Assembly (NCBI RefSeq): GCF_031851795.1
Contig: NZ_CP134696.1
Coordinates: forward strand, 5,022,001 to 5,086,000
Direction: 5' to 3'
DNA length: 64,000 nucleotides
DNA from: Pontibacter sp. G13
GTDB lineage: Bacteria > Bacteroidota > Bacteroidia > J057
Each line of letters starts with the position of its first letter. The stretch's first letter is position 1. The notes under the pieces are model-generated. The model made no database searches. It was not told where the DNA came from and saw nothing but the letters and a program-made list of their open reading frames with translations. Made by a program: the position numbers and the translations under genes. Positions 1 through 64,000 of this stretch are shown piece after piece.

Positions 1-1
1 A

Positions 2-1114
2 GTGTTGATTCCCAAGCCAGAATCAGATTCATTCTATTTGGATCTCGATGGAGCGATCGAACAGATGGGAGCGCAAAACGCATTGGGCACTGACGCTCGG
101 ATGGATTGGCTCACGGTGGGGATCAGTCCGCATAGCATGTTGGGCCTGTATGTTGGAGTTTCCACGCGCCAGCAAAATTACCTCACATATCCCAAGGCGC
201 TGGTCGGGATGCTTTGGCAGGGCAATAGCCAATGGCTCGGAGATCGGTTTGCCATCGCTCCGGATTTTCGCAGTCTGATGTACCATGAGGTCGCCGCCGG
301 ATTGAGCATCAAAACACTCTCGGAGGTGAGCTTCGGGTTCCGCGCCAAATACCTCAATGGGCTGTCCAATTTTGAATCGACCTACTCCGAATTGCTCGTT
401 TCCACCGATCCTCAGACGTATGAGATTGGCTTTGAGGCAGACTATGCCGTCCGGAGTAGCATGATTCGATTCAATTCCGCAGACACCAGCTTTGGCTATA
501 CATTCGCGCCCTTCACCAGCAATCACGGATTTGCAATGGACTTTGGGATTGAGGCACAATTGCCCAATGACGTTTCCATTTCCGCAGGATTTCTCGACTT
601 GGGGTTCATCAATTGGAAGCAGGACGCACGATATTATCACGTCCATGGCTCCATGAACTTCAAGGGATTGACTGTCTCGGAACTCATCAATCAGGATTCG
701 GCTACCGTCATGGAAATCGTGGATAGCCTGATCTCACAGATTGAGTTTGACGAGGGGACAGCTGTGTACACGACTTACACACAAGGCCAATTGTACGCGA
801 GCATGAACCGCAAGATCAACGACTTTTTCACGGCAGGAGGTCTGGTGCATATCTTTCGGAGAGGGCCCCAAGTATCCCCAGCATTCGCCTTGAATGGGAC
901 TTTTCACCTCAAGGATCGCCTCAATGTGGGCCTCACATACTCTATCCACGATCGGCGATATGATCACGTCGGCCTCAGTTTGCTGGTGATGGCAGGCCCG
1001 GTCCGGATGTTTGTCATGTCCGACGATGTGATCTCTTGGCTCGCTCCCTATCAGGCCCAGAGCGCCAATTTTCAGTTCGGACTGGAATTTGGATTCGGAG
1101 AGGTTCCCGATTGA
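2..1114 (+). CDS. DUF5723-like outer-membrane protein, 5' truncated
   Basis: The reading frame is open from the left edge, so the true start and signal peptide lie outside the window; the apparent GTG at position 2 is probably internal. The 370 visible residues alternate hydrophobic and polar positions with many Gly, Tyr and Phe residues, the look of an outer-membrane beta-barrel, and end in a Gly/Phe-rich segment (FQFGLEFGFGEVPD). The general look matches DUF5723-like proteins of Bacteroidota, whose function is unknown. The assignment rests on overall resemblance and not on a diagnostic motif. The gene is followed by a structured intergenic repeat. Confidence 0.5.
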   Translation: MLIPKPESDSFYLDLDGAIEQMGAQNALGTDARMDWLTVGISPHSMLGLYVGVSTRQQNYLTYPKALVGMLWQGNSQWLGDRFAIAPDFRSLMYHEVAAGLSIKTLSEVSFGFRAKYLNGLSNFESTYSELLVSTDPQTYEIGFEADYAVRSSMIRFNSADTSFGYTFAPFTSNHGFAMDFGIEAQLPNDVSISAGFLDLGFINWKQDARYYHVHGSMNFKGLTVSELINQDSATVMEIVDSLISQIEFDEGTAVYTTYTQGQLYASMNRKINDFFTAGGLVHIFRRGPQVSPAFALNGTFHLKDRLNVGLTYSIHDRRYDHVGLSLLVMAGPVRMFVMSDDVISWLAPYQAQSANFQFGLEFGFGEVPD

Positions 1115-1171
1115 TGCGGTCGATGACGGACCACCATGAGATCCTGTTTATTCGTTTTCTCCCCGCGTATG

Positions 1172-1380
1172 TGGGCGTGCCCCAGCGTCTCCTGGCCAAA
1201 GGTTCTCTCCGATCATCTCGGTCGCTGGGTCGTGCCCTTCCAGGCTCGCTGATCGCTCGGTCGGTGGGCAGATAGATTCCAATCAGACTGGGATGGGACG
1301 ATTTTGTCAGCGCAGAGCGGGATCAAATCCCACCGACTGAACCTTCCAGACCACTCACGCCTCGCAAGCCATCCGCACCT
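1172..1380 (+). repeat. Dispersed two-stem structured repeat, copy 1 of 4
   Basis: Stem A pairs cccagcg (1181-1187) with cgctggg (1223-1229). Stem B pairs gtcggtggg (1260-1268) with cccaccgac (1329-1337). The copy shares a linker (ctcgctgatcgctcggtcgg) and a tail ending near gccatccgcac with copies at 8.1, 31.9 and 41.2 kb, all in the same orientation. Stem A differs in sequence in every copy but stays complementary. It fills most of the gap between the DUF5723-like gene and the thiolase terminator. Confidence 0.75.
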
Positions 1381-1402
1381 AGAGATTCATATCCTCTTCC
1401 AC

Positions 1403-1440
1403 CCCAAAAAGGCGGAAACACCCAGATTGGGGTTCCGCCT
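1403..1440 (-). terminator. Rho-independent terminator of the thiolase gene
   Basis: On the minus strand a GC-rich stem (GGCGGAA...TTCCGCC, 1411-1439) is followed directly by a T run (1406-1410). It lies about 40 bp beyond the thiolase stop codon. Confidence 0.8.
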
Positions 1441-1480
1441 CTCATACAGCTTAAGTTGAAAAATTTCGTTGTCCAGCTGA

Positions 1481-2680
1481 TTACATCCGCTCTACGATCA
1501 GGGCAGAACCTTGGCCTACGCCTACGCACATGGTCGCAAGGCCGTATTTGGCGTCCGGACGTCGCTTCAATTCATGCACCAGAGTCGTGAGGATACGCGC
1601 ACCAGAACACCCCAATGGGTGCCCGATAGCGATAGATCCGCCATTGACATTGACGATGGATGGGTCCAATTCGAGATCCTGCATGCAAGCCAGGGCCTGC
1701 ACCGCAAATGCCTCGTTCAATTCGATCAAATCGAGATCTTGGACCGTAAGTCCTGCACGCTTGAGCGCCTTGCGGGTCGCAGGTACAGGACCGATTCCCA
1801 TGACTTCCGGAGCCACACCAGCTACCGCATGGGAGACGACCTTGGCGATTGGCTTCAACCCATAGGTATTGAGAGTCTCTTCGTCGCAAAGCATCAGCAT
1901 CGCTGCACCATCATTGATGCCCGAAGCATTGCCTGCCGTGACCGTTCCGCCTTCACGGAAAGCAGGCCGGAGCTTGGCGAGGATCTGAGGTTCGCTCAGT
2001 CGAGGATGCTCATCTTTAGCAAAGACGATGGGATCTTTTTTTCGCTGGGGAATGCTGACAGGGACAATTTCATCCTGAAACTTGCCTGCCTCGTGAGCAG
2101 CCTGATATTTGAGCTGGGTCTGATATGAAAATTCATCCTGAGCTTCCCGGGAGATACCGTAGCGCTCTTGGACATTTTCAGCAGTTTCGCCCATGCCGTA
2201 TGGATAGTGCATCGCCGCCAAAGCAGGATTCACGAATCTCCATCCGATGGTGGTGTCGTACATCTCAGGCTTGCGACCAAATGCCTGATCGATTTTGGCC
2301 ATGACATAGGGAGCGCGGGACATGCTTTCCACACCGCCCGAGAGATATACTTGACCGTCTCCACTTCTGATGGCTCGGCTCGCGTCGATGACCGCCTGAA
2401 GACCAGAGGCACACAGGCGATTGACGGTCACCCCCGCTACAGAATCCGGGAGGCCTGCAAGTAGACTCGCCATCCGGGCTACATTCCGGTTGTCCTCGCC
2501 AGCTTGATTGGCGGCCCCGGAGATGACCTCCTCGATGGCTTCAGGAGCCAAGGAGGGATTTCGTTCCATGATGGCCTTGATTACGTGGGCGAGTAGGTCA
2601 TCAGGACGTTGGGAGCTGAGGGTGCCTCCGTACTTTCCGACGGGAGTTCTGACGGCATCCACGATATAGACTTCCTTCAT
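1481..2680 (-). CDS. Acetyl-CoA C-acyltransferase (thiolase)
   Basis: This is a full-length 399-residue thiolase of the degradative/biosynthetic superfamily, which cleaves or forms 3-oxoacyl-CoA using CoA or acetyl-CoA. The catalytic cysteine is C90 in NRLCASGLQ. The C-terminal half has the NEAFA motif, H354 in [10 protein letters not shown] and the second active-site cysteine C385 in CVGVGQGSA. These are all the residues needed for activity. No beta-oxidation partner such as a hydratase/dehydrogenase lies beside it, so the pathway (fatty acid, adipate or acetoacetyl-CoA) cannot be read from context. It is divergent from the DUF4293 gene, 61 bp away. Confidence 0.95.
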
Positions 2681-2741
2681 TTTTTGTTACCTTTGAGCGG
2701 GCAGTTGGTTTGCCATTTTTACAATCCACAATAATAACCGA

Positions 2742-3251
2742 ATGCTGCAAAGAATTCAATCTGTATTCCTGTTCTTGGCTGCAGCCGTGAACTTGGCTGT
2801 GTTGTTTGTGCCAATTTGGCAATTCTCCGCAGGTACTGAGACGGAGATGGTGATGGGGCTGTCGGTGCTGAATGAAGCCACAGCCGGAGAAGAAGCTACA
2901 GAAGTGATGTTCTTCGCCCATGAGGAACCCCTCGAAATGGCTGCCCATACCGCTGGCGTCGTGCTGGCAGGTCTGGTCTCCCTCTTGGCATTGGTCAATA
3001 TTTTCCTCTTCAACAATCGGAGCCTCCAGATGAAGATCTGCAATGCGCTTATGATTTTGGTGATGCTGGAGATTGTAGCCTATGTCCTCGTCACACTCCA
3101 AACGCCTGAGTTTGCCACTCAAGCTGGCGATACCGGCAACCCTTCCGTGGGATTTGCTATCCCGATTATCGCGATGGTATTCGTGTGGCTCGCCAAAGGA
3201 CGCATCAAAAAAGACGACGATCTCGTCAAATCCGTAGACCGCATCCGCTAG
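2742..3251 (+). CDS. DUF4293 family integral membrane protein
   Basis: The 169-residue protein starts MLQRIQSVFLFLAAAVNL, the characteristic opening of DUF4293, a Bacteroidota membrane family of unknown function. Four hydrophobic helices are visible, at about residues 5-25, 63-85, 95-118 and 135-155, followed by a short charged tail (KGRIKKDDDLVKSVDRIR). It is a single-gene unit with its own strong terminator, and directly after that terminator starts a 161-bp palindromic repeat. Confidence 0.85.
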   Translation: MLQRIQSVFLFLAAAVNLAVLFVPIWQFSAGTETEMVMGLSVLNEATAGEEATEVMFFAHEEPLEMAAHTAGVVLAGLVSLLALVNIFLFNNRSLQMKICNALMILVMLEIVAYVLVTLQTPEFATQAGDTGNPSVGFAIPIIAMVFVWLAKGRIKKDDDLVKSVDRIR

Positions 3252-3272
3252 TCTGTAGGATGATAGATTTAT

Positions 3273-3310
3273 GCGCCATTGGTCCTCATGCCAGTGGCGC
3301 GTTTTTTTTA
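3273..3310 (+). terminator. Rho-independent terminator of the DUF4293 gene
   Basis: The stem GCGCCA-TT-GG / CC-AG-TGGCGC (3273-3300) is followed by an eight-T run. The palindromic repeat element begins five bases after the T run. Confidence 0.85.
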
Positions 3311-3314
3311 TTTT

Positions 3315-3475
3315 GAAGCTGTTTAAGGGGATCTACTTGCGCTGCAAGCGAGTATTTGCAGAACCTCAGTTCGCCATTTTTTCGGCCGTAGCCCCACTAC
3401 GCCCTGCAAAAATGACTTCCTGAGAACCTCCAACTCCTCACTTTCGCCAGCAAGTATTCCCCCTTAAACAGCTTC
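3315..3475 (+). repeat. 161-bp palindromic element, copy 1
   Basis: The ends are a perfect 16-bp inverted repeat (gaagctgtttaagggg at 3315-3330, ccccttaaacagcttc at 3460-3475). Inside is a hairpin core with CTCAG / CTGAG and a cgccattttt / aaaaatg arm around an inner stem GTAG-CCCCA-CTAC. A second element of exactly the same length lies at 7853-8013 with different but again perfectly paired ends. No protein is encoded. Confidence 0.85.
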
Positions 3476-4068
3476 TTGGCCATCGCACGGGTCATATTTG
3501 CGCTGCAAGCGAGTATTTGCAGAAGTTCCTTTCGTCATTTTTTGGCCGTAGCCCCACTACGCCCTGCAAAAATGGCTTCCTGAGAACCTCCAACTCCTCG
3601 CTTTCGCCAGCAAGTATTCCCCCTAAAACAGCTTCTTGGCCATCGCACGGGTCATATTTGCGCTGCAAGCGAGTATTTGCAGAAGTTCCTTTCGTCATTT
3701 TTTCGGCCGTAGCCCCACTACGCCCTGCAAAAATGGCTTCCTGAGAACCTCCAACTCCTCACTTTCGCCAGCAAGTATTCCCCCTTAAACAGCTTCTTGG
3801 CCATCGCACGGGTCATATTTGCGCTGCAAGCAAGTATTTGTAGAAGTTCCGTTCGTCATTTTTTGGCCGTAGCCCCACTACGCCCTGCAAAAATGGCTTC
3901 CTGAGAACCTCCAACTCCTCGCTTTCGCCAGCAAGTATTCCCCCTAAAACAGCTTCTTGGCCATCGCACGGGTTATATTTGCGCTGCAAGCGAGTATTTG
4001 AAGAAGTTCCGTTCGTCATTTTTTGGCCGTAGCCCCACTACGCCCTGCAAAAATGGCTTCCTGAGAAC
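3476..4068 (+). repeat. Tandem array of about 160-bp units, expanded from the palindromic element
   Basis: The landmark catcgcacgg recurs at 3481, 3641, 3802 and 3962, a period of 160-161 bp. Each unit holds the core hairpin (tttttggccgtagccccac and aaaaatggc arms) and ends with a right arm like ccctaaaacagcttc. Units differ by only a few bases, so the expansion is recent. The last unit is truncated just before the Crp/Fnr gene. Short open frames inside are by-products of the repeat. Confidence 0.85.
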
Positions 4069-4113
4069 TCGATTGGTCTGTTTTAGCTTTCCGCTGCAAA
4101 CGCCTATTTCCGC

Positions 4114-4683
4114 ATGAATCCCCTAGCCACCTACATTCGCTCCTTCGTTGATTTTCCCGATGATGAATTGGAGGAGGTATTGGCACATTTTCAACCGCGG
4201 ACCCTTCCCAAAGGCGCCTACCTTTGCCGTCAAGGTCAGGTATGTGGTGAGATTTCCTTCATTCAGCGAGGATTCCTGAGATCGTTCTACCTCATTCACG
4301 ATCAAGACGTCACTCGTTTTATTCTCACCAAAGGCGTTTTTGCCACCGCACTTACCAGCTTTGTCACGCAGACTCCCTCCTCCGAAAATCTTCAAGCCAT
4401 CACCAATACCGAGCTTTGGACGATCTCACATCGGGATCTATACCGATTGTATGATCGGTTCCCGCGGATGGAACGCCTCGGGAGATTGGCCATTGAACGG
4501 AGCCATATTCTCCTCGAAGAACGCGTTCTGACACTCCTTTCCCTCACGGCAGAGGAACGATATCGCAATCTGTCCGATGAGCGCCCCGAGCTTTTGCAGG
4601 AGGTTCCCCTCCATTACATTGCCTCCCTCCTCGGTGTCAAACCCGAAACCTTGAGCCGCATTCGCAAGAAACTCTCCCTGTAA
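4114..4683 (+). CDS. Crp/Fnr family transcriptional regulator
   Basis: This 189-residue protein has an N-terminal cyclic-nucleotide-binding-type beta roll (about residues 15-110, with LPKGAYLCRQG and GEISFIQRGFLRSFY) and a C-terminal winged helix whose recognition helix reads HYIASLLGVKPETLSRIRK (about 168-186). No cysteine cluster typical of oxygen-sensing FNR is seen, and the effector is unknown. It precedes the monooxygenase/dehydrogenase pair on the same strand by 176 bp, and an FNR-like box lies in that gap, so it may regulate those genes. Confidence 0.85.
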   Translation: MNPLATYIRSFVDFPDDELEEVLAHFQPRTLPKGAYLCRQGQVCGEISFIQRGFLRSFYLIHDQDVTRFILTKGVFATALTSFVTQTPSSENLQAITNTELWTISHRDLYRLYDRFPRMERLGRLAIERSHILLEERVLTLLSLTAEERYRNLSDERPELLQEVPLHYIASLLGVKPETLSRIRKKLSL

Positions 4684-4793
4684 TTACTCCCGTCTTCATC
4701 CGACAGCAACTCCTGCAACTCCATTCCTTCAGGGGAGAAACCACTATGCCTGAGATAAATATTTAATACGATATGACGTAATTGGGTGATTTA

Positions 4794-4807
4794 TTGATAA
4801 ATGTCAA
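4794..4807. promoter_or_regulatory. Candidate Crp/Fnr-type operator
   Basis: TTGAT-AAAT-GTCAA matches the family consensus TTGAT-N4-ATCAA with one mismatch. It lies 53 bp before the first ATG of the monooxygenase gene in AT-rich DNA, downstream of the gene for a Crp/Fnr protein. Binding is inferred from sequence only. Confidence 0.4.
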
Positions 4808-4859
4808 GGCGCTTGGCAAGGGCATCCGCTACTTTTGAATTACTGTCCCACGCTAGTAG

Positions 4860-6266
4860 ATGCTACAACCAACCAATATGTCCACTCAGTCATCAGCCGG
4901 ATTGGCGCCCAAATCCCCCCGCCCAGCTTCTTCTGCCTATACACGCACTTCTGAGAAATATGCCATCATCGGTGCCGGTCCCTCCGGATTGGGCACTGCA
5001 CGCTGTTTCAAGGAGTATGGAATCCCCTTTGACATGTTCGAAGCCCACAACGATGTGGGTGGACTGTGGAACATCGAGAACCCCAGCAGTACAGTCTATG
5101 AGACTGCCCACCTCATTTCCTCCAAGCGAATGACTGAGTTCGAGCATTTCCCCATGAAAGACGAGGTGCCCGATTTTCCGCGACATCACGACCTCTGTGC
5201 GTATTTCAAGGATTATGCTACAGCTTTCGGATTGTACGAGCATACGCATTTCAATACGCGCATCCGCAAAGTGGAGCCTCTGGAAGACAAGTGGCAGATC
5301 ATCTTGGAGAATGGAGATGCGCACATCTACAAAGGCGTCGTAATCGCCAACGGCTGTCTTTCCCATCCCAATGTGCCGACGTTTGATGGTCATTTCAATG
5401 GGGAGATCATGCACTCTTGCGATTACAAGCATCCTGAGATATTCGAAGGGAAACGCGTCCTGATCGTCGGTGCAGGCAATAGTGGTTGCGACATCGCGGT
5501 AGACGCTGTTCACAGGGCTTCCAAAGTGAGCATGAGCGTCCGGAGAGGGTACCACTTCGTTCCCAAATATGTCTTCGGAAAGCCCGCTGACACTATGGGA
5601 GGAGCCTTCAAGATGCCCCCGAAGATCAAGCAGAAGGTTGACAAATTCCTCCTCAAATTCTTCATTCCCGATCCGCAAAAACTCGGATTCCCAGAGCCCG
5701 ATCACAAGCTCTATGAATCCCATCCAGTCGTCAACAACTTGGTGCTGCATCACTTGGGACACGGCGACATGGACATCAAGCGGGACATCGATCGATTGGA
5801 CGGCGATGGGGTGTGCTTCAAGGATGGCACTCGCGAAGAATACGACATGGTATTGCTGGCGACGGGCTACAAGCTCAATTATCCCTTCATTGACCAAGAG
5901 CACCTCAACTGGGTGGGAGATGCCCCCAAGTTGTACCTCAATATTTTCCCGCCTCAGTACGACAATCTCTTCGTCATCGGCATGGTCGAGGCGACAGGGT
6001 TGGGTTGGCAAGGCCGATACAAGCAGTCTGAGCTGGTGGCGCAATTCCTCATCAACAAGGAAGCAGAGACCACTCAAGCATCCAAATTCAGCGCAGAAAA
6101 GCGGAATGTCATTCCTGATACTACAGGCGGCTTGAACTATATGAAACTGGCGCGGATGTCTTACTACGTCCACAAGGAGACCTATCTGGACATGATCGCC
6201 AAGCACATGAAAAGATTTGAAAAGGGCGCAGCAAGTTTCGCTCCTACCGGTACGCCAGCTTCCTAG
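4860..6266 (+). CDS. Flavin-containing monooxygenase (FMO class)
   Basis: The 468-residue protein has an FAD-binding motif IGAGPSGLG (residues 37-45), a second Rossmann motif VGAGNSGCD near residue 205 for NADPH, and between them the FMO fingerprint FNGEIMHSCDY. The HSxxY form fits N/S-oxygenating FMOs better than Baeyer-Villiger enzymes, which have HxxxW. A late LATGYK motif is also present. The substrate is unknown. An alternative start at 4878 (MSTQSS) would remove six residues. It is followed after 177 bp by a short-chain dehydrogenase on the same strand, probably the same transcription unit. Confidence 0.9.
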   Translation: MLQPTNMSTQSSAGLAPKSPRPASSAYTRTSEKYAIIGAGPSGLGTARCFKEYGIPFDMFEAHNDVGGLWNIENPSSTVYETAHLISSKRMTEFEHFPMKDEVPDFPRHHDLCAYFKDYATAFGLYEHTHFNTRIRKVEPLEDKWQIILENGDAHIYKGVVIANGCLSHPNVPTFDGHFNGEIMHSCDYKHPEIFEGKRVLIVGAGNSGCDIAVDAVHRASKVSMSVRRGYHFVPKYVFGKPADTMGGAFKMPPKIKQKVDKFLLKFFIPDPQKLGFPEPDHKLYESHPVVNNLVLHHLGHGDMDIKRDIDRLDGDGVCFKDGTREEYDMVLLATGYKLNYPFIDQEHLNWVGDAPKLYLNIFPPQYDNLFVIGMVEATGLGWQGRYKQSELVAQFLINKEAETTQASKFSAEKRNVIPDTTGGLNYMKLARMSYYVHKETYLDMIAKHMKRFEKGAASFAPTGTPAS

Positions 6267-6359
6267 GCGCTTCCATCAAGCTCTCATAAACAGACAATTA
6301 CGAAATCACACATTCAACTGCTTTGACGGAACCCTTTCGGTTCCAGCTTCACACTGAGA

Positions 6360-6391
6360 ATCAGGAGGAAGGCTTGGTCCCTCCTCCTGAT
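6360..6391 (+). other. Intercistronic hairpin
   Basis: atcaggagga (6360-6369) pairs perfectly with tcctcctgat (6382-6391), and a smaller GGAACC/GGTTCC hairpin lies just before it. No T run follows, so it is more likely an mRNA-stability or attenuation structure than a terminator. Confidence 0.5.
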
Positions 6392-6443
6392 GCATTCAAA
6401 TCTGCAGGCAACGCGTTTCATCATACAATCAATCTAGACCCTC

Positions 6444-7313
6444 ATGAACTCCCCCGTAGTAGTGGTTACTGGAGGCGCCGGCGGACTCGGCAAATCCCTC
6501 TGTGAAAGATTTTCCCAAGCTGGTGCCAAAGTCGTGGCCCTAGATGTCAATCCCCAAGCGTTGCAAGCGTTTCAGGAGCAGTTCGATGCCGAGGGCAAAC
6601 CTGCGCTCGCTATTGCCTGCGATATCCGAAAACCAGAGGCGGTTAGGACAGCATTTGACCAAATTTCTGAACACTTTGGCGATGTGGATATTCTGATCAA
6701 CAATGCCGGAATCACACATTTGGGAATTTTTGACGATACCCCATTAGAAGCTGTGAACCGTGTCATGGATGTCAATTTCTTTGGGGCGGTGAATTGCACC
6801 CACTTTGCCATGCCCGGGATTCGGCGGAAACGTGGGACGATCGTCGTGGTGTCTAGTGTGGCTGGCTTTGCTCCATTAATGGGCCGTACAGCTTACTCGG
6901 CCAGCAAATTCGCATTACATGGATTTTTCGAGAGCCTCCGCACCGAGGAAGCCGATACAGGGGTACATGTGTTGATGGTGTGTCCATCGACGATTGATAC
7001 GGGTATTCGGAAGGCCGCCATGACAGACGATAAGGACGGGGAAGCTGCTCAGCAACAGGTTGGGAAAGTGGACACTCCCGAAGAAGTGGCGGAACAGATC
7101 TTTCAGTCCACCATGCATAGAAAGCGGCAATTGATTACTGGATTTACAGGCAAGATGAGTTGGGTCATTCGCAAGGCGCTCCCAGGACTTTATGATAAAC
7201 TCATGATCAACAAGGTGAAACCCGCGATCGAGGCGCTCCAGATTGACAAAAAGCAGACAGATTCCAACCTTCGATCACTTGTAATAAATCCCACCGAAAA
7301 AACTGGAACTTGA
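6444..7313 (+). CDS. Short-chain dehydrogenase/reductase (SDR)
   Basis: The 289-residue classical SDR has the cofactor motif TGGAGGLG (9-16), NNAG (86-89), catalytic serine in VVSSVAG (137-138), and Y151/K155 in YSASK. D34 after the second strand suggests NAD preference. The C-terminal extension past residue 230 is longer than in the smallest SDRs and includes a hydrophobic stretch (MSWVIRKALPGLYDKLM). It follows the FMO gene, and the two may oxidise the same compound in sequence, but the substrate is not known. Confidence 0.92.
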   Translation: MNSPVVVVTGGAGGLGKSLCERFSQAGAKVVALDVNPQALQAFQEQFDAEGKPALAIACDIRKPEAVRTAFDQISEHFGDVDILINNAGITHLGIFDDTPLEAVNRVMDVNFFGAVNCTHFAMPGIRRKRGTIVVVSSVAGFAPLMGRTAYSASKFALHGFFESLRTEEADTGVHVLMVCPSTIDTGIRKAAMTDDKDGEAAQQQVGKVDTPEEVAEQIFQSTMHRKRQLITGFTGKMSWVIRKALPGLYDKLMINKVKPAIEALQIDKKQTDSNLRSLVINPTEKTGT

Positions 7314-7464
7314 CCCGAACGCCATTCATATTTGCTTAGTCTTGTGGTCAATACGTCGCCATCCGGGAGAAATCGGTTGTGTATATAATTGGTGAAAAAT
7401 TGGACAAATTTTTGCTAAATTATCAACCATGATCCCGTCACACGTATAATCGTTCAAAAAAATT

Positions 7465-7773
7465 ATGGGTATCACCAAAAAGTTTCTCAAATCCAAACCA
7501 GTTTGCAAGGTGACCTTTAAGGTCCCCAAAACAGTTGCCAACGGCGCCAAGGACATCACCATCGTAGGGGATTTCAATGACTGGAATTCTGAGGCTCTGC
7601 CGATGAAGGGCTTGAAAAATGGTTCCTTCACCGCTACGGTTGATCTTCCCTCTGGAAAAGAGTACCAATTCCGTTACCTCCTCGATGGTGACAAATGGGA
7701 AAATGATGAAGCTGCGGACAAGTATGTACCTTCTCCATTCGGTGGGGCAGAAAACTGCGTGCTTGTAGTGTAA
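7465..7773 (+). CDS. Small CBM48/AMPK-beta-like glycogen-binding-fold protein
   Basis: This 102-residue single-domain protein matches the early-set/CBM48 fold seen in isoamylases and AMPK beta: VTFKVP, VGDFNDWN, then a charged loop and YQFRYLLDGDKWENDEAAD. The FNDW and RYLLDG segments are the carbohydrate-contact signature. No enzyme domain is attached, so it may bind glycogen or modulate a glycogen enzyme. It is monocistronic, with a terminator 45 bp after the stop. Confidence 0.85.
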   Translation: MGITKKFLKSKPVCKVTFKVPKTVANGAKDITIVGDFNDWNSEALPMKGLKNGSFTATVDLPSGKEYQFRYLLDGDKWENDEAADKYVPSPFGGAENCVLVV

Positions 7774-7817
7774 GTGTAACAGCGCCAGCTGTTCTCAAAA
7801 AGGTCTATTCTATTCCG

Positions 7818-7849
7818 CACTTCTACCATTGGTGGGAGTGTTTTTTTAT
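7818..7849 (+). terminator. Terminator of the CBM48-like gene
   Basis: cacttctacc pairs with ggtgggagtg (two G-T pairs) around an ATT loop, followed by seven Ts. A 161-bp palindromic element starts at 7853. Confidence 0.75.
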
Positions 7850-7852
7850 ATA

Positions 7853-8013
7853 GAAGCTGGTTGGGGCTAACTGCTTTGGCTACAAAGGTGCATGGACGGA
7901 ACCTCAGTTCGCCATTTTTTCGGCCGTAGCCCCACTACGCCCTGCAAAAATGGCTTCCTGAGAACCCGCCCCTTCCCCTTTTCGCTTCAAAGCATTCAGC
8001 CCCAACCAGCTTC
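7853..8013 (+). repeat. 161-bp palindromic element, copy 2
   Basis: Perfect 16-bp terminal inverted repeats (gaagctggttggggct at 7853-7868, agccccaaccagcttc at 7998-8013) enclose the same core as the 3.3-kb copy: CTCAG...gccattttt, inner GTAG-CCCCA-CTAC, aaaaatggc...CTGAG. Length is identical (161 bp) while the inner half of the terminal arms differs in compensated fashion. Confidence 0.85.
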
Positions 8014-8104
8014 GTACCATCGCGCGCTATTGGTTTGGCTATTTATAATGTTTAATTGGCTGCTCCATTTTTCAGGTTAGGCAGGCCATTGGAGCTTGGT
8101 CATT

Positions 8105-8320
8105 TGGGGGTGCCGCGGCATGTTGGGCATCAGATTCCCGTCTGGAGCTAATGGTTGCCGCGTCGGTCCCTTCCGGTCTACGCTGACGCTTCGGTCGGTG
8201 GATTTATGGCGATCTGGGTAGTATAATTGGCTCATACCTGCTGTTCTTGCCATAATCTAAGAGACATTTCCACCGACTACACCTGCAGACACCTCACCCC
8301 ACACGGGCCATCCGCACAGG
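8105..8320 (+). repeat. Dispersed two-stem structured repeat, copy 2 of 4
   Basis: Stem A is cgcggca (8114-8120) with tgccgcg (8156-8162). Stem B is gtcggtgga (8194-8202) with tccaccgac (8269-8277). The tail ends gggccatccgcac as in the other copies. Together with the neighbouring repeats it fills the gap between the CBM48-like and clpX genes. Confidence 0.7.
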
Positions 8321-8347
8321 AGATCCATGCTTCATCATACCCATTTC

Positions 8348-8452
8348 TTTTTGCGTGGAGATCTTGGATGGAGACCAGGAAGGAACATTGACCTAGGCGG
8401 GTCCAAGTGATACTTTTCCTGACGCCGTATCCGCCAAGATCTCAAGCAAAAA
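8348..8452 (-). repeat. 105-bp hairpin element (third dispersed family), copy A
   Basis: Nested inverted repeats close the element: tttttgc (8348-8354) with gcaaaaa (8446-8452), and gagatcttgg (8358-8367) with ccaagatctc (8434-8443). The sequence tgacgccgtatccgcc next to the right arm, and ggatggagaccaggaag next to the left arm, recur at 38.55-38.65 kb. Its right arm coincides with the U-tract of the clpX terminator. Confidence 0.75.
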
Positions 8453-8475
8453 GGCCACCCGATGGGTGGCCTTTA
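8448..8475 (-). terminator. Terminator of clpP-clpX
   Basis: On the minus strand ggccaccc-atc-gggtggcc (8453-8471) is followed by TTTTT (8448-8452). It lies 24 bp after the clpX stop. Confidence 0.85.
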
Positions 8476-8498
8476 ATGGATATATGATTCGTTACAGA

Positions 8499-9728
8499 TC
8501 AGCCCGCTTGTCGAAAGTCGATCAAGTTAGCTTGCGCCAATTTTTCATTGGCGAGATCCACAGTGATGTGGAAGTGATCCGTTTCGCTATCTGGCATATC
8601 GAACATGATGTCGAGCATGATGGCTTCGATGATAGATCTAAGGCCACGTGCACCGAGTTTGAGTTCATTGGCACGCTGAACCACCTTGTCCAAGGCTTCA
8701 TCGTCGAAGGTCAAGGTTTTGCCTTCCAGTTCGAACATCTTCTTGTATTGCTTCAAGATCGAGTTCTTAGGCTCGGTCAAGATCATCCGGAGGGCTTCTT
8801 CGTCCAACGGATTCAAGAAGGTAAGAACAGGCAGGCGACCGATGATCTCCGGAATCAACCCAAAGGAGCGCAGGTCGGTAGGCTGGATGAATCGGTAGAG
8901 ATTCTCCTTGGAGGTCTCTTCTTTGCTTCCGCCTTGTGCGCCATATCCGATGGACTGAACGGCCACACGGTTGCCGATGATCCGATCGATTCCTTCAAAT
9001 GCACCTCCGCAGATGAAGAGGATATTGGAAGTATCGATCTGGACGAGGTTCTGCTCGGGATGCTTCCGGCCTCCTTTTGGCGGCACGTTGGCAGTTGTTC
9101 CTTCCAGCAGTTTGAGCAAGGCTTGCTGCACACCCTCACCGCTCACATCACGTGTGATGGACGGATTGTCCGATTTACGGGCAATCTTATCGATCTCATC
9201 GATGTAGACGATTCCTTTTTGGGCGGCCTCGACATCGTAGTCAGCCTCTTGGAGTAGCCTGACGAGTACACTTTCGACATCTTCCCCGACATATCCAGCT
9301 TCTGTGAGCACGGTAGCATCCGCGATACAGAAAGGTACATTGAGGAGTTTGGCGATCGAACGAGCCAGCAAGGTCTTACCGGTACCGGTCTGTCCTACAA
9401 GTAGGACGTTGCTCTTTTCCAGCTCCACTTCACCCGTATCTGTGCGTTCCCTGTCTTGAATCCGCTTGTAGTGGTTGTAGACAGCAACGGACAATACTTT
9501 TTTGGCAGCATCTTGTCCGATGACATATTGATCGAGGTGTTGGGAGATTTCCCGTGGCTTAGGCACTCGCGTGATACGAGTGACGGGTTTCTCCTTCAGC
9601 TCCTCATCAATGATGTTGGAGGCATGCGCTACGCAGTTCTCACAAATATGGGCGCCTCCATAACCAGCGAGGAGAATTTGTACTTCTCGCTTCGACCGGC
9701 CACAAAAGGAACAACTTTCGTTTCTCAT
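8499..9728 (-). CDS. clpX: ATP-dependent Clp protease ATP-binding subunit ClpX
   Basis: The 409-residue AAA+ unfoldase delivers substrates to ClpP. The N-terminal zinc-binding domain has C6, C9, C29 and C32. Walker A is GQTGTGKT (112-119), Walker B is [10 protein letters not shown], and the pore loop is GYVGEDVES; the sensor-2 segment [18 protein letters not shown] is near the C-terminus. It lies 17 bp downstream of clpP, the usual operon order, and ends at a strong terminator. Confidence 0.98.
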
Positions 9729-9745
9729 GCTTCGATTTCGGTTTC

Positions 9746-10456
9746 TTAAGACTGATCGCCGACTACTTCATCGACCAAGCCATAATCTCTGGCTTCTTCC
9801 GCACGCATCCAGTAGTCACGGTCGGAGTCTTCCCAAACTTTTTCGTAGGTCTGACCGGAGTGCTTGGCGATGATCTCGTACAACTCCTTCTTCAGTTGTT
9901 GGATCTGATTGTGGACAATCTCGATATCGGATGCTTGTCCTTGAGCTCCTCCCAATGGCTGGTGAATCATCACACGGCTGTGGGGAAGTGCAGAACGTTT
10001 TCCATTGGCTCCTGCACACAACAATACAGCTCCCATAGAAGCCGCCATGCCTGTACAGATAGTCGCTACATCAGGACCGATGAGTTGCATCGTGTCGTAA
10101 ATTCCGAGGCCTGCATACACAGAACCGCCGGGAGAGTTGAGGTAGATGGAAACGTCCTTCTTGGCGTCTACAGACTGCAAGAAGAGCAATTGTGCACTGA
10201 TGATATTGGCAACTTGATCATTGATGGGCATACCCAAGAAGATGATCCGGTCCATCATCAAGCGCGAAAACACATCCATAGCCACGACGTTGAGCTGGCG
10301 TTCCTCGATGATGTTGGGAGTCAATCCGTATACACCGGGCGTACCTGCCATCTGGCTATTGGCTGCGCTTTGAAAGTCATGCAAGGTGAGGCTGCTGATC
10401 CCGAGATGACGGGTCGCGTATTTTTGAAACTCGTTAGGATTCATATAGTCCCTCAT
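9746..10456 (-). CDS. clpP: ATP-dependent Clp protease proteolytic subunit ClpP
   Basis: The 236-residue serine peptidase has the catalytic triad S140 (GMAASMGAV), H165 (MIHQPLGG) and D210 (WEDSDRD). The N-terminus is about 30-40 residues longer than E. coli ClpP and may be a cleaved propeptide. It is first in the clpP-clpX operon. The upstream start at residue 5 (MNPNEF) is also possible. Confidence 0.98.
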
Positions 10457-10652
10457 AATTTCAGGAATTTGTAAAGTTAGTCAATTAATGGATAAAGAAA
10501 AACCTCCAAGAGGCTGATGACTTATTGACCCCCATGCGTTAGAAAGTGTGACGGGTGCCCCCTTAAAAAGTATTGGGAATTGGTTACATTTGGATTCTGT
10601 CCAATCGTAATGTTCCAGTCCCGTCACTTTTTTCCGTGTTAAAATCCGGTTC

Positions 10653-13600
10653 ATGAAATTGCGACCCTTCATATTCCTGATTGTCAGTGGATTCATTGGC
10701 GCCGTTTTTAGTGGCCACCTACAAGCCCAAAATCCGGCAACGCAAACCCAACATGTCGGAAAGGCTGAATCCCCTTTCTTGCCTGGAAAAGTGATCCTGA
10801 AAGTCAAACCCGAATATCGGGGATTCGACCAACATCCCCATGCCGAAACTGACAAAATCCTACAGATCGCCCAAAAGTATGGGCTTTCAGGTATTTCTAG
10901 GACCTTCCCGCAAGTCCCTAGCCCGGGTATCGCTAAGTCGAAAATGGCGGGTTCTACCCCAGATCCCTCCCTGATTTACACATTGGAGCTTGCTGCACAA
11001 GCGGAGATCGCCGAAATCGTCGATGAATTGCACGGACTCCCAGCCCTGGAATTTGTAGAACCTTGGTACGTATATGAAACGTTTTTCCAACCCAATGATC
11101 CGTACGCAGATACTACCAATGGATTTGATCGGATGTACCACCTCGATCTGATTCAGGCTCGTGAAGCTTGGGACATTTCCCAAGGCGATCCTGATGTGGT
11201 GGTCGGAATCGTCGATTCTGGGACAGATCTAGACCATCCAGATCTTCAGAGCAACCTCGCAGTTAATTCGCTTGATCCGATCGATGGATTGGACAACGAC
11301 ATGGATGGATATGTGGACAATTATTATGGCTGGGACTTCGCTGGGAGTGTTTTCGGCGGGATCGGAGACAACGATCCAAATGCGGGTGATGTGCATGGAC
11401 AATGGGTAGGCGGAATTTCCGGAGCAAGTACAGACAATGGAATCGGAATCGCTGGGGTGGGTTTCAATTGTGGATACCTCCCAATAAAGACCGCTTCCGA
11501 AGATTCCATCCAGTATATTTCCCACGGATATCATGGGATTTTGTATGCGATTACACATGGGGCTATGATCGTCAATTGCTCTTGGGGCGGTCCGAGTCCA
11601 TCAAGGGTAGGACGTGAAGTCGTCAAGTATGCTTCCTTGATCAAGGGTGCTGCCATCATTGCGGCCTGCGGAAACTCTGGAGCCGACCAGAAATTCTATC
11701 CAGCCTCCTTTCCCGAAGTGTTTTCCGTCGCCAACCTCAATGGCTCCGACCAGTATTGCTGCGGATCTACTTACAATTACCAAGTAGATATCAGTGCCCC
11801 GGGGAGTTTTGTCCGTTCTACCGTGGGAGACTCCTATGGTGTATGGTCGGGTACTTCTGCATCTGCTCCGGTTGTGGCTGGAGCGGTCGCTATTACCTTG
11901 AGCCACTTTCCAAACCTTACCCCGTTTCAGGCGGCTCACCGTGTGCGGGTTACGACAGATCCGCTTTCCTCCGATAATCTCTCGTTTTTAGATGACAAGT
12001 TGGGCACTGGGCGAGTCAACATGTACCGTGCACTATCTGATCCAGATAAGCCTTCCATTCGTCACCAATCGATCACACTTACAGATTTGGATGGAAATGG
12101 GCAATTTGTCCAGGGAGACACGATTCTCGCTTCAGTTGAATTTGTCAACTACTTGGCTGCTTCTCAGGGGCTACAAGTTCAGATGACTATACCTTCTTCA
12201 CTAGGTAACTATCTCCAGATGGTGGACTCCACCATAGATGCAGGAGCAGTGCCTGCGGGAGGGACATTTGCCTCAGGAAATTCGTTCAAGATGGTTACGC
12301 TCCTGAATCTGCCTGCGGATTTTGTCGTTCCATTGAAATTGTCCTATCAGGATTCTGTTTCATCCTATGACGACTTCGAATATGCCGAATCACGAGTGAA
12401 TCCAAGTTGGGTGGAGATCGATGTCAATCGCATGCACTCGACCCTCACAAGTAAAGGGTTGTTCGGATTCAATGATTTTCTGTCTCAGCGAGAAGGGAAT
12501 GGGCTGCAATTCGATGATCGTCCCAATGTGTTGAGAGAGGCTGGATTCCTGATCTCAGATGCTGCGGGGCGTGTTTCTGACCACATCCGAAACCATACGG
12601 GAGGCCGTGATACAGATTTCGGAGTGATTGATTTATTGGAGGTATCCCCGGACTCCTCTCTGGCCGATTGGGAATCCTACACGAGGTTCGATGATTCTTG
12701 GTCTCCTTCGCCCATAGGAGTTGCGGTGCGTCAAAAAACCTATGCCTTTGCTGATGCACCATATTCGAGTTTTATCCTATTTGAGTGTAGTATCGCGAAT
12801 GCCTCCCAAGATAGCCTTTGGGGGATACATGTGGGATGGTTTGCAGATTGGCTAATTGCACCGACGATTGTGCCAGGTACAGATAGCATACTGGTGGAGA
12901 ATACTGCCGATTATGTTTCGGAAGAATCGATGGTTTATGCCTATGATCGTCTGGGAAATGATCCGACGTTTTATGGGTTGAGTCTCGTTTCCCCGGATTC
13001 ATTCCATGCATATGCTTCGGATTCTCCCCCTTTGAGCCAATTCACTACGGGACAGAAGTGGGCCGCTTTGGCCAATTCCCCTTCCCCTTTTACCTCTCGT
13101 GCAGGTGTGACACAGGGGGGAGATGTTGTGAGTTATATCTCGGCAGGTCCGATTGACTTGGCGCCCTGGCACCGCGATACGCTGGTATTTGCGGTATTGG
13201 CAGGAGAGAATTTGAATTTCTTGAAGCTTAATGCTCAATACGCCCGTGAGGCATATTTCTGCGAAATCCGAGGATGGGGGCCGACGGAGCCGTTCTCGGT
13301 TTCGGATACCATGGTCTCTCCAGGCGTTCCCGTGTTGTTCAAAGATAAGAATGGCGCTGCTCAAAGCTGGAATTGGGATTTTGGAGATGGTAGCAAGGCA
13401 TCTTCGTTTCAGGTACAGCATGCCTTTCCTTACACAGGTACTTACGAAGTGACATTGACCGTGCGCGATAGCCTATGTCCTACAACGTTCGTGCAGACTA
13501 TCTACGTGGTGGATCAAGTCAAAACCGATCCCGCGTTTGAGGCGAGCTTCAAGGTGTATCCCAATCCTGCCAAGGATCACTTGGAGGTAGAATGGGAATT

Positions 13601-13790
13601 GGATCGGGTAGGGCCTGTGATCATTGTGTTGCGAAACATGATGGGACAATCGGTCTATCAGCACGCTGCGAATTTTCAGTCCGGGACGAACCATCTGAAA
13701 CTGGACGTTGGAGCCTATCCTAGCGGTGTGTACACGATCAGTTTGATTCAGGATGGACGCCAAATCCATCAGCAAGTGCTTCTGCGATAG
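10653..13790 (+). CDS. Secreted S8 family (subtilisin-like) peptidase with PKD and T9SS sorting domains
   Basis: The 1045-residue protein begins with a signal peptide (about 1-25). The catalytic triad is D188 (GIVDSGTDLDHPD), H248 (DVHGQWVGG, where most family members have HGTHVAG) and S402 (SGTSASAP), with N341 in ACGNSG as the oxyanion residue. A PKD domain (WNWDFGDG near 895-905) and a C-terminal T9SS sorting domain (FKVYPNPAKD through VLLR, about 967-1045) follow. It should be exported through the type IX system and anchored at the surface or released. The long middle region (about 470-880) has no domain I can name. It is monocistronic. Confidence 0.95.
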   Translation: MKLRPFIFLIVSGFIGAVFSGHLQAQNPATQTQHVGKAESPFLPGKVILKVKPEYRGFDQHPHAETDKILQIAQKYGLSGISRTFPQVPSPGIAKSKMAGSTPDPSLIYTLELAAQAEIAEIVDELHGLPALEFVEPWYVYETFFQPNDPYADTTNGFDRMYHLDLIQAREAWDISQGDPDVVVGIVDSGTDLDHPDLQSNLAVNSLDPIDGLDNDMDGYVDNYYGWDFAGSVFGGIGDNDPNAGDVHGQWVGGISGASTDNGIGIAGVGFNCGYLPIKTASEDSIQYISHGYHGILYAITHGAMIVNCSWGGPSPSRVGREVVKYASLIKGAAIIAACGNSGADQKFYPASFPEVFSVANLNGSDQYCCGSTYNYQVDISAPGSFVRSTVGDSYGVWSGTSASAPVVAGAVAITLSHFPNLTPFQAAHRVRVTTDPLSSDNLSFLDDKLGTGRVNMYRALSDPDKPSIRHQSITLTDLDGNGQFVQGDTILASVEFVNYLAASQGLQVQMTIPSSLGNYLQMVDSTIDAGAVPAGGTFASGNSFKMVTLLNLPADFVVPLKLSYQDSVSSYDDFEYAESRVNPSWVEIDVNRMHSTLTSKGLFGFNDFLSQREGNGLQFDDRPNVLREAGFLISDAAGRVSDHIRNHTGGRDTDFGVIDLLEVSPDSSLADWESYTRFDDSWSPSPIGVAVRQKTYAFADAPYSSFILFECSIANASQDSLWGIHVGWFADWLIAPTIVPGTDSILVENTADYVSEESMVYAYDRLGNDPTFYGLSLVSPDSFHAYASDSPPLSQFTTGQKWAALANSPSPFTSRAGVTQGGDVVSYISAGPIDLAPWHRDTLVFAVLAGENLNFLKLNAQYAREAYFCEIRGWGPTEPFSVSDTMVSPGVPVLFKDKNGAAQSWNWDFGDGSKASSFQVQHAFPYTGTYEVTLTVRDSLCPTTFVQTIYVVDQVKTDPAFEASFKVYPNPAKDHLEVEWELDRVGPVIIVLRNMMGQSVYQHAANFQSGTNHLKLDVGAYPSGVYTISLIQDGRQIHQQVLLR

Positions 13791-13815
13791 AAAGCTGACT
13801 CTTCTTCAGTCATTC

Positions 13816-13856
13816 AAAAAAGAACGGGCTAGCTCAGATGAATGAGCTAGCCCGAT
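13816..13856 (-). terminator. Terminator of the epimerase gene
   Basis: A 12-bp perfect stem, cgggctagctca / tgagctagcccg, is followed on the minus strand by TTCTTTTTT. It also lies 35 bp after the subtilase stop, but lacks a T run on the plus strand. Confidence 0.8.
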
Positions 13857-13878
13857 GTATGTTGAAAGAAATCTGTGA

Positions 13879-14871
13879 CTAGATTCCTACTTTTTCCTTG
13901 TGGAAGGAGATGACGTCGTCGAGAATTCCGTCGAGGTCGTATTCCAACTCGAAATCCAAGGTTTCGCGGAGCTTGGTGATGTCGGCTGTTCGGCGGTTCA
14001 TGTCTTCGTAGCCGTCTCCATACACTTCCTCGTAGGAAACGTGTACGATTTTGGAGGAACTTCCTGTCTTCTCAACCACCTTCTGAGCAAGCTCATTCAT
14101 GGTGATCTCAAATGGGTTCCCGACGTTGAATGCCTCTCCCAGTCCTTTGCCGGTCAGCATCAGGTTAGTGATGGCTCGTACGGCATCATTGACGTGCATG
14201 AATGAGCGACGCTGTTCACCTGTACCAAACACGACGACATCTTCGCCAGCGAGTGCACGCTTGACAAAGTTGGGAATCACCATTCCGTAGTTGGACAACT
14301 GACGAGGTCCAACGGTATTGAAGAATCTGGAAAGCACGACTTCCGTCCCGTGTTCCTTCATATAGGCAAAAGCGAGGAACTCATCCATCGCCTTGGTATT
14401 GGCATAAGCCCAGCGGTGGTTGGTGGTGGAGCCTTCTACCCGATAGTCGGTCTCCTTGAGTTTCGCTTGGCCAGTGGGATCAAGCAGGTCGAGGCTTTTG
14501 CCGTAGATCTCGGAAGTGGACGCGATCAAGACGCGCTTTTTGTACTGATTGACGAGATCCAAGACGATGTCCACGCCCCTTACATTGTCCAGAATGGTCT
14601 TGATGGGGTTTTCCATGATGTACTTGACGCCTACGGGTGCAGCCATGTGGTAGCAGTGGTCGCACCATTGGATCAAGTCGTCCATGGTCTCTCTGTGGGT
14701 GACGGTTTCCTTCACGAATTCGAAAGAAGGATGATTCATCAACCCTTGGAGGTTCTCAATTCGACCGGTAGACAGGTTGTCCAGTACCTTTACTTGGTGG
14801 CCTTGGTTCAGAAAATAGTCAGCCAGATTTGAACCGATAAAGCCAGCCCCTCCTGTAATGAAGATGTTCAT
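13879..14871 (-). CDS. NAD-dependent epimerase/dehydratase (nucleotide-sugar, UDP-glucuronate decarboxylase-like)
   Basis: From the ATG at 14871 the protein is 330 residues and starts MNIFITGGAGFIGSNLADYF, the extended-SDR NAD-binding motif. The 18 codons before it look non-coding, so this start is preferred. The active-site motif YANTK and a TSEIYG segment are present, and VGPRQ and GEQRRSFMHVNDA lie in the substrate domain. It probably acts on a UDP- or GDP-sugar for surface polysaccharide. UDP-xylose synthase and UDP-glucose 4-epimerase are both possible. It stands alone. Confidence 0.9.
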   Translation of the reverse strand: MNIFITGGAGFIGSNLADYFLNQGHQVKVLDNLSTGRIENLQGLMNHPSFEFVKETVTHRETMDDLIQWCDHCYHMAAPVGVKYIMENPIKTILDNVRGVDIVLDLVNQYKKRVLIASTSEIYGKSLDLLDPTGQAKLKETDYRVEGSTTNHRWAYANTKAMDEFLAFAYMKEHGTEVVLSRFFNTVGPRQLSNYGMVIPNFVKRALAGEDVVVFGTGEQRRSFMHVNDAVRAITNLMLTGKGLGEAFNVGNPFEITMNELAQKVVEKTGSSSKIVHVSYEEVYGDGYEDMNRRTADITKLRETLDFELEYDLDGILDDVISFHKEKVGI

Positions 14872-15096
14872 ATTTGTGAGGTGTTTGGGACGATATGTTA
14901 TTTCCGCCGATAAGTACGTAACCAACGCTTAGAATTTCAAGCAGCTTTGTCGGTTATTGATACATCGTGTCTGATTGTTCGGTCGGTCAATATTTTTGGG
15001 GGAATCGTCCGAAATGTACAGTGAATGGTCCTAAGTGTTTGGTAGCGAGGAGGAGAAATAGGTGAGTCCTTGTGGGGTAGGGGAGTGGATAGGACC

Positions 15097-15126
15097 AAAA
15101 AAAACTCCCTCACGAGGAGGGAGTTA
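15097..15126 (-). terminator. Terminator of rpsO-pnp
   Basis: aactccctc pairs with gagggagtt around a short loop, followed on the minus strand by eight Ts. It starts 9 bp after the pnp stop. Confidence 0.85.
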
Positions 15127-15134
15127 ATTATGAA

Positions 15135-17324
15135 TTAACGAGCGTTGTTGCGTGGGCCTCTGCGGCCACCGCCACCACTGCGACCTCGATCGCGATCTTC
15201 GCGCTCTTCGTAGCCTTCAGGCTTAGGAAGGAGTGCTTTGTGGCTCAAGCGGAATTTACCTGATTTGGGGTCAACGCCGATCAATTTGATTTTGACAGCA
15301 TCTCCCACCTTAAAGATACCTTCCATGCTTTTGAGGCGCTCGTAGGAAATCTCTGAGATGTGCAACAGACCTTCCTTGCCGGGGAGGAATTCTACGAATG
15401 CACCATAGTCGGTGATGGTTTTCACCTTGGCATCGTAAACGTCTCCAACGGTAGGAACTTGGATCAGCTTGCGAATCTGCTGTACAGCAGCGGTGATCGC
15501 TTCTGCATTGTCGGCGGAGATCGTGGCAGTACCTACGTTTCCTTCGCCTTCTTCCAAGTTGATGGTCGTGTTGGTCGTTTTCTGGATCTCTTGGATGATC
15601 TTACCACCTGGTCCGATTACCATACCAAAGGATTCGTGAGGAATCTCCATGGAGAAGAATCGAGGTGCGTAAGGGGAAAGGTCTTTGCGAGGCTCTGGGA
15701 GCGTCTTAAGCATTTCCTCCAAGATGTGCATACGGCCAGCTTTGGACTGAGCGAGTGCTTTTTCCAGAATTTCGTAAGACAGCCCACGGATTTTGATATC
15801 CATCTGGCAGGCAGTCAAACCTTCAGAAGTACCCGTTACTTTGAAGTCCATATCGCCGAGGAAGTCTTCATCGCCCAAGATGTCGGACAATACCGCGAAT
15901 CCATCTTCGGTGGTGATCAATCCCATTGCGATACCGGAAACAGGACGGGTCATTGGGATACCGGCATCCATCAGCGCGAGTGTTCCACCACAAACAGAAG
16001 CCATGGAAGAAGATCCATTGGATTCCAAGATGCTGGATACTACACGGAGGGTATAATCGGTATCATCAGGGATCATGACCTTGAGGGCACGCTCAGCCAA
16101 GTTGCCGTGACCGACTTCCCGACGAGCAGGACCGCGGTTAGGCTTTACTTCACCAGTAGAGAAACCTGGGAAGACGTACTGAAGCATGAAGCGCTTGGAG
16201 CCTTTGAAGGTAGCGGTATCGATGGTTTGCTCATCGAATTTGGTACCCAAAGTAACCGTACAAAGCGCTTGGGTTTCCCCACGTGTGAAGACAGAAGATC
16301 CGTGGGAGCGAGGGAGGTAACCCACTCGGCTCCAGATCGGACGAACTTCTTCGAGGCCACGTCCATCCAGTCGGAGAGATTCTTTGACGACCGTGTCGCG
16401 AACAATCTTCTTCTGGATTTTCTTGAAGTATTTGCCAAATCGAGCACCGAAGTACTCATCCTCAGCATATTTTTCTTTGAGGGCTTCTACGGCTTTTTCT
16501 TTGACCGCGGAAATCTTCTCGGAGCGCAACTCCTTAGACATTGCACCATGTGCAACTTCGGAGATGGTGTCTTTGATGATTTCGTGGATCTCGTTGTAGA
16601 GCTCCTCGTTGAATTCGAGCGTGTCGTAGGTACGCTTTTCCTTGCCTGCCTGTGCGCGGAGGTCTTCCTGCATGGCGTTGAGGGCGCGGATGGTATCGTG
16701 AGCGACCTTCAATGCTTCGAGCATGGTCTCCTCACTGACTTCCTTCATTTCACCCTCTACCATGTTGATGGAATCGCTGGTAGCTGCCACCATCAGGTCG
16801 AGGTCGCAATCTGCCATATCAGCGAAGGAAGGGTTGACAATGAATTCGCCATCCTTGCGTGCTACCCGAACTTCGGATACAGGCTCGTGAAAAGGAATGT
16901 CAGACACCAAAAGGGCTGCGGAAGCGGCTACACAGGCCAATGCATCCGGTTGCTCTTTGGAGTCAGATGAAATCATTTGGACCATCACTTGCGTGTCCCC
17001 ATGATAATCATCTGGGAAAAGCGGCCGGATCGCCCGGTCGATCAACCGGGAAGTCAGGATCTCAGATTCTCCCATACGACCGTCTCTCTTGAAGAAACCG
17101 CCTGGGAAACGTCCGGCTGCTGCGAACTTCTCCATGTAATCCACGGACAAGGGCAAAAAGTCCACTTCCAGATTGATCTCCTTCCGTGCGACTACGGTGG
17201 CCAGCAACATGGTTTCTCCACACGTCAGGACCACAGCGCCGTCCGCTTGTTTGGCCAATGCCCCTGTATCAATGGATATTTCACGCCCGTCAGGGAGTGT
17301 AGTTGAAGCTCTGAATTCTTTCAT
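15135..17324 (-). CDS. pnp: Polyribonucleotide nucleotidyltransferase (PNPase)
   Basis: The 729-residue phosphorolytic 3'-5' exoribonuclease has two RNase PH domains (about 10-220 and 320-545) joined by a helical linker, a KH domain (MVIGPGGKIIQEIQ near 565) and an S1 domain (VGDVYDAKVKTITDYGAFVEF to about 700), then a Gly/Arg-rich tail. The second RNase PH domain carries the FPGFSTGE and GGTLALMDAG motifs. It follows rpsO by 64 bp, the conserved rpsO-pnp order in bacteria. Confidence 0.98.
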   Translation of the reverse strand: MKEFRASTTLPDGREISIDTGALAKQADGAVVLTCGETMLLATVVARKEINLEVDFLPLSVDYMEKFAAAGRFPGGFFKRDGRMGESEILTSRLIDRAIRPLFPDDYHGDTQVMVQMISSDSKEQPDALACVAASAALLVSDIPFHEPVSEVRVARKDGEFIVNPSFADMADCDLDLMVAATSDSINMVEGEMKEVSEETMLEALKVAHDTIRALNAMQEDLRAQAGKEKRTYDTLEFNEELYNEIHEIIKDTISEVAHGAMSKELRSEKISAVKEKAVEALKEKYAEDEYFGARFGKYFKKIQKKIVRDTVVKESLRLDGRGLEEVRPIWSRVGYLPRSHGSSVFTRGETQALCTVTLGTKFDEQTIDTATFKGSKRFMLQYVFPGFSTGEVKPNRGPARREVGHGNLAERALKVMIPDDTDYTLRVVSSILESNGSSSMASVCGGTLALMDAGIPMTRPVSGIAMGLITTEDGFAVLSDILGDEDFLGDMDFKVTGTSEGLTACQMDIKIRGLSYEILEKALAQSKAGRMHILEEMLKTLPEPRKDLSPYAPRFFSMEIPHESFGMVIGPGGKIIQEIQKTTNTTINLEEGEGNVGTATISADNAEAITAAVQQIRKLIQVPTVGDVYDAKVKTITDYGAFVEFLPGKEGLLHISEISYERLKSMEGIFKVGDAVKIKLIGVDPKSGKFRLSHKALLPKPEGYEEREDRDRGRSGGGGRRGPRNNAR

Positions 17325-17388
17325 AATATGGATGACTCAAATATGTAGCCGAGATGAGGAAAAAAAGGGAATTAATAATAATCCCCAA

Positions 17389-17664
17389 TTATTTCCGAAT
17401 TCCAAGCTCCTTGATGACTGCGCGATAACGCTCGATATCCTTGCGCTTGAGGTAATCAAGCATTCTACGACGCTTACCTACCAAACGCTGGAGGCCCATA
17501 CGAGTAGCTGCGTCTTTTTTGTTCCCTTTCAAGTGTTCAGTCAAGTGGCTGATTCGGTAAGTGAACAATGCAATCTGCGCCTCTGGAGATCCGGTATCAG
17601 TTGCCTGCTTACCGTTGGAGTGCTTTTCGAAGATCTCCTCTTTCAGTTCCTTGTATAGATACAT
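17389..17664 (-). CDS. rpsO: Small ribosomal subunit protein uS15
   Basis: The 91-residue S15 protein binds the central domain of 16S rRNA. It shows the conserved TGSPEAQIALFTYRI and RRRMLDYLKRKD segments, at the normal family length. It is first in rpsO-pnp. Confidence 0.98.
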   Translation of the reverse strand: MYLYKELKEEIFEKHSNGKQATDTGSPEAQIALFTYRISHLTEHLKGNKKDAATRMGLQRLVGKRRRMLDYLKRKDIERYRAVIKELGIRK

Positions 17665-17765
17665 GTACTTTGTACGTTTTTCAGTTTTCGGTTAAAAAAC
17701 CTTAGTGCCAAATTTGAACACGCAAATATAGAGATTAATTCCCCAGAAACAAAAGCCCCCCACCT

Positions 17766-18914
17766 TTACTTTTTCTCCATGCTTTCGGGCTCATTGTCAG
17801 TCTGGTAGCGGAAGTCTGAACGGATGTGTAAATCCCGTTGAGGGAATGGAATTTCGATGTCGCTCCGGCGAAATTCTCCATCGATCATAAACCGCAGATC
17901 ACTCAAGATATCTTCGAATGCCGAAGAACGATTGATCCAAAATATCAACTCAAAATCCAAGGAGGAATTCCCAAAGTCCTTAAATCGAACACGCGGAGGT
18001 GGATTTTTGAGAATCAGCCCATGTTCCGCCGCGCAAGCCTCCATCACACTCCGGACCTTCTGCACATCCGAGCCGTACGCAACGCCCACATTGAGACGTA
18101 ATCGGGTCTCCTTGTCGTTGAAGTTCCAGTTGACCACCGGGTCCATCGTCAGTTTGGAATTGGGCACCACCACGGACACGGAATCTTGGGTCTCGATGAT
18201 GGACGAACGAAGGCGTATTTCCTTGACTCTGCCCTGTAGCTGCAATTGCTTGAGAATGACCATGTCGCCCACTTTGACTGTGCCGTCGAATAGAATCACG
18301 ACACCCGCGGCAAAATCAGAAAAGGTCTGCTGCAAGGCCAAGCCCACCCCCACGAAAAGACCCGCGGAAGAAGCTACCAGTACATCTAGCTTCACGTGAA
18401 GATTGGCCAAGGCGATGATCACGGCCAACACATACACGAGATATTGAAAGATCTGGTAAATGGCCATGCTGCGTCCTGCCTCGATGGGGATCTTCTGACT
18501 TTCGCCCCATCTCACAAATGCACGTTTGGCATAAAGCAGGAAGAATCTGGCAGCGACCAGAATCAAGATGCCCAGCATGATGTTGGACAGGCCGATACTG
18601 GTATTGTCTCCTAAATTGATGGAGAGATTGAGGATTTTCTCGCCGTCATCACCGAGTGAAAGTAAGGTCAGGTAGAAGCCCAGCAGGAAAATAGTCCATT
18701 GGACCACCTTATTATATAAGGACACGGAATTGCCCGATAGCTTGAAGCCGAGGACAAACTTTCCCGCTTCGGCCCTCTTTTGGACAAATCGATTAACGAC
18801 CACCACCGCTATCCATATCAGGATAATCAAGGCGATTTGCTGAACCGTGAATGTATGGTTTTCAAACAAGGCGATTTCCTGCTTGAGGAATGCAAATAGC
18901 TTGTCGAGGTTCAT
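17766..18914 (-). CDS. MscS-family mechanosensitive ion channel
   Basis: The 382-residue protein has four hydrophobic helices (about 22-42, 70-88, 110-130, 150-170) before the pore helix LVASSAGLFVGVGLALQQ, then the MscS beta domain with the FDGTVKVGDMVIL and VVVPNSK motifs and an alpha/beta C-terminal domain. It is an inner-membrane channel that relieves hypo-osmotic stress. It is co-directional with rpsO but 101 bp upstream, so it may be independent. Confidence 0.93.
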   Translation of the reverse strand: MNLDKLFAFLKQEIALFENHTFTVQQIALIILIWIAVVVVNRFVQKRAEAGKFVLGFKLSGNSVSLYNKVVQWTIFLLGFYLTLLSLGDDGEKILNLSINLGDNTSIGLSNIMLGILILVAARFFLLYAKRAFVRWGESQKIPIEAGRSMAIYQIFQYLVYVLAVIIALANLHVKLDVLVASSAGLFVGVGLALQQTFSDFAAGVVILFDGTVKVGDMVILKQLQLQGRVKEIRLRSSIIETQDSVSVVVPNSKLTMDPVVNWNFNDKETRLRLNVGVAYGSDVQKVRSVMEACAAEHGLILKNPPPRVRFKDFGNSSLDFELIFWINRSSAFEDILSDLRFMIDGEFRRSDIEIPFPQRDLHIRSDFRYQTDNEPESMEKK

Positions 18915-19008
18915 ATCAATGGCAAATGGTCAATTCCTTTGGGCTTCATGGCAAATTACCACGTTTCGTTGAATTGTTTCAATAGGCTGTATGAATTATC
19001 CCGTTTGA

Positions 19009-20517
19009 TCAATCTGAATTCGTGATGTCGGACAACTCTAGCCAAGTATTGAGGTCCGGCAATTCATTCGCAGCGAATTCTGGCAGAAAAGACTCCATCC
19101 TCAATTCCGTGAGATCCAGCTTGGAAGCCTTTCGGGGAGCGGTTCTCATTTCCACAAAAGACAGCTCGAAAACCCATTGAGGGAAAACCTGCATGATGGG
19201 CCCTTTTTTGCTGGTTTTGTGATTGTTGAGGTCCCGTTTCCAATCTGCCTCCGAAGCACCGGGCAAGTGTCCAGATGCAGTGCCAATGGCGACATATTTT
19301 TCGCCTTGTTTCATCCCAAACCCGTATTCAGGGAATTCGGCCTTGGGAATTTGACGGCTGTAAAGCAGAACTGCCTTGAGCCGAGATCGTTCAGGCTGCC
19401 AATGAATCATCTGGGGCGTATTGGTCCGCTGGTTGGGAATCAAGGTCCAAACAGGGCGATGTTTTGTTGGAGTTTTGGGCACCTGCAGCTTTGTCGGCAT
19501 TTCGGTCGAAGTAGGCCATTCAACCGAATCGAACAGCTTGATTCTTTCGATCCATTCGTCCGAAAGGGGCTGATGATCCCATTTCGCTATATCCAACAGG
19601 ATCAATTGGATGGATGCAGATTTGGAGGATTTTCGATCGCTTTCCAGCCATTTCTGCAAAGTCTCGGGACGCTCTGCCGGAGAATGAAGCCAGCCGAATA
19701 AGACTCCTGCATCCGGCAGCCCTTCCAATGGCCACTCAATATGCGGCAATTTGTGCCTGCATGGGGTTTCCTGCGGCATCCAAATTTCCCAATCATTCCC
19801 CTGCCAAGAAATCTGAACCAGCATCCCTGCGGGAAGGGAAAGGCAGACGGATTGACCCAAAAGTTCCGGCGTCTCTTCTCCCGGTATTGTCACCTCCTCC
19901 GGAAATGCGATCGGTGCAAGGGCGTGATGGGATGGGAGAGCAGGATTGGGATTGCTCAGGAAGAATGCCTCAAACGGATCGAATCCTTGAACGAGTAACC
20001 GATGCAACTCAGACTCGGGCATGTTGCGGTCTTGTGCCAATGCCTTGACGACATGCTTGGTGCGGACCGGAGATCGATAGGCACCCGTCAACCATTTGTT
20101 GATCATGATGCGGGTGTCCGATTCGCAGCGATCCCACATCTTCCGAGCAAATGCTTCAATTTCCTCTGGATTTCGCTTGTCCAACTCCTGATATTCTTCG
20201 AAGAATTCCTTGAGGGACGGATATTGCGGGGTGTCAGGCTCCGGAATCAATCTCCCCACCGCTTCTCCTGCATCGCCCGATTCCTCGATACAGCGATTGA
20301 CGAGCCAATCGGGAAATTGGGTGTGCGCTGCTGCCCACGGGATGAGCTGATCTTTCTTGATGAGCTTTTTGGGTTTCCACTGATTGAGCAGCGCGATGAA
20401 AAAGGGTTCGTCTGCTTCGGAGATTTGGGCGAGGCCATCTCGGATGTATTGAATGCGAAGGGACGCACTGTCCGTTTCCGCGAGTTTCAGGCAAGTTTCT
20501 ACAAATAGATCCAGCAT
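19009..20517 (-). CDS. Ligase-like protein of the ATP-dependent DNA ligase/exonuclease locus, catalytic residues lost
   Basis: This 502-residue protein lies 6 bp downstream of the ligase-associated exonuclease gene, where the partner ATP-dependent ligase normally sits. Its N-terminal half follows that ligase family (helical domain, then NKWLTGAYRSPVRTKHVVKALAQ and FDPFEAFF). In the adenylation domain the nucleotide-binding motifs are degenerate. Where the lysine motif (KWDG) is expected the sequence reads LVQISWQGNDWEIW; the DGE motif becomes GVLFGW; the EGLMLK motif is missing; and KWK near the domain end becomes IHWQPER. The C-terminal OB-like part is recognisable (LKAVLLYSRQ, WVFELSFVEM). 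It is probably inactive as a ligase but may retain DNA or partner binding. The reading frame is intact and long, so it is not obviously a decaying pseudogene. Confidence 0.75.
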   Translation of the reverse strand: MLDLFVETCLKLAETDSASLRIQYIRDGLAQISEADEPFFIALLNQWKPKKLIKKDQLIPWAAAHTQFPDWLVNRCIEESGDAGEAVGRLIPEPDTPQYPSLKEFFEEYQELDKRNPEEIEAFARKMWDRCESDTRIMINKWLTGAYRSPVRTKHVVKALAQDRNMPESELHRLLVQGFDPFEAFFLSNPNPALPSHHALAPIAFPEEVTIPGEETPELLGQSVCLSLPAGMLVQISWQGNDWEIWMPQETPCRHKLPHIEWPLEGLPDAGVLFGWLHSPAERPETLQKWLESDRKSSKSASIQLILLDIAKWDHQPLSDEWIERIKLFDSVEWPTSTEMPTKLQVPKTPTKHRPVWTLIPNQRTNTPQMIHWQPERSRLKAVLLYSRQIPKAEFPEYGFGMKQGEKYVAIGTASGHLPGASEADWKRDLNNHKTSKKGPIMQVFPQWVFELSFVEMRTAPRKASKLDLTELRMESFLPEFAANELPDLNTWLELSDITNSD

Positions 20518-20523
20518 CTCAGC

Positions 20524-21525
20524 TCAATATTCGGTGGAAAAGGAGGCGATACCCTTCGACCGCAACCATCGGGTGAAGTCTGGCGCATAGCCGTGTTCGG
20601 TGTAGACGACCTCGGCGCCAGATTCCTGCACCGCCCAATTGAGGCCCGGCCAGTCCGCATGATCCGAGATCACAAATCCCCGATCCGCGCCAAATCTGCT
20701 TTTCCGGCGACCATGCGCCATCCAGCCAGAAGCCATTCCCACTTGACACGGGCGAAGGATCTGCATCAACGGGCCTTTCAGTACTTGAGGCGGGGCGATG
20801 ACGAGGGCGCTACGCAGATCCGATTGCTTGACTGAAGAATCGAGAAGCTTGGCGGATTTGAGCGGATAGCCCATCTCGCGGATGACTTGATTGGTGGATT
20901 CCACTTCCTCCCCGCAGTAAAGCGGGCCAATGGAAGCATCAGCCATGTGAAGGAGGCGTTGGGATTTGCCGAGGGAATATCCCAACAGAATCGAGGTGAT
21001 GCCATTCTCGGCATTTTCCCGCCACCAGTCGTTGAGTTCATTCGTCAGCAATTGAGGATCGCGCCATTGGAACATGGGCAATCCAAAGGTAGTCTCCGTG
21101 ATAAACACCCGGCATTTCACCGGCTCGAACGCTGGAATGAGCCCGTCATCCTGCACCTTGTAATCTCCGGAAACCACCCAGACATCGCCATCGCATTCGA
21201 CGCGAACCTGCGCACTCCCCGCCACATGACCTGCCGGATGAAAACTGAATGTCACGCCACGGATATTGACGGATTCGCCATAGGCCGCGCCTTGGGTCTG
21301 GATGTTGTGGCCGAGCCGATGCCGGAGAATCGGAATGGTATCGTGATGGGCAAAGTAGCCGCCAACACCCGGCGTCGCATGGTCCATGTGGGCATGGGTG
21401 ATGACCGCTCGCTGGACTTTGGCCGAAGGATCGATGTAGACATCGGCCTTGGGACAGTACCAACCAATCCGGGTTTGGACCAGTAGCGAATCTGGGGCTA
21501 GGTGAGGGGGAGAAATCTGGGACAA
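20524..21525 (-). CDS. Ligase-associated DNA exonuclease (metallo-beta-lactamase/beta-CASP-like)
   Basis: The 333-residue protein carries the metallo-beta-lactamase metal motif THAHMDH (motif 2), a downstream PAGHVAGSAQV histidine and SGDYK aspartate. These match the exonuclease that accompanies a Lhr-type helicase and an ATP-dependent ligase in bacterial DNA-repair clusters. It should degrade DNA with metal ions. The helicase and phosphoesterase of the usual four-gene locus are not in this window. It is the first gene of a pair with the degenerate ligase. Confidence 0.88.
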   Translation of the reverse strand: MSQISPPHLAPDSLLVQTRIGWYCPKADVYIDPSAKVQRAVITHAHMDHATPGVGGYFAHHDTIPILRHRLGHNIQTQGAAYGESVNIRGVTFSFHPAGHVAGSAQVRVECDGDVWVVSGDYKVQDDGLIPAFEPVKCRVFITETTFGLPMFQWRDPQLLTNELNDWWRENAENGITSILLGYSLGKSQRLLHMADASIGPLYCGEEVESTNQVIREMGYPLKSAKLLDSSVKQSDLRSALVIAPPQVLKGPLMQILRPCQVGMASGWMAHGRRKSRFGADRGFVISDHADWPGLNWAVQESGAEVVYTEHGYAPDFTRWLRSKGIASFSTEY

Positions 21526-21626
21526 ATGATCAAGCTATTAACGAATCCTTAACGCTGCGGGGCTTCCGAGAAACTACGGGAAAAGATATTTTTGCTCCGC
21601 TTGAGAATCGAAATCTAGCAGAAATC

Positions 21627-22622
21627 ATGACCGAAGCAACAGATATCAAGGCGCTGAACGAACAAATTCAGGAAAAGAGCGCGTTCGTCGACCTGCTCAC
21701 ACGGGAAGTCAGAAAGGCCATCGTCGGCCAGCAATACATGGTGGAACGGCTGTTGCTCGGCTTGCTTTCCGGCGGCCATATCCTCCTTGAAGGGGTGCCC
21801 GGCCTCGCCAAGACCTTGGCCATCAAGACGCTGTCCAAGGCCCTGGACGGCCACTTCAGCCGGATTCAGTTTACGCCGGACTTGCTCCCCGCCGATGTAG
21901 TGGGTACCATGATCTACAACCCCAAGACCATGGAGTTTTCCGTGAAAAAGGGGCCGGTATTCGCCAACTTTGTCCTCGCGGATGAGATCAACCGTTCTCC
22001 CGCCAAGGTACAATCCGCCCTCTTGGAGGCGATGCAGGAGAAGCAGGTGACCATCGGGGAAAACACCTTCCATATCGAGCGTCCATTCCTCGTGCTTGCC
22101 ACGCAAAACCCGCTGGAACAGGAAGGAACCTACCCGCTGCCGGAAGCCCAGGTGGACCGTTTCATGCTGAAATGCGTGATCTCCTACCCGACGCTGGAAG
22201 ACGAGCGACTGATCATTCGCCAGAATGTCAATCCGCAGCCGACCACCATCAACCCGGTAGTGGGACTCGACACCATCATGGATGCCCGCAAGGCCGTGCA
22301 ATCCGTCTACATGGATGAAAAGATCGAGCAGTACATCCTCGACATCGTGTTCGCCACACGGAATCCCGAGAACTACAAACTCGCCAAGCTCAAGCCATTG
22401 ATCAGCTATGGAGGGTCTCCCCGTGCGTCCATCGCATTGGCACTGGCATCCAAAGCCTACGCCTTCCTGAAGCGTCGCGGCTACGTGATCCCCGAGGATG
22501 TGCGCGCCATCTGCGAAGATGTGATGCGCCACCGCGTCGGCATCACCTACGAAGCCGAAGCCGAAAACATCACCTCCGAAATGATCATCGCCGATATCCT
22601 CGACCATGTCGAGGTACCCTAG
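21627..22622 (+). CDS. MoxR family AAA+ ATPase
   Basis: The 331-residue ATPase has Walker A in GGHILLEGVPGLAKTLAIK (about 48-66), Walker B FVLADEINRSPAK, sensor 1 in VLATQNPLEQEGTYPLPEAQ and the C-terminal lid (SPRASIALALASKAYA). MoxR proteins act as chaperones for assembling metal enzymes or VWA-domain membrane complexes. The usual DUF58 and VWA partners are absent: the gene ends at a terminator after 30 bp. Confidence 0.95.
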   Translation: MTEATDIKALNEQIQEKSAFVDLLTREVRKAIVGQQYMVERLLLGLLSGGHILLEGVPGLAKTLAIKTLSKALDGHFSRIQFTPDLLPADVVGTMIYNPKTMEFSVKKGPVFANFVLADEINRSPAKVQSALLEAMQEKQVTIGENTFHIERPFLVLATQNPLEQEGTYPLPEAQVDRFMLKCVISYPTLEDERLIIRQNVNPQPTTINPVVGLDTIMDARKAVQSVYMDEKIEQYILDIVFATRNPENYKLAKLKPLISYGGSPRASIALALASKAYAFLKRRGYVIPEDVRAICEDVMRHRVGITYEAEAENITSEMIIADILDHVEVP

Positions 22623-22652
22623 CGGTCCCTTTCGCGAGCGACTAAGAAATTG

Positions 22653-22690
22653 AAAAATCCCCGTAGCTGTGTAGCTGCGGGGATTTTTTT
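22653..22690 (+). terminator. Terminator of the MoxR gene
   Basis: aatccccg-t-agct / agct-g-cggggatt stem around GTGT, followed by TTTTTTT. Confidence 0.85.
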
Positions 22691-22726
22691 GTGTGGGGGG
22701 GCATGTCAATGTCAGGGATTAGTCAT

Positions 22727-22986
22727 GTCAGGGATTGAAATCCCTGCTTGTGATGTGTCGTCCCTACAGGACTTGGATGGTCTTGTTCTTTTCGATTTTT
22801 TATCAGGTCATTTCGGCTTGCCATCCGCTGAGGCTTGTGGGTTGGGGATTGTCAATGTCAGGGATTGAAATCCCTGCTTGTGATGTGTCGTCCCTACAGG
22901 ACTTGGATGGTCTTTTTCTCTTCGATTTTTTATCGCGTCATTCCAGCCTGCCATCCGCCGAGGCTTGCGTGTCGGGGGCAGAGGTG
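22727..22986 (+). repeat. Two tandem 130-bp repeats with a REP-like head, left side of the nSTAND/LRR cassette
   Basis: Copies start at 22727 and 22857. Each opens with a ~50-bp head containing the palindrome cagggatt-ga-aatccctg and the small stem GTCC-CTACA-GGAC. The same head occurs at 30186 and 30348, on the far side of the three-gene cassette, in the same orientation. A short partial copy (gtcagggatt) precedes both groups. The gap 22623-23013 holds only these repeats and the MoxR terminator. Confidence 0.8.
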
Positions 22987-23013
22987 GAATCTCCCCGGCG
23001 CTTGTATCAATCG

Positions 23014-26000
23014 CTATCGCTCTGCCCCCTCTACCTCTGGCCCCAAGTACGGCCCTTCCCCCCTCAAATAGGCGATGATCCTCTCCATCTCCGGGCGATG
23101 CTCGTCTGGGATGATGCCGAAGCGCTCGAAAATAAGAAAATCCATCAAGGACTCTTTTCTTGTGCCAGCTTTTTTCGATTTTCGATATTCCTGCCACGCG
23201 CCGTGATAGTTCCCTTGGATGAGAAATACGGGTGCTTTCAACCAATAAGTCAAGGGTGAAAGCACCGAATTTGGTTCCAAATATGAAATGATGGAATCTG
23301 CAACTTCTATTTTTCCAGATAGCAAGCTTTGGTAGCCAGCCATTATAAGGTAGTTTGATTTTTCTACGGAATCGATCAATTGTAATGCCTCATCTAGATA
23401 GTGGTTCGACATGATCGCTGCGAATTTTTGAAGGGAATCTTTGTTTGATGTATTTATCAAGAGCTTTTCCATAGAATCAATGGATGCCAATAAGGATTCA
23501 GTATTGCTAAACATGGAATAAAATGGGCCTTTTGTGAGGTAGATTGAGTTTAACTTAACAGCGTCAAAATGTGAATTATCAGCATACAAATTACCTGAGA
23601 TGTAAAGTGTATCAATTTTGCTGAAATTTTCGAGTATGCTAGAAAAATCCTTTATGGGATTACCCCATAGAAAAAGATTAGATAAATGACCTAGGTTGTT
23701 TAGCTCTTTTGGGATCGTGGGTAATTTATTCATGCTGAGATCCAAGCTAGAGAGTTGCGGCAAATTCCAAATTGATTCAGATAGTGAGGTCAGTTGATTA
23801 CCACTCAAGTCTAGCTTGGATAAGTTTGTTAACCTTCCAATCTCATCAAGTTGAGATCGGATATTGTTGCGAGCAAGAACGAGTTTAGTCAAATTCTGGA
23901 GATTCCCGATTTCTTTTGGTAAAGTGGTCAACCTATTTCCTCCTAGTTCTAGCTTACCAAGCCTCTGTAGGCTTCCAACCTCTGATGGAAGGAATTGAAG
24001 TCTGTTTCCGGATAAGTACAGTTCTTCCAGTTTGTGTAGATTTCCTATTTCAAATGGAATCGAATCAAGTAGGTTTCCCCATAGGTAAAGTGCTTTAAGT
24101 TCTTTGAGATCTCCGATTTGAGGGGAAATTGTTTGAAACCTATTTCCTCCCACGGAAAACATTTCAACTTTCTGTAAATCCCAAATGCTTGATGGTAGTT
24201 CTGATAAATTATTCCCTTGAACATATAATATTCTTAGGTTCTGGAGATTTCCGGTACTTGGGGGCAGTTGAATTAGGTGATTTCCCCCAAGGTAGAGCCC
24301 GGTGAGGTTTGTGAGGTTTCCGATCTCCGGGGGGAGGGTCCCGAGGCCGTTTCCTTCAAGGTCGAGCACTGTGAGGTTTTGTAGGTTTCCGATCTCATTG
24401 GGAAGTGTCCCTAGGCCGTTATTGCGAAGGTCGAGTTCAGAGAGGTTTTGGAGTTTCCAGATCTCCGGGGGGAGTGTCCCTATGCCGTTATTCCCAAGGA
24501 AAAGCGTTGTGAGGTTTTGTAGGTTTCCGATCTCGTTGGGAAGTGTCCCGAGGCCGTTATTGCGAAGGTCGAGTTCAGAGAGGTTTTGGAGTTTCCAGAT
24601 CTCCGGGGGGAGTGTCCCTATGCCGTTATTCCCAAGGAAAAGCGTTGTGAGGTTTTGTAGGTTTCCGATCTCGTTGGGAAGTGTCCCTATGCCGTTATTC
24701 CCAAGGAAAAGCGTTGTGAGGTTTTGTAGGTTTCCGATCTCATTGGGAAGTGTCCCGAGGCCGTTATCGGAAAGGTAGAGCCCGGTGAGTTTTGTGAGGT
24801 TTCCGATCTCCGGGGGGAGGGTCCCGAGGCCGTTTTCTTCAAGGTCGAGCACTGTGAGTTTTGTGAGGTTTCCGATCTCCGGGGGGAGGGTCCCGAGGCC
24901 GTTTCTGGAAAGGTCGAGCACTGTGAGGTTTGTGAGGTTTCCGATCTCTGGGGGGAGGGTCCCGAGGCCGTTATTGCGAAGGTCGAGTTCTGAGAGGTTT
25001 TGGAGTTTCCAGATCTCTGGGGGAAGTGTCCCTAGGCCGTTATTGCGAAGGTCGAGTTCTGAGAGGTTTTGGAGTTTCCAGATCTCCGGGGGGAGGGTCC
25101 CTATGCCGTTATTCCCAAGGAAAAGCGTTGTGAGGTTTTGTAGGTTTCCGATCTCTGGGGGGAGTGTCCCGAGGCCGTTATTGCGAAGGTCGAGTTCAGA
25201 GAGGTTTTGGAGTTTCCAGATCTCCGGGGGGAGGGTCCCTATGCCGTTATTCCCAAGGAAAAGCGTTGTGAGGTTTTGTAGGTTTCCGATCTCCGGGGGG
25301 AGGGTCCCGAGGCCGTTTCCTTCAAGGCCGAGCCCGGTGAGGTTTGTGAGGTTTCCGATCTCTGGGGGGAGTGTCCCTAGGCCGTTATTGCGAAGGCCGA
25401 GCCCGGTGAGTTTTGTGAGGTTTCCGATCTCCGGGGGGAGGGTCCCGAGGCCGTTTCCTTCAAGGTCGAGCACTGTGAGGTTCTGTAGGTTACCGATCTC
25501 CGGGGGGAGGGTCCCGAGGCCGTTTCCTTCAAGGTCGAGTTCTGAGAGGTTTTGGAGGTTTCCGATCTCTGGGGGGAGGGTCCCGAGGCCGTTTCCGGAA
25601 AGGTAGAGCGCGGTGAGTTTTGTGAGGTTTCCGATCTCCGGGGGGAGGGTCCCTAGGCCGTTATTGCGAAGGCCGAGCCCGGTGAGTTTTGTGAGGTTTC
25701 CGATCTCCGGGGGGAGGGTCCCGAGGCCGTTTCCGGAAAGGTAGAGCGCGGTGAGTTTTGTGAGGTTTCCGATCTCCGGGGGGAGGGTCCCTAGGCCGTT
25801 TCCTTCAAGGTCGAGCACTGTGAGGTTTTGGAGGTTACCGATCTCCGGGGGGAGGGTCCCTAGGCCGTTATTGCGAAGGCCGAGCACTGTGAGGTTTTGG
25901 AGGTTACCGATCTCTGGGGGGAGGGTCCCGAGGCCGTTATTGCGAAGGTCGAGTTCTGAGAGGTTTTGGAGGTTACCGATCTCTGGGGGGAGGGTCCCGA

Positions 26001-26853
26001 GGCCGTTTCCGGAAAGGTTGAGCGTCAATAGGCTGGTGAGACAACCCTTGCAAATAGAGAAGTTCGCCAGTTGATTCCTATTCAACAATAACACTTTCAA
26101 TTGATTCTGTGTGAAAATCGTATCTGGAAGCTCGGTAAGCCCTCGGTTTCGCAAGTCCAAGGCTGTTATATCCGGCCCCAAATCTGCTACCTCATACGCC
26201 ACACGATATTCAACCCCTTCGGTATCTATCAGATATTTGATCTGATTCCGTTCAACTTTCGCAAACCCATCTTCAAATTGTTCCGCTCGGTCATATTGGT
26301 AGGCAATTACCTGATCTCCCAGTTGGTTGATGAAGCCATATTTTTTTCTCCCCCAAACTTGTTTCAATGCCAACGCCAATTCCCCCTCATAAAAATAAAA
26401 TGCATCGATCAGCTTCTGATTCTGGGAGATGGTGGAGTCGCTTATGCGCTGAGCTGCTAGGAGTTCAGCGAGGGTACTATCTGACTTTTGCTGCTCTAGC
26501 TGTAGATCTGTCAAGGCTTGCTGCGTGAGTGTCTGCTGGGTCTCCAGTGCTTGAAGGGTGGCCTTTAGCTCGCGAGTCGTAGCTTGGGCCTGCCTGCGCT
26601 CCTCTTGGATGCCTTCGATACTCTGTTGGACCCCTGCATCAGCCGCTGATTGGTCGCTTTGGCAGATATCTGCCGCTACTTGGGCTGCTTGGTATTTGAT
26701 GAGGGCTTGGTCGTAGTTTTTCGCCTGAAAAAAGGCATCGGCTTGCTGGAGGTACTGATCATAGTCAGGACAGGGCTGTGCCAAGATCCTCAGTGGCATG
26801 ATCCAGGCAAGGATCAGCATACTCAAACGGGCAAGTGTCAGAAGGGTGGGCAT
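23014..26853 (-). CDS. Exported giant leucine-rich repeat protein with WG-like repeat and coiled coil
   Basis: The 1279-residue protein has a signal peptide (about 1-25), a TPR-like helical pair (28-60), a Gln-rich coiled coil (about 75-150), a WG-like repeat (GFINQLGDQVIAYQYDRAEQ, about 170-215), then about 35 leucine-rich repeats of 23 residues (about 228-1075) and a helical C-terminus. Roughly 25 repeats are near-identical: consensus LxxNGLGTLPPEIGNLxxL with variable LSGN/LRNN/LEGN/LGNN positions. The array should form one long solenoid outside the cytoplasm, typical of ligand or protein binding. It overlaps the nSTAND gene by 16 bp and is last in a three-gene unit, so the two are very likely translationally coupled. 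Frames on the opposite strand are reverse images of the repeat. Confidence 0.93.
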   Translation of the reverse strand: MPTLLTLARLSMLILAWIMPLRILAQPCPDYDQYLQQADAFFQAKNYDQALIKYQAAQVAADICQSDQSAADAGVQQSIEGIQEERRQAQATTRELKATLQALETQQTLTQQALTDLQLEQQKSDSTLAELLAAQRISDSTISQNQKLIDAFYFYEGELALALKQVWGRKKYGFINQLGDQVIAYQYDRAEQFEDGFAKVERNQIKYLIDTEGVEYRVAYEVADLGPDITALDLRNRGLTELPDTIFTQNQLKVLLLNRNQLANFSICKGCLTSLLTLNLSGNGLGTLPPEIGNLQNLSELDLRNNGLGTLPPEIGNLQNLTVLGLRNNGLGTLPPEIGNLQNLTVLDLEGNGLGTLPPEIGNLTKLTALYLSGNGLGTLPPEIGNLTKLTGLGLRNNGLGTLPPEIGNLTKLTALYLSGNGLGTLPPEIGNLQNLSELDLEGNGLGTLPPEIGNLQNLTVLDLEGNGLGTLPPEIGNLTKLTGLGLRNNGLGTLPPEIGNLTNLTGLGLEGNGLGTLPPEIGNLQNLTTLFLGNNGIGTLPPEIWKLQNLSELDLRNNGLGTLPPEIGNLQNLTTLFLGNNGIGTLPPEIWKLQNLSELDLRNNGLGTLPPEIWKLQNLSELDLRNNGLGTLPPEIGNLTNLTVLDLSRNGLGTLPPEIGNLTKLTVLDLEENGLGTLPPEIGNLTKLTGLYLSDNGLGTLPNEIGNLQNLTTLFLGNNGIGTLPNEIGNLQNLTTLFLGNNGIGTLPPEIWKLQNLSELDLRNNGLGTLPNEIGNLQNLTTLFLGNNGIGTLPPEIWKLQNLSELDLRNNGLGTLPNEIGNLQNLTVLDLEGNGLGTLPPEIGNLTNLTGLYLGGNHLIQLPPSTGNLQNLRILYVQGNNLSELPSSIWDLQKVEMFSVGGNRFQTISPQIGDLKELKALYLWGNLLDSIPFEIGNLHKLEELYLSGNRLQFLPSEVGSLQRLGKLELGGNRLTTLPKEIGNLQNLTKLVLARNNIRSQLDEIGRLTNLSKLDLSGNQLTSLSESIWNLPQLSSLDLSMNKLPTIPKELNNLGHLSNLFLWGNPIKDFSSILENFSKIDTLYISGNLYADNSHFDAVKLNSIYLTKGPFYSMFSNTESLLASIDSMEKLLINTSNKDSLQKFAAIMSNHYLDEALQLIDSVEKSNYLIMAGYQSLLSGKIEVADSIISYLEPNSVLSPLTYWLKAPVFLIQGNYHGAWQEYRKSKKAGTRKESLMDFLIFERFGIIPDEHRPEMERIIAYLRGEGPYLGPEVEGAER
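24300..26025 (-). repeat. Array of about 25 near-identical 69-bp LRR-coding modules
   Basis: Each 69-bp module codes one LRR and shares almost all silent sites with its neighbours. Modules fall into a few types that recur in mixed order, such as FLGNNGIGTLPPEIWKLQNL followed by DLRNNGLGTLP, which appears several times. Repeats on the 3' side of the gene (23.7-24.25 kb) are far more diverged. This pattern indicates recent amplification and recombination limited to the central array. Confidence 0.85.
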
Positions 26854-28595
26854 GATAGTTCTTCGATTCGGGCTTGAATGTCTTGATAGAGGAGGGTCTT
26901 ATCATAGTGCTGCAGCGTGTCCTGCGCGATCCGGTATACTTCACAGGCTTTTTCCAATTCGCCGAGGTCTGCATATCGTTTGGCATTGTTGGCGAGGGAT
27001 CTTCCAGCGGCTAGCTTTTCGGACAGGATACGCTTCTTCAACTCATCTTCCGCGTGATCTTTCGCATCTTCCGATTCATGGTAATAATTAAAGGCCACTC
27101 CCGCCACGATCACCGCCACGATGGAGACCAAGCTCGCCAAGCCCGTCAGTCTGCGCGCTCGGGTGGCGTTGGATTCGGCCTTTTTTCGGAGGTCACGCTC
27201 TCGATCTGCTTGCGCTTGAAGTGCTTTCGCCTTCTTTTGGGCCTCCTGCTGTATATCCTGCTGTATGGCCTGCCGGCTATCTTCCAAAAGCTTCTCTAAC
27301 TCCTTCGGTACTGTTTTCACCTCGGCAAATCCTCTGATTCGGTCGATTTCGGGCTGGGATAGCAAGATTTGGTTGTTTTCAGCCAATGCATCGAGATACA
27401 CCTGATACACCGATTGGGCCTTCCGCCTCAATTCCATCTCAGAAGTTCGGCTCTCGCCAATTACCTTGGCCAAGGTGTCGTGGGAGATTTCATGCCGTGC
27501 TTCATTGCCGAACCGGATGGGCCGGAGGATCTTTCGCTGTACAAATGCTTGTAGCAAGGACCGGAGTTTTCGCTGAGGGGGTTGTTCGAGGTCATTGGCA
27601 GAAAAATGCGCCTGAATGCCCGCCAAGGATTGTTGGACCTTGGTATCCTGCTCGGTGATCATGGACACGAGCACCTCTAGGGGGATGTCCTTGGAGTAGG
27701 TAGGGGCTAGCTCCGCTAGTTGGGTTTCCAAGAATGATTTGAGGATGCCGGGGAGATCATCCTGTTTATTCAAAAGGCTCGGGGAGAGGAGGATAGCATC
27801 ACCGGGTTGGGCTCGTCGGTCGATGGCTCGTTGCCAAAGCAGGTTTAGATACACCTGTATGTGGGTCAGTTCAATCTGCTGATGGTGTTCATCGACATTG
27901 TTGGTGGTGATTTGGTGGACCATTTCATCCACGTCCGCTACCTGAAAAGTATCCTGAAATCCGGGATGCATGAGGGTTTTGCGAATGACCCCTTGTACAT
28001 CCTTTATCCGCATTTTTTCCAGCCGAAATCGATGATCGAAAATGTGTGGGCAATAGCGCTCAAAGCCGCTCAGGTGCCCGATAAATTCCTCCCGCATGAT
28101 CAGGATGACTTTGCAGGGAAGTCGCTCACGAACCAATTGATCCAGCAGCTTGAAAAATATGACCTTTTCAGTGTGCGAACCCGAGATAAGAAGCTCTTCA
28201 AATTGGTCAAAGAGCAAATAGATGGGCTTGTACTCATATTCGTAGATCCGGTTGATGAGTGCGCGAAACGGAGGATGTTGATCGAAAGGCAGATTTTCCA
28301 GATCTGGAATCTCGAGGGGCTGTTCGGCGTGTTTATTGAGGGTCCGATAGACGGATTCGATGATGTTTACTCCCCTCCGGATTGAAATGGCGTACCAGTC
28401 GGTGATAGAAAATTGGTTCCGCAACCCACAATTGATCAGGCTGGTTTTTCCCGCTCCCGACGGACCGAATACCAACAGATGTTTGACGCCTTGGATCGTT
28501 TGGAAGAGATCTCGGGTCTCTTTTTTGCGACCGAAGAAGATGTCGACATCCTGCTTCCCATAGGCGTCTAGGAACTTGAAAGGCGAATTATCCAT
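26838..28595 (-). CDS. nSTAND-type P-loop NTPase with a C-terminal membrane helix
   Basis: The 585-residue protein begins NSPFKFLDAYGKQD and then FFGRKKETRDL, the entry to a STAND-like NTPase. Walker A is GPSGAGKT (44-51) and Walker B YLLFDQFEELL (D130), followed by an arginine-bearing strand LIMREEFIGHL; a winged-helix-like region follows with EISHDTLAKVIGE. A charged coiled coil (about 415-480) leads to a single transmembrane helix (about 483-502), then a helical C-terminus with TPR-like features (NAKRYADLGELEKACEVY). STAND NTPases are signalling switches that oligomerise on ligand sensing. No nuclease, TIR or protease effector is seen. It overlaps the upstream gene by 8 bp and the LRR gene by 16 bp. 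Confidence 0.88.
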   Translation of the reverse strand: MDNSPFKFLDAYGKQDVDIFFGRKKETRDLFQTIQGVKHLLVFGPSGAGKTSLINCGLRNQFSITDWYAISIRRGVNIIESVYRTLNKHAEQPLEIPDLENLPFDQHPPFRALINRIYEYEYKPIYLLFDQFEELLISGSHTEKVIFFKLLDQLVRERLPCKVILIMREEFIGHLSGFERYCPHIFDHRFRLEKMRIKDVQGVIRKTLMHPGFQDTFQVADVDEMVHQITTNNVDEHHQQIELTHIQVYLNLLWQRAIDRRAQPGDAILLSPSLLNKQDDLPGILKSFLETQLAELAPTYSKDIPLEVLVSMITEQDTKVQQSLAGIQAHFSANDLEQPPQRKLRSLLQAFVQRKILRPIRFGNEARHEISHDTLAKVIGESRTSEMELRRKAQSVYQVYLDALAENNQILLSQPEIDRIRGFAEVKTVPKELEKLLEDSRQAIQQDIQQEAQKKAKALQAQADRERDLRKKAESNATRARRLTGLASLVSIVAVIVAGVAFNYYHESEDAKDHAEDELKKRILSEKLAAGRSLANNAKRYADLGELEKACEVYRIAQDTLQHYDKTLLYQDIQARIEELSCPPF

Positions 28596-30030
28596 GACTG
28601 TTGGTATAGGGATTGTGGATCTGGATCAAGTCTTTCAGGTCTTTGTAAAATTCCTTGAGTGAGGGACTTTGGGCTTCTTCGTCATCGTCGAAATCTTCCT
28701 GATTATCGACATAAATGGATTGAGTTCCGAGCGCGTCCGCTTTCTGAGATATGGGCAGTTCCGCAGTATAAGGGCGGAATACGAAACGTTCCATCTCTGT
28801 ATCGGAGTCGGGCTGGTATCCCGAGAAGTAAAAGATATTGGGCGTGTGGGCGCGGGAAGGCTGATTGGGCTCCCGAAAGTGCACACTATGATCAAAAATC
28901 AGCGGAGAAAGTGAAAGTGCCTTTGGGGTGTCTTTGTAAGCAATCCGGACGGCAGGATGATCCAGCAACAACACGCTTTTGGAAAATAGGTGATTCCCGG
29001 ATCGGATGAAGCTTCTGAAATGTCCCTGTGCCTGGGGGCCTACTGGGGACCATTCATATTTCCCATGTAGATCGGCTACATAGTGCTCGTAAATTTTGGA
29101 TTTGTTGAGCTGGAAATGGGTCAATATATCCTTCACCGAAATCATCCGATTGGTCGCGATGAAAGAGAAATCTTGGAGCCAGTCGATCAATTTGCTGAAA
29201 TAAACAAACACTGAGTCCGAAGCTTCCTCCTCACTGATATTGCCATCGATCAAGCGGGTACGGGTTTCTGCCAAATGTTTTATCCGTTTGACTTTTTCAG
29301 GCGCTTTCCAAGTGTATGCTCTCAGTTGTTGGGTCAAGGAACTATTGAAGGGAGCGTCCCCCCATTTTTGCTTGTTCCCATCAAGGATTTTGGAAAGGAA
29401 ACCGAAGTAGTCAAATGTCGATTCCGATTGTTCAGGCATGAATAGATATTCGGAGAGCAGGGGATTCGGGATTCTATAACTATGGTAACTCGCCTTGTCC
29501 CCGGATTCCTGAGCGAGCTGTTTGGCTTGGCTCAACTCTTCAGTGAGATAGAACATGACTTGAATGATGGTCATGTACCGCAAGGAGTTTTGAAACGTCT
29601 CGCACATACATGCCAAATTCATGAGGGGATCATGGCGAGCTTGAGGAGTCAGGGTTTTCCGGAAAAGCTCCTCGACCATCCATCCAAAAAATGAGAGGGT
29701 CTTTTGTGCTGTCGCGTCCTGGGTGTCCAATTCGTGCACCATCGCCAGGTGATTCCTCAAACGCTTTATTCCACTCAAAATGTGCTTTCGCATCTTAATG
29801 GAATCCGCAAATATGGTCTTGAGCAGAGGCTCTAATTCATCCCCGAGCAATGCTTCTGGTGAATGGGATTGTTGCTTGATGAACACTTCTTTCAGGAGGT
29901 CCTCTTTGGACAGATTATCTCTGAGAATCTGCTGGAATTCGGAAATATCCAGAAACTTCAAATCGGAATCTCCAGCGTAATCTACCTGAATCCGCTTTCC
30001 TGTAAAGTCGATTATGTTGAGGTGAGACAT
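28588..30030 (-). CDS. Uncharacterised protein, first gene of the nSTAND/LRR unit
   Basis: I do not recognise this 480-residue protein. No signal peptide or membrane helix is visible, so it is probably cytoplasmic. The N-terminal half looks mostly helical (LEPLLKTIFADSIKMRKHIL, LRNHLAMVHELDTQ) and the C-terminal half has beta-like segments (SVLLLDHPAVRIAY, NIFYFSGYQP), followed by an acidic patch (EDFDDDEEAQ, about 453-462). Its 8-bp overlap with the nSTAND gene indicates co-translation; a role as partner or effector of the NTPase is inference. The 150 bp before its start is AT-rich and should hold the promoter of the unit. Confidence 0.75.
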   Translation of the reverse strand: MSHLNIIDFTGKRIQVDYAGDSDLKFLDISEFQQILRDNLSKEDLLKEVFIKQQSHSPEALLGDELEPLLKTIFADSIKMRKHILSGIKRLRNHLAMVHELDTQDATAQKTLSFFGWMVEELFRKTLTPQARHDPLMNLACMCETFQNSLRYMTIIQVMFYLTEELSQAKQLAQESGDKASYHSYRIPNPLLSEYLFMPEQSESTFDYFGFLSKILDGNKQKWGDAPFNSSLTQQLRAYTWKAPEKVKRIKHLAETRTRLIDGNISEEEASDSVFVYFSKLIDWLQDFSFIATNRMISVKDILTHFQLNKSKIYEHYVADLHGKYEWSPVGPQAQGHFRSFIRSGNHLFSKSVLLLDHPAVRIAYKDTPKALSLSPLIFDHSVHFREPNQPSRAHTPNIFYFSGYQPDSDTEMERFVFRPYTAELPISQKADALGTQSIYVDNQEDFDDDEEAQSPSLKEFYKDLKDLIQIHNPYTNSHG

Positions 30031-30254
30031 TTGCGCAATCGGATTGTATTGCTTTGGGTATTCATAATGAATGGATTTTTAATATGTCAAATTGATACTT
30101 ACTATTCAACTTTCAGAAATAAATACTCTTAAGATAGAGGATCGATCCCCTGCAAATGGGGGGAGAGGAAGTCAGGGATTTACATGTCAGGGATTGAAAT
30201 CCCTGCTTGTGATGTGTCGTCCCTACAGGACTTGGAGCATTCCTCCAAAAACCC

Positions 30255-30290
30255 AAACACCCGCCACAACTTCCTGTGGCGGGTGTTTTT
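30255..30290. terminator. Duplicate terminator hairpin
   Basis: aacacccgccaca and tgtggcgggtgtt pair perfectly, with A/T runs on both sides, so it could act in either direction. It is the copy of the hairpin at 30428-30466. Confidence 0.75.
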
Positions 30291-30427
30291 GATTCTATCA
30301 GTCAGATCCGTTCTCCTACAAGCCCTCGATCTTGTAGGTGTAGTCATGTCAGGGATTGAAATCCCTGCCTGTGATATGTCGTCCCTACAGGACTTGGAAC
30401 ATTCCTCTCCCCCCCCACACAAACCAA

Positions 30428-30466
30428 AAACACCCGCCACAACTTCCTGCAGCGGGTGTTTTTGAT
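30428..30466 (-). terminator. Terminator of the PhoD-like phosphatase gene
   Basis: aacacccgc / gcgggtgtt stem followed on the minus strand by TTTTT. Begins about 23 bp after the stop. Confidence 0.8.
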
Positions 30467-30488
30467 TCTATCTGTCAGATCCGATCTC

Positions 30489-31808
30489 CTACAAGCCCTC
30501 GATCTTGTAGGTGTAGACTTCCTTGCCTTTGACGTCTTTCAGACGGAAAATCACCGTGCGGTTTTTGCGCTCGCCGCTCAGCTCGATGATGCCGTAGTTG
30601 CGCTCGCCGTATTGCGAACCTTCCAGGCGGTTGGCGTTCGGCTCGTCTTCGGCATTGTGGCTGCCGGAGGTCAGCGGCGAAACCGTAAAGTCGTAGATAT
30701 CGATGCCGTCGCGGGTGATCTTGGACATCTCGGAGTGGTGGCGGTCTCCAGTCAGGAAGATAACATTGCGGATGCCTTCCTTGGCGATGAAGTCCAGAAT
30801 CTCCTCGCGCTCCTGTGGGGCGATGGCTTCGTAGTTTTCGTATTTGCCGACGGAGTTCAGCACTTGGCAACCGATCATCACAAATTTGAATTTCGCGTTG
30901 GAGCTGACCAGAGCATGCTTGAACCACTCCAATTGCGCTTCCCCCAAGATGGAGCGAGGAGCGGTCGTCAGGCGGTTTGGGTCGCGGTGATAGCGGTTGT
31001 CCAGCATGAAAAACTGTGCGTCGCCCCATTCGAAGGTAGAGCTCGTACCCGCAAACTCACGCATCCCGTAGCTCGGATTCGCCCAGAAATCTTGAAATGC
31101 CTCCAGTGCGAGATCCTTGTTCACAAAGGATTTGTCGCTATTGTTGGGCCCAAAATCATGGTCATCCCAGATGGCATAGTTGGCTGTAGAAGCCAGCAAC
31201 GCCTGCATTTCCGCGGTCGCACGGGTGTGGGTGTAGCGGTGCACAATCCCCGTACGGCTATACCAGTCAGCCTCGCGCAGGTAGGTATTGTCGCCGAGCC
31301 AGAGCATCATGTCGGCAGATTCCTTGTGGAGTTCCTCGAAGATTTCGTAGCCACCGCCGTATGGGTTGCCTGGGCGATCGTAAGGCTCGTCATTGATGTA
31401 GGTACAACTGCCGAGCGCGATCTTCATGGCCGGCGGATCGGTGCGGTATTGCCACAGCGGCGGCGTGGAGAAGGTCGTCGCATACGGGCGATCGATCTCG
31501 GCGCCATTGATGAGGACGCGGTATTCGTAATCGGTGCCGGGGCGTACGGAATTGGCCAACAGGTGCGCTGTGTAGGCATGTTCGGCATTCGTACGAACCG
31601 GAGCGGTCATAAATACATCTTCAGAACCCACAGGATTGTAGGCGATCTGGACGTTGGCAGGACCATTGGTCTGGACCCACAGCATCACTTCACGCATATT
31701 GCTGTATCCCACCATCGGACCAGAGAGTAGGCCTCCGGCAGGAGATTGCGCTTGACCCAGCATCGGTAGCACGAGCAGCAGTGCCAGAAGCATCGGACGG
31801 ATATTCAT
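30489..31808 (-). CDS. PhoD-like alkaline phosphatase/phosphodiesterase, exported
   Basis: The start at 31808 (MNIRPMLLALLLVLPMLGQ) gives a 439-residue protein with a clear signal peptide; 15 further codons upstream are unlikely to be used. An N-terminal fibronectin-like PhoD_N domain (residues about 25-125) is followed by the metallophosphoesterase core with LGSCTY, WLGDNTY, WDDHDFGPNN and LTGDRHHSEM. These are metal-binding residues of the PhoD family, which hydrolyses phosphate mono- or diesters with Fe/Ca. The protein is probably periplasmic or surface-located. A duplicated stub of its last codons lies beyond its terminator. Confidence 0.93.
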   Translation of the reverse strand: MNIRPMLLALLLVLPMLGQAQSPAGGLLSGPMVGYSNMREVMLWVQTNGPANVQIAYNPVGSEDVFMTAPVRTNAEHAYTAHLLANSVRPGTDYEYRVLINGAEIDRPYATTFSTPPLWQYRTDPPAMKIALGSCTYINDEPYDRPGNPYGGGYEIFEELHKESADMMLWLGDNTYLREADWYSRTGIVHRYTHTRATAEMQALLASTANYAIWDDHDFGPNNSDKSFVNKDLALEAFQDFWANPSYGMREFAGTSSTFEWGDAQFFMLDNRYHRDPNRLTTAPRSILGEAQLEWFKHALVSSNAKFKFVMIGCQVLNSVGKYENYEAIAPQEREEILDFIAKEGIRNVIFLTGDRHHSEMSKITRDGIDIYDFTVSPLTSGSHNAEDEPNANRLEGSQYGERNYGIIELSGERKNRTVIFRLKDVKGKEVYTYKIEGL

Positions 31809-31912
31809 GTTCAGTACGTTTTGTTGTTGGAGCGCGGAAATTACGAAATTCATTTCCTCTGCCCATCCTGATTACACAAACTTAATCTTGGATCTGGTGC
31901 AATTATAGGGAG

Positions 31913-32105
31913 GGTTTGGGCGCATCCCGCCGTCTAGTGATGCTTTCTGGCGCTTGGCAAAAGAGTCGGCGGGTCAGTCCCTTGCGTACTCGCGATGCTC
32001 GGTCTCGGATCTGGGGGCGATAGATCGCCGCCCCCAGATCCGAGACGCCTCCCAAGGTCGGCCACTTCAGGCACTTTGCGCCGCCGCAGGCCATCCGCAC
32101 TTCCA
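31913..32105 (+). repeat. Dispersed two-stem structured repeat, copy 3 of 4
   Basis: Stem A is cccgccg (31926-31932) with cggcggg (31967-31973). Stem B is an 18-bp perfect stem, gtctcggatctgggggcg (32002-32019) with its complement at 32029-32046, replacing the 9-bp gtcggtgga stem of the other copies. The tail gccatccgcac is shared. It fills the gap between the phosphatase and YcxB-like genes. Confidence 0.75.
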
Positions 32106-32142
32106 ATCAGCAGGTCATTTCCGATAGGGCCCAAAAAACTCG

Positions 32143-32643
32143 TTACTTCCGCAATTTCTGCTGCAAACCCGGTTGTCCTCGGACGATGGACTTGAGGATC
32201 TCCCAGTTGCTCTCGTCCTCGAGATCGGGACGGTAGATCAAGATGGCATTGGCACGGGTCACCTGGATAGAGATCCAGTTGCGGAACTCCCGGACACGGA
32301 CGACCTGATCCCAAGCAAACTCCATCATCGCACCTTCAGTTTCGATGCGGATTCCGCTTTCGGAAATTTGGAGTTGGTTCTCTTGGTGGAAAAAAGGATT
32401 CTGCTCGAAGGTGGATTTGGCAGCCAAACCATACACCAGCAACAGGACAAAATAGCCGATGATCAAGCCCAAAAATGGAGAATCTGGAAACTCTCCCGCG
32501 ATGATCTGGGTGAATATTTCTTTGCCGCCATAGACGGCTGCCAGCAGGAAAATCAGGAAGATGGGACGCTTGAGAAATGTTCCCACCGCAAACCAGACAT
32601 AGTTTTTTTGATCGAGCTGTTGGATGATGTTGATTTTGTCCAT
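32143..32643 (-). CDS. YcxB-like membrane protein
   Basis: The 166-residue protein has two membrane helices (about 25-43 and 57-78) followed by a soluble C-terminal domain with ISESGIRIETEGAMMEFAWD and FRNWISIQVTRANAILIYRP, the pattern of YcxB-type C-terminal domains. Function is unknown. It stands between the repeat at 31.9 kb and the divergent yjjX gene. Confidence 0.65.
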   Translation of the reverse strand: MDKINIIQQLDQKNYVWFAVGTFLKRPIFLIFLLAAVYGGKEIFTQIIAGEFPDSPFLGLIIGYFVLLLVYGLAAKSTFEQNPFFHQENQLQISESGIRIETEGAMMEFAWDQVVRVREFRNWISIQVTRANAILIYRPDLEDESNWEILKSIVRGQPGLQQKLRK

Positions 32644-32713
32644 GAAGCCAAATTGCGAAAAAATTCCCTGTCTTCGAATTTAAGCCTCATATTGGCATCC
32701 AATTATTCGTGTT

Positions 32714-33262
32714 ATGAAGATCATTGCCGCCAGTACCAATCCAGTCAAAATCGCCGCCACAGAGGAAGCTTTTCGACTGATGTTTCCTGATCAACCTGTG
32801 GAGGTAATCGGGATGTCCAGTCCATCGGGGGTGCCGGATCAGCCAATCGGTGATCCGGAAACGCTGCAAGGCGCCGTGAATCGCGTGGCATTTATCCGCG
32901 AGCAGGTTCCTGAAGCAGATTTCTGGGTGGGGCTAGAAGGAGGGATTGGCCGTATTGAGGGCGGTTATGAGGCGTTTGGCTGGATGGTGGTCTCTGACCC
33001 AAGCGGTCAATTGGGCAAATCTAGAACCTCAAGCTTTGCCTTGCCACCTGCTGTCTGCCACCTGATCGATAGCGGGAAAGAGTTGGGGCACGCGATGGAT
33101 GAGGTATTCGCAGCGCACAATACCAAACAAAAGGGAGGTGCCATCGGAATTTTGACCGATGGAGTCATTGACCGGAAAAACTTGTATATCCCCGCAGTGG
33201 TGATGGCGATCATTCGATTCAAACAGCCGGAACTGTTTCCTGTTGCGCCTGCCGACGCTTGA
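32714..33262 (+). CDS. yjjX: Inosine/xanthosine triphosphatase (YjjX/NTPase family)
   Basis: The 182-residue protein begins MKIIAASTNPVKIAATEEAF, the signature of the YjjX branch of the Maf/HAM1-like fold, and carries FWVGLEGGIG and KQKGGAIGILTDGVIDR. The family hydrolyses non-canonical ITP and XTP to prevent their incorporation into nucleic acids. Its last 44 bp overlap the convergent O-antigen ligase gene. Confidence 0.93.
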   Translation: MKIIAASTNPVKIAATEEAFRLMFPDQPVEVIGMSSPSGVPDQPIGDPETLQGAVNRVAFIREQVPEADFWVGLEGGIGRIEGGYEAFGWMVVSDPSGQLGKSRTSSFALPPAVCHLIDSGKELGHAMDEVFAAHNTKQKGGAIGILTDGVIDRKNLYIPAVVMAIIRFKQPELFPVAPADA

Positions 33263-34529
33263 GGTGCATTTCTCGGATGGTCCGATAGTGGAGACTCGGC
33301 GTCTGAATGAGTAGTCCCGCCATGAATCCAAAGATCATCACGCCTACCTGACGCTGGAGAATGGATTCTGTGAGATTGCTCATGGCCATCAGCCCCAAAA
33401 AGGCAAACAGCACGAAATTACGCGTTTTGAAAGCCCACAAAAGCAAGTACCCTCCGCCTATGAGCATGATGATCAGGCCGGGAATTCCGATCGCCAAGGC
33501 GGACTCCAGATATTGATTGTGCGCATTCATGCCTTTTCCCCGAAACCCTTGCTCTGCATACAGGGCTTCGAGCTGTCGCTGAGATTGGCCGAGACCATAT
33601 CCCATGGGATTTTCAGCGATCAATTCAGAAGCGATTCCCCAGATGTATTCGCGGACGGCGATTCCGTGATAGGTGAGTTTTTCGATGGGAATCTCCTGCT
33701 TGACTTCGAATATGTCCGCCATTCGATCCCGGGTATTGGGGTGGGAAACAGCGGCCAAAATGCCGATCGCCATTACGGTAGCGGCAGCCATCAATCCTTT
33801 GCGGAGATTGTAGTGGATGAGCGCATACAAAAAGCCTCCTCCCATGCAGATCGACAGAAAAATCAAGATCTGAACGCGCGAAGCTGCCAATATCATCAGT
33901 CCGCCTGTCAAGCTTCCCCCGATCAGCAAGGATACAGCTGCTTTCTTCGTGTGCCATGAGCCATTTCGATCCCATATTAGCCAGGCAAATAGCACCCATG
34001 CGGTATTCATCATCAGGGAGAAATAGGTGGGATGAGAATTGACGTGGTCCAGAAGATTGACGTAGCTGATGGCTTTCCATGTGAGGGTGCCGGCCTGACC
34101 ATTGAGCCATAGCGCTTTGGCTAGGCACCAGATCCCGAGCCACCACACGCTGGCCACGAAGGTCATCGCCACCCTACGCCATTCGATTTTGCTAAGTTGG
34201 GGAAGGAAAATCATCGACAGGGGCACCACGAATAACGGGGCGATCCGCGAGAATACTCTCCAGTTTTGGGCGAAATCTCCGACGGTGAAGCTATGGAGCA
34301 ACAAAACGCCCATCCAGATTCCCAGCCAAGCCATGAGGTTGGAATTGAGTGGGCGAGGGGTTTCGCGTTGAAGGAAAGGGTGAATCAGTGCCAAAAGCAG
34401 GAGGGCACCAGTGGAAACCCCCATCAAGGCACGGGAAAAAGGGATGCCGATAGCCATGAGCATCAGGCAGCCTTGATATACAATAGAGAATGAGGGTGCT
34501 GTTTGAAAACGCACACGCGAAATGCTCAT
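33219..34529 (-). CDS. O-antigen ligase-like (Wzy_C) polytopic membrane protein
   Basis: The 436-residue protein has about ten hydrophobic helices and, in the largest periplasmic loop, residues typical of WaaL/Wzy families: YIWGIASELIAENPMGYGLG, then GMNAHNQYLESALAIGIPG with the conserved NAHN-Q/E motif. It should join or polymerise polysaccharide at the periplasmic face of the inner membrane. A glycosyltransferase gene follows upstream on the same strand by 240 bp. Its 3' end overlaps yjjX by 44 bp. Confidence 0.88.
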   Translation of the reverse strand: MSISRVRFQTAPSFSIVYQGCLMLMAIGIPFSRALMGVSTGALLLLALIHPFLQRETPRPLNSNLMAWLGIWMGVLLLHSFTVGDFAQNWRVFSRIAPLFVVPLSMIFLPQLSKIEWRRVAMTFVASVWWLGIWCLAKALWLNGQAGTLTWKAISYVNLLDHVNSHPTYFSLMMNTAWVLFAWLIWDRNGSWHTKKAAVSLLIGGSLTGGLMILAASRVQILIFLSICMGGGFLYALIHYNLRKGLMAAATVMAIGILAAVSHPNTRDRMADIFEVKQEIPIEKLTYHGIAVREYIWGIASELIAENPMGYGLGQSQRQLEALYAEQGFRGKGMNAHNQYLESALAIGIPGLIIMLIGGGYLLLWAFKTRNFVLFAFLGLMAMSNLTESILQRQVGVMIFGFMAGLLIQTPSLHYRTIREMHLKRRQAQQETVPAV

Positions 34530-34769
34530 CGATAATTCCTAGTAGACCGGATAAAAAAGTAAGCGAGCAGTCGTTCAAACAGATTGGCAAAAGTAGATCA
34601 TTTGTCTAGAAAAGCCGCATGTCCCAATACCTGCAACACAAATCCCCGGAACGAGTCCGTACATGCTCAGACGTTTCGACCAGATAGAAAGCTGGTCGCA
34701 CATCAACCATATAATTCCCAAACGGGAATCATTCGGCATCCGTGGGGTGGTCTGCGCAATTCATCCGGA

Positions 34770-35669
34770 TTATTTCGGAGAACGCCCCCAGCCCACGATG
34801 CGTCTGACCATCTTACGAGGCTGAAACAGAGCGGCTACCACCAAATACACATACCGAAGTAGGGAGTTGCGTTCAAATAAATATTTACGGTAGGCATGCA
34901 GATGAAAGAAGTACTGCATGATCTCCCACCTGCTGGAATGTGTACCGAACAGCTGATCCCGAATCGTGAAATTTTTCTGAATTCGCTGAAAAGTGTATTC
35001 CCTTGGAAGGCCTTTGAGCAGTCGTTTGAAGGTAAGGGGAGGTCGGAGATTTTCAAATACATGTCCATCCCGAACCATTCTTGCAAACACTTCATATTCC
35101 TCTGCCGGATGGGCGGAAACGTGGTAGGGATACTGGACCATGACAGATTTTCGGACCATCACAGTTGCATGTTGGATCCCCGTCTGGCCGTGGTAGAATC
35201 TTCTTCGGATGGATTTGGTCCCAATGGGGAAATTGGAATCGATGATGAGCTTGCCTGTGTTGTGCTCGAAATACATCACATTGCTACCGACGACGGATAC
35301 ATCAGGGTGGGTTCGCAGGTATTCGTATTGCTCCCAAAGCCGCTGCTCGTCGATATAGTCCGTGGGCTCAATTCGGACAATACAGGTTCCTGAAGCAGCA
35401 TGGATGGCCTTGTTGAGAGCTTCTGCATAGGGAAGCGGATGCTCAAGCGAAAGGATTCTGAGGTATGGAAGCTGCTCGTACTGGGCCAATATGGTGGTGC
35501 TCTGTTCGGTCACGCCATTGTCCAAAATGATCAATTCTTTGGGCAGATAGGGCGCCAGTCGAATGCTGTCGATCATATCCGGCAGATATTCTTCCGTGCC
35601 CTGATTGATGCAGATCACGGTTACCGGTAATTGCGTTGTCTGAGTCAATGTGGAGGAAGTGGCTGCCAT
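34770..35669 (-). CDS. Glycosyltransferase family 2 protein
   Basis: The 299-residue protein has the GT-A opening VICINQGTEEYLPDMIDSI and IILDNGVTEQSTTIL. Where many family members have a DxD metal motif it reads VRIEPTDYIDE. Downstream segments VVGSNVMYF and QHATVMVRKS fit a small GT2. The acceptor is unknown; context with the O-antigen ligase suggests cell-surface polysaccharide. The missing DxD makes activity less certain. Confidence 0.85.
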   Translation of the reverse strand: MAATSSTLTQTTQLPVTVICINQGTEEYLPDMIDSIRLAPYLPKELIILDNGVTEQSTTILAQYEQLPYLRILSLEHPLPYAEALNKAIHAASGTCIVRIEPTDYIDEQRLWEQYEYLRTHPDVSVVGSNVMYFEHNTGKLIIDSNFPIGTKSIRRRFYHGQTGIQHATVMVRKSVMVQYPYHVSAHPAEEYEVFARMVRDGHVFENLRPPLTFKRLLKGLPREYTFQRIQKNFTIRDQLFGTHSSRWEIMQYFFHLHAYRKYLFERNSLLRYVYLVVAALFQPRKMVRRIVGWGRSPK

Positions 35670-35744
35670 GAATCGAGCTGGGATTGCTGATTACCAAAGA
35701 GGTTGAGCGAGCGTGAGATGACCGAAGTCTTACGGAAATAAGGA

Positions 35745-37907
35745 CTACATCCGTATGATAACAAACTCTACCCTTCGATTTTGTTTACGTGTTTCCTCAT
35801 CGTCATTGGATGCAATCGGTTCTGTCGATCCCAAGCCTCTGACCGATAGTCGATTGGAGGAAATTCCATGCTCAACGAGATAATCCCGAACCATTTCCGC
35901 CCGCGATTGTGATAGCGCCTGCAAAGCTGCGGGTTCGCCTACATTGTCGGTATGACCCCGGATTTCGATGGCTAGGGTAGGGAGGTTGTGGAGCAAAACA
36001 GTCAATTCATCTAGCTCAGGAAAACTCTCTGGCCGCAACGTGGGACTTGCCCGGTGAAAGTACACCCGATCTAGTGGAATGGCCTCGCCTATCGCCAGTG
36101 GGCGCACATATACATCCCGCTGAATTTCCCGAAACTCCGTGATGGTACGAACATCCAAGGTGTCCACAACCGACAACAGGCCGAAACTTTGCGGAAGTAG
36201 TTCATAGGCATATCCGTAGGGAATCATCATCATATAGCCGAGACTGGGACGGTTGACGGAAACCTGTTTTTGGATTCTTTCGGAGGAAATCCTTACACAT
36301 CCCAACGTACCACTCAAGGGCTCCCCGGTGTCTGCATGGAGAATTTTGCCAAAGACCTTGACATAGGGAGATTCTCGGATATCAGCAGGGATTCGAACCG
36401 TGTATAGATCAAAATCCGCACCAATGGAGTCCTGCGAGGAAAGGTAGGCTTTCCGTCCGTCAGTCGTGATGGGACGATACCAAGCATCCCAAGCCCGTCC
36501 GTTGATTTGTGGACCCATATTTTCGGGGACAGACCATTTCGTCCAAGTATTGCTGAGTCGTTTGGATCTGAATACATCTACGCCACCATACCCCGGATGT
36601 CCATTGCTGGAAAAGTAGAGCTCATCGCCAGCTTCATTCAACCAAGGGGTCATCTCGATGCCGTAGGTGTTGATATCTGGCCCAAGATTGCGAGGCTCTG
36701 ATAACGCACCCGATTCATCCCGAAACATCACATAGAGGTCCATATCTCCGGAGCCTTTGGATTGTTCTGCGGAGACCACGACAAATTCTTTGCCCATCGC
36801 TGGCGTAGACCATGAATTGGGCATAGGCTGTGCTGACTCAAGTTTTACCCGTTCCACCTTCGGCGGATCCCAATCTCCAGTCAGCCAGTGTTTGGTCCGC
36901 ATGGCGATGGCTTCCGCTTCGTATCCGGATTCATCAGCACGGCTTTGAGCGATCATCCATCTGCTGCGGTCCGCATCGTAATCCACCAACATATTGTGGG
37001 AGTAATCATTCATGAGGTAGTCCGAAGGAAGCGGTTGACTCCATGCGGTATCTCCCTGAAAGGTGGTCGAATAGACCTTCCCGGTGAATGGCTGCCCTGC
37101 TATGGTACTTCTGGTGAACCATGCATGCTTTTTATCATCGGCATAGAATAGACCGAATTCATCAAATTCAGGAGAGTTGAAAGGCGTGTCCAGCGGAAAC
37201 ACCACGGCATTCTGTTCTGGTCCGGGCCCGAGATTGATGGGGCTTTCCGGATGTCTGAGGCTGCATCGCTCTACCTCCAGTTTTCCTATTCCTTCCAATA
37301 GAATCCCATGGCGCACGCCGTGATATCGCTTGTAGGAAATTTCCTCGACCATTTTTTCTCCGATGAAGAGCTGGATTTTCCATCCACGCTTTTCGATTTT
37401 CAGGGATCGAATTTCTCCCATACCCCCAGATTTCTTGTGTTTCGTCCAAGGAACCAGTTCGGAGATTTCCCCGCTTACAGATTCGATTACCCGAAAATAG
37501 CCGGCTGGATTGATGAGGAAGGCAAAATAGGAAGTACCCCACGCATTGGCACCCCACACCATCCCATAGCCCGTTTCGGGAGAACCGTCCAGCAGGGTCA
37601 TATCTGTCTGCATGACAAAGGCTTTTTCGGTCTGGAGGACATGCTGGTAGGTGGCCAACTCGACTTCGGTAGGGTCGGTGGATTCGAGATCCAGCACGCC
37701 AGACTGGATCATGGCTGTTCCAGCGCCAGATGCGTGAAAGAGCCAGCGATCTACCCGGACCGAAAAATCATCCTGAAACACGATAGGCAGAGTCGTCTGG
37801 CCCAAGCCATAGGTGGCGATGGACAACAACATCAGGAGGCTGGACCACTTGATGAATCCGGAAATGAGGGATTGTATGGGGGAGTTGAACTGGCGTTTGC
37901 CGGACAT
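35745..37907 (-). CDS. Multidomain surface protein: jelly-roll-like domain, PD40 repeats and OmpA C-terminal domain
   Basis: The 720-residue protein has a signal-like helix (about 20-36), a lectin-like N-terminal domain (about 40-225: VWGANAWGTSYFAFLINPAG), PD40-type beta-propeller repeats (about 240-510: ELYFSSNGHPGYGGVDVF), a small beta domain (about 530-610) and a C-terminal OmpA domain with IRGHTDNVG and RAEMVRDYL. OmpA domains bind peptidoglycan, so the protein probably links the outer membrane to the wall. Its N-terminal domain resembles the gene at 38655-39347. Confidence 0.88.
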   Translation of the reverse strand: MSGKRQFNSPIQSLISGFIKWSSLLMLLSIATYGLGQTTLPIVFQDDFSVRVDRWLFHASGAGTAMIQSGVLDLESTDPTEVELATYQHVLQTEKAFVMQTDMTLLDGSPETGYGMVWGANAWGTSYFAFLINPAGYFRVIESVSGEISELVPWTKHKKSGGMGEIRSLKIEKRGWKIQLFIGEKMVEEISYKRYHGVRHGILLEGIGKLEVERCSLRHPESPINLGPGPEQNAVVFPLDTPFNSPEFDEFGLFYADDKKHAWFTRSTIAGQPFTGKVYSTTFQGDTAWSQPLPSDYLMNDYSHNMLVDYDADRSRWMIAQSRADESGYEAEAIAMRTKHWLTGDWDPPKVERVKLESAQPMPNSWSTPAMGKEFVVVSAEQSKGSGDMDLYVMFRDESGALSEPRNLGPDINTYGIEMTPWLNEAGDELYFSSNGHPGYGGVDVFRSKRLSNTWTKWSVPENMGPQINGRAWDAWYRPITTDGRKAYLSSQDSIGADFDLYTVRIPADIRESPYVKVFGKILHADTGEPLSGTLGCVRISSERIQKQVSVNRPSLGYMMMIPYGYAYELLPQSFGLLSVVDTLDVRTITEFREIQRDVYVRPLAIGEAIPLDRVYFHRASPTLRPESFPELDELTVLLHNLPTLAIEIRGHTDNVGEPAALQALSQSRAEMVRDYLVEHGISSNRLSVRGLGSTEPIASNDDEETRKQNRRVEFVIIRM

Positions 37908-38029
37908 GATAGGTGAAGCTTTGGTTTCCTCGCCAAGCTTACGAAATTATTCCCACTCGAAAAATATTCAGCGAGCTTGTCCCAACGATTTGAGCAGTCC
38001 CCCTACATCCAATCGGCGTCCAAACCATG

Positions 38030-38460
38030 CCCAGAATCGAAGATTTCCCCCCAAAAAGCGAAGCAAATATATCCGCGCTCAGGAATGAAAAGGACCTCCC
38101 GGAATCGAAGATTCCCACAAAAAAAGCGAAGCAAAATTCTCCGCTCTCAGGAATGCTAAGGACCTGCCGTAATCGAAGATTCCCACAAAAAAAGCGGAGC
38201 AAAATTCTCCGCGCTCAGGAATGCTAAGGACCTCCCGGAATCGAAGATTCCCTCAAAAAAGCGAAGCAAATTTCTCCGCGAACAAGAATGCCAAGGACCT
38301 CCCGGAATCGAAGATTCCCGCAAAAAAAGCGGAGCAAAATTCTCCGCGCTCAGGAATGCTAAGGACCTTGCGGAATCGAAGATTCCCACAAAAAAAGCGA
38401 AGCAAACACTCAAGCGTACAAGAATGCCAAGCCCCACCCGGAATCGAAGATTCCCACCCC
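38030..38460 (+). repeat. Array of 68-bp hairpin repeats
   Basis: The landmark aatcgaagat occurs at 38035, 38103, 38171, 38239, 38306, 38374 and 38442, a spacing of 67-68 bp. Each unit contains a hairpin GGAATC-GAA-GATTCC, an A-rich stretch, then gcgaagcaaa and ctccgcgctcaggaatgc. Seven units. There are no unique spacers, so it is not CRISPR. It lies between the OmpA gene and its neighbour. Confidence 0.85.
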
Positions 38461-38550
38461 ACCAGCGCGCAGGAAAAGCAATATGCCAAGCGACACCCCC
38501 AAACCCCTAGCCATCTACCAGAACTTGCCAATCAATCCAAGAGCAGCCAT

Positions 38551-38654
38551 GTTTTGCGCAGAGATCGTGGGTGGAGACAAGGAAGCGAAATCCGAAGTTT
38601 GGCGAGCCAAATGAGGATGAGCTGACGCCGTATCCGCCCACGAGATCAAGCAAA
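38551..38654 (-). repeat. 105-bp hairpin element (third dispersed family), copy B
   Basis: Left arm gttttgc ... gagatcgtggg (38551-38571), right arm cccacgagatc ... gcaaa (38637-38654), enclosing tgacgccgtatccgcc as in the 8.35-kb copy. The outer pair is tttgc/gcaaa; the inner pair is CGTGGG/CCCACG, replacing CTTGG/CCAAG. It ends at the first base of the stop codon of the next gene. Confidence 0.7.
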
Positions 38655-39347
38655 TCAGCCGTCGGAGCGTGCCGATTCCTGCTCCGAAGTAGCTTCTAGC
38701 GGTTCCCCCGTTTCTCCTGATTCTCCCGTTTCTTCCTCAGGTACAGGAAGCGTAACCATAAATCGGTTGGCAGAAAGCTTGATGGATCCAAAGCAGAGAA
38801 TGCCAGATAGATTTCCCCGCATACGTTCTGCTGCGCTAGAGAATACCTTGTATCCATTGATGAAGAAGTGTAGGTCTTCGCCACGCTTTTCGATGCTCAG
38901 GACATTGGGTTTTTTGGACTTGAGGATGTGTTTGGAGGAAGTCCAGGGCTTGATTTGGCTGAATTGCCCACGTTCACGTTGGAGGATGGTGAACTTCCCA
39001 TTCGCGGAGATGAGGAAGGCGTAATAGTCCTGTTGATTGAATTTTGCGCCCCAGACCAGACCGTAGCCCATATTCTTGGCTCCACCGGTATGGATAATCT
39101 CAAGCGTCATGTTGTAATCTTGAGATTTTGCCAAAATCACTTTCTGACCGAAGATACTACCCGTGGATTTGGAGCGCCCACGAATATGAAACATCCCCTC
39201 CCCCAGTTTACTATCCAACCGCTTGTCTGCAACTAGATCCCAGTTGCGGCGATTGTCCATAAACTGCTCATCCAATATCACCTGTTGGGCTTGCAGGTGT
39301 TGGATGCCCAGAGCAAAGCCGATCAATACCCAAACATATTTCCACAT
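38655..39347 (-). CDS. Exported protein with a jelly-roll-like domain shared with the OmpA neighbour
   Basis: The ATG at 39347 opens a signal peptide (MWKYVWVLIGFALGIQHLQ) and a 230-residue protein; earlier codons are not needed. The body (ILDEQFMDNRRNWDL, GYGLVWGAKFNQQDYYAFLI, LSIEKRGEDLHFFINGYKVF) resembles the N-terminal domain of the 720-residue OmpA protein (YGMVWGANAWGTSYFAFLI, LKIEKRGWKIQLFIGEKM). The fold is probably a LamG/DUF1080-like lectin sandwich. The C-terminus is a Glu-rich tail. Function unknown. Confidence 0.7.
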   Translation of the reverse strand: MWKYVWVLIGFALGIQHLQAQQVILDEQFMDNRRNWDLVADKRLDSKLGEGMFHIRGRSKSTGSIFGQKVILAKSQDYNMTLEIIHTGGAKNMGYGLVWGAKFNQQDYYAFLISANGKFTILQRERGQFSQIKPWTSSKHILKSKKPNVLSIEKRGEDLHFFINGYKVFSSAAERMRGNLSGILCFGSIKLSANRFMVTLPVPEEETGESGETGEPLEATSEQESARSDG

Positions 39348-39701
39348 AGCGACCAGTTGAGTGCTGCCCTCACCGTAGTGGGAACCCCTTTTCTCAAATA
39401 TGGATGAATTCCTGACCTTTCCCAATGATTCTCCGAGTTTCTATTTTCCAGAACGGCGGATGGTCTGAATTCTCGGGATAGCTATCCAAATCTATTCCAG
39501 ATTGGGCAGTTTGCTTGAATGGACGGTTTGGATGAATGGTCAATATGCGCTATGTGGCTCCAAGGAGGGATGAGCCCCTACAATTTAAGTGCTTGACAGG
39601 GACAGAAATTCAAATCTGTGGAATGTAATCAGAAAATAGGAGAAGGGTTCGGCCGCAATAGTGACCGAAATATTCGACAGTGATCGGAGGAGGTCGGAGG
39701 G
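39348..39701. other. Gene-less gap
   Basis: This 354-bp stretch between the jelly-roll protein and the rhomboid gene holds no reading frame, terminator-like hairpin or repeat that I can support. Confidence 0.5.
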
Positions 39702-40574
39702 TTATTCGTCTAGGTTTCGGGACAATTCTGCGAGGCGTCTGCGCTGGATTTCCGTGAGGTTCTGATGCCCGATATCTAGGAGCTGGTCGATTTCGGCCTG
39801 AATCGCCTCTTGAGATACTGGCGCGCGGTGACCAGATTGATGAACGATCCGGATATTGGATTTGGATGGATCGGAGGGGGTTCGCAGGCGGTTAAAAAGA
39901 GCTACGAGGTCATTCCAAAAAACCTCAGGTTGAAAAAACCACACTGGGCGATACGTCTGCACGAGTAAAAACAGGATGGGCAGACCGAGGTAAATGGTGG
40001 TCATGATCGGATGTCGGACCACGATCATGGGATCCCAGATCAGGGCGATGAGCATACCTGCCAATGCTCCTCCGAGGTGTGCGCCATGGCCGATATTTCC
40101 CCAGCGCGTTCGGATGCCCCACATCGTTGCCACGAGGTAAAGAATTCCATACAAAAAACCCGGGATGAAGAAGATCATAATTCCCGGAGCCATCAAGATC
40201 GTGGAGAAGACGACCCCGCTCACCGCACCACTCGCTCCGTAGGCCCGATAGTTCCAATCCGCACGATTGAGGAATAGGGATAGAAGGCTCCCGCCCAGCA
40301 AACTTCCTGCGTACAACAGCGCTGCACCGAATAGTCCCAAGGCGTTGATTGTGAAGCCGCCAAAGAAATAGAGCGAAAGCATATTGAACAGCAAGTGCGA
40401 CCAATCCGCGTGGAGAAACCCCGAGGTGAACAGTCGATAATATTCCTTGGAATCGCGGATTTTGCCCACCCAGAAGAGGTATTTGTCGTTGAGACCGGGC
40501 GTTTGCCACACTTGGTAGGAGGTGAAGCAGGTCACCGCAATGAGGCTGTATAGTGCGATTTCGTAGGTGTGCAT
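39702..40574 (-). CDS. Rhomboid family intramembrane serine protease
   Basis: The 290-residue protein has the rhomboid active site: S115 in YGASGAVSG and H166 in HGAHLGGALAG, with H55, H60 and N64 in HADWSHLLFNM forming the oxyanion region. Six or more membrane helices precede a soluble C-terminal tail (about 220-290) with the ends VSQEAIQAEIDQLLD and ALSRNLDE-like helices. It cleaves membrane proteins within the bilayer; the substrate is unknown. Confidence 0.92.
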   Translation of the reverse strand: MHTYEIALYSLIAVTCFTSYQVWQTPGLNDKYLFWVGKIRDSKEYYRLFTSGFLHADWSHLLFNMLSLYFFGGFTINALGLFGAALLYAGSLLGGSLLSLFLNRADWNYRAYGASGAVSGVVFSTILMAPGIMIFFIPGFLYGILYLVATMWGIRTRWGNIGHGAHLGGALAGMLIALIWDPMIVVRHPIMTTIYLGLPILFLLVQTYRPVWFFQPEVFWNDLVALFNRLRTPSDPSKSNIRIVHQSGHRAPVSQEAIQAEIDQLLDIGHQNLTEIQRRRLAELSRNLDE

Positions 40575-40779
40575 GAGGATGGTTTTGTTCCCGAAATCTA
40601 CGACAAATTACCGTTTATGTGCCATGAAATGATGGCGACTCCGGCAGATACTTGGGGGACAAAGTTCCGGTGATGAGAGATGTAAGCATCTCGTGATACT
40701 AGAGTTTCCATTATGTATCGGATAGGTGAAATTTATTGTGCAGGGATTACATAGTCCCTCTCAACAAAATATAGTCGCT

Positions 40780-41118
40780 ATGAAAATTTCAGTATCAAAG
40801 CGCCACGTGAATTCTGCTCGCCTCAGCAACGGAAAACGCACCCCCGTGGAGCTCGCTATCATGGAAATGGATGTCTTCGAGGATATCCTCTTACTCGCTT
40901 CAGAAACCGGCGATATTTCCCTCAAGATTGATGGGATGCAGATCGACCTCCCCAAGGACGTACTTTCCGCGATCAAGACTTTCCAAGACACCCAGAACAT
41001 GCGTCCCATGAGTTTTGAGCTTCCTGTAGACACGGATATGTTCATGGGCGGCGAGGAAGTCATGCTGGATGCTTTTGACGAGGTTGGAGGCATGGATTTC
41101 GACTTGGACTTCAACTAG
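40780..41118 (+). CDS. Small uncharacterised protein
   Basis: The ATG at 40780 (MKISVSKRHVNSARL) is preferred; an earlier start at 40726 has no support. The 112-residue product has no signal peptide or membrane helix, a central LASETGDISLKIDGMQIDLP segment and a strongly acidic C-terminus (FDEVGGMDFDLDFN). I do not recognise the family. It is followed by a structured repeat. Confidence 0.6.
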   Translation: MKISVSKRHVNSARLSNGKRTPVELAIMEMDVFEDILLLASETGDISLKIDGMQIDLPKDVLSAIKTFQDTQNMRPMSFELPVDTDMFMGGEEVMLDAFDEVGGMDFDLDFN

Positions 41119-41169
41119 AGGTGCGATCGAATCAGCTAGGAGGGTGGGGCATGGAGAAGATGCTAGAGC

Positions 41170-41395
41170 ATTTGGGCGTATCCCGTCGCATCTGGCAGAT
41201 GGATGACGTTTGGCCTTAGTGGCGACGGGTCGGCGTCTTCCGGACTCGCTGGTCGCTCGGTCGGTGGAGCATGATGAAATCCAATTCCCAAGGTGTACCT
41301 CCCGGCTATGTTGGAGAGGAGTTACATCTTGGCCCATGGTCCACCGACTGAATCCTCCAGGTGCCTTACGCCGCACCAACCAGCCACACCATTGA
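41170..41395 (+). repeat. Dispersed two-stem structured repeat, copy 4 of 4
   Basis: Stem A is cccgtcgc (41182-41189) with gcgacggg (41222-41229). Stem B is gtcggtgga (41260-41268) with tccaccgac (41340-41348). The linker ctcgctggtcgctcggtcgg matches copy 1. Confidence 0.75.
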
Positions 41396-41454
41396 TGGCG
41401 GCATCGAATTATGTCCAGATTTTCCAAGCGGAGTCATTTCCAAATCCCAATGCA

Positions 41455-42425
41455 AGCAGGACCAACGGTCCGACTCTTGGCCAGCGCACTGGCTTCTCCG
41501 AACAAATCCCTTCCTCCCATCATAAAAAAGCAAGGACCGAAGGTCCGTCCCCCAGCATCAATGAAAGCAGAGCCGAAGGTCCATCCCTCGGCCTTCGCTC
41601 AGGCGAGCTAGCGAAAAGATTTCCCTTCAGCAATCATGAAAGCTAGGACCGAAGGTCCATCCCTCGGCCTTCGCTCAGGCGAGCTAGCGAAAAGATTTCC
41701 CTTCAGCAAGCATGAAAGCAGGACCGAAGGTCCATCCCTCGGCCTTCGCTCAGGCGAGCTAGCGAAAAGCCCTCCCCCCAGCAAGCATGAAAGCAGGACC
41801 GAAGGTCCGTCTCTCGGCCCGCGGCCTGTCGGGATAGCGAAAAGCTCTCCCCTCAGCAAGCATGAATGTAGGACCCAAGGTCCATCTCTCGGCCCTCGGC
41901 CTGTCGGGCTAGCGAAAAGATTTCCCTTCAGCAAGCATGAAAGCAGGACCAAAGGTCCGTCTCTGGTCAAGCGCACTAGCTACGCCATGAGAAGCACTTC
42001 CCCCCAGCAAGCATGAAAGCAAGGACCGAAGGTCCATCCCTCGGCCTTCGCTCAGGCGAGCTAGCGAAAAGCCCTCCCCCCAGCAAGCATGAAAGCAGGA
42101 CCGAAGGTCCATCTCTTGGCCCTCGGTCTGGCAGGCTAGCGAAAAGATTTCCCTTCAGCAATCATGAAAGCAAGGACCGAAGGTCCGTCTCTGGTCAAGC
42201 GCACTAGCTACGCCATGAGAAGCACTTCCCCCCAGCAATCATGAAAGCAAGGACCGAAGGTCCATCCCTCGGCCCTCGGTCTGGCAGGCTAGCGAAAAGA
42301 TTTCCCTTCAGCAATCATGAAAGGAAGGACCGAAGGTCCATCCCTCGGCCCTCGGTCTGGCAGGCTAGCGAAAAGCTCTCCCCTCAGCATAAATGAAAGC
42401 TAGGGCCGAAGGCCCTCCTCCCGGC
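41455..42425 (+). repeat. Array of about 14 hairpin repeats of 75-77 bp
   Basis: Hairpins of the form GGACC-NNN-GGTCC occur at 41459, 41534, 41646, 41721, 41796, 41871, 41946, 42023, 42098, 42174, 42251 and 42327, with gggcc-gaa-ggccc at 42403 and a partial one near 41570. Between them are ccctcggccttcgctcaggc and gctagcgaaaagatttccc-type segments and ttcagcaagcatgaaagc. No unique spacers, so not CRISPR. Array and repeat copy 4 fill the whole 1.4-kb gap before the transpeptidase gene. Confidence 0.85.
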
Positions 42426-42512
42426 CTGCGCGACCCGGCGGCATCATGGAAAGAAAATCCTCTCCCGGCCCATCACAAATCCCCACACTTGCCAATCAAC
42501 CCAAGAGCTCAA

Positions 42513-44207
42513 TCAAAACCCCGAGGAATGGCTGTCCCCTCGTGGATCCGCCCCTCCGGCCAATTTGCCATCCTCCAATACAAGAATTGCATCTACATGC
42601 CCATACGGATTGATTTCTTTGATTTGATGGCCTTTGGCTGACAAGTCTTCCATGACGGAAGGAGAGAGTGCACCCGGTTCTTGCCAGATTTCGTCTGGGA
42701 GCCATTGCGCATGAACACGGGGGAGCGTTACGGCCTCTTGGATATTGAGGCCAAAGTCATGCACATCTACGATTGTCTGGAAGACTGAGGTGATGATTTT
42801 GGAGCCACCCGGCGTGCCCACGACCATCCAGAGATTGCCATTTTTCAGGACGATGGTAGGAGTCATGGAGCTGAGCATACGTTTGCCCGGTGCGATGGCA
42901 TTGGCTTCTGCGCCGACGAGCCCAAAATAATTGGCTACTCCCGGTTTTGAGGAGAAGTCGTCCATTTCATTATTCAAGAAGAAACCAGCCCCACCTACCA
43001 GGACACAGCTTCCGAAGTTACCATTTAGGGTGGTGGTAATAGAAACTGCATTTCCATCAGCATCCACGATGGAGAAATGCGTCGTCTGTTCACTTTCGAA
43101 TACCTGAGGAATACCTGCCGCGACGGAATCGCTAGGCGTGGCTTTTTCGAGGTCAAAAGATTGCATACGAGCTTGCTGGTAGGATTTTTCGGTCAAACCC
43201 TGAATGGGGACCCTATGAAAATCAGGATCTCCCAAGTGTTCGGCTCGATCTGCAAAGACCCTCCGTTCTGCTTCTGTGAATAGATGGACGGCTTCTGTGC
43301 TATTGGGGGCATATTCATGCACAGGAAAAGGCTCGATGCTATTGAGTAGTTGGATCAAGGCAATTCCACCGCTTGAGGGCGGCCCCATGCTGATGATTTC
43401 CAGATCGTGATAGGTTCCCGTAACTGCGGGACGCCATTTTGGACGGTAGCTGATGAGGTCCTTTTTGGTGATGATTCCTCCCCCGCGCTCCATTTCCGCC
43501 AAGATCAATTCAGCCGTTTCCCCTTCATAAAAGCCTTTCATCCCTTGGTCCCGAATCCTTTCTAGCGTCTTGGCCAGATTGGGGAACTGCATGTGATCCC
43601 CTTCTCGCCAATCGGTTTTTGCTGTAAAGGTGTTGGGTTGAGTATTGTATTGTTGGATGTATTCCAATTTTTCATGGAGGACGCCTGTGGCATAGGGCGT
43701 GAGATCATAGCCAGATTTTGCCAAGTCGATGGCGGGCTGAATCAATCTTGCCATGGGAATGCTACCCAGAGAATCGTGTAGGAATTGCATGCCTGCGACT
43801 GCTCCCGGTACACCAGCTGCCAGGTGTCCAAACCAGCTCAGGTCTGGAATCACCTCCCCGAGAGAGTCTAGATACATATCCCGATTGGCAAGCATGGGAG
43901 CCTTTTCACGGAAGTCTAGGGTGACCACGGTTCCATCTGCCCGACGTCCTACCATGAATCCGCCCCCGCCAATATTGCCCGCTTCAGGGTAGGCCACGGC
44001 GAGCGCGTATTGGACAGCTACAGCAGCGTCAAATGCGTTTCCGCCATCTTTGAGGACTTGGAGTCCGATCTCGGTAGCCAAGGGGTGAGCAGTGACCACC
44101 ATGGCACTATCCGCGAAAACAGGAATTTGAGGTTGGGAGGTGGTGGAGGGAGACGTACAGGCAGCTATTACTGCTACTGTCGTGATCAAAAGCAGGTTCC
44201 GGATCAT
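42513..44207 (-). CDS. ggt: Gamma-glutamyltranspeptidase, lipoprotein-like
   Basis: The start at 44207 (MIRNLLLITTVAVIAACTS) provides a lipoprotein signal ending in AAC. The 564-residue product carries the self-cleavage/catalytic T375 in TTHFSIVDADG, the GGGGFMVGR motif, FREKAP, and the late GTPGGSKI loop. It cleaves gamma-glutamyl bonds, as of glutathione, and transfers or hydrolyses the glutamyl group in the periplasm. The frame continues upstream for another 163 codons but these are translations of a 141-bp tandem repeat and are not part of the gene. Confidence 0.93.
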   Translation of the reverse strand: MIRNLLLITTVAVIAACTSPSTTSQPQIPVFADSAMVVTAHPLATEIGLQVLKDGGNAFDAAVAVQYALAVAYPEAGNIGGGGFMVGRRADGTVVTLDFREKAPMLANRDMYLDSLGEVIPDLSWFGHLAAGVPGAVAGMQFLHDSLGSIPMARLIQPAIDLAKSGYDLTPYATGVLHEKLEYIQQYNTQPNTFTAKTDWREGDHMQFPNLAKTLERIRDQGMKGFYEGETAELILAEMERGGGIITKKDLISYRPKWRPAVTGTYHDLEIISMGPPSSGGIALIQLLNSIEPFPVHEYAPNSTEAVHLFTEAERRVFADRAEHLGDPDFHRVPIQGLTEKSYQQARMQSFDLEKATPSDSVAAGIPQVFESEQTTHFSIVDADGNAVSITTTLNGNFGSCVLVGGAGFFLNNEMDDFSSKPGVANYFGLVGAEANAIAPGKRMLSSMTPTIVLKNGNLWMVVGTPGGSKIITSVFQTIVDVHDFGLNIQEAVTLPRVHAQWLPDEIWQEPGALSPSVMEDLSAKGHQIKEINPYGHVDAILVLEDGKLAGGADPRGDSHSSGF

Positions 44208-44305
44208 GTCAAACAGATTGAATCGTAAGATACAATTTTCCAGCGGGACCTTTTGACGATCGAGTGGTCGCTTGAAACCTATTTGCCCGCAACTCAATTT
44301 GTCGG

Positions 44306-44684
44306 ACGTGTGGAGATTCGGGTTCTCTCCAAGCCAAATTGAAGGATATAGTGTTCTATTTTCTGAAATATGGGGTATCGATGTTCCGGATATACACGCG
44401 TTCATTTCCACGGAGTGTGGACATCCAAGAAGCTGTTTTGAGTTGAACGTGTGGAGATTCGGGTTCTCGCCAAGCCAAATTGAAGGATATGGTGTTCTTT
44501 TCTCTGAAATATGGCGTATCGAGGTTCCGGATATACACGCGTTCATTTCCACGGAGTGTGGACATCCAAGAAGCTGTTTTGAGTTGAACGTGTGGAGATT
44601 CGGGTTCTCGCCAAGCCAAATTGAAGGATATAGTGTTCTATTTTCTGAAATTTGGCGCAGCGAGGTTCCGGATATACACGCGTT
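44306..44684. repeat. 141-bp tandem repeat, 2.7 units
   Basis: The landmark acgtgtggagattcg recurs at 44306, 44447 and 44588, exactly 141 bp apart, and the last unit breaks off at 44684. Units differ by a few bases. As 141 is a multiple of three, frames on both strands stay open through it, giving spurious repeats of 47 residues. It lies between the transpeptidase start and the neighbouring gene's stop. Confidence 0.85.
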
Positions 44685-44765
44685 CAACCAAAACAAAAAG
44701 GATAAGCCTTCTTGGGTCCTCTTCCGAGGTCAAGAAGGCTGGCAAGCTACATGGTAACGCTTCGA

Positions 44766-46193
44766 TTACTTCGAAAACCGATACCCGATTCCGAGCGAGG
44801 CTCCCAAGGACAGGCGCTGGGCCGATGCTTGAGAAAGATCAACGTCGAGGTAGTCCGAATTGAGGTTTTCTCCAACTTCTGGAAAGGTATCCCAAATTTG
44901 GCGAAATTTCCAACTTCCGGTCATTTCTATATGCATCCGCGGACTCAATTGGTACTGGAGTCCCAAAGTTCCAGCAACCATCCCTACCCAGGCTCGGGTG
45001 TCTCCAGAGGAGCCTACATTTCCTCCCGAATTGAATTCCAGATAAACCGGGGCAAGGCCAAAGTCTCCATTTTGAGGCTCAAACGACAACAGGGGGTTTC
45101 TGGCATCCGGTACGTCATCGAGCTGTGTAATTGGTACCCAACTTCTAGAAATGGTGATGCGATCGAAGCCAATCCCCAACTCTCCAAATCCTCTCAAACG
45201 ACCCGCGAGTCTTTTCGCAGTGTACATCCTTCCAGATAGGGCAAGTCCCCATCCGCGCATTTGGCTGATGGAAACGTAGGTCAAGTTATTGGCCGGAGAA
45301 GAGGCCGGGTCGGATACCACCTGCTCATTGACGAAATCAAAACTCACATTTCTCGGAAATTCATCTGCCCCAGCGATCACGTGGGCGGTTCCTGAAAGCT
45401 CCCATCGTTTGCCTAGTTGGACAAATACTGAAAGGCCGGGCGTCAGCTGATTTTGATTGAGCGTCTTGACTTGGTCACTCCAGAGAAGATATTCAGGACT
45501 ATTCATGTGAAGCCTGATGCCCCATTCCCCAAATTTGTCCGAAGAAACTGGAAGCATGCCGGCTTCAGCTTTGGGCCATTCGAAGGTCAAATCTGCCAAG
45601 GTAGGAGGGATACTGTCGACCATCACATTGATCGCCGTAGCCGCTTGCTCAAGAGAGAGGTGGTTGGATGTAACAGTATCGAGCAGGGCAGAGGCAGGAT
45701 GGATATCTTGCCTTGCTTCCTGTTCGGAGATGACCAAACTCGCAGAGTGCCCCGTTTCTTGGGGGATACGAGCATGTGTTTGCTGTGATGTTTGTGCAAA
45801 TGGACCAGCTTGAGATAGATCTATATTGGAGGCAATTTGAGTATCAGAAGATTCGGGTAGATTGGAGGTTGTTGGGGAGATGAGATTGGCTGGAGCGAAT
45901 GTGGATTCGCAGTCTTCCTCATTGTTGATATGGGTTTCTGCGAATTCAGTGGTCAATGCGGTATGAGCCGAGTATGTGTCATGATTGATCCACCAGTAGG
46001 TGGCAACTCCACCCAATACCATTCCGCAAAGGAGCAATAAGGGAATCCACAGCCCCCAAATTCGTTTTGATTTTGGTGGTGGTGCAGATTCAGCACGATC
46101 CAGCATCCCTTCCATTTTGTCCCAATTTGACATGGGCGTGAATGGTCTAGCTTGCTGTACTTTTTTCCTGATGATGTGATCCCAGTTATCCAT
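44766..46193 (-). CDS. Sigma-factor partner: membrane protein with barrel-like C-terminal half
   Basis: The 475-residue protein has a short cytoplasmic N-terminus (MDNWDHIIRKKVQQ...), a single hydrophobic helix (WGLWIPLLLLCGMVLGGVA, about 46-64), a Ser/Thr-rich linker, and a C-terminal half (about 230-475) of alternating beta-type segments ending SLGASLGIGYRFSK. It overlaps the sigma-factor gene by 8 bp, the arrangement of an anti-sigma factor. Whether the second half is an outer-membrane-type barrel, as its ends suggest, or a soluble beta domain cannot be told from sequence alone. Confidence 0.75.
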   Translation of the reverse strand: MDNWDHIIRKKVQQARPFTPMSNWDKMEGMLDRAESAPPPKSKRIWGLWIPLLLLCGMVLGGVATYWWINHDTYSAHTALTTEFAETHINNEEDCESTFAPANLISPTTSNLPESSDTQIASNIDLSQAGPFAQTSQQTHARIPQETGHSASLVISEQEARQDIHPASALLDTVTSNHLSLEQAATAINVMVDSIPPTLADLTFEWPKAEAGMLPVSSDKFGEWGIRLHMNSPEYLLWSDQVKTLNQNQLTPGLSVFVQLGKRWELSGTAHVIAGADEFPRNVSFDFVNEQVVSDPASSPANNLTYVSISQMRGWGLALSGRMYTAKRLAGRLRGFGELGIGFDRITISRSWVPITQLDDVPDARNPLLSFEPQNGDFGLAPVYLEFNSGGNVGSSGDTRAWVGMVAGTLGLQYQLSPRMHIEMTGSWKFRQIWDTFPEVGENLNSDYLDVDLSQASAQRLSLGASLGIGYRFSK

Positions 46194-46740
46194 TTTCCAA
46201 CCGATAGTTCATGCCAGCCTCCAGGTATTGGATTTTCTGGCGAAGATTTCTTTTGGCTTCAGTCAAATACGCACGTGAAGTAGAAGGTCCGATATTGAGC
46301 ATCTGGGCAATTTCCTTGTGCGGGAATCCTTCCATGACATAGAGGTTGAATACCGTACGCTGCATGTCGGAGAGTTCCTGTACCAATTCCAGAATTTGAT
46401 TGGCTTGCATGTCAGCCACAGCTTGCTCGGGCATGGAGCATTCTTTGGCTTCCTCCAGATCGACTTCGGAAACCAATCGTTTGTGCTTGCGCAAGTAGTC
46501 TAGGCAGGTATTGACCATGATCCGTTTCATCCAACCTTCCAATGAACCCTTCCCTGAGTAGGTCCCGATCTTCTGGAAAATTTTGATGAACCCCTCGTGT
46601 ACGATATCCTCGACCAAGCTCCGCTCCCTGAGATATCGGTAGCAGACCCAAGTCATGGATTCGAAGTATTTCTCGTAAAGCTGCCGTTGGCTATTTCGAT
46701 CTCCGTCTTGGCAACCTTGGACGATATGGGTATCGGACAT
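46186..46740 (-). CDS. ECF-type RNA polymerase sigma factor
   Basis: From the ATG at 46740 (MSDTHIVQGC) the product is 184 residues; an upstream start adds ten. Region 2 has WVCYRYLRERSLVEDIVHEGFI and region 4 has LSDMQRTVFNLYVMEGFPHKEIAQML followed by the recognition helix (STSRAYLTEAKRNLRQKI). It directs RNA polymerase to a stress- or surface-linked regulon. The overlapping downstream gene is its likely anti-sigma factor. Confidence 0.93.
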   Translation of the reverse strand: MSDTHIVQGCQDGDRNSQRQLYEKYFESMTWVCYRYLRERSLVEDIVHEGFIKIFQKIGTYSGKGSLEGWMKRIMVNTCLDYLRKHKRLVSEVDLEEAKECSMPEQAVADMQANQILELVQELSDMQRTVFNLYVMEGFPHKEIAQMLNIGPSTSRAYLTEAKRNLRQKIQYLEAGMNYRLENG

Positions 46741-46862
46741 GTGAATAATGCGGGCTTCCATGCACGCCATTTTTTCGATAGACGCGGCTGATAGAAAATG
46801 TGCTGGGCAAATTCGGAATTTTTTTCCCAGACCCTAGCACGGTTTTTCGAAGTTGCTGCACG

Positions 46863-46903
46863 AATGAAAAAACGCATGCACCCAAATTCTCGGGAGCATG
46901 CGC
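46863..46903 (-). terminator. Terminator of the pirin gene
   Basis: CGCATGC-TCCC / GGGT-GCATGCG stem (46873-46902), followed on the minus strand by TTTTTT. It lies 114 bp after the pirin stop and separates it from the sigma gene. Confidence 0.7.
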
Positions 46904-47015
46904 ACAAACCCTAACCACAGATCGTCAGTCAAGACTGCGAAATGTGTTTAACAAAAAGACACTGGCAGATACTTGCCTTGCAGCAAGCAGTCTATCGTCT
47001 TGGAGGTGTCTAGGC

Positions 47016-47873
47016 CTACAGCGGCATTTCGACAGTCCCCATTTTTCCGTGTTGGTAATCGAGGATGGCCTGTCGGATCTGTTCAAGATCATTCATGACG
47101 AATGGCCCGTGGGAGGCAACAGGTTCATTAATTGGCAATCCCGCGAGGATCATCACATGGGTATCCTCCTGAGGACGGAATTTGATGGACGGACCTTGAG
47201 GGTCCACAAGCATCATATCCCCGATCTTCAATGGTCCACCCGGAGAAGCTATCGCAGATCCTCCTGCTACATAGAAAGCAGTTTCAAAGCCATCTGTCGC
47301 TTCAAAATCCCATTGCGATCCCGCTTCCAAGCGTACGTGAAGCAATTGGAGCGGAGAATAGGTATGAACAGGCGACGAGACACCTTGGTAGGTACCCGCG
47401 ATAATGCGCATCATGCCTGCCCCGGGTAATTGAACCAGCGGAAGCTCCATCGCTTCATACCCCTCAAATCCCGGATCTACAAACTTGTCCTTGGCTGGGA
47501 GATTCACCCAAATCTGAAACCCATTCATCACTCCCTCATCTCCGCCTGACAATTGCTCTGCATGAACAATTCCTTTGCCGGCAGTCATCCAATTGACATC
47601 TCCGGGTTTGATGATTTGTCGTTTGCCCAAGCTGTCGACATGCAATCCTTCTCCGTTGAGCAAGTAGGTCACCGTCTGAAATCCCGCATGGGGATGGGGC
47701 GGAACCAATGAGGTTTTTCCGTCGGGAGCTTCTTCTGGACCGAAATGATCCAACATAATAAAAGGCCCAACATGGCTGAATCCCATGGAGGGGAGGGGAC
47801 GCAGCACTTCCATCTCCTCGGAGACAGGGGTCTTTTGCGAATGAATGACCCGATAGGTAGTGGGTTCTGACAT
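47016..47873 (-). CDS. Pirin family protein
   Basis: The 285-residue bicupin has the pirin signature VGPFIMLDHFGPEEAP and VPPHPHAGFQTVTYLL (metal-binding histidines), followed by GDVNWMTAGKGIVHAEQ. Pirins act as quercetin dioxygenases or regulatory Fe proteins; which one applies is not visible. It is divergent from the histidine-kinase gene; 139-157 bp separate them. Confidence 0.95.
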   Translation of the reverse strand: MSEPTTYRVIHSQKTPVSEEMEVLRPLPSMGFSHVGPFIMLDHFGPEEAPDGKTSLVPPHPHAGFQTVTYLLNGEGLHVDSLGKRQIIKPGDVNWMTAGKGIVHAEQLSGGDEGVMNGFQIWVNLPAKDKFVDPGFEGYEAMELPLVQLPGAGMMRIIAGTYQGVSSPVHTYSPLQLLHVRLEAGSQWDFEATDGFETAFYVAGGSAIASPGGPLKIGDMMLVDPQGPSIKFRPQEDTHVMILAGLPINEPVASHGPFVMNDLEQIRQAILDYQHGKMGTVEMPL

Positions 47874-48030
47874 CTTTGTAGGTTTAAGTTGCCAAGTTAT
47901 TTAATGTTTAAACATCAATCAAGTGTAAAAGTTGCATGCCTATGGAAGAATATGCAACGAGGTGGTACCGTTGAAGGTCTTTTGCGTACCTTTAGCGCTA
48001 GGTGCGAAGTAGATGGAAACTGGTTGGCAC

Positions 48031-49884
48031 ATGAAACAATTTTGTAGGGTATTAGGAGTATTGCTCATCAGCTCATGGATGACATTGGCCATTGCGCAGG
48101 AAGCTCCCAACAACGACACGCAGGAAGCAGTCGCTCAACTCAATCAACTACAAGGCTGGTTGATGGAGGCACAGACGGAATTGCCCCACAATCCGTCCAA
48201 GGCTTTGTCTGCTGCAACCAAGGCATTGGGCCTCACCATCAAAATGGAAGTGGACTACGCCGAGAATCTCCCCGAAGGTGTGACCATGACGGAGATCACT
48301 CAGGCAGAAGTGCAGGCATTGTTGTTGGTGGGACAGGCCTATGAAGCCAAAGGGCAAACCAATGACGCTGCAAAAAAATATCGAAAAGCGCTTCGGACGG
48401 CCTCAAGGACCCTGTATGCGGATGGGGAAGCTGAAGCCCGAGATCGTCTAGATAACATAGGCAAAAAAGCGCCGCTGGATCTGAGACTGGAGGAATTTTT
48501 AACGGAAACTTTCGAAAAGACCAACCAAGCCCTCGCAGAAACTGAACGAGACATTTCATCCCCGGACTCCACCTACAAACCTAGAGTTGCCGCTTCGAGT
48601 CCCATCAAAGCGGAACGTGAAGAGTTACCTACCTACCAACCCTCCCAAAACATTGTAGAGACCATTCGCCAAAGTGCCGGAACTCAACCCACTCAATCCA
48701 ACCGAGAAATGGATGCGGCCAGATTGGCTAGTGAGACAGCTTTCGACGAAGCCCAGCTCGCTTTGGAGAGAGGGCGAATCAAAGAATACAAAAAGCAGAT
48801 CAATGACTTCCTCGTCAAGGAAGTCAAATACCAGGCCCTCATTGCCGAGGCCAAGGCGGAAGCGGTCAGTGACTCTCTCGAACGGGTGTCTCTCGCCCAG
48901 AAAATGGAACAAGAAGCAGAACTTGACCAGCAGTTTCGCCGATTCCTGTTTATCGTTTTGGCCTGTCTGGGAGCTATTGCCACGTTGCTATCCTTCCTGT
49001 TTGTGACCAAGCGAAAGGCCCACAAGGAAGTATCCCACGCCTACGATGAATTGGAAGATGCCCACCAACAACTGAAAACGGCCCAAACTCAATTGGTCTC
49101 GGCCGAGAAAATGGCTTCGCTGGGTCAATTGACCGCGGGAATTGCCCACGAAATCAACAACCCCATCAATTTTATTTCCGGAACCATCGAGCCGTTGAAA
49201 AATGATGTTTCGGACATGATCTCGTTGCTCAAGACCTATGAATTGATCATTGAGCGGGAAGAGCTCCGACACAAATTCGAGGATGCGATCAACCTCAAGC
49301 AAGAAATCGAACTGGATTACCTGTTGGAGGAAATAGAGGAATTGCTCGCCGGAATCGATGAGGGAGCAGGTCGTACGACCGAGATTGTCAAGGGGTTGAG
49401 GATTTTTGCTCGTCTAGACGAATCCGATCGAAAACGCTTCGATGTTCACAGTGGACTCGACTCTACACTTGCCTTGTTGAAAAGCAGTTTGGGACATATT
49501 GAAGTGATCAAGGATTATCAGGAGATTCCTGATATTGAGGGCTTCCCCGGCAAAATCAATCAAGTGTTCATGAATGTGCTTTCCAATGCCATTCAAGCGA
49601 TGCCGGAGGGAGGAACGATTGCTATTCGAACCCGGCGAACTGAAGAGGCGGTGACTGTCTCTATTCAGGACCAAGGAATGGGAATCCCCGAAGAGGTGAA
49701 GGATCGAATCTTTGAGCCGTTCTTCACGACCAAGGACGTAGGAGAAGGAACTGGACTCGGACTATCTATCTGCCACGGAATTATGGAGCAGCATGGAGGA
49801 AGTATCGACATCAAAAGCCAAATAGGGCAAGGGACTGAAGTAATCCTGACATTGCCTCTCCAGCAGGAGTTGGTCGCGGAATAA
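48031..49884 (+). CDS. Sensor histidine kinase with periplasmic TPR-like domain
   Basis: The start at 48031 (MKQFCRVLGVLLISSW) gives a signal peptide and a 617-residue protein; an ATG 18 bp earlier is also possible. A long extracytoplasmic helical domain (about 25-295), one transmembrane helix (about 304-322), a coiled coil, an H-box with H373 (AGIAHEINNPINF), and a HATPase_c domain with N-box NQVFMNVLSNAIQAM, G1 DQGMGIP, F FFTTKD and G2 GTGLGLSI follow. It lacks a receiver and no response regulator is near, so it is an orphan. Confidence 0.93.
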   Translation: MKQFCRVLGVLLISSWMTLAIAQEAPNNDTQEAVAQLNQLQGWLMEAQTELPHNPSKALSAATKALGLTIKMEVDYAENLPEGVTMTEITQAEVQALLLVGQAYEAKGQTNDAAKKYRKALRTASRTLYADGEAEARDRLDNIGKKAPLDLRLEEFLTETFEKTNQALAETERDISSPDSTYKPRVAASSPIKAEREELPTYQPSQNIVETIRQSAGTQPTQSNREMDAARLASETAFDEAQLALERGRIKEYKKQINDFLVKEVKYQALIAEAKAEAVSDSLERVSLAQKMEQEAELDQQFRRFLFIVLACLGAIATLLSFLFVTKRKAHKEVSHAYDELEDAHQQLKTAQTQLVSAEKMASLGQLTAGIAHEINNPINFISGTIEPLKNDVSDMISLLKTYELIIEREELRHKFEDAINLKQEIELDYLLEEIEELLAGIDEGAGRTTEIVKGLRIFARLDESDRKRFDVHSGLDSTLALLKSSLGHIEVIKDYQEIPDIEGFPGKINQVFMNVLSNAIQAMPEGGTIAIRTRRTEEAVTVSIQDQGMGIPEEVKDRIFEPFFTTKDVGEGTGLGLSICHGIMEQHGGSIDIKSQIGQGTEVILTLPLQQELVAE

Positions 49885-49994
49885 ATAGCACGAATTGCAA
49901 CAACTTAAGGGATTCAGTCGTCCTCTTATGCCAAAAGTTGGGTATCTTATTTCCCAATGCCCAAAGGCACTTCATTCATTCCCAAATTCATTCC

Positions 49995-50912
49995 ATGAAG
50001 TATATCAATCCTTTTGTTGCGCTTGGCCTAGATCCTTCCAAACAATCCGATCCTGAAACCCTCCGCAATTACCTCAAGGATCAGCGGAAGAGACTCCTCG
50101 CGCAATTTGAACTCATGGGAACGCCTGAAATCGAGTTGGGCGGAAAGGCAATGGATCGTTCTACCATATTGAATATGTTCGAGATGCTGGAAAATGAGGC
50201 TGTCAGGCCTTACCACGTTTCGATTTATGAGCATCCCAAACTATTGGCTTTTCTGGAGGACGCCTCCTTGGATCTGTACTATGAAGGTGACATCCATCAG
50301 GTGCAGTTGATGTCCCGGGATTTTCAGGCTTTTGTCGGACCTTATTTTGCCGCCCAATTCAACAAAAGGCTGTTCAATGCCTATCGCCAACATGATTGGG
50401 AAGAAGTTCAGATCCTTTGCACCCCCCCATTGAGTATTCCGGCCAAGGACCATGCAACGGCCTATCAGGACACGTATCGCCAAATTCACCATGAGCTCTC
50501 TGAATTGGAACAGTATGCCCAGCACTTAGAGCAAGGGGGAGGTCCTGATGCCAAAGTGCAGGCATTTTCTGACGAAATGCTCATTTCCACCCTCAACAAA
50601 CTTCCGGAGTACTTCCATGGAGTCAAGGAAAAGTACGCACTGGGATTGGAGCGACTTGCACTTGCCTTACACAATGAACACCGCCGTGTGGAACTGGCAA
50701 TCGTGGTCCTCAAGCAAGCGATGAAGCTAGATCTGACACCTGCGACCCGGGAAAGACTCAAGTATCTATTGGATCAGTTGGTGGAAATGGCACCCGCAGA
50801 AGCGATCCTTGAAAATTTGACGGGAAGAAGTGGAGATGGGAAGAATAACAAATGGGTTTGGGCGGTAGGAGTAGGAGCGGCCATATTCATTATTATTCGC
50901 TGGTTGCTCTAG
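49995..50912 (+). CDS. Uncharacterised tail-anchored protein with J-domain-like N-terminus
   Basis: The ATG at 49995 (MKYINPFVALGLDPSKQ) is preferred; 19 upstream codons look non-coding. The 305-residue protein begins with NPFxALGLDPS and then basic helices, similar in outline to DnaJ-like starts but no HPD is seen. A mostly helical middle ends in a single C-terminal membrane helix (WVWAVGVGAAIFIIIRWLL). The family is not recognised. It follows the histidine kinase by 110 bp on the same strand. Confidence 0.65.
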   Translation: MKYINPFVALGLDPSKQSDPETLRNYLKDQRKRLLAQFELMGTPEIELGGKAMDRSTILNMFEMLENEAVRPYHVSIYEHPKLLAFLEDASLDLYYEGDIHQVQLMSRDFQAFVGPYFAAQFNKRLFNAYRQHDWEEVQILCTPPLSIPAKDHATAYQDTYRQIHHELSELEQYAQHLEQGGGPDAKVQAFSDEMLISTLNKLPEYFHGVKEKYALGLERLALALHNEHRRVELAIVVLKQAMKLDLTPATRERLKYLLDQLVEMAPAEAILENLTGRSGDGKNNKWVWAVGVGAAIFIIIRWLL

Positions 50913-50990
50913 TCAGTGGTCCAATGTCCAGAGCGACCTTACACCCTCGCAATATTTTGTGATCAATCGGAATGAATTGATAAAGTCCGA

Positions 50991-51034
50991 ACAAGGCCCA
51001 GATCTACCACGGATCTGGGCCTTGTGGTTTGTTT
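50991..51034 (+). terminator. Terminator of the 49995-50912 gene
   Basis: A 14-bp stem acaaggcccagatc / gatctgggccttgt is followed by GGTTTGTTTT. The rest of the gap to 51369 is AT-rich with no clear feature. Confidence 0.75.
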
Positions 51035-51369
51035 TGGTGTGAAATATCCACGATTTGCGATTGTGGGATTCCGGATTTCGCCTTTTGTCAAATATCTTTT
51101 ACAAATAAAATCCCATATTTTCAAATATTTGAAGCTCGTTATCATACAAACGATCGGCAGCCAACATTTTTCTGTAGTCGAATTTTCTACTTAATTCAAG
51201 TAAGCAAATACGAATATCGACTTCCTCACCTAACGAATATCAAGCTACCCGTTCCGAGGTAGATGATTCCCTTTTTCATCTGTTTCCAAGCTCTAGGCAA
51301 TGTTTTTCGATGGGAATTATTCCCTTAGGAGCCGCATGCCCAAGAGGTAGGATTGTAAGAAGCGTGATT

Positions 51370-51750
51370 ATGCAGGTAGAGTTGAGTGGGTCCAAATCCG
51401 TTTTGCTGTTGTTGATTGTGATGGTTGCCTTGACGGCTCGTATGGTGTTCCCTGCGGCTGGATATGGTCAACAAATTCACGAAGCGGAGATGGCTGAGTC
51501 GGGACATTTGAAATATGAGATGGAGATCGGTCCATCGGAGGTGAGCTTGACCTTTCATCCTGTCGGCAAGCACGCTTTGAAGATGACGGTCAAGAAGGTG
51601 GGAGGAAAGCAATATTACCAGCGGACTTGGGATCGTCCGGAAGCGCTGGAAACATCGAACATCAATCTAGACATGTTGCCCCTCGGGGTATACGTTGTGA
51701 AGGCCCAGTGCGGCAACGCCAAGATGGCTCGTGTCTTTGTCAAAAAATAG
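51370..51750 (+). CDS. Small exported protein with T9SS-like C-terminal tail
   Basis: From 51370 the 126-residue protein has a signal peptide (SKSVLLLLIVMVALTARM, about 8-25) and a short domain ending in MLPLGVYVVKAQCGNAKM and ARVFVKK, which resembles the final strands of type IX sorting domains without the usual YPNP start. It may be a minimal T9SS cargo or a truncated one. Function unknown. An upstream ATG at 51310 is less likely. Confidence 0.6.
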   Translation: MQVELSGSKSVLLLLIVMVALTARMVFPAAGYGQQIHEAEMAESGHLKYEMEIGPSEVSLTFHPVGKHALKMTVKKVGGKQYYQRTWDRPEALETSNINLDMLPLGVYVVKAQCGNAKMARVFVKK

Positions 51751-51855
51751 AAGGATCGTATTCGCTCAATCGAGGTCATTGAAGACGAGATTCGATCACA
51801 CAAGAAAACCCCAAATCAAGTTCCATTGAGGAATTTGAAGTTCTTTGCACCGCAC

Positions 51856-51906
51856 GAGCCTGTCTCCCAAGCCGAAAGGTACGGGATGGCAGGTTTTTCT
51901 TTTTGC
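51856..51906 (+). terminator. Probable terminator
   Basis: CCTG..TCCC pairs with GGGA..CAGG across a 14-base loop, followed by TTTTTCTTTTT. About 105 bp after the small exported protein. The remainder of 51751-52062 holds nothing I can support. Confidence 0.5.
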
Positions 51907-52062
51907 GAAATTAGGGGCATTTCAGGGGGCCGTTTGGACCGATGGTGAGATTATTTCTACCAAATGTCCAGTTCTGCATTGGACAAATGGCGCATACGGC
52001 ATACATTTTGAAGTATCCGAATTCCATTTCCCTCTTGTTCTACTGTCATAACTTTGTCAGCC

Positions 52063-53277
52063 ATGCAAGCTGAATCCAAATCTACTGAGCATATCGAAGA
52101 CATTCTCCACAAAATCGAGTCCAAGGAACGCTCGCAATCTCGCAAGCGCTGGCTGTTCGTGTTCCTTGTGCTGGGATTCCTCGGAGTTGGTGCCATGACC
52201 GTTCGGGCACTCGCTGGAGAGGATCAGACTCAGCTTCCCCAATTTGCTTTTGACAGTCTGGATGAAACCTCCGTGACCAAACGGTTCGAAAAGGATTCTA
52301 CCCCTATCCTCGTCCACCATCAGTTGTTGGGCTGGGATACCATTCGATCTATTGACGAATACCTATTGCTGAAAAAGATGTCCTCCATCCTTCAGGAAGA
52401 TGAGATCAATGAAGAAGAATGGGACATCGAGCATGAGGCTCCACTCGTAACAGCTCCATCATTCTCTCCCTATGCGGTGGATGTGGAAGGGGATCGTCGC
52501 GCGGGTGAATCATTGGTTTTCACCATCGAGAATTTTGATCCGGGTGTCAAGTATACCTTGGATTTTGGCAATGGCGTGACCAAGCTCGTCAAATCTAGAA
52601 CGCTGTATACTTACCCGCTGCCCGGCCGATTTATGATGAAGTTGGTGGCCTTGGAAAAAGACGGAAACCAACGCATTTATCGCAAAGACTTCATCGTCGC
52701 TCCGAGCCATGAGGAACTCGCCACTAGCGAAACCTTCCAAGGACGCAAAGCTCAAGAGTTTTCTGCAGATTCAGATAGCTGGGCTGGATTTCCAAATGCA
52801 CAAGTAGAAGGTCAGACGCCGAGATCTATGTCCGAAGAGGATCTCGCGATTCAAGATCTTCAAGAGCTTCAACAACCTACCATTGTAGACTTGAATAAAA
52901 ACGACCAAGGAAATGGACCTCAGGCCGTCGCTCAACCTCAACGGTTGGAAAAGGAATATGGCAAGCCGATGTATGCCGTAGAGATTCCGCCTTCTTTTCA
53001 GGGAGGGGTGAAAGCGCTGAACAAGTACATTCGCCAAAATCTGAATTATCCTGAAGATGCCCGTTCTCAATATGTGGAGGGCAAAGTGGTTGTTCAGTTT
53101 GTAGTGCATCAAGATGGATCAGTGAGCGATTTCAAGATCATCAAGGGAATCGGAAGTGGATGCGACCAGGAGGCTGTACGAGTGTTGAAAGGGATGCCCA
53201 ATTGGGTTCCGGGCATCGAAAATGGCCGTGCAGTACCTGCGTATTATGTACTACCCATCACTTTCAAGTTGATGTAG
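52063..53277 (+). CDS. Energy transducer TonB-type protein, paralogue 1
   Basis: From the ATG at 52063 the 404-residue protein has a basic N-terminus (EDILHKIESKERSQSRKRW), a membrane helix (LFVFLVLGFLGVGAMTVRA), a PKD-like domain (about 135-225: GESLVFTIENF, YTLDFGNGVTK), a linker, then a C-terminal TonB domain (about 305-404: VEGKVVVQFVVHQDGSVSDF, AVRVLKGMPNWVPGIENG). TonB proteins pass inner-membrane energy to outer-membrane receptors. No ExbB/ExbD lies in this window. It heads a run of three related genes. Confidence 0.92.
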   Translation: MQAESKSTEHIEDILHKIESKERSQSRKRWLFVFLVLGFLGVGAMTVRALAGEDQTQLPQFAFDSLDETSVTKRFEKDSTPILVHHQLLGWDTIRSIDEYLLLKKMSSILQEDEINEEEWDIEHEAPLVTAPSFSPYAVDVEGDRRAGESLVFTIENFDPGVKYTLDFGNGVTKLVKSRTLYTYPLPGRFMMKLVALEKDGNQRIYRKDFIVAPSHEELATSETFQGRKAQEFSADSDSWAGFPNAQVEGQTPRSMSEEDLAIQDLQELQQPTIVDLNKNDQGNGPQAVAQPQRLEKEYGKPMYAVEIPPSFQGGVKALNKYIRQNLNYPEDARSQYVEGKVVVQFVVHQDGSVSDFKIIKGIGSGCDQEAVRVLKGMPNWVPGIENGRAVPAYYVLPITFKLM

Positions 53278-53290
53278 GATTTCGGATATG

Positions 53291-53338
53291 CCAAAAAAAA
53301 CGGCGGTTTGGGAAGCTCCCAAACCGCCGTTTTTTTTG
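53291..53338. terminator. Bidirectional terminator after TonB paralogue 1
   Basis: AACGGCGGTTTGGG pairs with CCCAAACCGCCGTT around AAGCT, with long A and T runs outside the stem. Confidence 0.9.
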
Positions 53339-53488
53339 GCAGGTCACAAGGGGATTTTGGCGGTTCGTCTTTGGAAAGTCTATTGGCGCGATTTTCGGAA
53401 TTTTTTGGCATAGGTTTTTGTTGGTATGTCATGTATTTCCCTTTTGAAAGTAGCTTCGGCTCTTGTGTAGGAACCTAATTCGCATCGT

Positions 53489-54142
53489 ATGCCTAACCAA
53501 AACCCACCGCTTGATCACATTGACTCTTACCTCGAAAAACTCGAAGCCCAAGAGAAGAAGAGTCGCCGAAATCGATTTTTGCTCCTGACTACCCTAGCTG
53601 TTGCCGCACTCGGTGGAGCAGGGATGTACACGACACAAGGTTGGAAAAAAATTGCCTTTCCCGAGCCTCCCAAGCCCATACAGGTGATGCATTTCGATAG
53701 TGTCCAACCTGATTATGTTCCACAGATGCTTGCAGGTGACCCACGCGGGTTCGTTGTCACCCATGAATTGGTGGAAATGCCTGATACGATTAAGACGCAA
53801 CAGGCCTTCTTCGATTTTCAGAACAAGATCGACATGGTCAAGATTTCCATGGAGGAGTTTGCAGAGGCTCAATCTGACACCATTCCAGCATTCAAGGTCA
53901 AAGTATCAGGGAAGAAACAGGTCCGTTCCACCCTGACTTATACCATCGAAAATTACCAGCCAGAATTTGATCTGACCTTGGATTTCGGCAATGGAGTGAT
54001 CAGAAAACCAAGTGGTGAATCCTATTCATATCGCTACCCAAAGCCCGGGCATTTCGACATGCATTTGATTTTGAATCATGGAGATTCTACCGAGATAATT
54101 GAAACGCTGAAGTACGAGATCAAAGCTAAACAGGACACCTGA
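53489..54142 (+). CDS. TonB-paralogue without the C-terminal TonB domain
   Basis: The 217-residue protein has the same N-terminus (HIDSYLEKLEAQEKKSRRNR), membrane helix (FLLLTTLAVAALGGAGM) and PKD-like domain (TLTYTIENYQPEFDLTLDFG) as its neighbours, then stops right after that domain. The TonB domain is wholly missing. The stop is followed by a proper terminator, so the short form is probably real and not a frameshift. It may act as a partner or regulator of the two full-length proteins. Confidence 0.85.
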   Translation: MPNQNPPLDHIDSYLEKLEAQEKKSRRNRFLLLTTLAVAALGGAGMYTTQGWKKIAFPEPPKPIQVMHFDSVQPDYVPQMLAGDPRGFVVTHELVEMPDTIKTQQAFFDFQNKIDMVKISMEEFAEAQSDTIPAFKVKVSGKKQVRSTLTYTIENYQPEFDLTLDFGNGVIRKPSGESYSYRYPKPGHFDMHLILNHGDSTEIIETLKYEIKAKQDT

Positions 54143-54167
54143 TCCCGAGAGAAATACTCCCAATAAT

Positions 54168-54211
54168 GCCAGCTCTTCCATAGGTCCAGATGGGAGAGCT
54201 GGTTTGCTTTT
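54168..54211 (+). terminator. Terminator after the short TonB paralogue
   Basis: CCAGCTCT-TCC / GGGAGAGCTGG stem followed by TTTGCTTTTT. The following gap to 54710 is AT-rich with no supported gene. Confidence 0.7.
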
Positions 54212-54710
54212 TGCGAATAGATGGATATTTTCTGTTTTCAAATAGTAGATCGAATGTCTCAAAGTAGATCTCACATCAGCTAAAGAGTGGCTTGAAAATG
54301 AGCAGTTTGACCAAATGCGAATAAAGCCACAAAGAGTTCGATTTTTGAAAAATTTATAGCTTGAAGAAATTATTTGACAGATAGTTTAAATAGGATTCAT
54401 ATTTAGTACTAAATCATTAATGTTTGTCGATCAGTCAAAATCCGAATGGTCGCCACAATCTACCAAACGATATACGGTTTTAGCCATTCGCACAAATAGG
54501 CCCTGCAACCCTCGATTGAGTTATTACTTTTATTCTATCAATTCATTCGGGGGGTCCCAAACAAACGGGCTCGACACTATCCAGGAGGTCATGAGTCTGA
54601 TCTAGAAATCCCCGAGTCGCCCAGCCAAATGCCATTTATGACATCTTCCCGCTTGTCGCCCAAGCGGGGCTGGACCTTTCAGTTTGACCACAAGCAAATT
54701 TGTCGAAGTA

Positions 54711-55979
54711 ATGCCTGCAAAAGATCCCAACAACCACCGGCTGGACGATTACCTCAGCCGGATTGAACAAAGAGAACAAGCTTCCCGCCGCCGTAACGGA
54801 TTGATCGCATTGATCGTCGTTTTGGCTTCCTCTGGAGTTGGATTCTCTGTGTACAAAGCTTTCAATTCAGGTCCTTCTCAATTGAGTAGCTACACCGTAG
54901 CAGACCTGACCTACCCTCGCATTGATTCTATCTTCGCTGCCTCTGAAGAACCGATCGTCGTCTATCACCCTGCGATTGGTGCGGATACCATCAGCTCCCG
55001 TGATGAGTATTCCGAACTCTTGAATATCCTCACCTTGATCGAGGATACGCAAAACTCTCCCGAAAACACCATCACTACAGGTGATTTGGCGGAAGGAGAA
55101 ACTGAAGAAGCTGCTCCTGCACTTCCTCGCCCATTCCTCGATATCGAAGGAGACCGCAAAGCTGACAAAGAACTCAAGTTCACGATTGAAAACTACTCGT
55201 CAGAAATTTCCTACATGTTGGACTTCGGCAATGGCTACCGCAAGCGTGTGCGCAAAACCACGACGTATGAGTACCCATCCGACGGTCGATTCAACATCCG
55301 CCTGATCGCTTCTCAAGGTGAAGCTTCAGCTGTCTACACCAAGCGCGTCTCTATCGCTCCTAAGACTGCTTCCGCTGAGGAATTGCAGAACTTGGCTGCC
55401 GAGGATCAAGTGGTCAACCAGCAGATCGAAGAGCAAGTTGCAGCTCAGGAAGCACGTATGCCTGCTGCTGATGCTGTAGCAGAAAACAACGAATCGACTG
55501 ATGAGCCAGGTGTTGCAGATGCACAACCTGAAGCTCCAGCAGAGGAATTGATCGCCGAAGCTGCACCCGTAAACAATGTGCCAGACCCGGTAACCAACAA
55601 CTCTCCAAGCTTGCCAGCCGCCGAAACGGCTGATCCTCCTAAGTCTACTCCTGCTGTCGTAAAGCCGATGGTAACTGCAGACTTGCTGCCTGAGTATCCA
55701 GGAGGAACACGCGCCTTGGCTCGATTCTTCCGTCGCCACTACCGCTACCCATCCAAAGCGCGTGCTGCGAATGTGGAAGGAACTGTCTACGTACGTTTTG
55801 TGGTAAATGCTGATGGTAGCTTGACCGATTACAAAATCCTCCGCGGAATCGGACACGGGTGTGATGAAGAGGCCCTGCGTCTCGTGAAGATGATGCCAAA
55901 GTGGATCCCCGGTGAGCAAGACGGAGCAGCTGTTCCTGTCTACAAAACCATCCCAGTAAGTTTCAAACTTACCAACTAA
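54711..55979 (+). CDS. Energy transducer TonB-type protein, paralogue 3
   Basis: The ATG at 54711 (MPAKDPNNHRLDDYLSRIEQ) aligns with the start of the middle paralogue (MPNQNPPLDHIDSYLEKLEA), which decides the start; an earlier TTG is not needed. The 422-residue protein has a membrane helix (LIALIVVLASSGVGFSVYKA), a PKD-like domain (FTIENYSSEISYMLDFGNGY), a long Ala/Glu/Pro-rich linker (about 235-320) suited to spanning the periplasm, and a TonB C-terminal domain (VEGTVYVRFVVNADGSLTDY, ALRLVKMMPKWIPGEQDG). Confidence 0.93.
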   Translation: MPAKDPNNHRLDDYLSRIEQREQASRRRNGLIALIVVLASSGVGFSVYKAFNSGPSQLSSYTVADLTYPRIDSIFAASEEPIVVYHPAIGADTISSRDEYSELLNILTLIEDTQNSPENTITTGDLAEGETEEAAPALPRPFLDIEGDRKADKELKFTIENYSSEISYMLDFGNGYRKRVRKTTTYEYPSDGRFNIRLIASQGEASAVYTKRVSIAPKTASAEELQNLAAEDQVVNQQIEEQVAAQEARMPAADAVAENNESTDEPGVADAQPEAPAEELIAEAAPVNNVPDPVTNNSPSLPAAETADPPKSTPAVVKPMVTADLLPEYPGGTRALARFFRRHYRYPSKARAANVEGTVYVRFVVNADGSLTDYKILRGIGHGCDEEALRLVKMMPKWIPGEQDGAAVPVYKTIPVSFKLTN

Positions 55980-56002
55980 GCCTTAGACCAACCTGATGAA
56001 TA

Positions 56003-56036
56003 GATCGCTCATCCATTACGGATGGGCGATTTTTGT
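56003..56036 (+). terminator. Terminator of TonB paralogue 3
   Basis: TCGCTCATCC pairs with GGATGGGCGA around ATTAC, followed by TTTTTGTTTGTT. Confidence 0.8.
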
Positions 56037-56051
56037 TTGTTCAGTAGGTTG

Positions 56052-56813
56052 TTAAAGAGGCCATCTGGAGGATTGGGTAGGAATGCCTTTGATGAAAAAT
56101 CCGCCTCCGCCAGAGAGTGAAACCATCTGCTCAGGTTTGTCCACCAAAAACTGATCAATCGCCTCTGTTGCGCCCGGACACGTGGTGAATCCGTAATCGT
56201 CGCACACAAGTACAGCCCCAGGTACAAGCCGATCATAGAAAAACGCAATACTGTCAAGCGTCGGCTGAAATAGGTCCACGTCGATATGGACAAAACAGAA
56301 TTGACGATCTGAAACCTCCTCGAATCGATCCGGAATCCACCCTTTTAGACATTCCTTATTGGGCCACTGAGATAGATTGGCAGAAACTTGATCCACGCTG
56401 CAGCTGAGTTCCCCGCCTTGCCAATGTTCCCCATCCGAATCTCCCGGTTTCGATAGCCCTTCGAAGGAATCAAACAGGAAATGCATGCGATCGGGAAACT
56501 GCGAATGCGCATTGCTATGGCAAATGAGCCAACTAGCCGCGCCCCGGTACACCCCGCATTCGGCGGTATCTCCGGGAAGATGCCCCACCAATCTTGTCAA
56601 TTGAGCGATCATCCATCTACGGTCTGCATTCCAATCCGCTGATTCATCAAACAGTTCCAGAAAGTCCCCAAATTCATCCTGATCCCACCACGCCATCTGT
56701 GGCCACTTGAACTTATACTGAGGAGCCAATTGGTTCCCGATTTTCGTGAGCAATTTGAATTGTATGGCGGGCCGATTTTTGAGGTAGTGGGCCATTCGTT
56801 GAAAAGGATTCAT
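56052..56813 (-). CDS. TylF/MycF family SAM-dependent O-methyltransferase
   Basis: The 253-residue protein has TAECGVYRGAASWLI (SAM motif), LFDSFEGLSKPG, HIDVDLFQPTLDSIAFFYDR (metal-binding aspartates) and VLVCDDYGF, the pattern of TylF-type sugar O-methyltransferases. It probably methylates a sugar or polyketide hydroxyl. It is isolated from other sugar genes and convergent with TonB paralogue 3, so its substrate is not evident. Confidence 0.92.
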   Translation of the reverse strand: MNPFQRMAHYLKNRPAIQFKLLTKIGNQLAPQYKFKWPQMAWWDQDEFGDFLELFDESADWNADRRWMIAQLTRLVGHLPGDTAECGVYRGAASWLICHSNAHSQFPDRMHFLFDSFEGLSKPGDSDGEHWQGGELSCSVDQVSANLSQWPNKECLKGWIPDRFEEVSDRQFCFVHIDVDLFQPTLDSIAFFYDRLVPGAVLVCDDYGFTTCPGATEAIDQFLVDKPEQMVSLSGGGGFFIKGIPTQSSRWPL

Positions 56814-57007
56814 GGAAATGTATTGGGCAGATGGACGAAAGGATGGGCACCGAACCGCCTAATCCTGCTGAAAGATACCACCCTTCTGGGAAAATGCCGG
56901 AATGGTGCTATGTTCGAGCAAGGTTTTGTGGGAAGCTGCTCATCAAATGGGACTACATGCAATCGTGGCCATCGGATTGCGATCTCACACACAAAAGAAA
57001 AGGGTCT

Positions 57008-58354
57008 ATGAAGAATTTTCGGTTGCAGCTTATTTTCCGCGTTTTGCTCCTCAGTCTGGTCTTGGTGGCTATTTCCGTATTGGTCTTCAAGACGAATATC
57101 GTGGCTTTGCCGGTGTTGTTGGGGGGAGTTGCATGGGCACAGATCGCTGAATTGATCAGATATATCGAATACACCAATCGCAAGCTGGAACGCTTTTTCT
57201 CGGGGATCGAATACGACGATTTTATCACCCAAGGGCCCCTACTGCAAGCTGGGAGATCCTTCGAGCATTTGCATGAGCGAATGGAAACCGTGATGGGAAG
57301 CTTTCGCAGAATCCGGGGAGAGAAGGAGGAGAACTTGCGGTATCTGGAACAGGTGATACACCATTTGGGCATCGCGACCATTTCCGTAATTGATGGAGAG
57401 ACCATTGCCCTGTCTAATCCAGCTGCACGGAGACTGTTTCAGGTCCAGCGATTGGGGCGAATGGAAGATCTTCCTCAAGCCTGCGTTACGGCCATCCGAG
57501 AATTGAGGAGCGGTGAAAAACGATTGATTCGAATCGTCCGCAACGAAGAAATGCTGCAACTGATCATCTCTGTTAGACGCTTTAAACTCAGTGGCAAGGA
57601 ATACCAGCTCGTCTCCTTTCAGAATGTCCGGAATGAAATGGCTCAGGTGGAATTGGAAGCTTGGCAAAAGCTGATTCGTGTTTTGACGCACGAAATCATG
57701 AATTCTATCACACCCGTTACCACGCTCTCCGATGCGATCCGAGAGATGCTCTTTGATACCCGCACAGGTGAGTACCTCGGCGACAAAATCAGTGAAGAGA
57801 CTCAAGACGATATCAAGGAATCTCTCCGAATTGTCCAGAAACGAGGATTGGGATTGATGGAATTTGTGGATGGCTATCGGACAGTCACCCGAATTCCGAC
57901 TCCAGCACTGAAATGGCTAACGGCGGAAGAAATCATGGTGCAGGTGCAGCGGCTCTTTCGCAATCAATGCGAGGAACAGCATATAGAACTGGAGCTGGAT
58001 ATACAACCTGCCAATGTTGGGACATACGCGGATTCCCAAATGATCGAGCAAGTATTAATCAACCTCGTGATGAATGCCATGCAGGCTTTGGAGGGGCAGT
58101 CCATTCGACGAATCCAATTGGAGGCCAAACAAAATGCCTTCGGGCAATTGGTGATGAGCGTGACTGATTCAGGCCCGGGAATCTCCGCCGAAGACCTAGA
58201 ACAGATTTTTGTGCCATTCTTCACGACGAAGACCAATGGGACAGGAGTTGGATTGAGTATTTCCCGCCAAATCATGCAGGCACATGGGGGGTATCTTTGG
58301 GCCAGTTCCAAATTAGGAGCGGGGGCGAGCTTCCAATTGGTGTTCAATACTTGA
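57008..58354 (+). CDS. Membrane sensor histidine kinase, NtrY-like
   Basis: Starting at 57008 (MKNFRLQLIFRVLLLSLVL), the 448-residue protein has two N-terminal membrane helices (about 8-26 and 32-52), a PAS-like cytoplasmic domain (about 100-215: HHLGIATISVIDGETIALSN), and a HisKA domain with H228 in VLTHEIMNSITPV. The HATPase_c domain shows EQVLINLVMNAMQAL, DSGPGIS, FVPFFTTK and GTGVGLSISRQIM. Sixty codons upstream are open but lack coding character. No response regulator is nearby. Confidence 0.92.
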   Translation: MKNFRLQLIFRVLLLSLVLVAISVLVFKTNIVALPVLLGGVAWAQIAELIRYIEYTNRKLERFFSGIEYDDFITQGPLLQAGRSFEHLHERMETVMGSFRRIRGEKEENLRYLEQVIHHLGIATISVIDGETIALSNPAARRLFQVQRLGRMEDLPQACVTAIRELRSGEKRLIRIVRNEEMLQLIISVRRFKLSGKEYQLVSFQNVRNEMAQVELEAWQKLIRVLTHEIMNSITPVTTLSDAIREMLFDTRTGEYLGDKISEETQDDIKESLRIVQKRGLGLMEFVDGYRTVTRIPTPALKWLTAEEIMVQVQRLFRNQCEEQHIELELDIQPANVGTYADSQMIEQVLINLVMNAMQALEGQSIRRIQLEAKQNAFGQLVMSVTDSGPGISAEDLEQIFVPFFTTKTNGTGVGLSISRQIMQAHGGYLWASSKLGAGASFQLVFNT

Positions 58355-61813
<3,459 letters not shown>

Positions 61814-61832
61814 AAAATGTGGTAATGCACAT

Positions 61833-61868
61833 AAAAGGGCCACCCTGTGATTCGGGGCGGCCCTTTTA
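61833..61868 (+). terminator. Terminator of the GH2 gene
   Basis: AAAAGGGCC-A-CCC / GGG-GC-GGCCCTTTT stem followed by ACTTTTGG; 20 bp after the stop. Confidence 0.75.
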
Positions 61869-61977
61869 CTTTTGGAATAATAACATTATGTGGTGTTTAT
61901 GTGGTTTGTTATCAGTGTGTTCGATTGATTGTGTGCTTGTCTGATCTATGGCTTGAGAATCTCCTTAATTGCCTTCT

Positions 61978-63093
61978 ATGACTACCGTGATGAAGCAGCT
62001 AAATAGCCACAAAGCTGGTAATTATCCCCAATTTCTCCTGCTTTTCCTTTGGCTTGTGATGTGCCAAACCGGCTGCTCACCTAGGCAGCAAGCGGACGCT
62101 GACCCAAACGATAACATGAAAACCGTCACCGAATCAGGACTGCCTATTCTTCATCAGGCGATCATGGACCGTGATCTGGATCGAGTTCAGGAGCTTATCG
62201 AGGAAGGCGCTGACGTCAATCAGCTCGACCCCAAGATGGGCAATGCGCCTTTGCATATCGCCGCCCAATGTGACGATGCCAGATTCATCGAGCTTCTGCT
62301 GAAAGCGGGTGCTTTCGTCAATTTGCAAACCCCTCGTGCTGGCCATACACCGCTCATGGTTGCGACTTGGTACAGCAAACCCGACAATATTCAAGCGTTG
62401 CTCAAAGCAGCCGACATCAATCTCTATGCTCGAACTCCCTATGGGGGAGCGATGGCCCGAGATATGATCGGAGGCTGGGACAAGCATCCTGATGAAAATG
62501 ATCTGCGCAGAAATCAGGAGATGGAGGAGATTTTGGATGCGTATGAAGAGAATCTCCATGCCCGGATTGAAACCCAGAAAATCTATCAAACGGTCATCGA
62601 TACGGCTTTATCCCTCTCCGAAAAAGAAACGCAGGTTGCCAAACTGATCCAAGCGGGAGAACCCGTAAATACTGAATCATTTGTTATTGGCACGGGAAAT
62701 GATCGTCATTCCCCATTGCTGGTGGCTGCTCGGGAGAATTATCCCAACATGGTCCAAATGCTCTTGGATGCTGGTGCCGACATTGGCCAAAGAGGCTACA
62801 TGATGAATGCCATTCCGTTTCACAAGGCGGGATACATGGGCAATCCAGAGGTCATGGAGCTTCTGGTCAACCATCCCGATGCGCAGAACTTCATCAACGA
62901 CCCCGGTCCCAACAATGGATACACACCGCTTCACGATGCGATCTGGCACGGCAATGCTGCTGCTGCGAAAATCCTCATCGATGCAGGAGCAGATTTATCT
63001 GCCAAGAACTATGAAGGGGACACCCCGTTGGATTTGGCTCGGCGCTACCAGTATCAGGATATCGTGGAGATGATTTTGGGGAAAGGAGCGTAG
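61978..63093 (+). CDS. Ankyrin-repeat lipoprotein-like protein
   Basis: From 61978 the 371-residue protein has a hydrophobic signal (FPLLFLWLV-like stretch FLLLFLWLVMCQTGC) ending in a cysteine that may be lipidated, although the lipobox is weak. About six ankyrin repeats follow in two blocks, at about 55-150 (ADVNQLDPKMGNAPLHIAAQ) and 215-370 (NNGYTPLHDAIWHGNAAAAK), separated by a helical linker. Such proteins bind partner proteins. No partner is identified. Alternative start 61990. Confidence 0.85.
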   Translation: MTTVMKQLNSHKAGNYPQFLLLFLWLVMCQTGCSPRQQADADPNDNMKTVTESGLPILHQAIMDRDLDRVQELIEEGADVNQLDPKMGNAPLHIAAQCDDARFIELLLKAGAFVNLQTPRAGHTPLMVATWYSKPDNIQALLKAADINLYARTPYGGAMARDMIGGWDKHPDENDLRRNQEMEEILDAYEENLHARIETQKIYQTVIDTALSLSEKETQVAKLIQAGEPVNTESFVIGTGNDRHSPLLVAARENYPNMVQMLLDAGADIGQRGYMMNAIPFHKAGYMGNPEVMELLVNHPDAQNFINDPGPNNGYTPLHDAIWHGNAAAAKILIDAGADLSAKNYEGDTPLDLARRYQYQDIVEMILGKGA

Positions 63094-63195
63094 GTTTTTT
63101 TTATGAAAAATCTATGTTTTAGTATTGTTCTGGAAGTTGATGTGATTCAACTTGCATCTTAGCAAAGATCAGGTCAAATATATTCAACCAACCAA

Positions 63196-63684
63196 ATGGC
63201 CATGAACACAATTCCCCTAACCCTAAATCTCACCCAATTTCTCCAAACCGGCAAATTCGGTTTCATCCCCCTCGGAATCTCAAAGTCAGAACTTGAAACC
63301 CAAGGATTTCCTCCAGAAGATTGGGGAGGGGCCAAATCCAAAGCGAAGGCCGGCGTTTGGCGGTATGGCAATTTCGAGCTTCACTTCGACAGAGAAGATC
63401 GGCTTAAAATGATTTTCAATGATTATTTGGACGAACTTGATGGAGGACAAAGCATCAAGATTGAAGATTACTGGATACTGGAACATGGCACTCCTACCAT
63501 TCTTGAGGTGATGGCAAGTTTGAATAATCTGGATATCAATTTCTCCCGAAAGTCCAATGAGTTCGACCAGATTCTGCTGACTACCGAGCATGGGATTACG
63601 ATGTCTTTTGAGGATGAAGATGGCGCTTGTCTTATTTTTGCAATTAGTCAAGAAAGCCACCCCGCACCAGTAGGAGGAGAATAA
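63196..63684 (+). CDS. Uncharacterised protein
   Basis: I do not recognise this 162-residue protein. It has no signal or membrane helix and is predominantly beta-like (GVWRYGNFELHFDREDRLKM, ITMSFEDEDGACLIFAIS), with a starting helix about residues 8-17. It is acidic. Size and folding pattern recall many SMI1/immunity-type proteins, but nothing in the context supports that. Start at 63196 or 63202. Confidence 0.6.
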   Translation: MAMNTIPLTLNLTQFLQTGKFGFIPLGISKSELETQGFPPEDWGGAKSKAKAGVWRYGNFELHFDREDRLKMIFNDYLDELDGGQSIKIEDYWILEHGTPTILEVMASLNNLDINFSRKSNEFDQILLTTEHGITMSFEDEDGACLIFAISQESHPAPVGGE

Positions 63685-63920
63685 TCTTTCAAGCTTATCG
63701 GGGGCTACAAATTTCCATTTTTCTGGAATAGAAATCTTTTCTGGGGGATGATTTTGTATACCCATTCTTTCCTTAGTGACCCTCAAAAACATCTTTGCCA
63801 GTGAGAATTCGTATAAGGGGTTCTTCCAGATAAAATTAGGAAGTTAGAAAACTGCTTTTTTGCTGTCTATTTTTTAATTTCGCGCACTCAAGAGAGCTTG
63901 ATTGTCTCATTTCCAATCGA

Positions 63921-64000
63921 ATGACACCCTTTATGAGTAGATATAGTGAATACCTCAACGAAATTGAAGTAAGGAAAGGTGAATCCCTTCATCCGAAGCC
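63921..64000 (+). CDS. acnB: Aconitate hydratase B-like gene, first codons only
   Basis: The last 80 bases open with ATG at 63921 (or 63933) and read MSRYSEYLNEIEVRKGESLHPK before the window ends. The family starts with YxxYLxEIEERKxQGLHPKPI, so this is very likely the N-terminus of the AcnB TCA-cycle aconitase. Only about 26 residues are visible, so nothing can be said about the remainder. Confidence 0.65.
   Translation, partial: MTPFMSRYSEYLNEIEVRKGESLHPK

Follow-up and report, generated by a model that had tools for sequence, protein, structure and literature searches.

A catalytically degenerate LigB-type DNA ligase homologue beside its exonuclease in Pontibacter sp. G13, and similar putative pseudo-ligases in one order of Bacteroidia

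We analyzed a stretch of 64,000 nucleotides from Pontibacter sp. G13 (contig NZ_CP134696.1, positions 5,022,001 to 5,086,000 of the forward strand), referred to below as the window; coordinates are those of the window unless a contig is named. The gene order at the locus was UXS - PNP - MscS - LIG2 - EXO2 - MoxR. LIG2 (19009..20517, minus strand) encodes a 502 aa, catalytically degenerate homologue of the LigB-type ATP-dependent DNA ligases (TIGR04120/PRK09247), and its open reading frame covers exactly positions 19009-20517 with an ATG start. EXO2 (20524..21525, minus strand), a ligase-associated DNA exonuclease of the MBL/beta-CASP type (TIGR04122; 382 bits for a cut-off of 325), lies upstream, and LIG2 begins 6 bases past its stop codon. 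The neighbouring genes served as syntenic anchors: the ORF at 15135..17324 (minus strand), which we take to be polynucleotide phosphorylase (PNP; 75% identical in G007 and 71% in G005), an MscS-type channel (17766..18914, minus strand; 55% in G007) and, beside EXO2, the ORF at 21627..22622 (plus strand), presumably a MoxR-type AAA ATPase (84% in G003 and 78% in G005). The gene next to PNP is presumably UXS. A promoter scan returned no more than chance. Just past the MoxR gene, we observed a direct duplication of about 130 bases (22715-22967), and the nearby ORF 23014-26853, which encodes a 1279 aa protein, contained a 69-base unit (23 aa, resembling a leucine-rich repeat) in about 25 tandem copies between positions 24287 and 26024.

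The initial annotation had described LIG2 as the homologue of the ATP-dependent ligase of the exonuclease locus, and both the NCBIfam matches and the adjacency to EXO2 confirm it. The NF006701/PRK09247 model matched residues 5-269 (E 3e-25, 89 bits, cut-off 543), and TIGR04120 matched residues 9-188 (E 1e-18) with 67.4 bits by protein and 56.4 bits in the genome search, below its curated cut-off of 400. In Pfam, DNA_ligase_A_N alone was found (E 0.00087; 20 bits, under the cut-off of 24.6), with no match to DNA_ligase_A_M, to any other adenylyltransferase model or to an OB domain. The family match had been placed in the N-terminal domain, and this ligase domain (DNA_ligase_A_N) is indeed present, being covered by both NCBIfam matches and by a confident helical model. 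The likeness is nevertheless wider than described: the BLASTP alignment with LIG1, the intact ligase encoded elsewhere in the same genome, spans 536 columns (22.8% identity, E 4.5e-24), and residues 373-489, the C-terminal OB region, also align with ligases (for example that of G095, at E 9e-7). A chance match was ruled out by the BLASTP E value together with ligase folds found in the PDB at E 1e-20. A phmmer search of LIG2 against the PDB returned no ligase, and LIG2 used as a query found no relative among the genome contigs or plasmids searched.

All the adenylation motifs had been described as replaced, and this holds for three of them: motif III (DGE/DAE) reads FGW (within LFGWL), motif IV (EGLMxK) has no counterpart residue, and motif V (WWKWK) reads IHWQ. 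By contrast, SWQG, which had been taken as the equivalent of motif I, aligns with the next strand in the MAFFT alignment, where the motif I slot is a gap. The loss of motif I therefore looks like a deletion rather than a substitution. No KxDG was found anywhere along the LIG2 chain, so no intact catalytic lysine motif lies in another part of the protein. The reading frame is intact, as claimed: the 502 aa frame is open and aligns over the full length of LIG1, with no stop, frameshift or truncation that would make LIG2 a pseudogene. An assembly error or a broken gene was ruled out by this open frame and by four further full-length dead copies in other genomes.

The best preserved part of LIG2 was the N-terminal helical domain, known as the DNA-binding domain of ligases (aa 1-180; 19978..20517, minus strand), with 10 of 19 invariant positions kept and block pLDDT values of 91-96, dropping to 75-79 over aa 161-180. 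The remnant of the adenylyltransferase (NTase) domain (aa about 200-365; 19423..19920, minus strand), which holds the motif I gap and the altered motifs III and IV, was modelled with low confidence (block pLDDT 29-72) and could amount to hardly more than a linker. The putative OB domain (aa about 368-495; 19033..19416, minus strand) kept 12 of 40 invariant positions and was modelled as strands with fair to good confidence (block pLDDT 67-93). Overall, the AlphaFold2 model of LIG2, built with 15 sequences, reached a pLDDT of 74.6 and a pTM of 0.47. With the same 15 sequences, the dead ligase of another genome of the order, G007, reached a pLDDT of 88.8 and a pTM of 0.77, its NTase blocks lying mostly at 85-95; LIG2 is more remote than G007 from the other alignment rows, and remoteness alone lowers model confidence. 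Using Foldseek, the LIG2 model matched archaeal and human ATP-dependent ligases in the PDB, 3w1g among them, at E 1e-20 and weaker. Since the closest matches had TM-scores of about 0.4 to 0.55 with an rmsd of 9-19, the model does not reproduce the domain placement of a ligase.

We looked for an active paralogue elsewhere in the genome, and found it in LIG1 (C1:1560571-1562154), which has all motifs intact and scores 640.8 bits with TIGR04120; no other protein of this genome matches the ligase catalytic domain of Pfam. LIG1 belongs to a complete run of EXO1, LIG1, an Lhr-type helicase (1127.6 bits) and the phosphoesterase MPE (237.7 bits) at C1:1557492-1563207 (locus L078), that is, a full four-gene Exo-LigB-Lhr-MPE operon. 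The window holds the first two genes of this cluster in the same order, but differs from it by its dead ligase and by the absence of the helicase (TIGR04121) and MPE (TIGR04123), which were over their cut-offs in this genome at C1:1557492-1560541, beside LIG1 only. LIG1 and EXO1 are 67% and 72% identical to their counterparts in G084, a genome of another family, and LIG1 pairs with the G084 ligase in the ligase tree at 100/100 support. Since G084 was the closest among the genomes compared, the exo-LIG1-Lhr-MPE operon was probably acquired horizontally.

We then considered the same family in 22 genomes of the order and in 395 genomes sampled from the class. A LigB-type match was found in 10 of the 22 genomes. 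An active ligase was present in our genome (G000; LIG1) and in G004, G005, G006 and G009; a dead ligase was the only one in G002, G007, G015 and G018, while our genome has the dead LIG2 in addition to LIG1. The ligase of G003 is a fragment cut by the end of its contig: motif I would lie beyond the contig, motif III has been lost, and motifs IV and V could not be recognised. In the class sample, 104 of 395 genomes were over the TIGR04120 cut-off, and 103 of these ligases could be read through, the motifs being intact in 101 and damaged in those of G002 and G007; the remaining one, in G076, has stops and was seen as two open pieces only. For the comparison of motifs, we used 107 distinct ligases of 502 to 680 aa, corresponding to the class sample minus G315 and G076 and plus G005, G009, G015, G018 and LIG2. 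Motifs I, III, IV and V were kept in 102 of them, and the other five, all from the order of Pontibacter sp. G13, were damaged in all four. Every one of the 102 active ligases has the K of motif I, the R after DG(I/V/L), the R of motif Ia, the E of motif III, the E and K of motif IV and both K of motif V; two of them (L185 and L186) differ at the residue following the R of motif Ia. Each of the five dead ligases has lost the K of motif I, the E of motif III, the E of motif IV and the first K of motif V. Among the others, the R after DG and the K of motif IV persist in G007, G015 and G018, the R of motif Ia in G018, and the last K of motif V in G002, G007 and G015; LIG2 retains none of these residues. 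In the N-terminal domain, all five have lost G149. Of fifteen named loci also considered, two were those of G007 and G002; among the other 13, which belong to other organisms, the 12 that were aligned (L193 being left out) all keep KWDG.

None of the five full-length dead ligases contains an internal stop; the four besides LIG2, in which frameshifts would have pointed to decay, are not close relatives of it. Stop-broken ligases do occur in the class (G104:C15:26478-27991 and G076:C1:3276512-3278088), and both genomes keep a stop-free exonuclease over the cut-off. We found no second ATP-dependent ligase match in G002, G007, G015 or G018 (G002 is 100% complete and G018 only 56%), and G002 has the exonuclease, the helicase and the phosphoesterase with no ATP-dependent ligase found besides the dead one. 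G010, of the same genus as G002, has neither a ligase match nor an exonuclease over the cut-off.

The exonucleases accompanying the dead ligases appeared well conserved. EXO2, whose active-site residues are intact, keeps 46 of the 48 columns that are invariant in 22 reference exonucleases, in line with those of G007 and G002 (48/48 each), G018 (47/48) and G015 (46/48), and the G003 exonuclease fragment keeps 20 of 21. Ligase and exonuclease share the same 10 of 22 genomes of the order (as fragments in G003), the other 12 having neither over the cut-off. In the class sample (n=395), both were over the cut-off in 102 genomes, the ligase only in 2, the exonuclease only in 10 and neither in 281; exceptions include a cut exonuclease in G033, a split ligase in G247 and a broken ligase in G104. 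As 10 of 112 genomes have the exonuclease only (G247 and G104 included), the exonuclease dispenses with the ligase in some lineages. The dead ligase adjoins the exonuclease in the window, G007 and G015, and does not in G002 and G018. In G002 and G007, the helicase and MPE genes lie at sites apart from the ligase, as they do in G006 with its active ligase; in G003, G015 and G018, they were not found over the cut-off. We also noted a second exonuclease-like family (L072, L073, L074 and L075; about 200-290 bits to TIGR04122), which adjoins a P-loop gene of 195-208 aa in all four genomes looked at; we presume that this gene resembles dephospho-CoA kinase. The second exonuclease-like genes of G099, G060, G042 and G015 were considered as partners of other dead ligases and rejected, none of the four having an adjacent ligase.

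Synteny gave an indication of how the dead state arose. In G007, the order is UXS (72%) - PNP (75%) - MscS (55%) - another gene - dead ligase - exonuclease. In G005, the active ligase adjoins PNP and the exonuclease lies near MoxR on another contig, and in G003 the exonuclease adjoins MoxR. The same locus therefore holds a living ligase in G005 and a dead one in G007. An rpoB tree, obtained with a quick method and lacking G009, G011, G012 and G018, interleaves genomes that have dead and active ligases, and joins G007 to G005 (SH-aLRT 91). As these two paired genomes carry the living and the dead form at one locus, the gene order favours an inactivation in place. Ligase trees leaned towards a single dead group, a grouping made unsafe by long branches: a poorly supported branch (19/89) set all five dead ligases apart from the rest, and support rose to 92/96 without LIG2 and G018; with motif columns masked and G015 also removed, G002 and G007 grouped at 80/92 as long branches meeting, and in the motif-masked tree a placement of G007 inside the native active ligases was not rejected (p 0.198).

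We analyzed whether losses are concentrated on the catalytic site, using the 106 columns whose conservation in the 102 active ligases reached at least 95%, among which eight catalytic positions, chosen from ligase biochemistry, were set against the rest. Losses affected 7/8 catalytic versus 19/98 other invariant positions in G002 (p 0.00018), 6/8 versus 23/97 in G007 (p 0.0053) and 6/8 versus 31/98 in G015 (p 0.021); a Y to F change, also seen in 3 active ligases, accounts for one of the six catalytic losses in both G007 and G015. The result was borderline for LIG2 (8/8 versus 67/98, p 0.056, gaps counted as lost) and for the G003 fragment (5/5 versus 37/63, p 0.082), and in G018 (5/8 versus 60/95, p 0.67) a concentration was mostly absent. 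We extended the test to six variants, using nine or five positions as well and counting any residue seen in an active ligase as kept. The p-values ranged from 1.3e-5 to 0.012 for G002, 0.0053 to 0.033 for G007, 0.017 to 0.053 for G015, 0.013 to 0.17 for LIG2, 0.015 to 0.14 for G003 and 0.052 to 0.8 for G018. On these values, G002, G007 and G015 look like pseudoenzymes, in which the active site was removed from a chain otherwise kept, and LIG2, G018 and G003 appear eroded throughout. The statement that selection had kept LIG2 is thus credible from its relatives, in particular the losses in G002 and the confident model of G007, and less so from LIG2 itself, with its borderline value and an intact second system in the genome.

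The lost residues imply that the dead ligases would be unable to take up AMP or to seal nicks. Our leading explanation, to which we give about even credence, is that LIG2 is a pseudo-ligase, of a kind that has arisen repeatedly in nature, and that it is retained as a partner of the exonuclease without catalysing anything itself. Against this explanation stand the borderline or mostly absent catalytic enrichment in LIG2, the G003 fragment and G018, the loss of G149 from all five copies, the exonuclease-only genomes of the class, the lack of both genes in G010 and the unlinked dead ligases of G002 and G018. The main rival, which we regard as less likely, is relaxed decay: another ligase, here that of the LIG1 operon, would have made the gene dispensable, and the gene would drift until it breaks, its open frame reflecting either short time or translational coupling with EXO2. 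Decay would fit the probable import of the LIG1 operon as an intact second system, the absence of the module from G010 and the broken copies of G076 and G104, and since LIG2 is heavily eroded, with 67 of 98 non-catalytic invariants lost, it is a serious rival for LIG2 specifically. However, all five full-length frames are open although identity between the dead ligases and the native active ones is no more than 20-49% (and that between LIG2 and the other dead copies 18-22%). In simulations of drift without selection starting from LIG1, a mean of 16.4 stops had accumulated at 42% aa identity and of 21.5 stops at 22.8%, with a minimum of 10 stops in each set of 60 runs, compared to none in the five dead copies. 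This simulation is a rough guide, as it starts from LIG1, includes no indels and treats all divergence as neutral, though much of it may predate the catalytic loss. The G+C content by codon position in LIG2 (0.567, 0.410 and 0.571) differs little from the values for LIG1 and PNP. Decay is also at odds with the preferential loss of catalytic residues in G002, G007 and G015, and with the absence of a back-up ATP-dependent ligase match in G002 and G007. Redundancy with LIG1 as the whole story was likewise rejected for the group, as the genomes with a dead ligase only, G002, G007, G015 and the incomplete G018, lack a second match. The group of dead ligases is therefore more interesting than the single gene, and LIG2 itself could be on its way out.

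The initial annotation had proposed a DNA-binding or a scaffolding subunit. The net charge was -17 for LIG2, -14 for G002 and -22 for G007, compared to a lowest value of -12 among the 102 active ligases, and the OB domain had a charge of -1, -3 and -5, respectively, compared to 0 to +7 in the active ligases. G015 (-7) and G018 (+7) were not unusual, and part of the acidic shift is the loss of the catalytic K and R itself. The exonucleases of G002 (0) and G007 (+1) were not shifted, and EXO2 was mildly acidic (-5), other exonucleases ranging from -7 to +9. With LIG2, G002 and G007 more acidic than all the active ligases, overall and in the OB domain, DNA binding by LIG2 appears doubtful, and we prefer docking or scaffolding to DNA clamping. 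The acidic shift could also signal a new role that has nothing to do with the exonuclease, such as that of a regulator which binds proteins or mimics DNA, and this would agree with the unlinked dead ligases of G002 and G018. We consider it improbable, given the co-occurrence of ligase and exonuclease throughout the order, their adjacency in the window, G007 and G015, and the lack of a charge shift in G015 and G018. The idea that these proteins remain active nucleotidyltransferases, their catalytic residues having moved elsewhere, could draw on the persisting last K of motif V or K of motif IV in some copies and on the predicted fold of the G007 NTase domain, but is very improbable with four motifs damaged in all five ligases, no KxDG elsewhere in LIG2 and an NTase domain modelled there at low confidence.

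As a non-catalytic partner, the pseudo-ligase would act as a subunit docking the exonuclease, most likely through its preserved N-terminal domain, and sealing of the processed ends would fall to another ligase, either LigA, if present in Pontibacter sp. G13, or LIG1 in the same genome. Fusions of exonuclease and ligase in other bacteria, reported in an excerpt of PMC10140301, make a contact between the two proteins plausible. Artemis is an MBL/beta-CASP nuclease, like the EXO2 type. An excerpt of PMC3664939 describes the binding of an Artemis peptide by the DNA-binding domain of ligase IV; LIG2 has the same N-terminal ligase domain (with 3w1g among its fold matches), and an interaction with EXO2 would follow by analogy alone. 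Catalytically dead DNA ligase IV has been engineered as K273A in cultured cells and K466A in yeast, and these mutants support joining by another ligase, according to excerpts of PMC9638927 and PMC3694833. The LIG2 group would resemble these mutants, which can still support repair by another ligase, in being a ligase chain without catalysis, and differs in that the ligase IV mutants are laboratory products, whereas the present putative dead ligases are natural, bacterial and recurrent. More ambitiously, one order of Bacteroidia may have evolved, once or several times, a dedicated and folded pseudo-DNA-ligase that functions as the docking subunit for the LigB-associated exonuclease; it would be a natural bacterial parallel to what ligase IV does structurally, and another ligase would do the sealing. 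We put this forward tentatively, as a proposal with the chances rather against it.

With respect to known LigB-type ligases ('cisplatin damage response ATP-dependent DNA ligase'), LIG2 shares the probable three-domain order, the full-length alignment to LIG1 and the pairing with an exonuclease, and differs by its lost catalytic motifs and a score of 67 bits for a cut-off of 400. Ejaz and Shuman reportedly studied the Exo-LigB-Lhr-MPE repair cluster in 2018. The cluster is described in an excerpt of PMC10140301, where its role and the damage it targets were said in 2023 to be unknown. Among the matches listed in the open-access literature, none reports a bacterial DNA ligase that is catalytically dead by nature; in the excerpt concerned of PMC10211241, the term 'pseudoligases' refers to ubiquitin E2 variants and not to DNA ligases. 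The dead ligases also show that automatic names may mislead, since those of G002, G007 and G015 exceed the TIGR04120 cut-off for active ligases (400 bits) despite four damaged adenylation motifs each. Overall, roles of ligases other than sealing are known from engineered ligase IV mutants, and natural dead ligases that accompany the exonuclease of the pathway would allow asking what ligases do besides ligating, and would also offer a handle on the LigB cluster.
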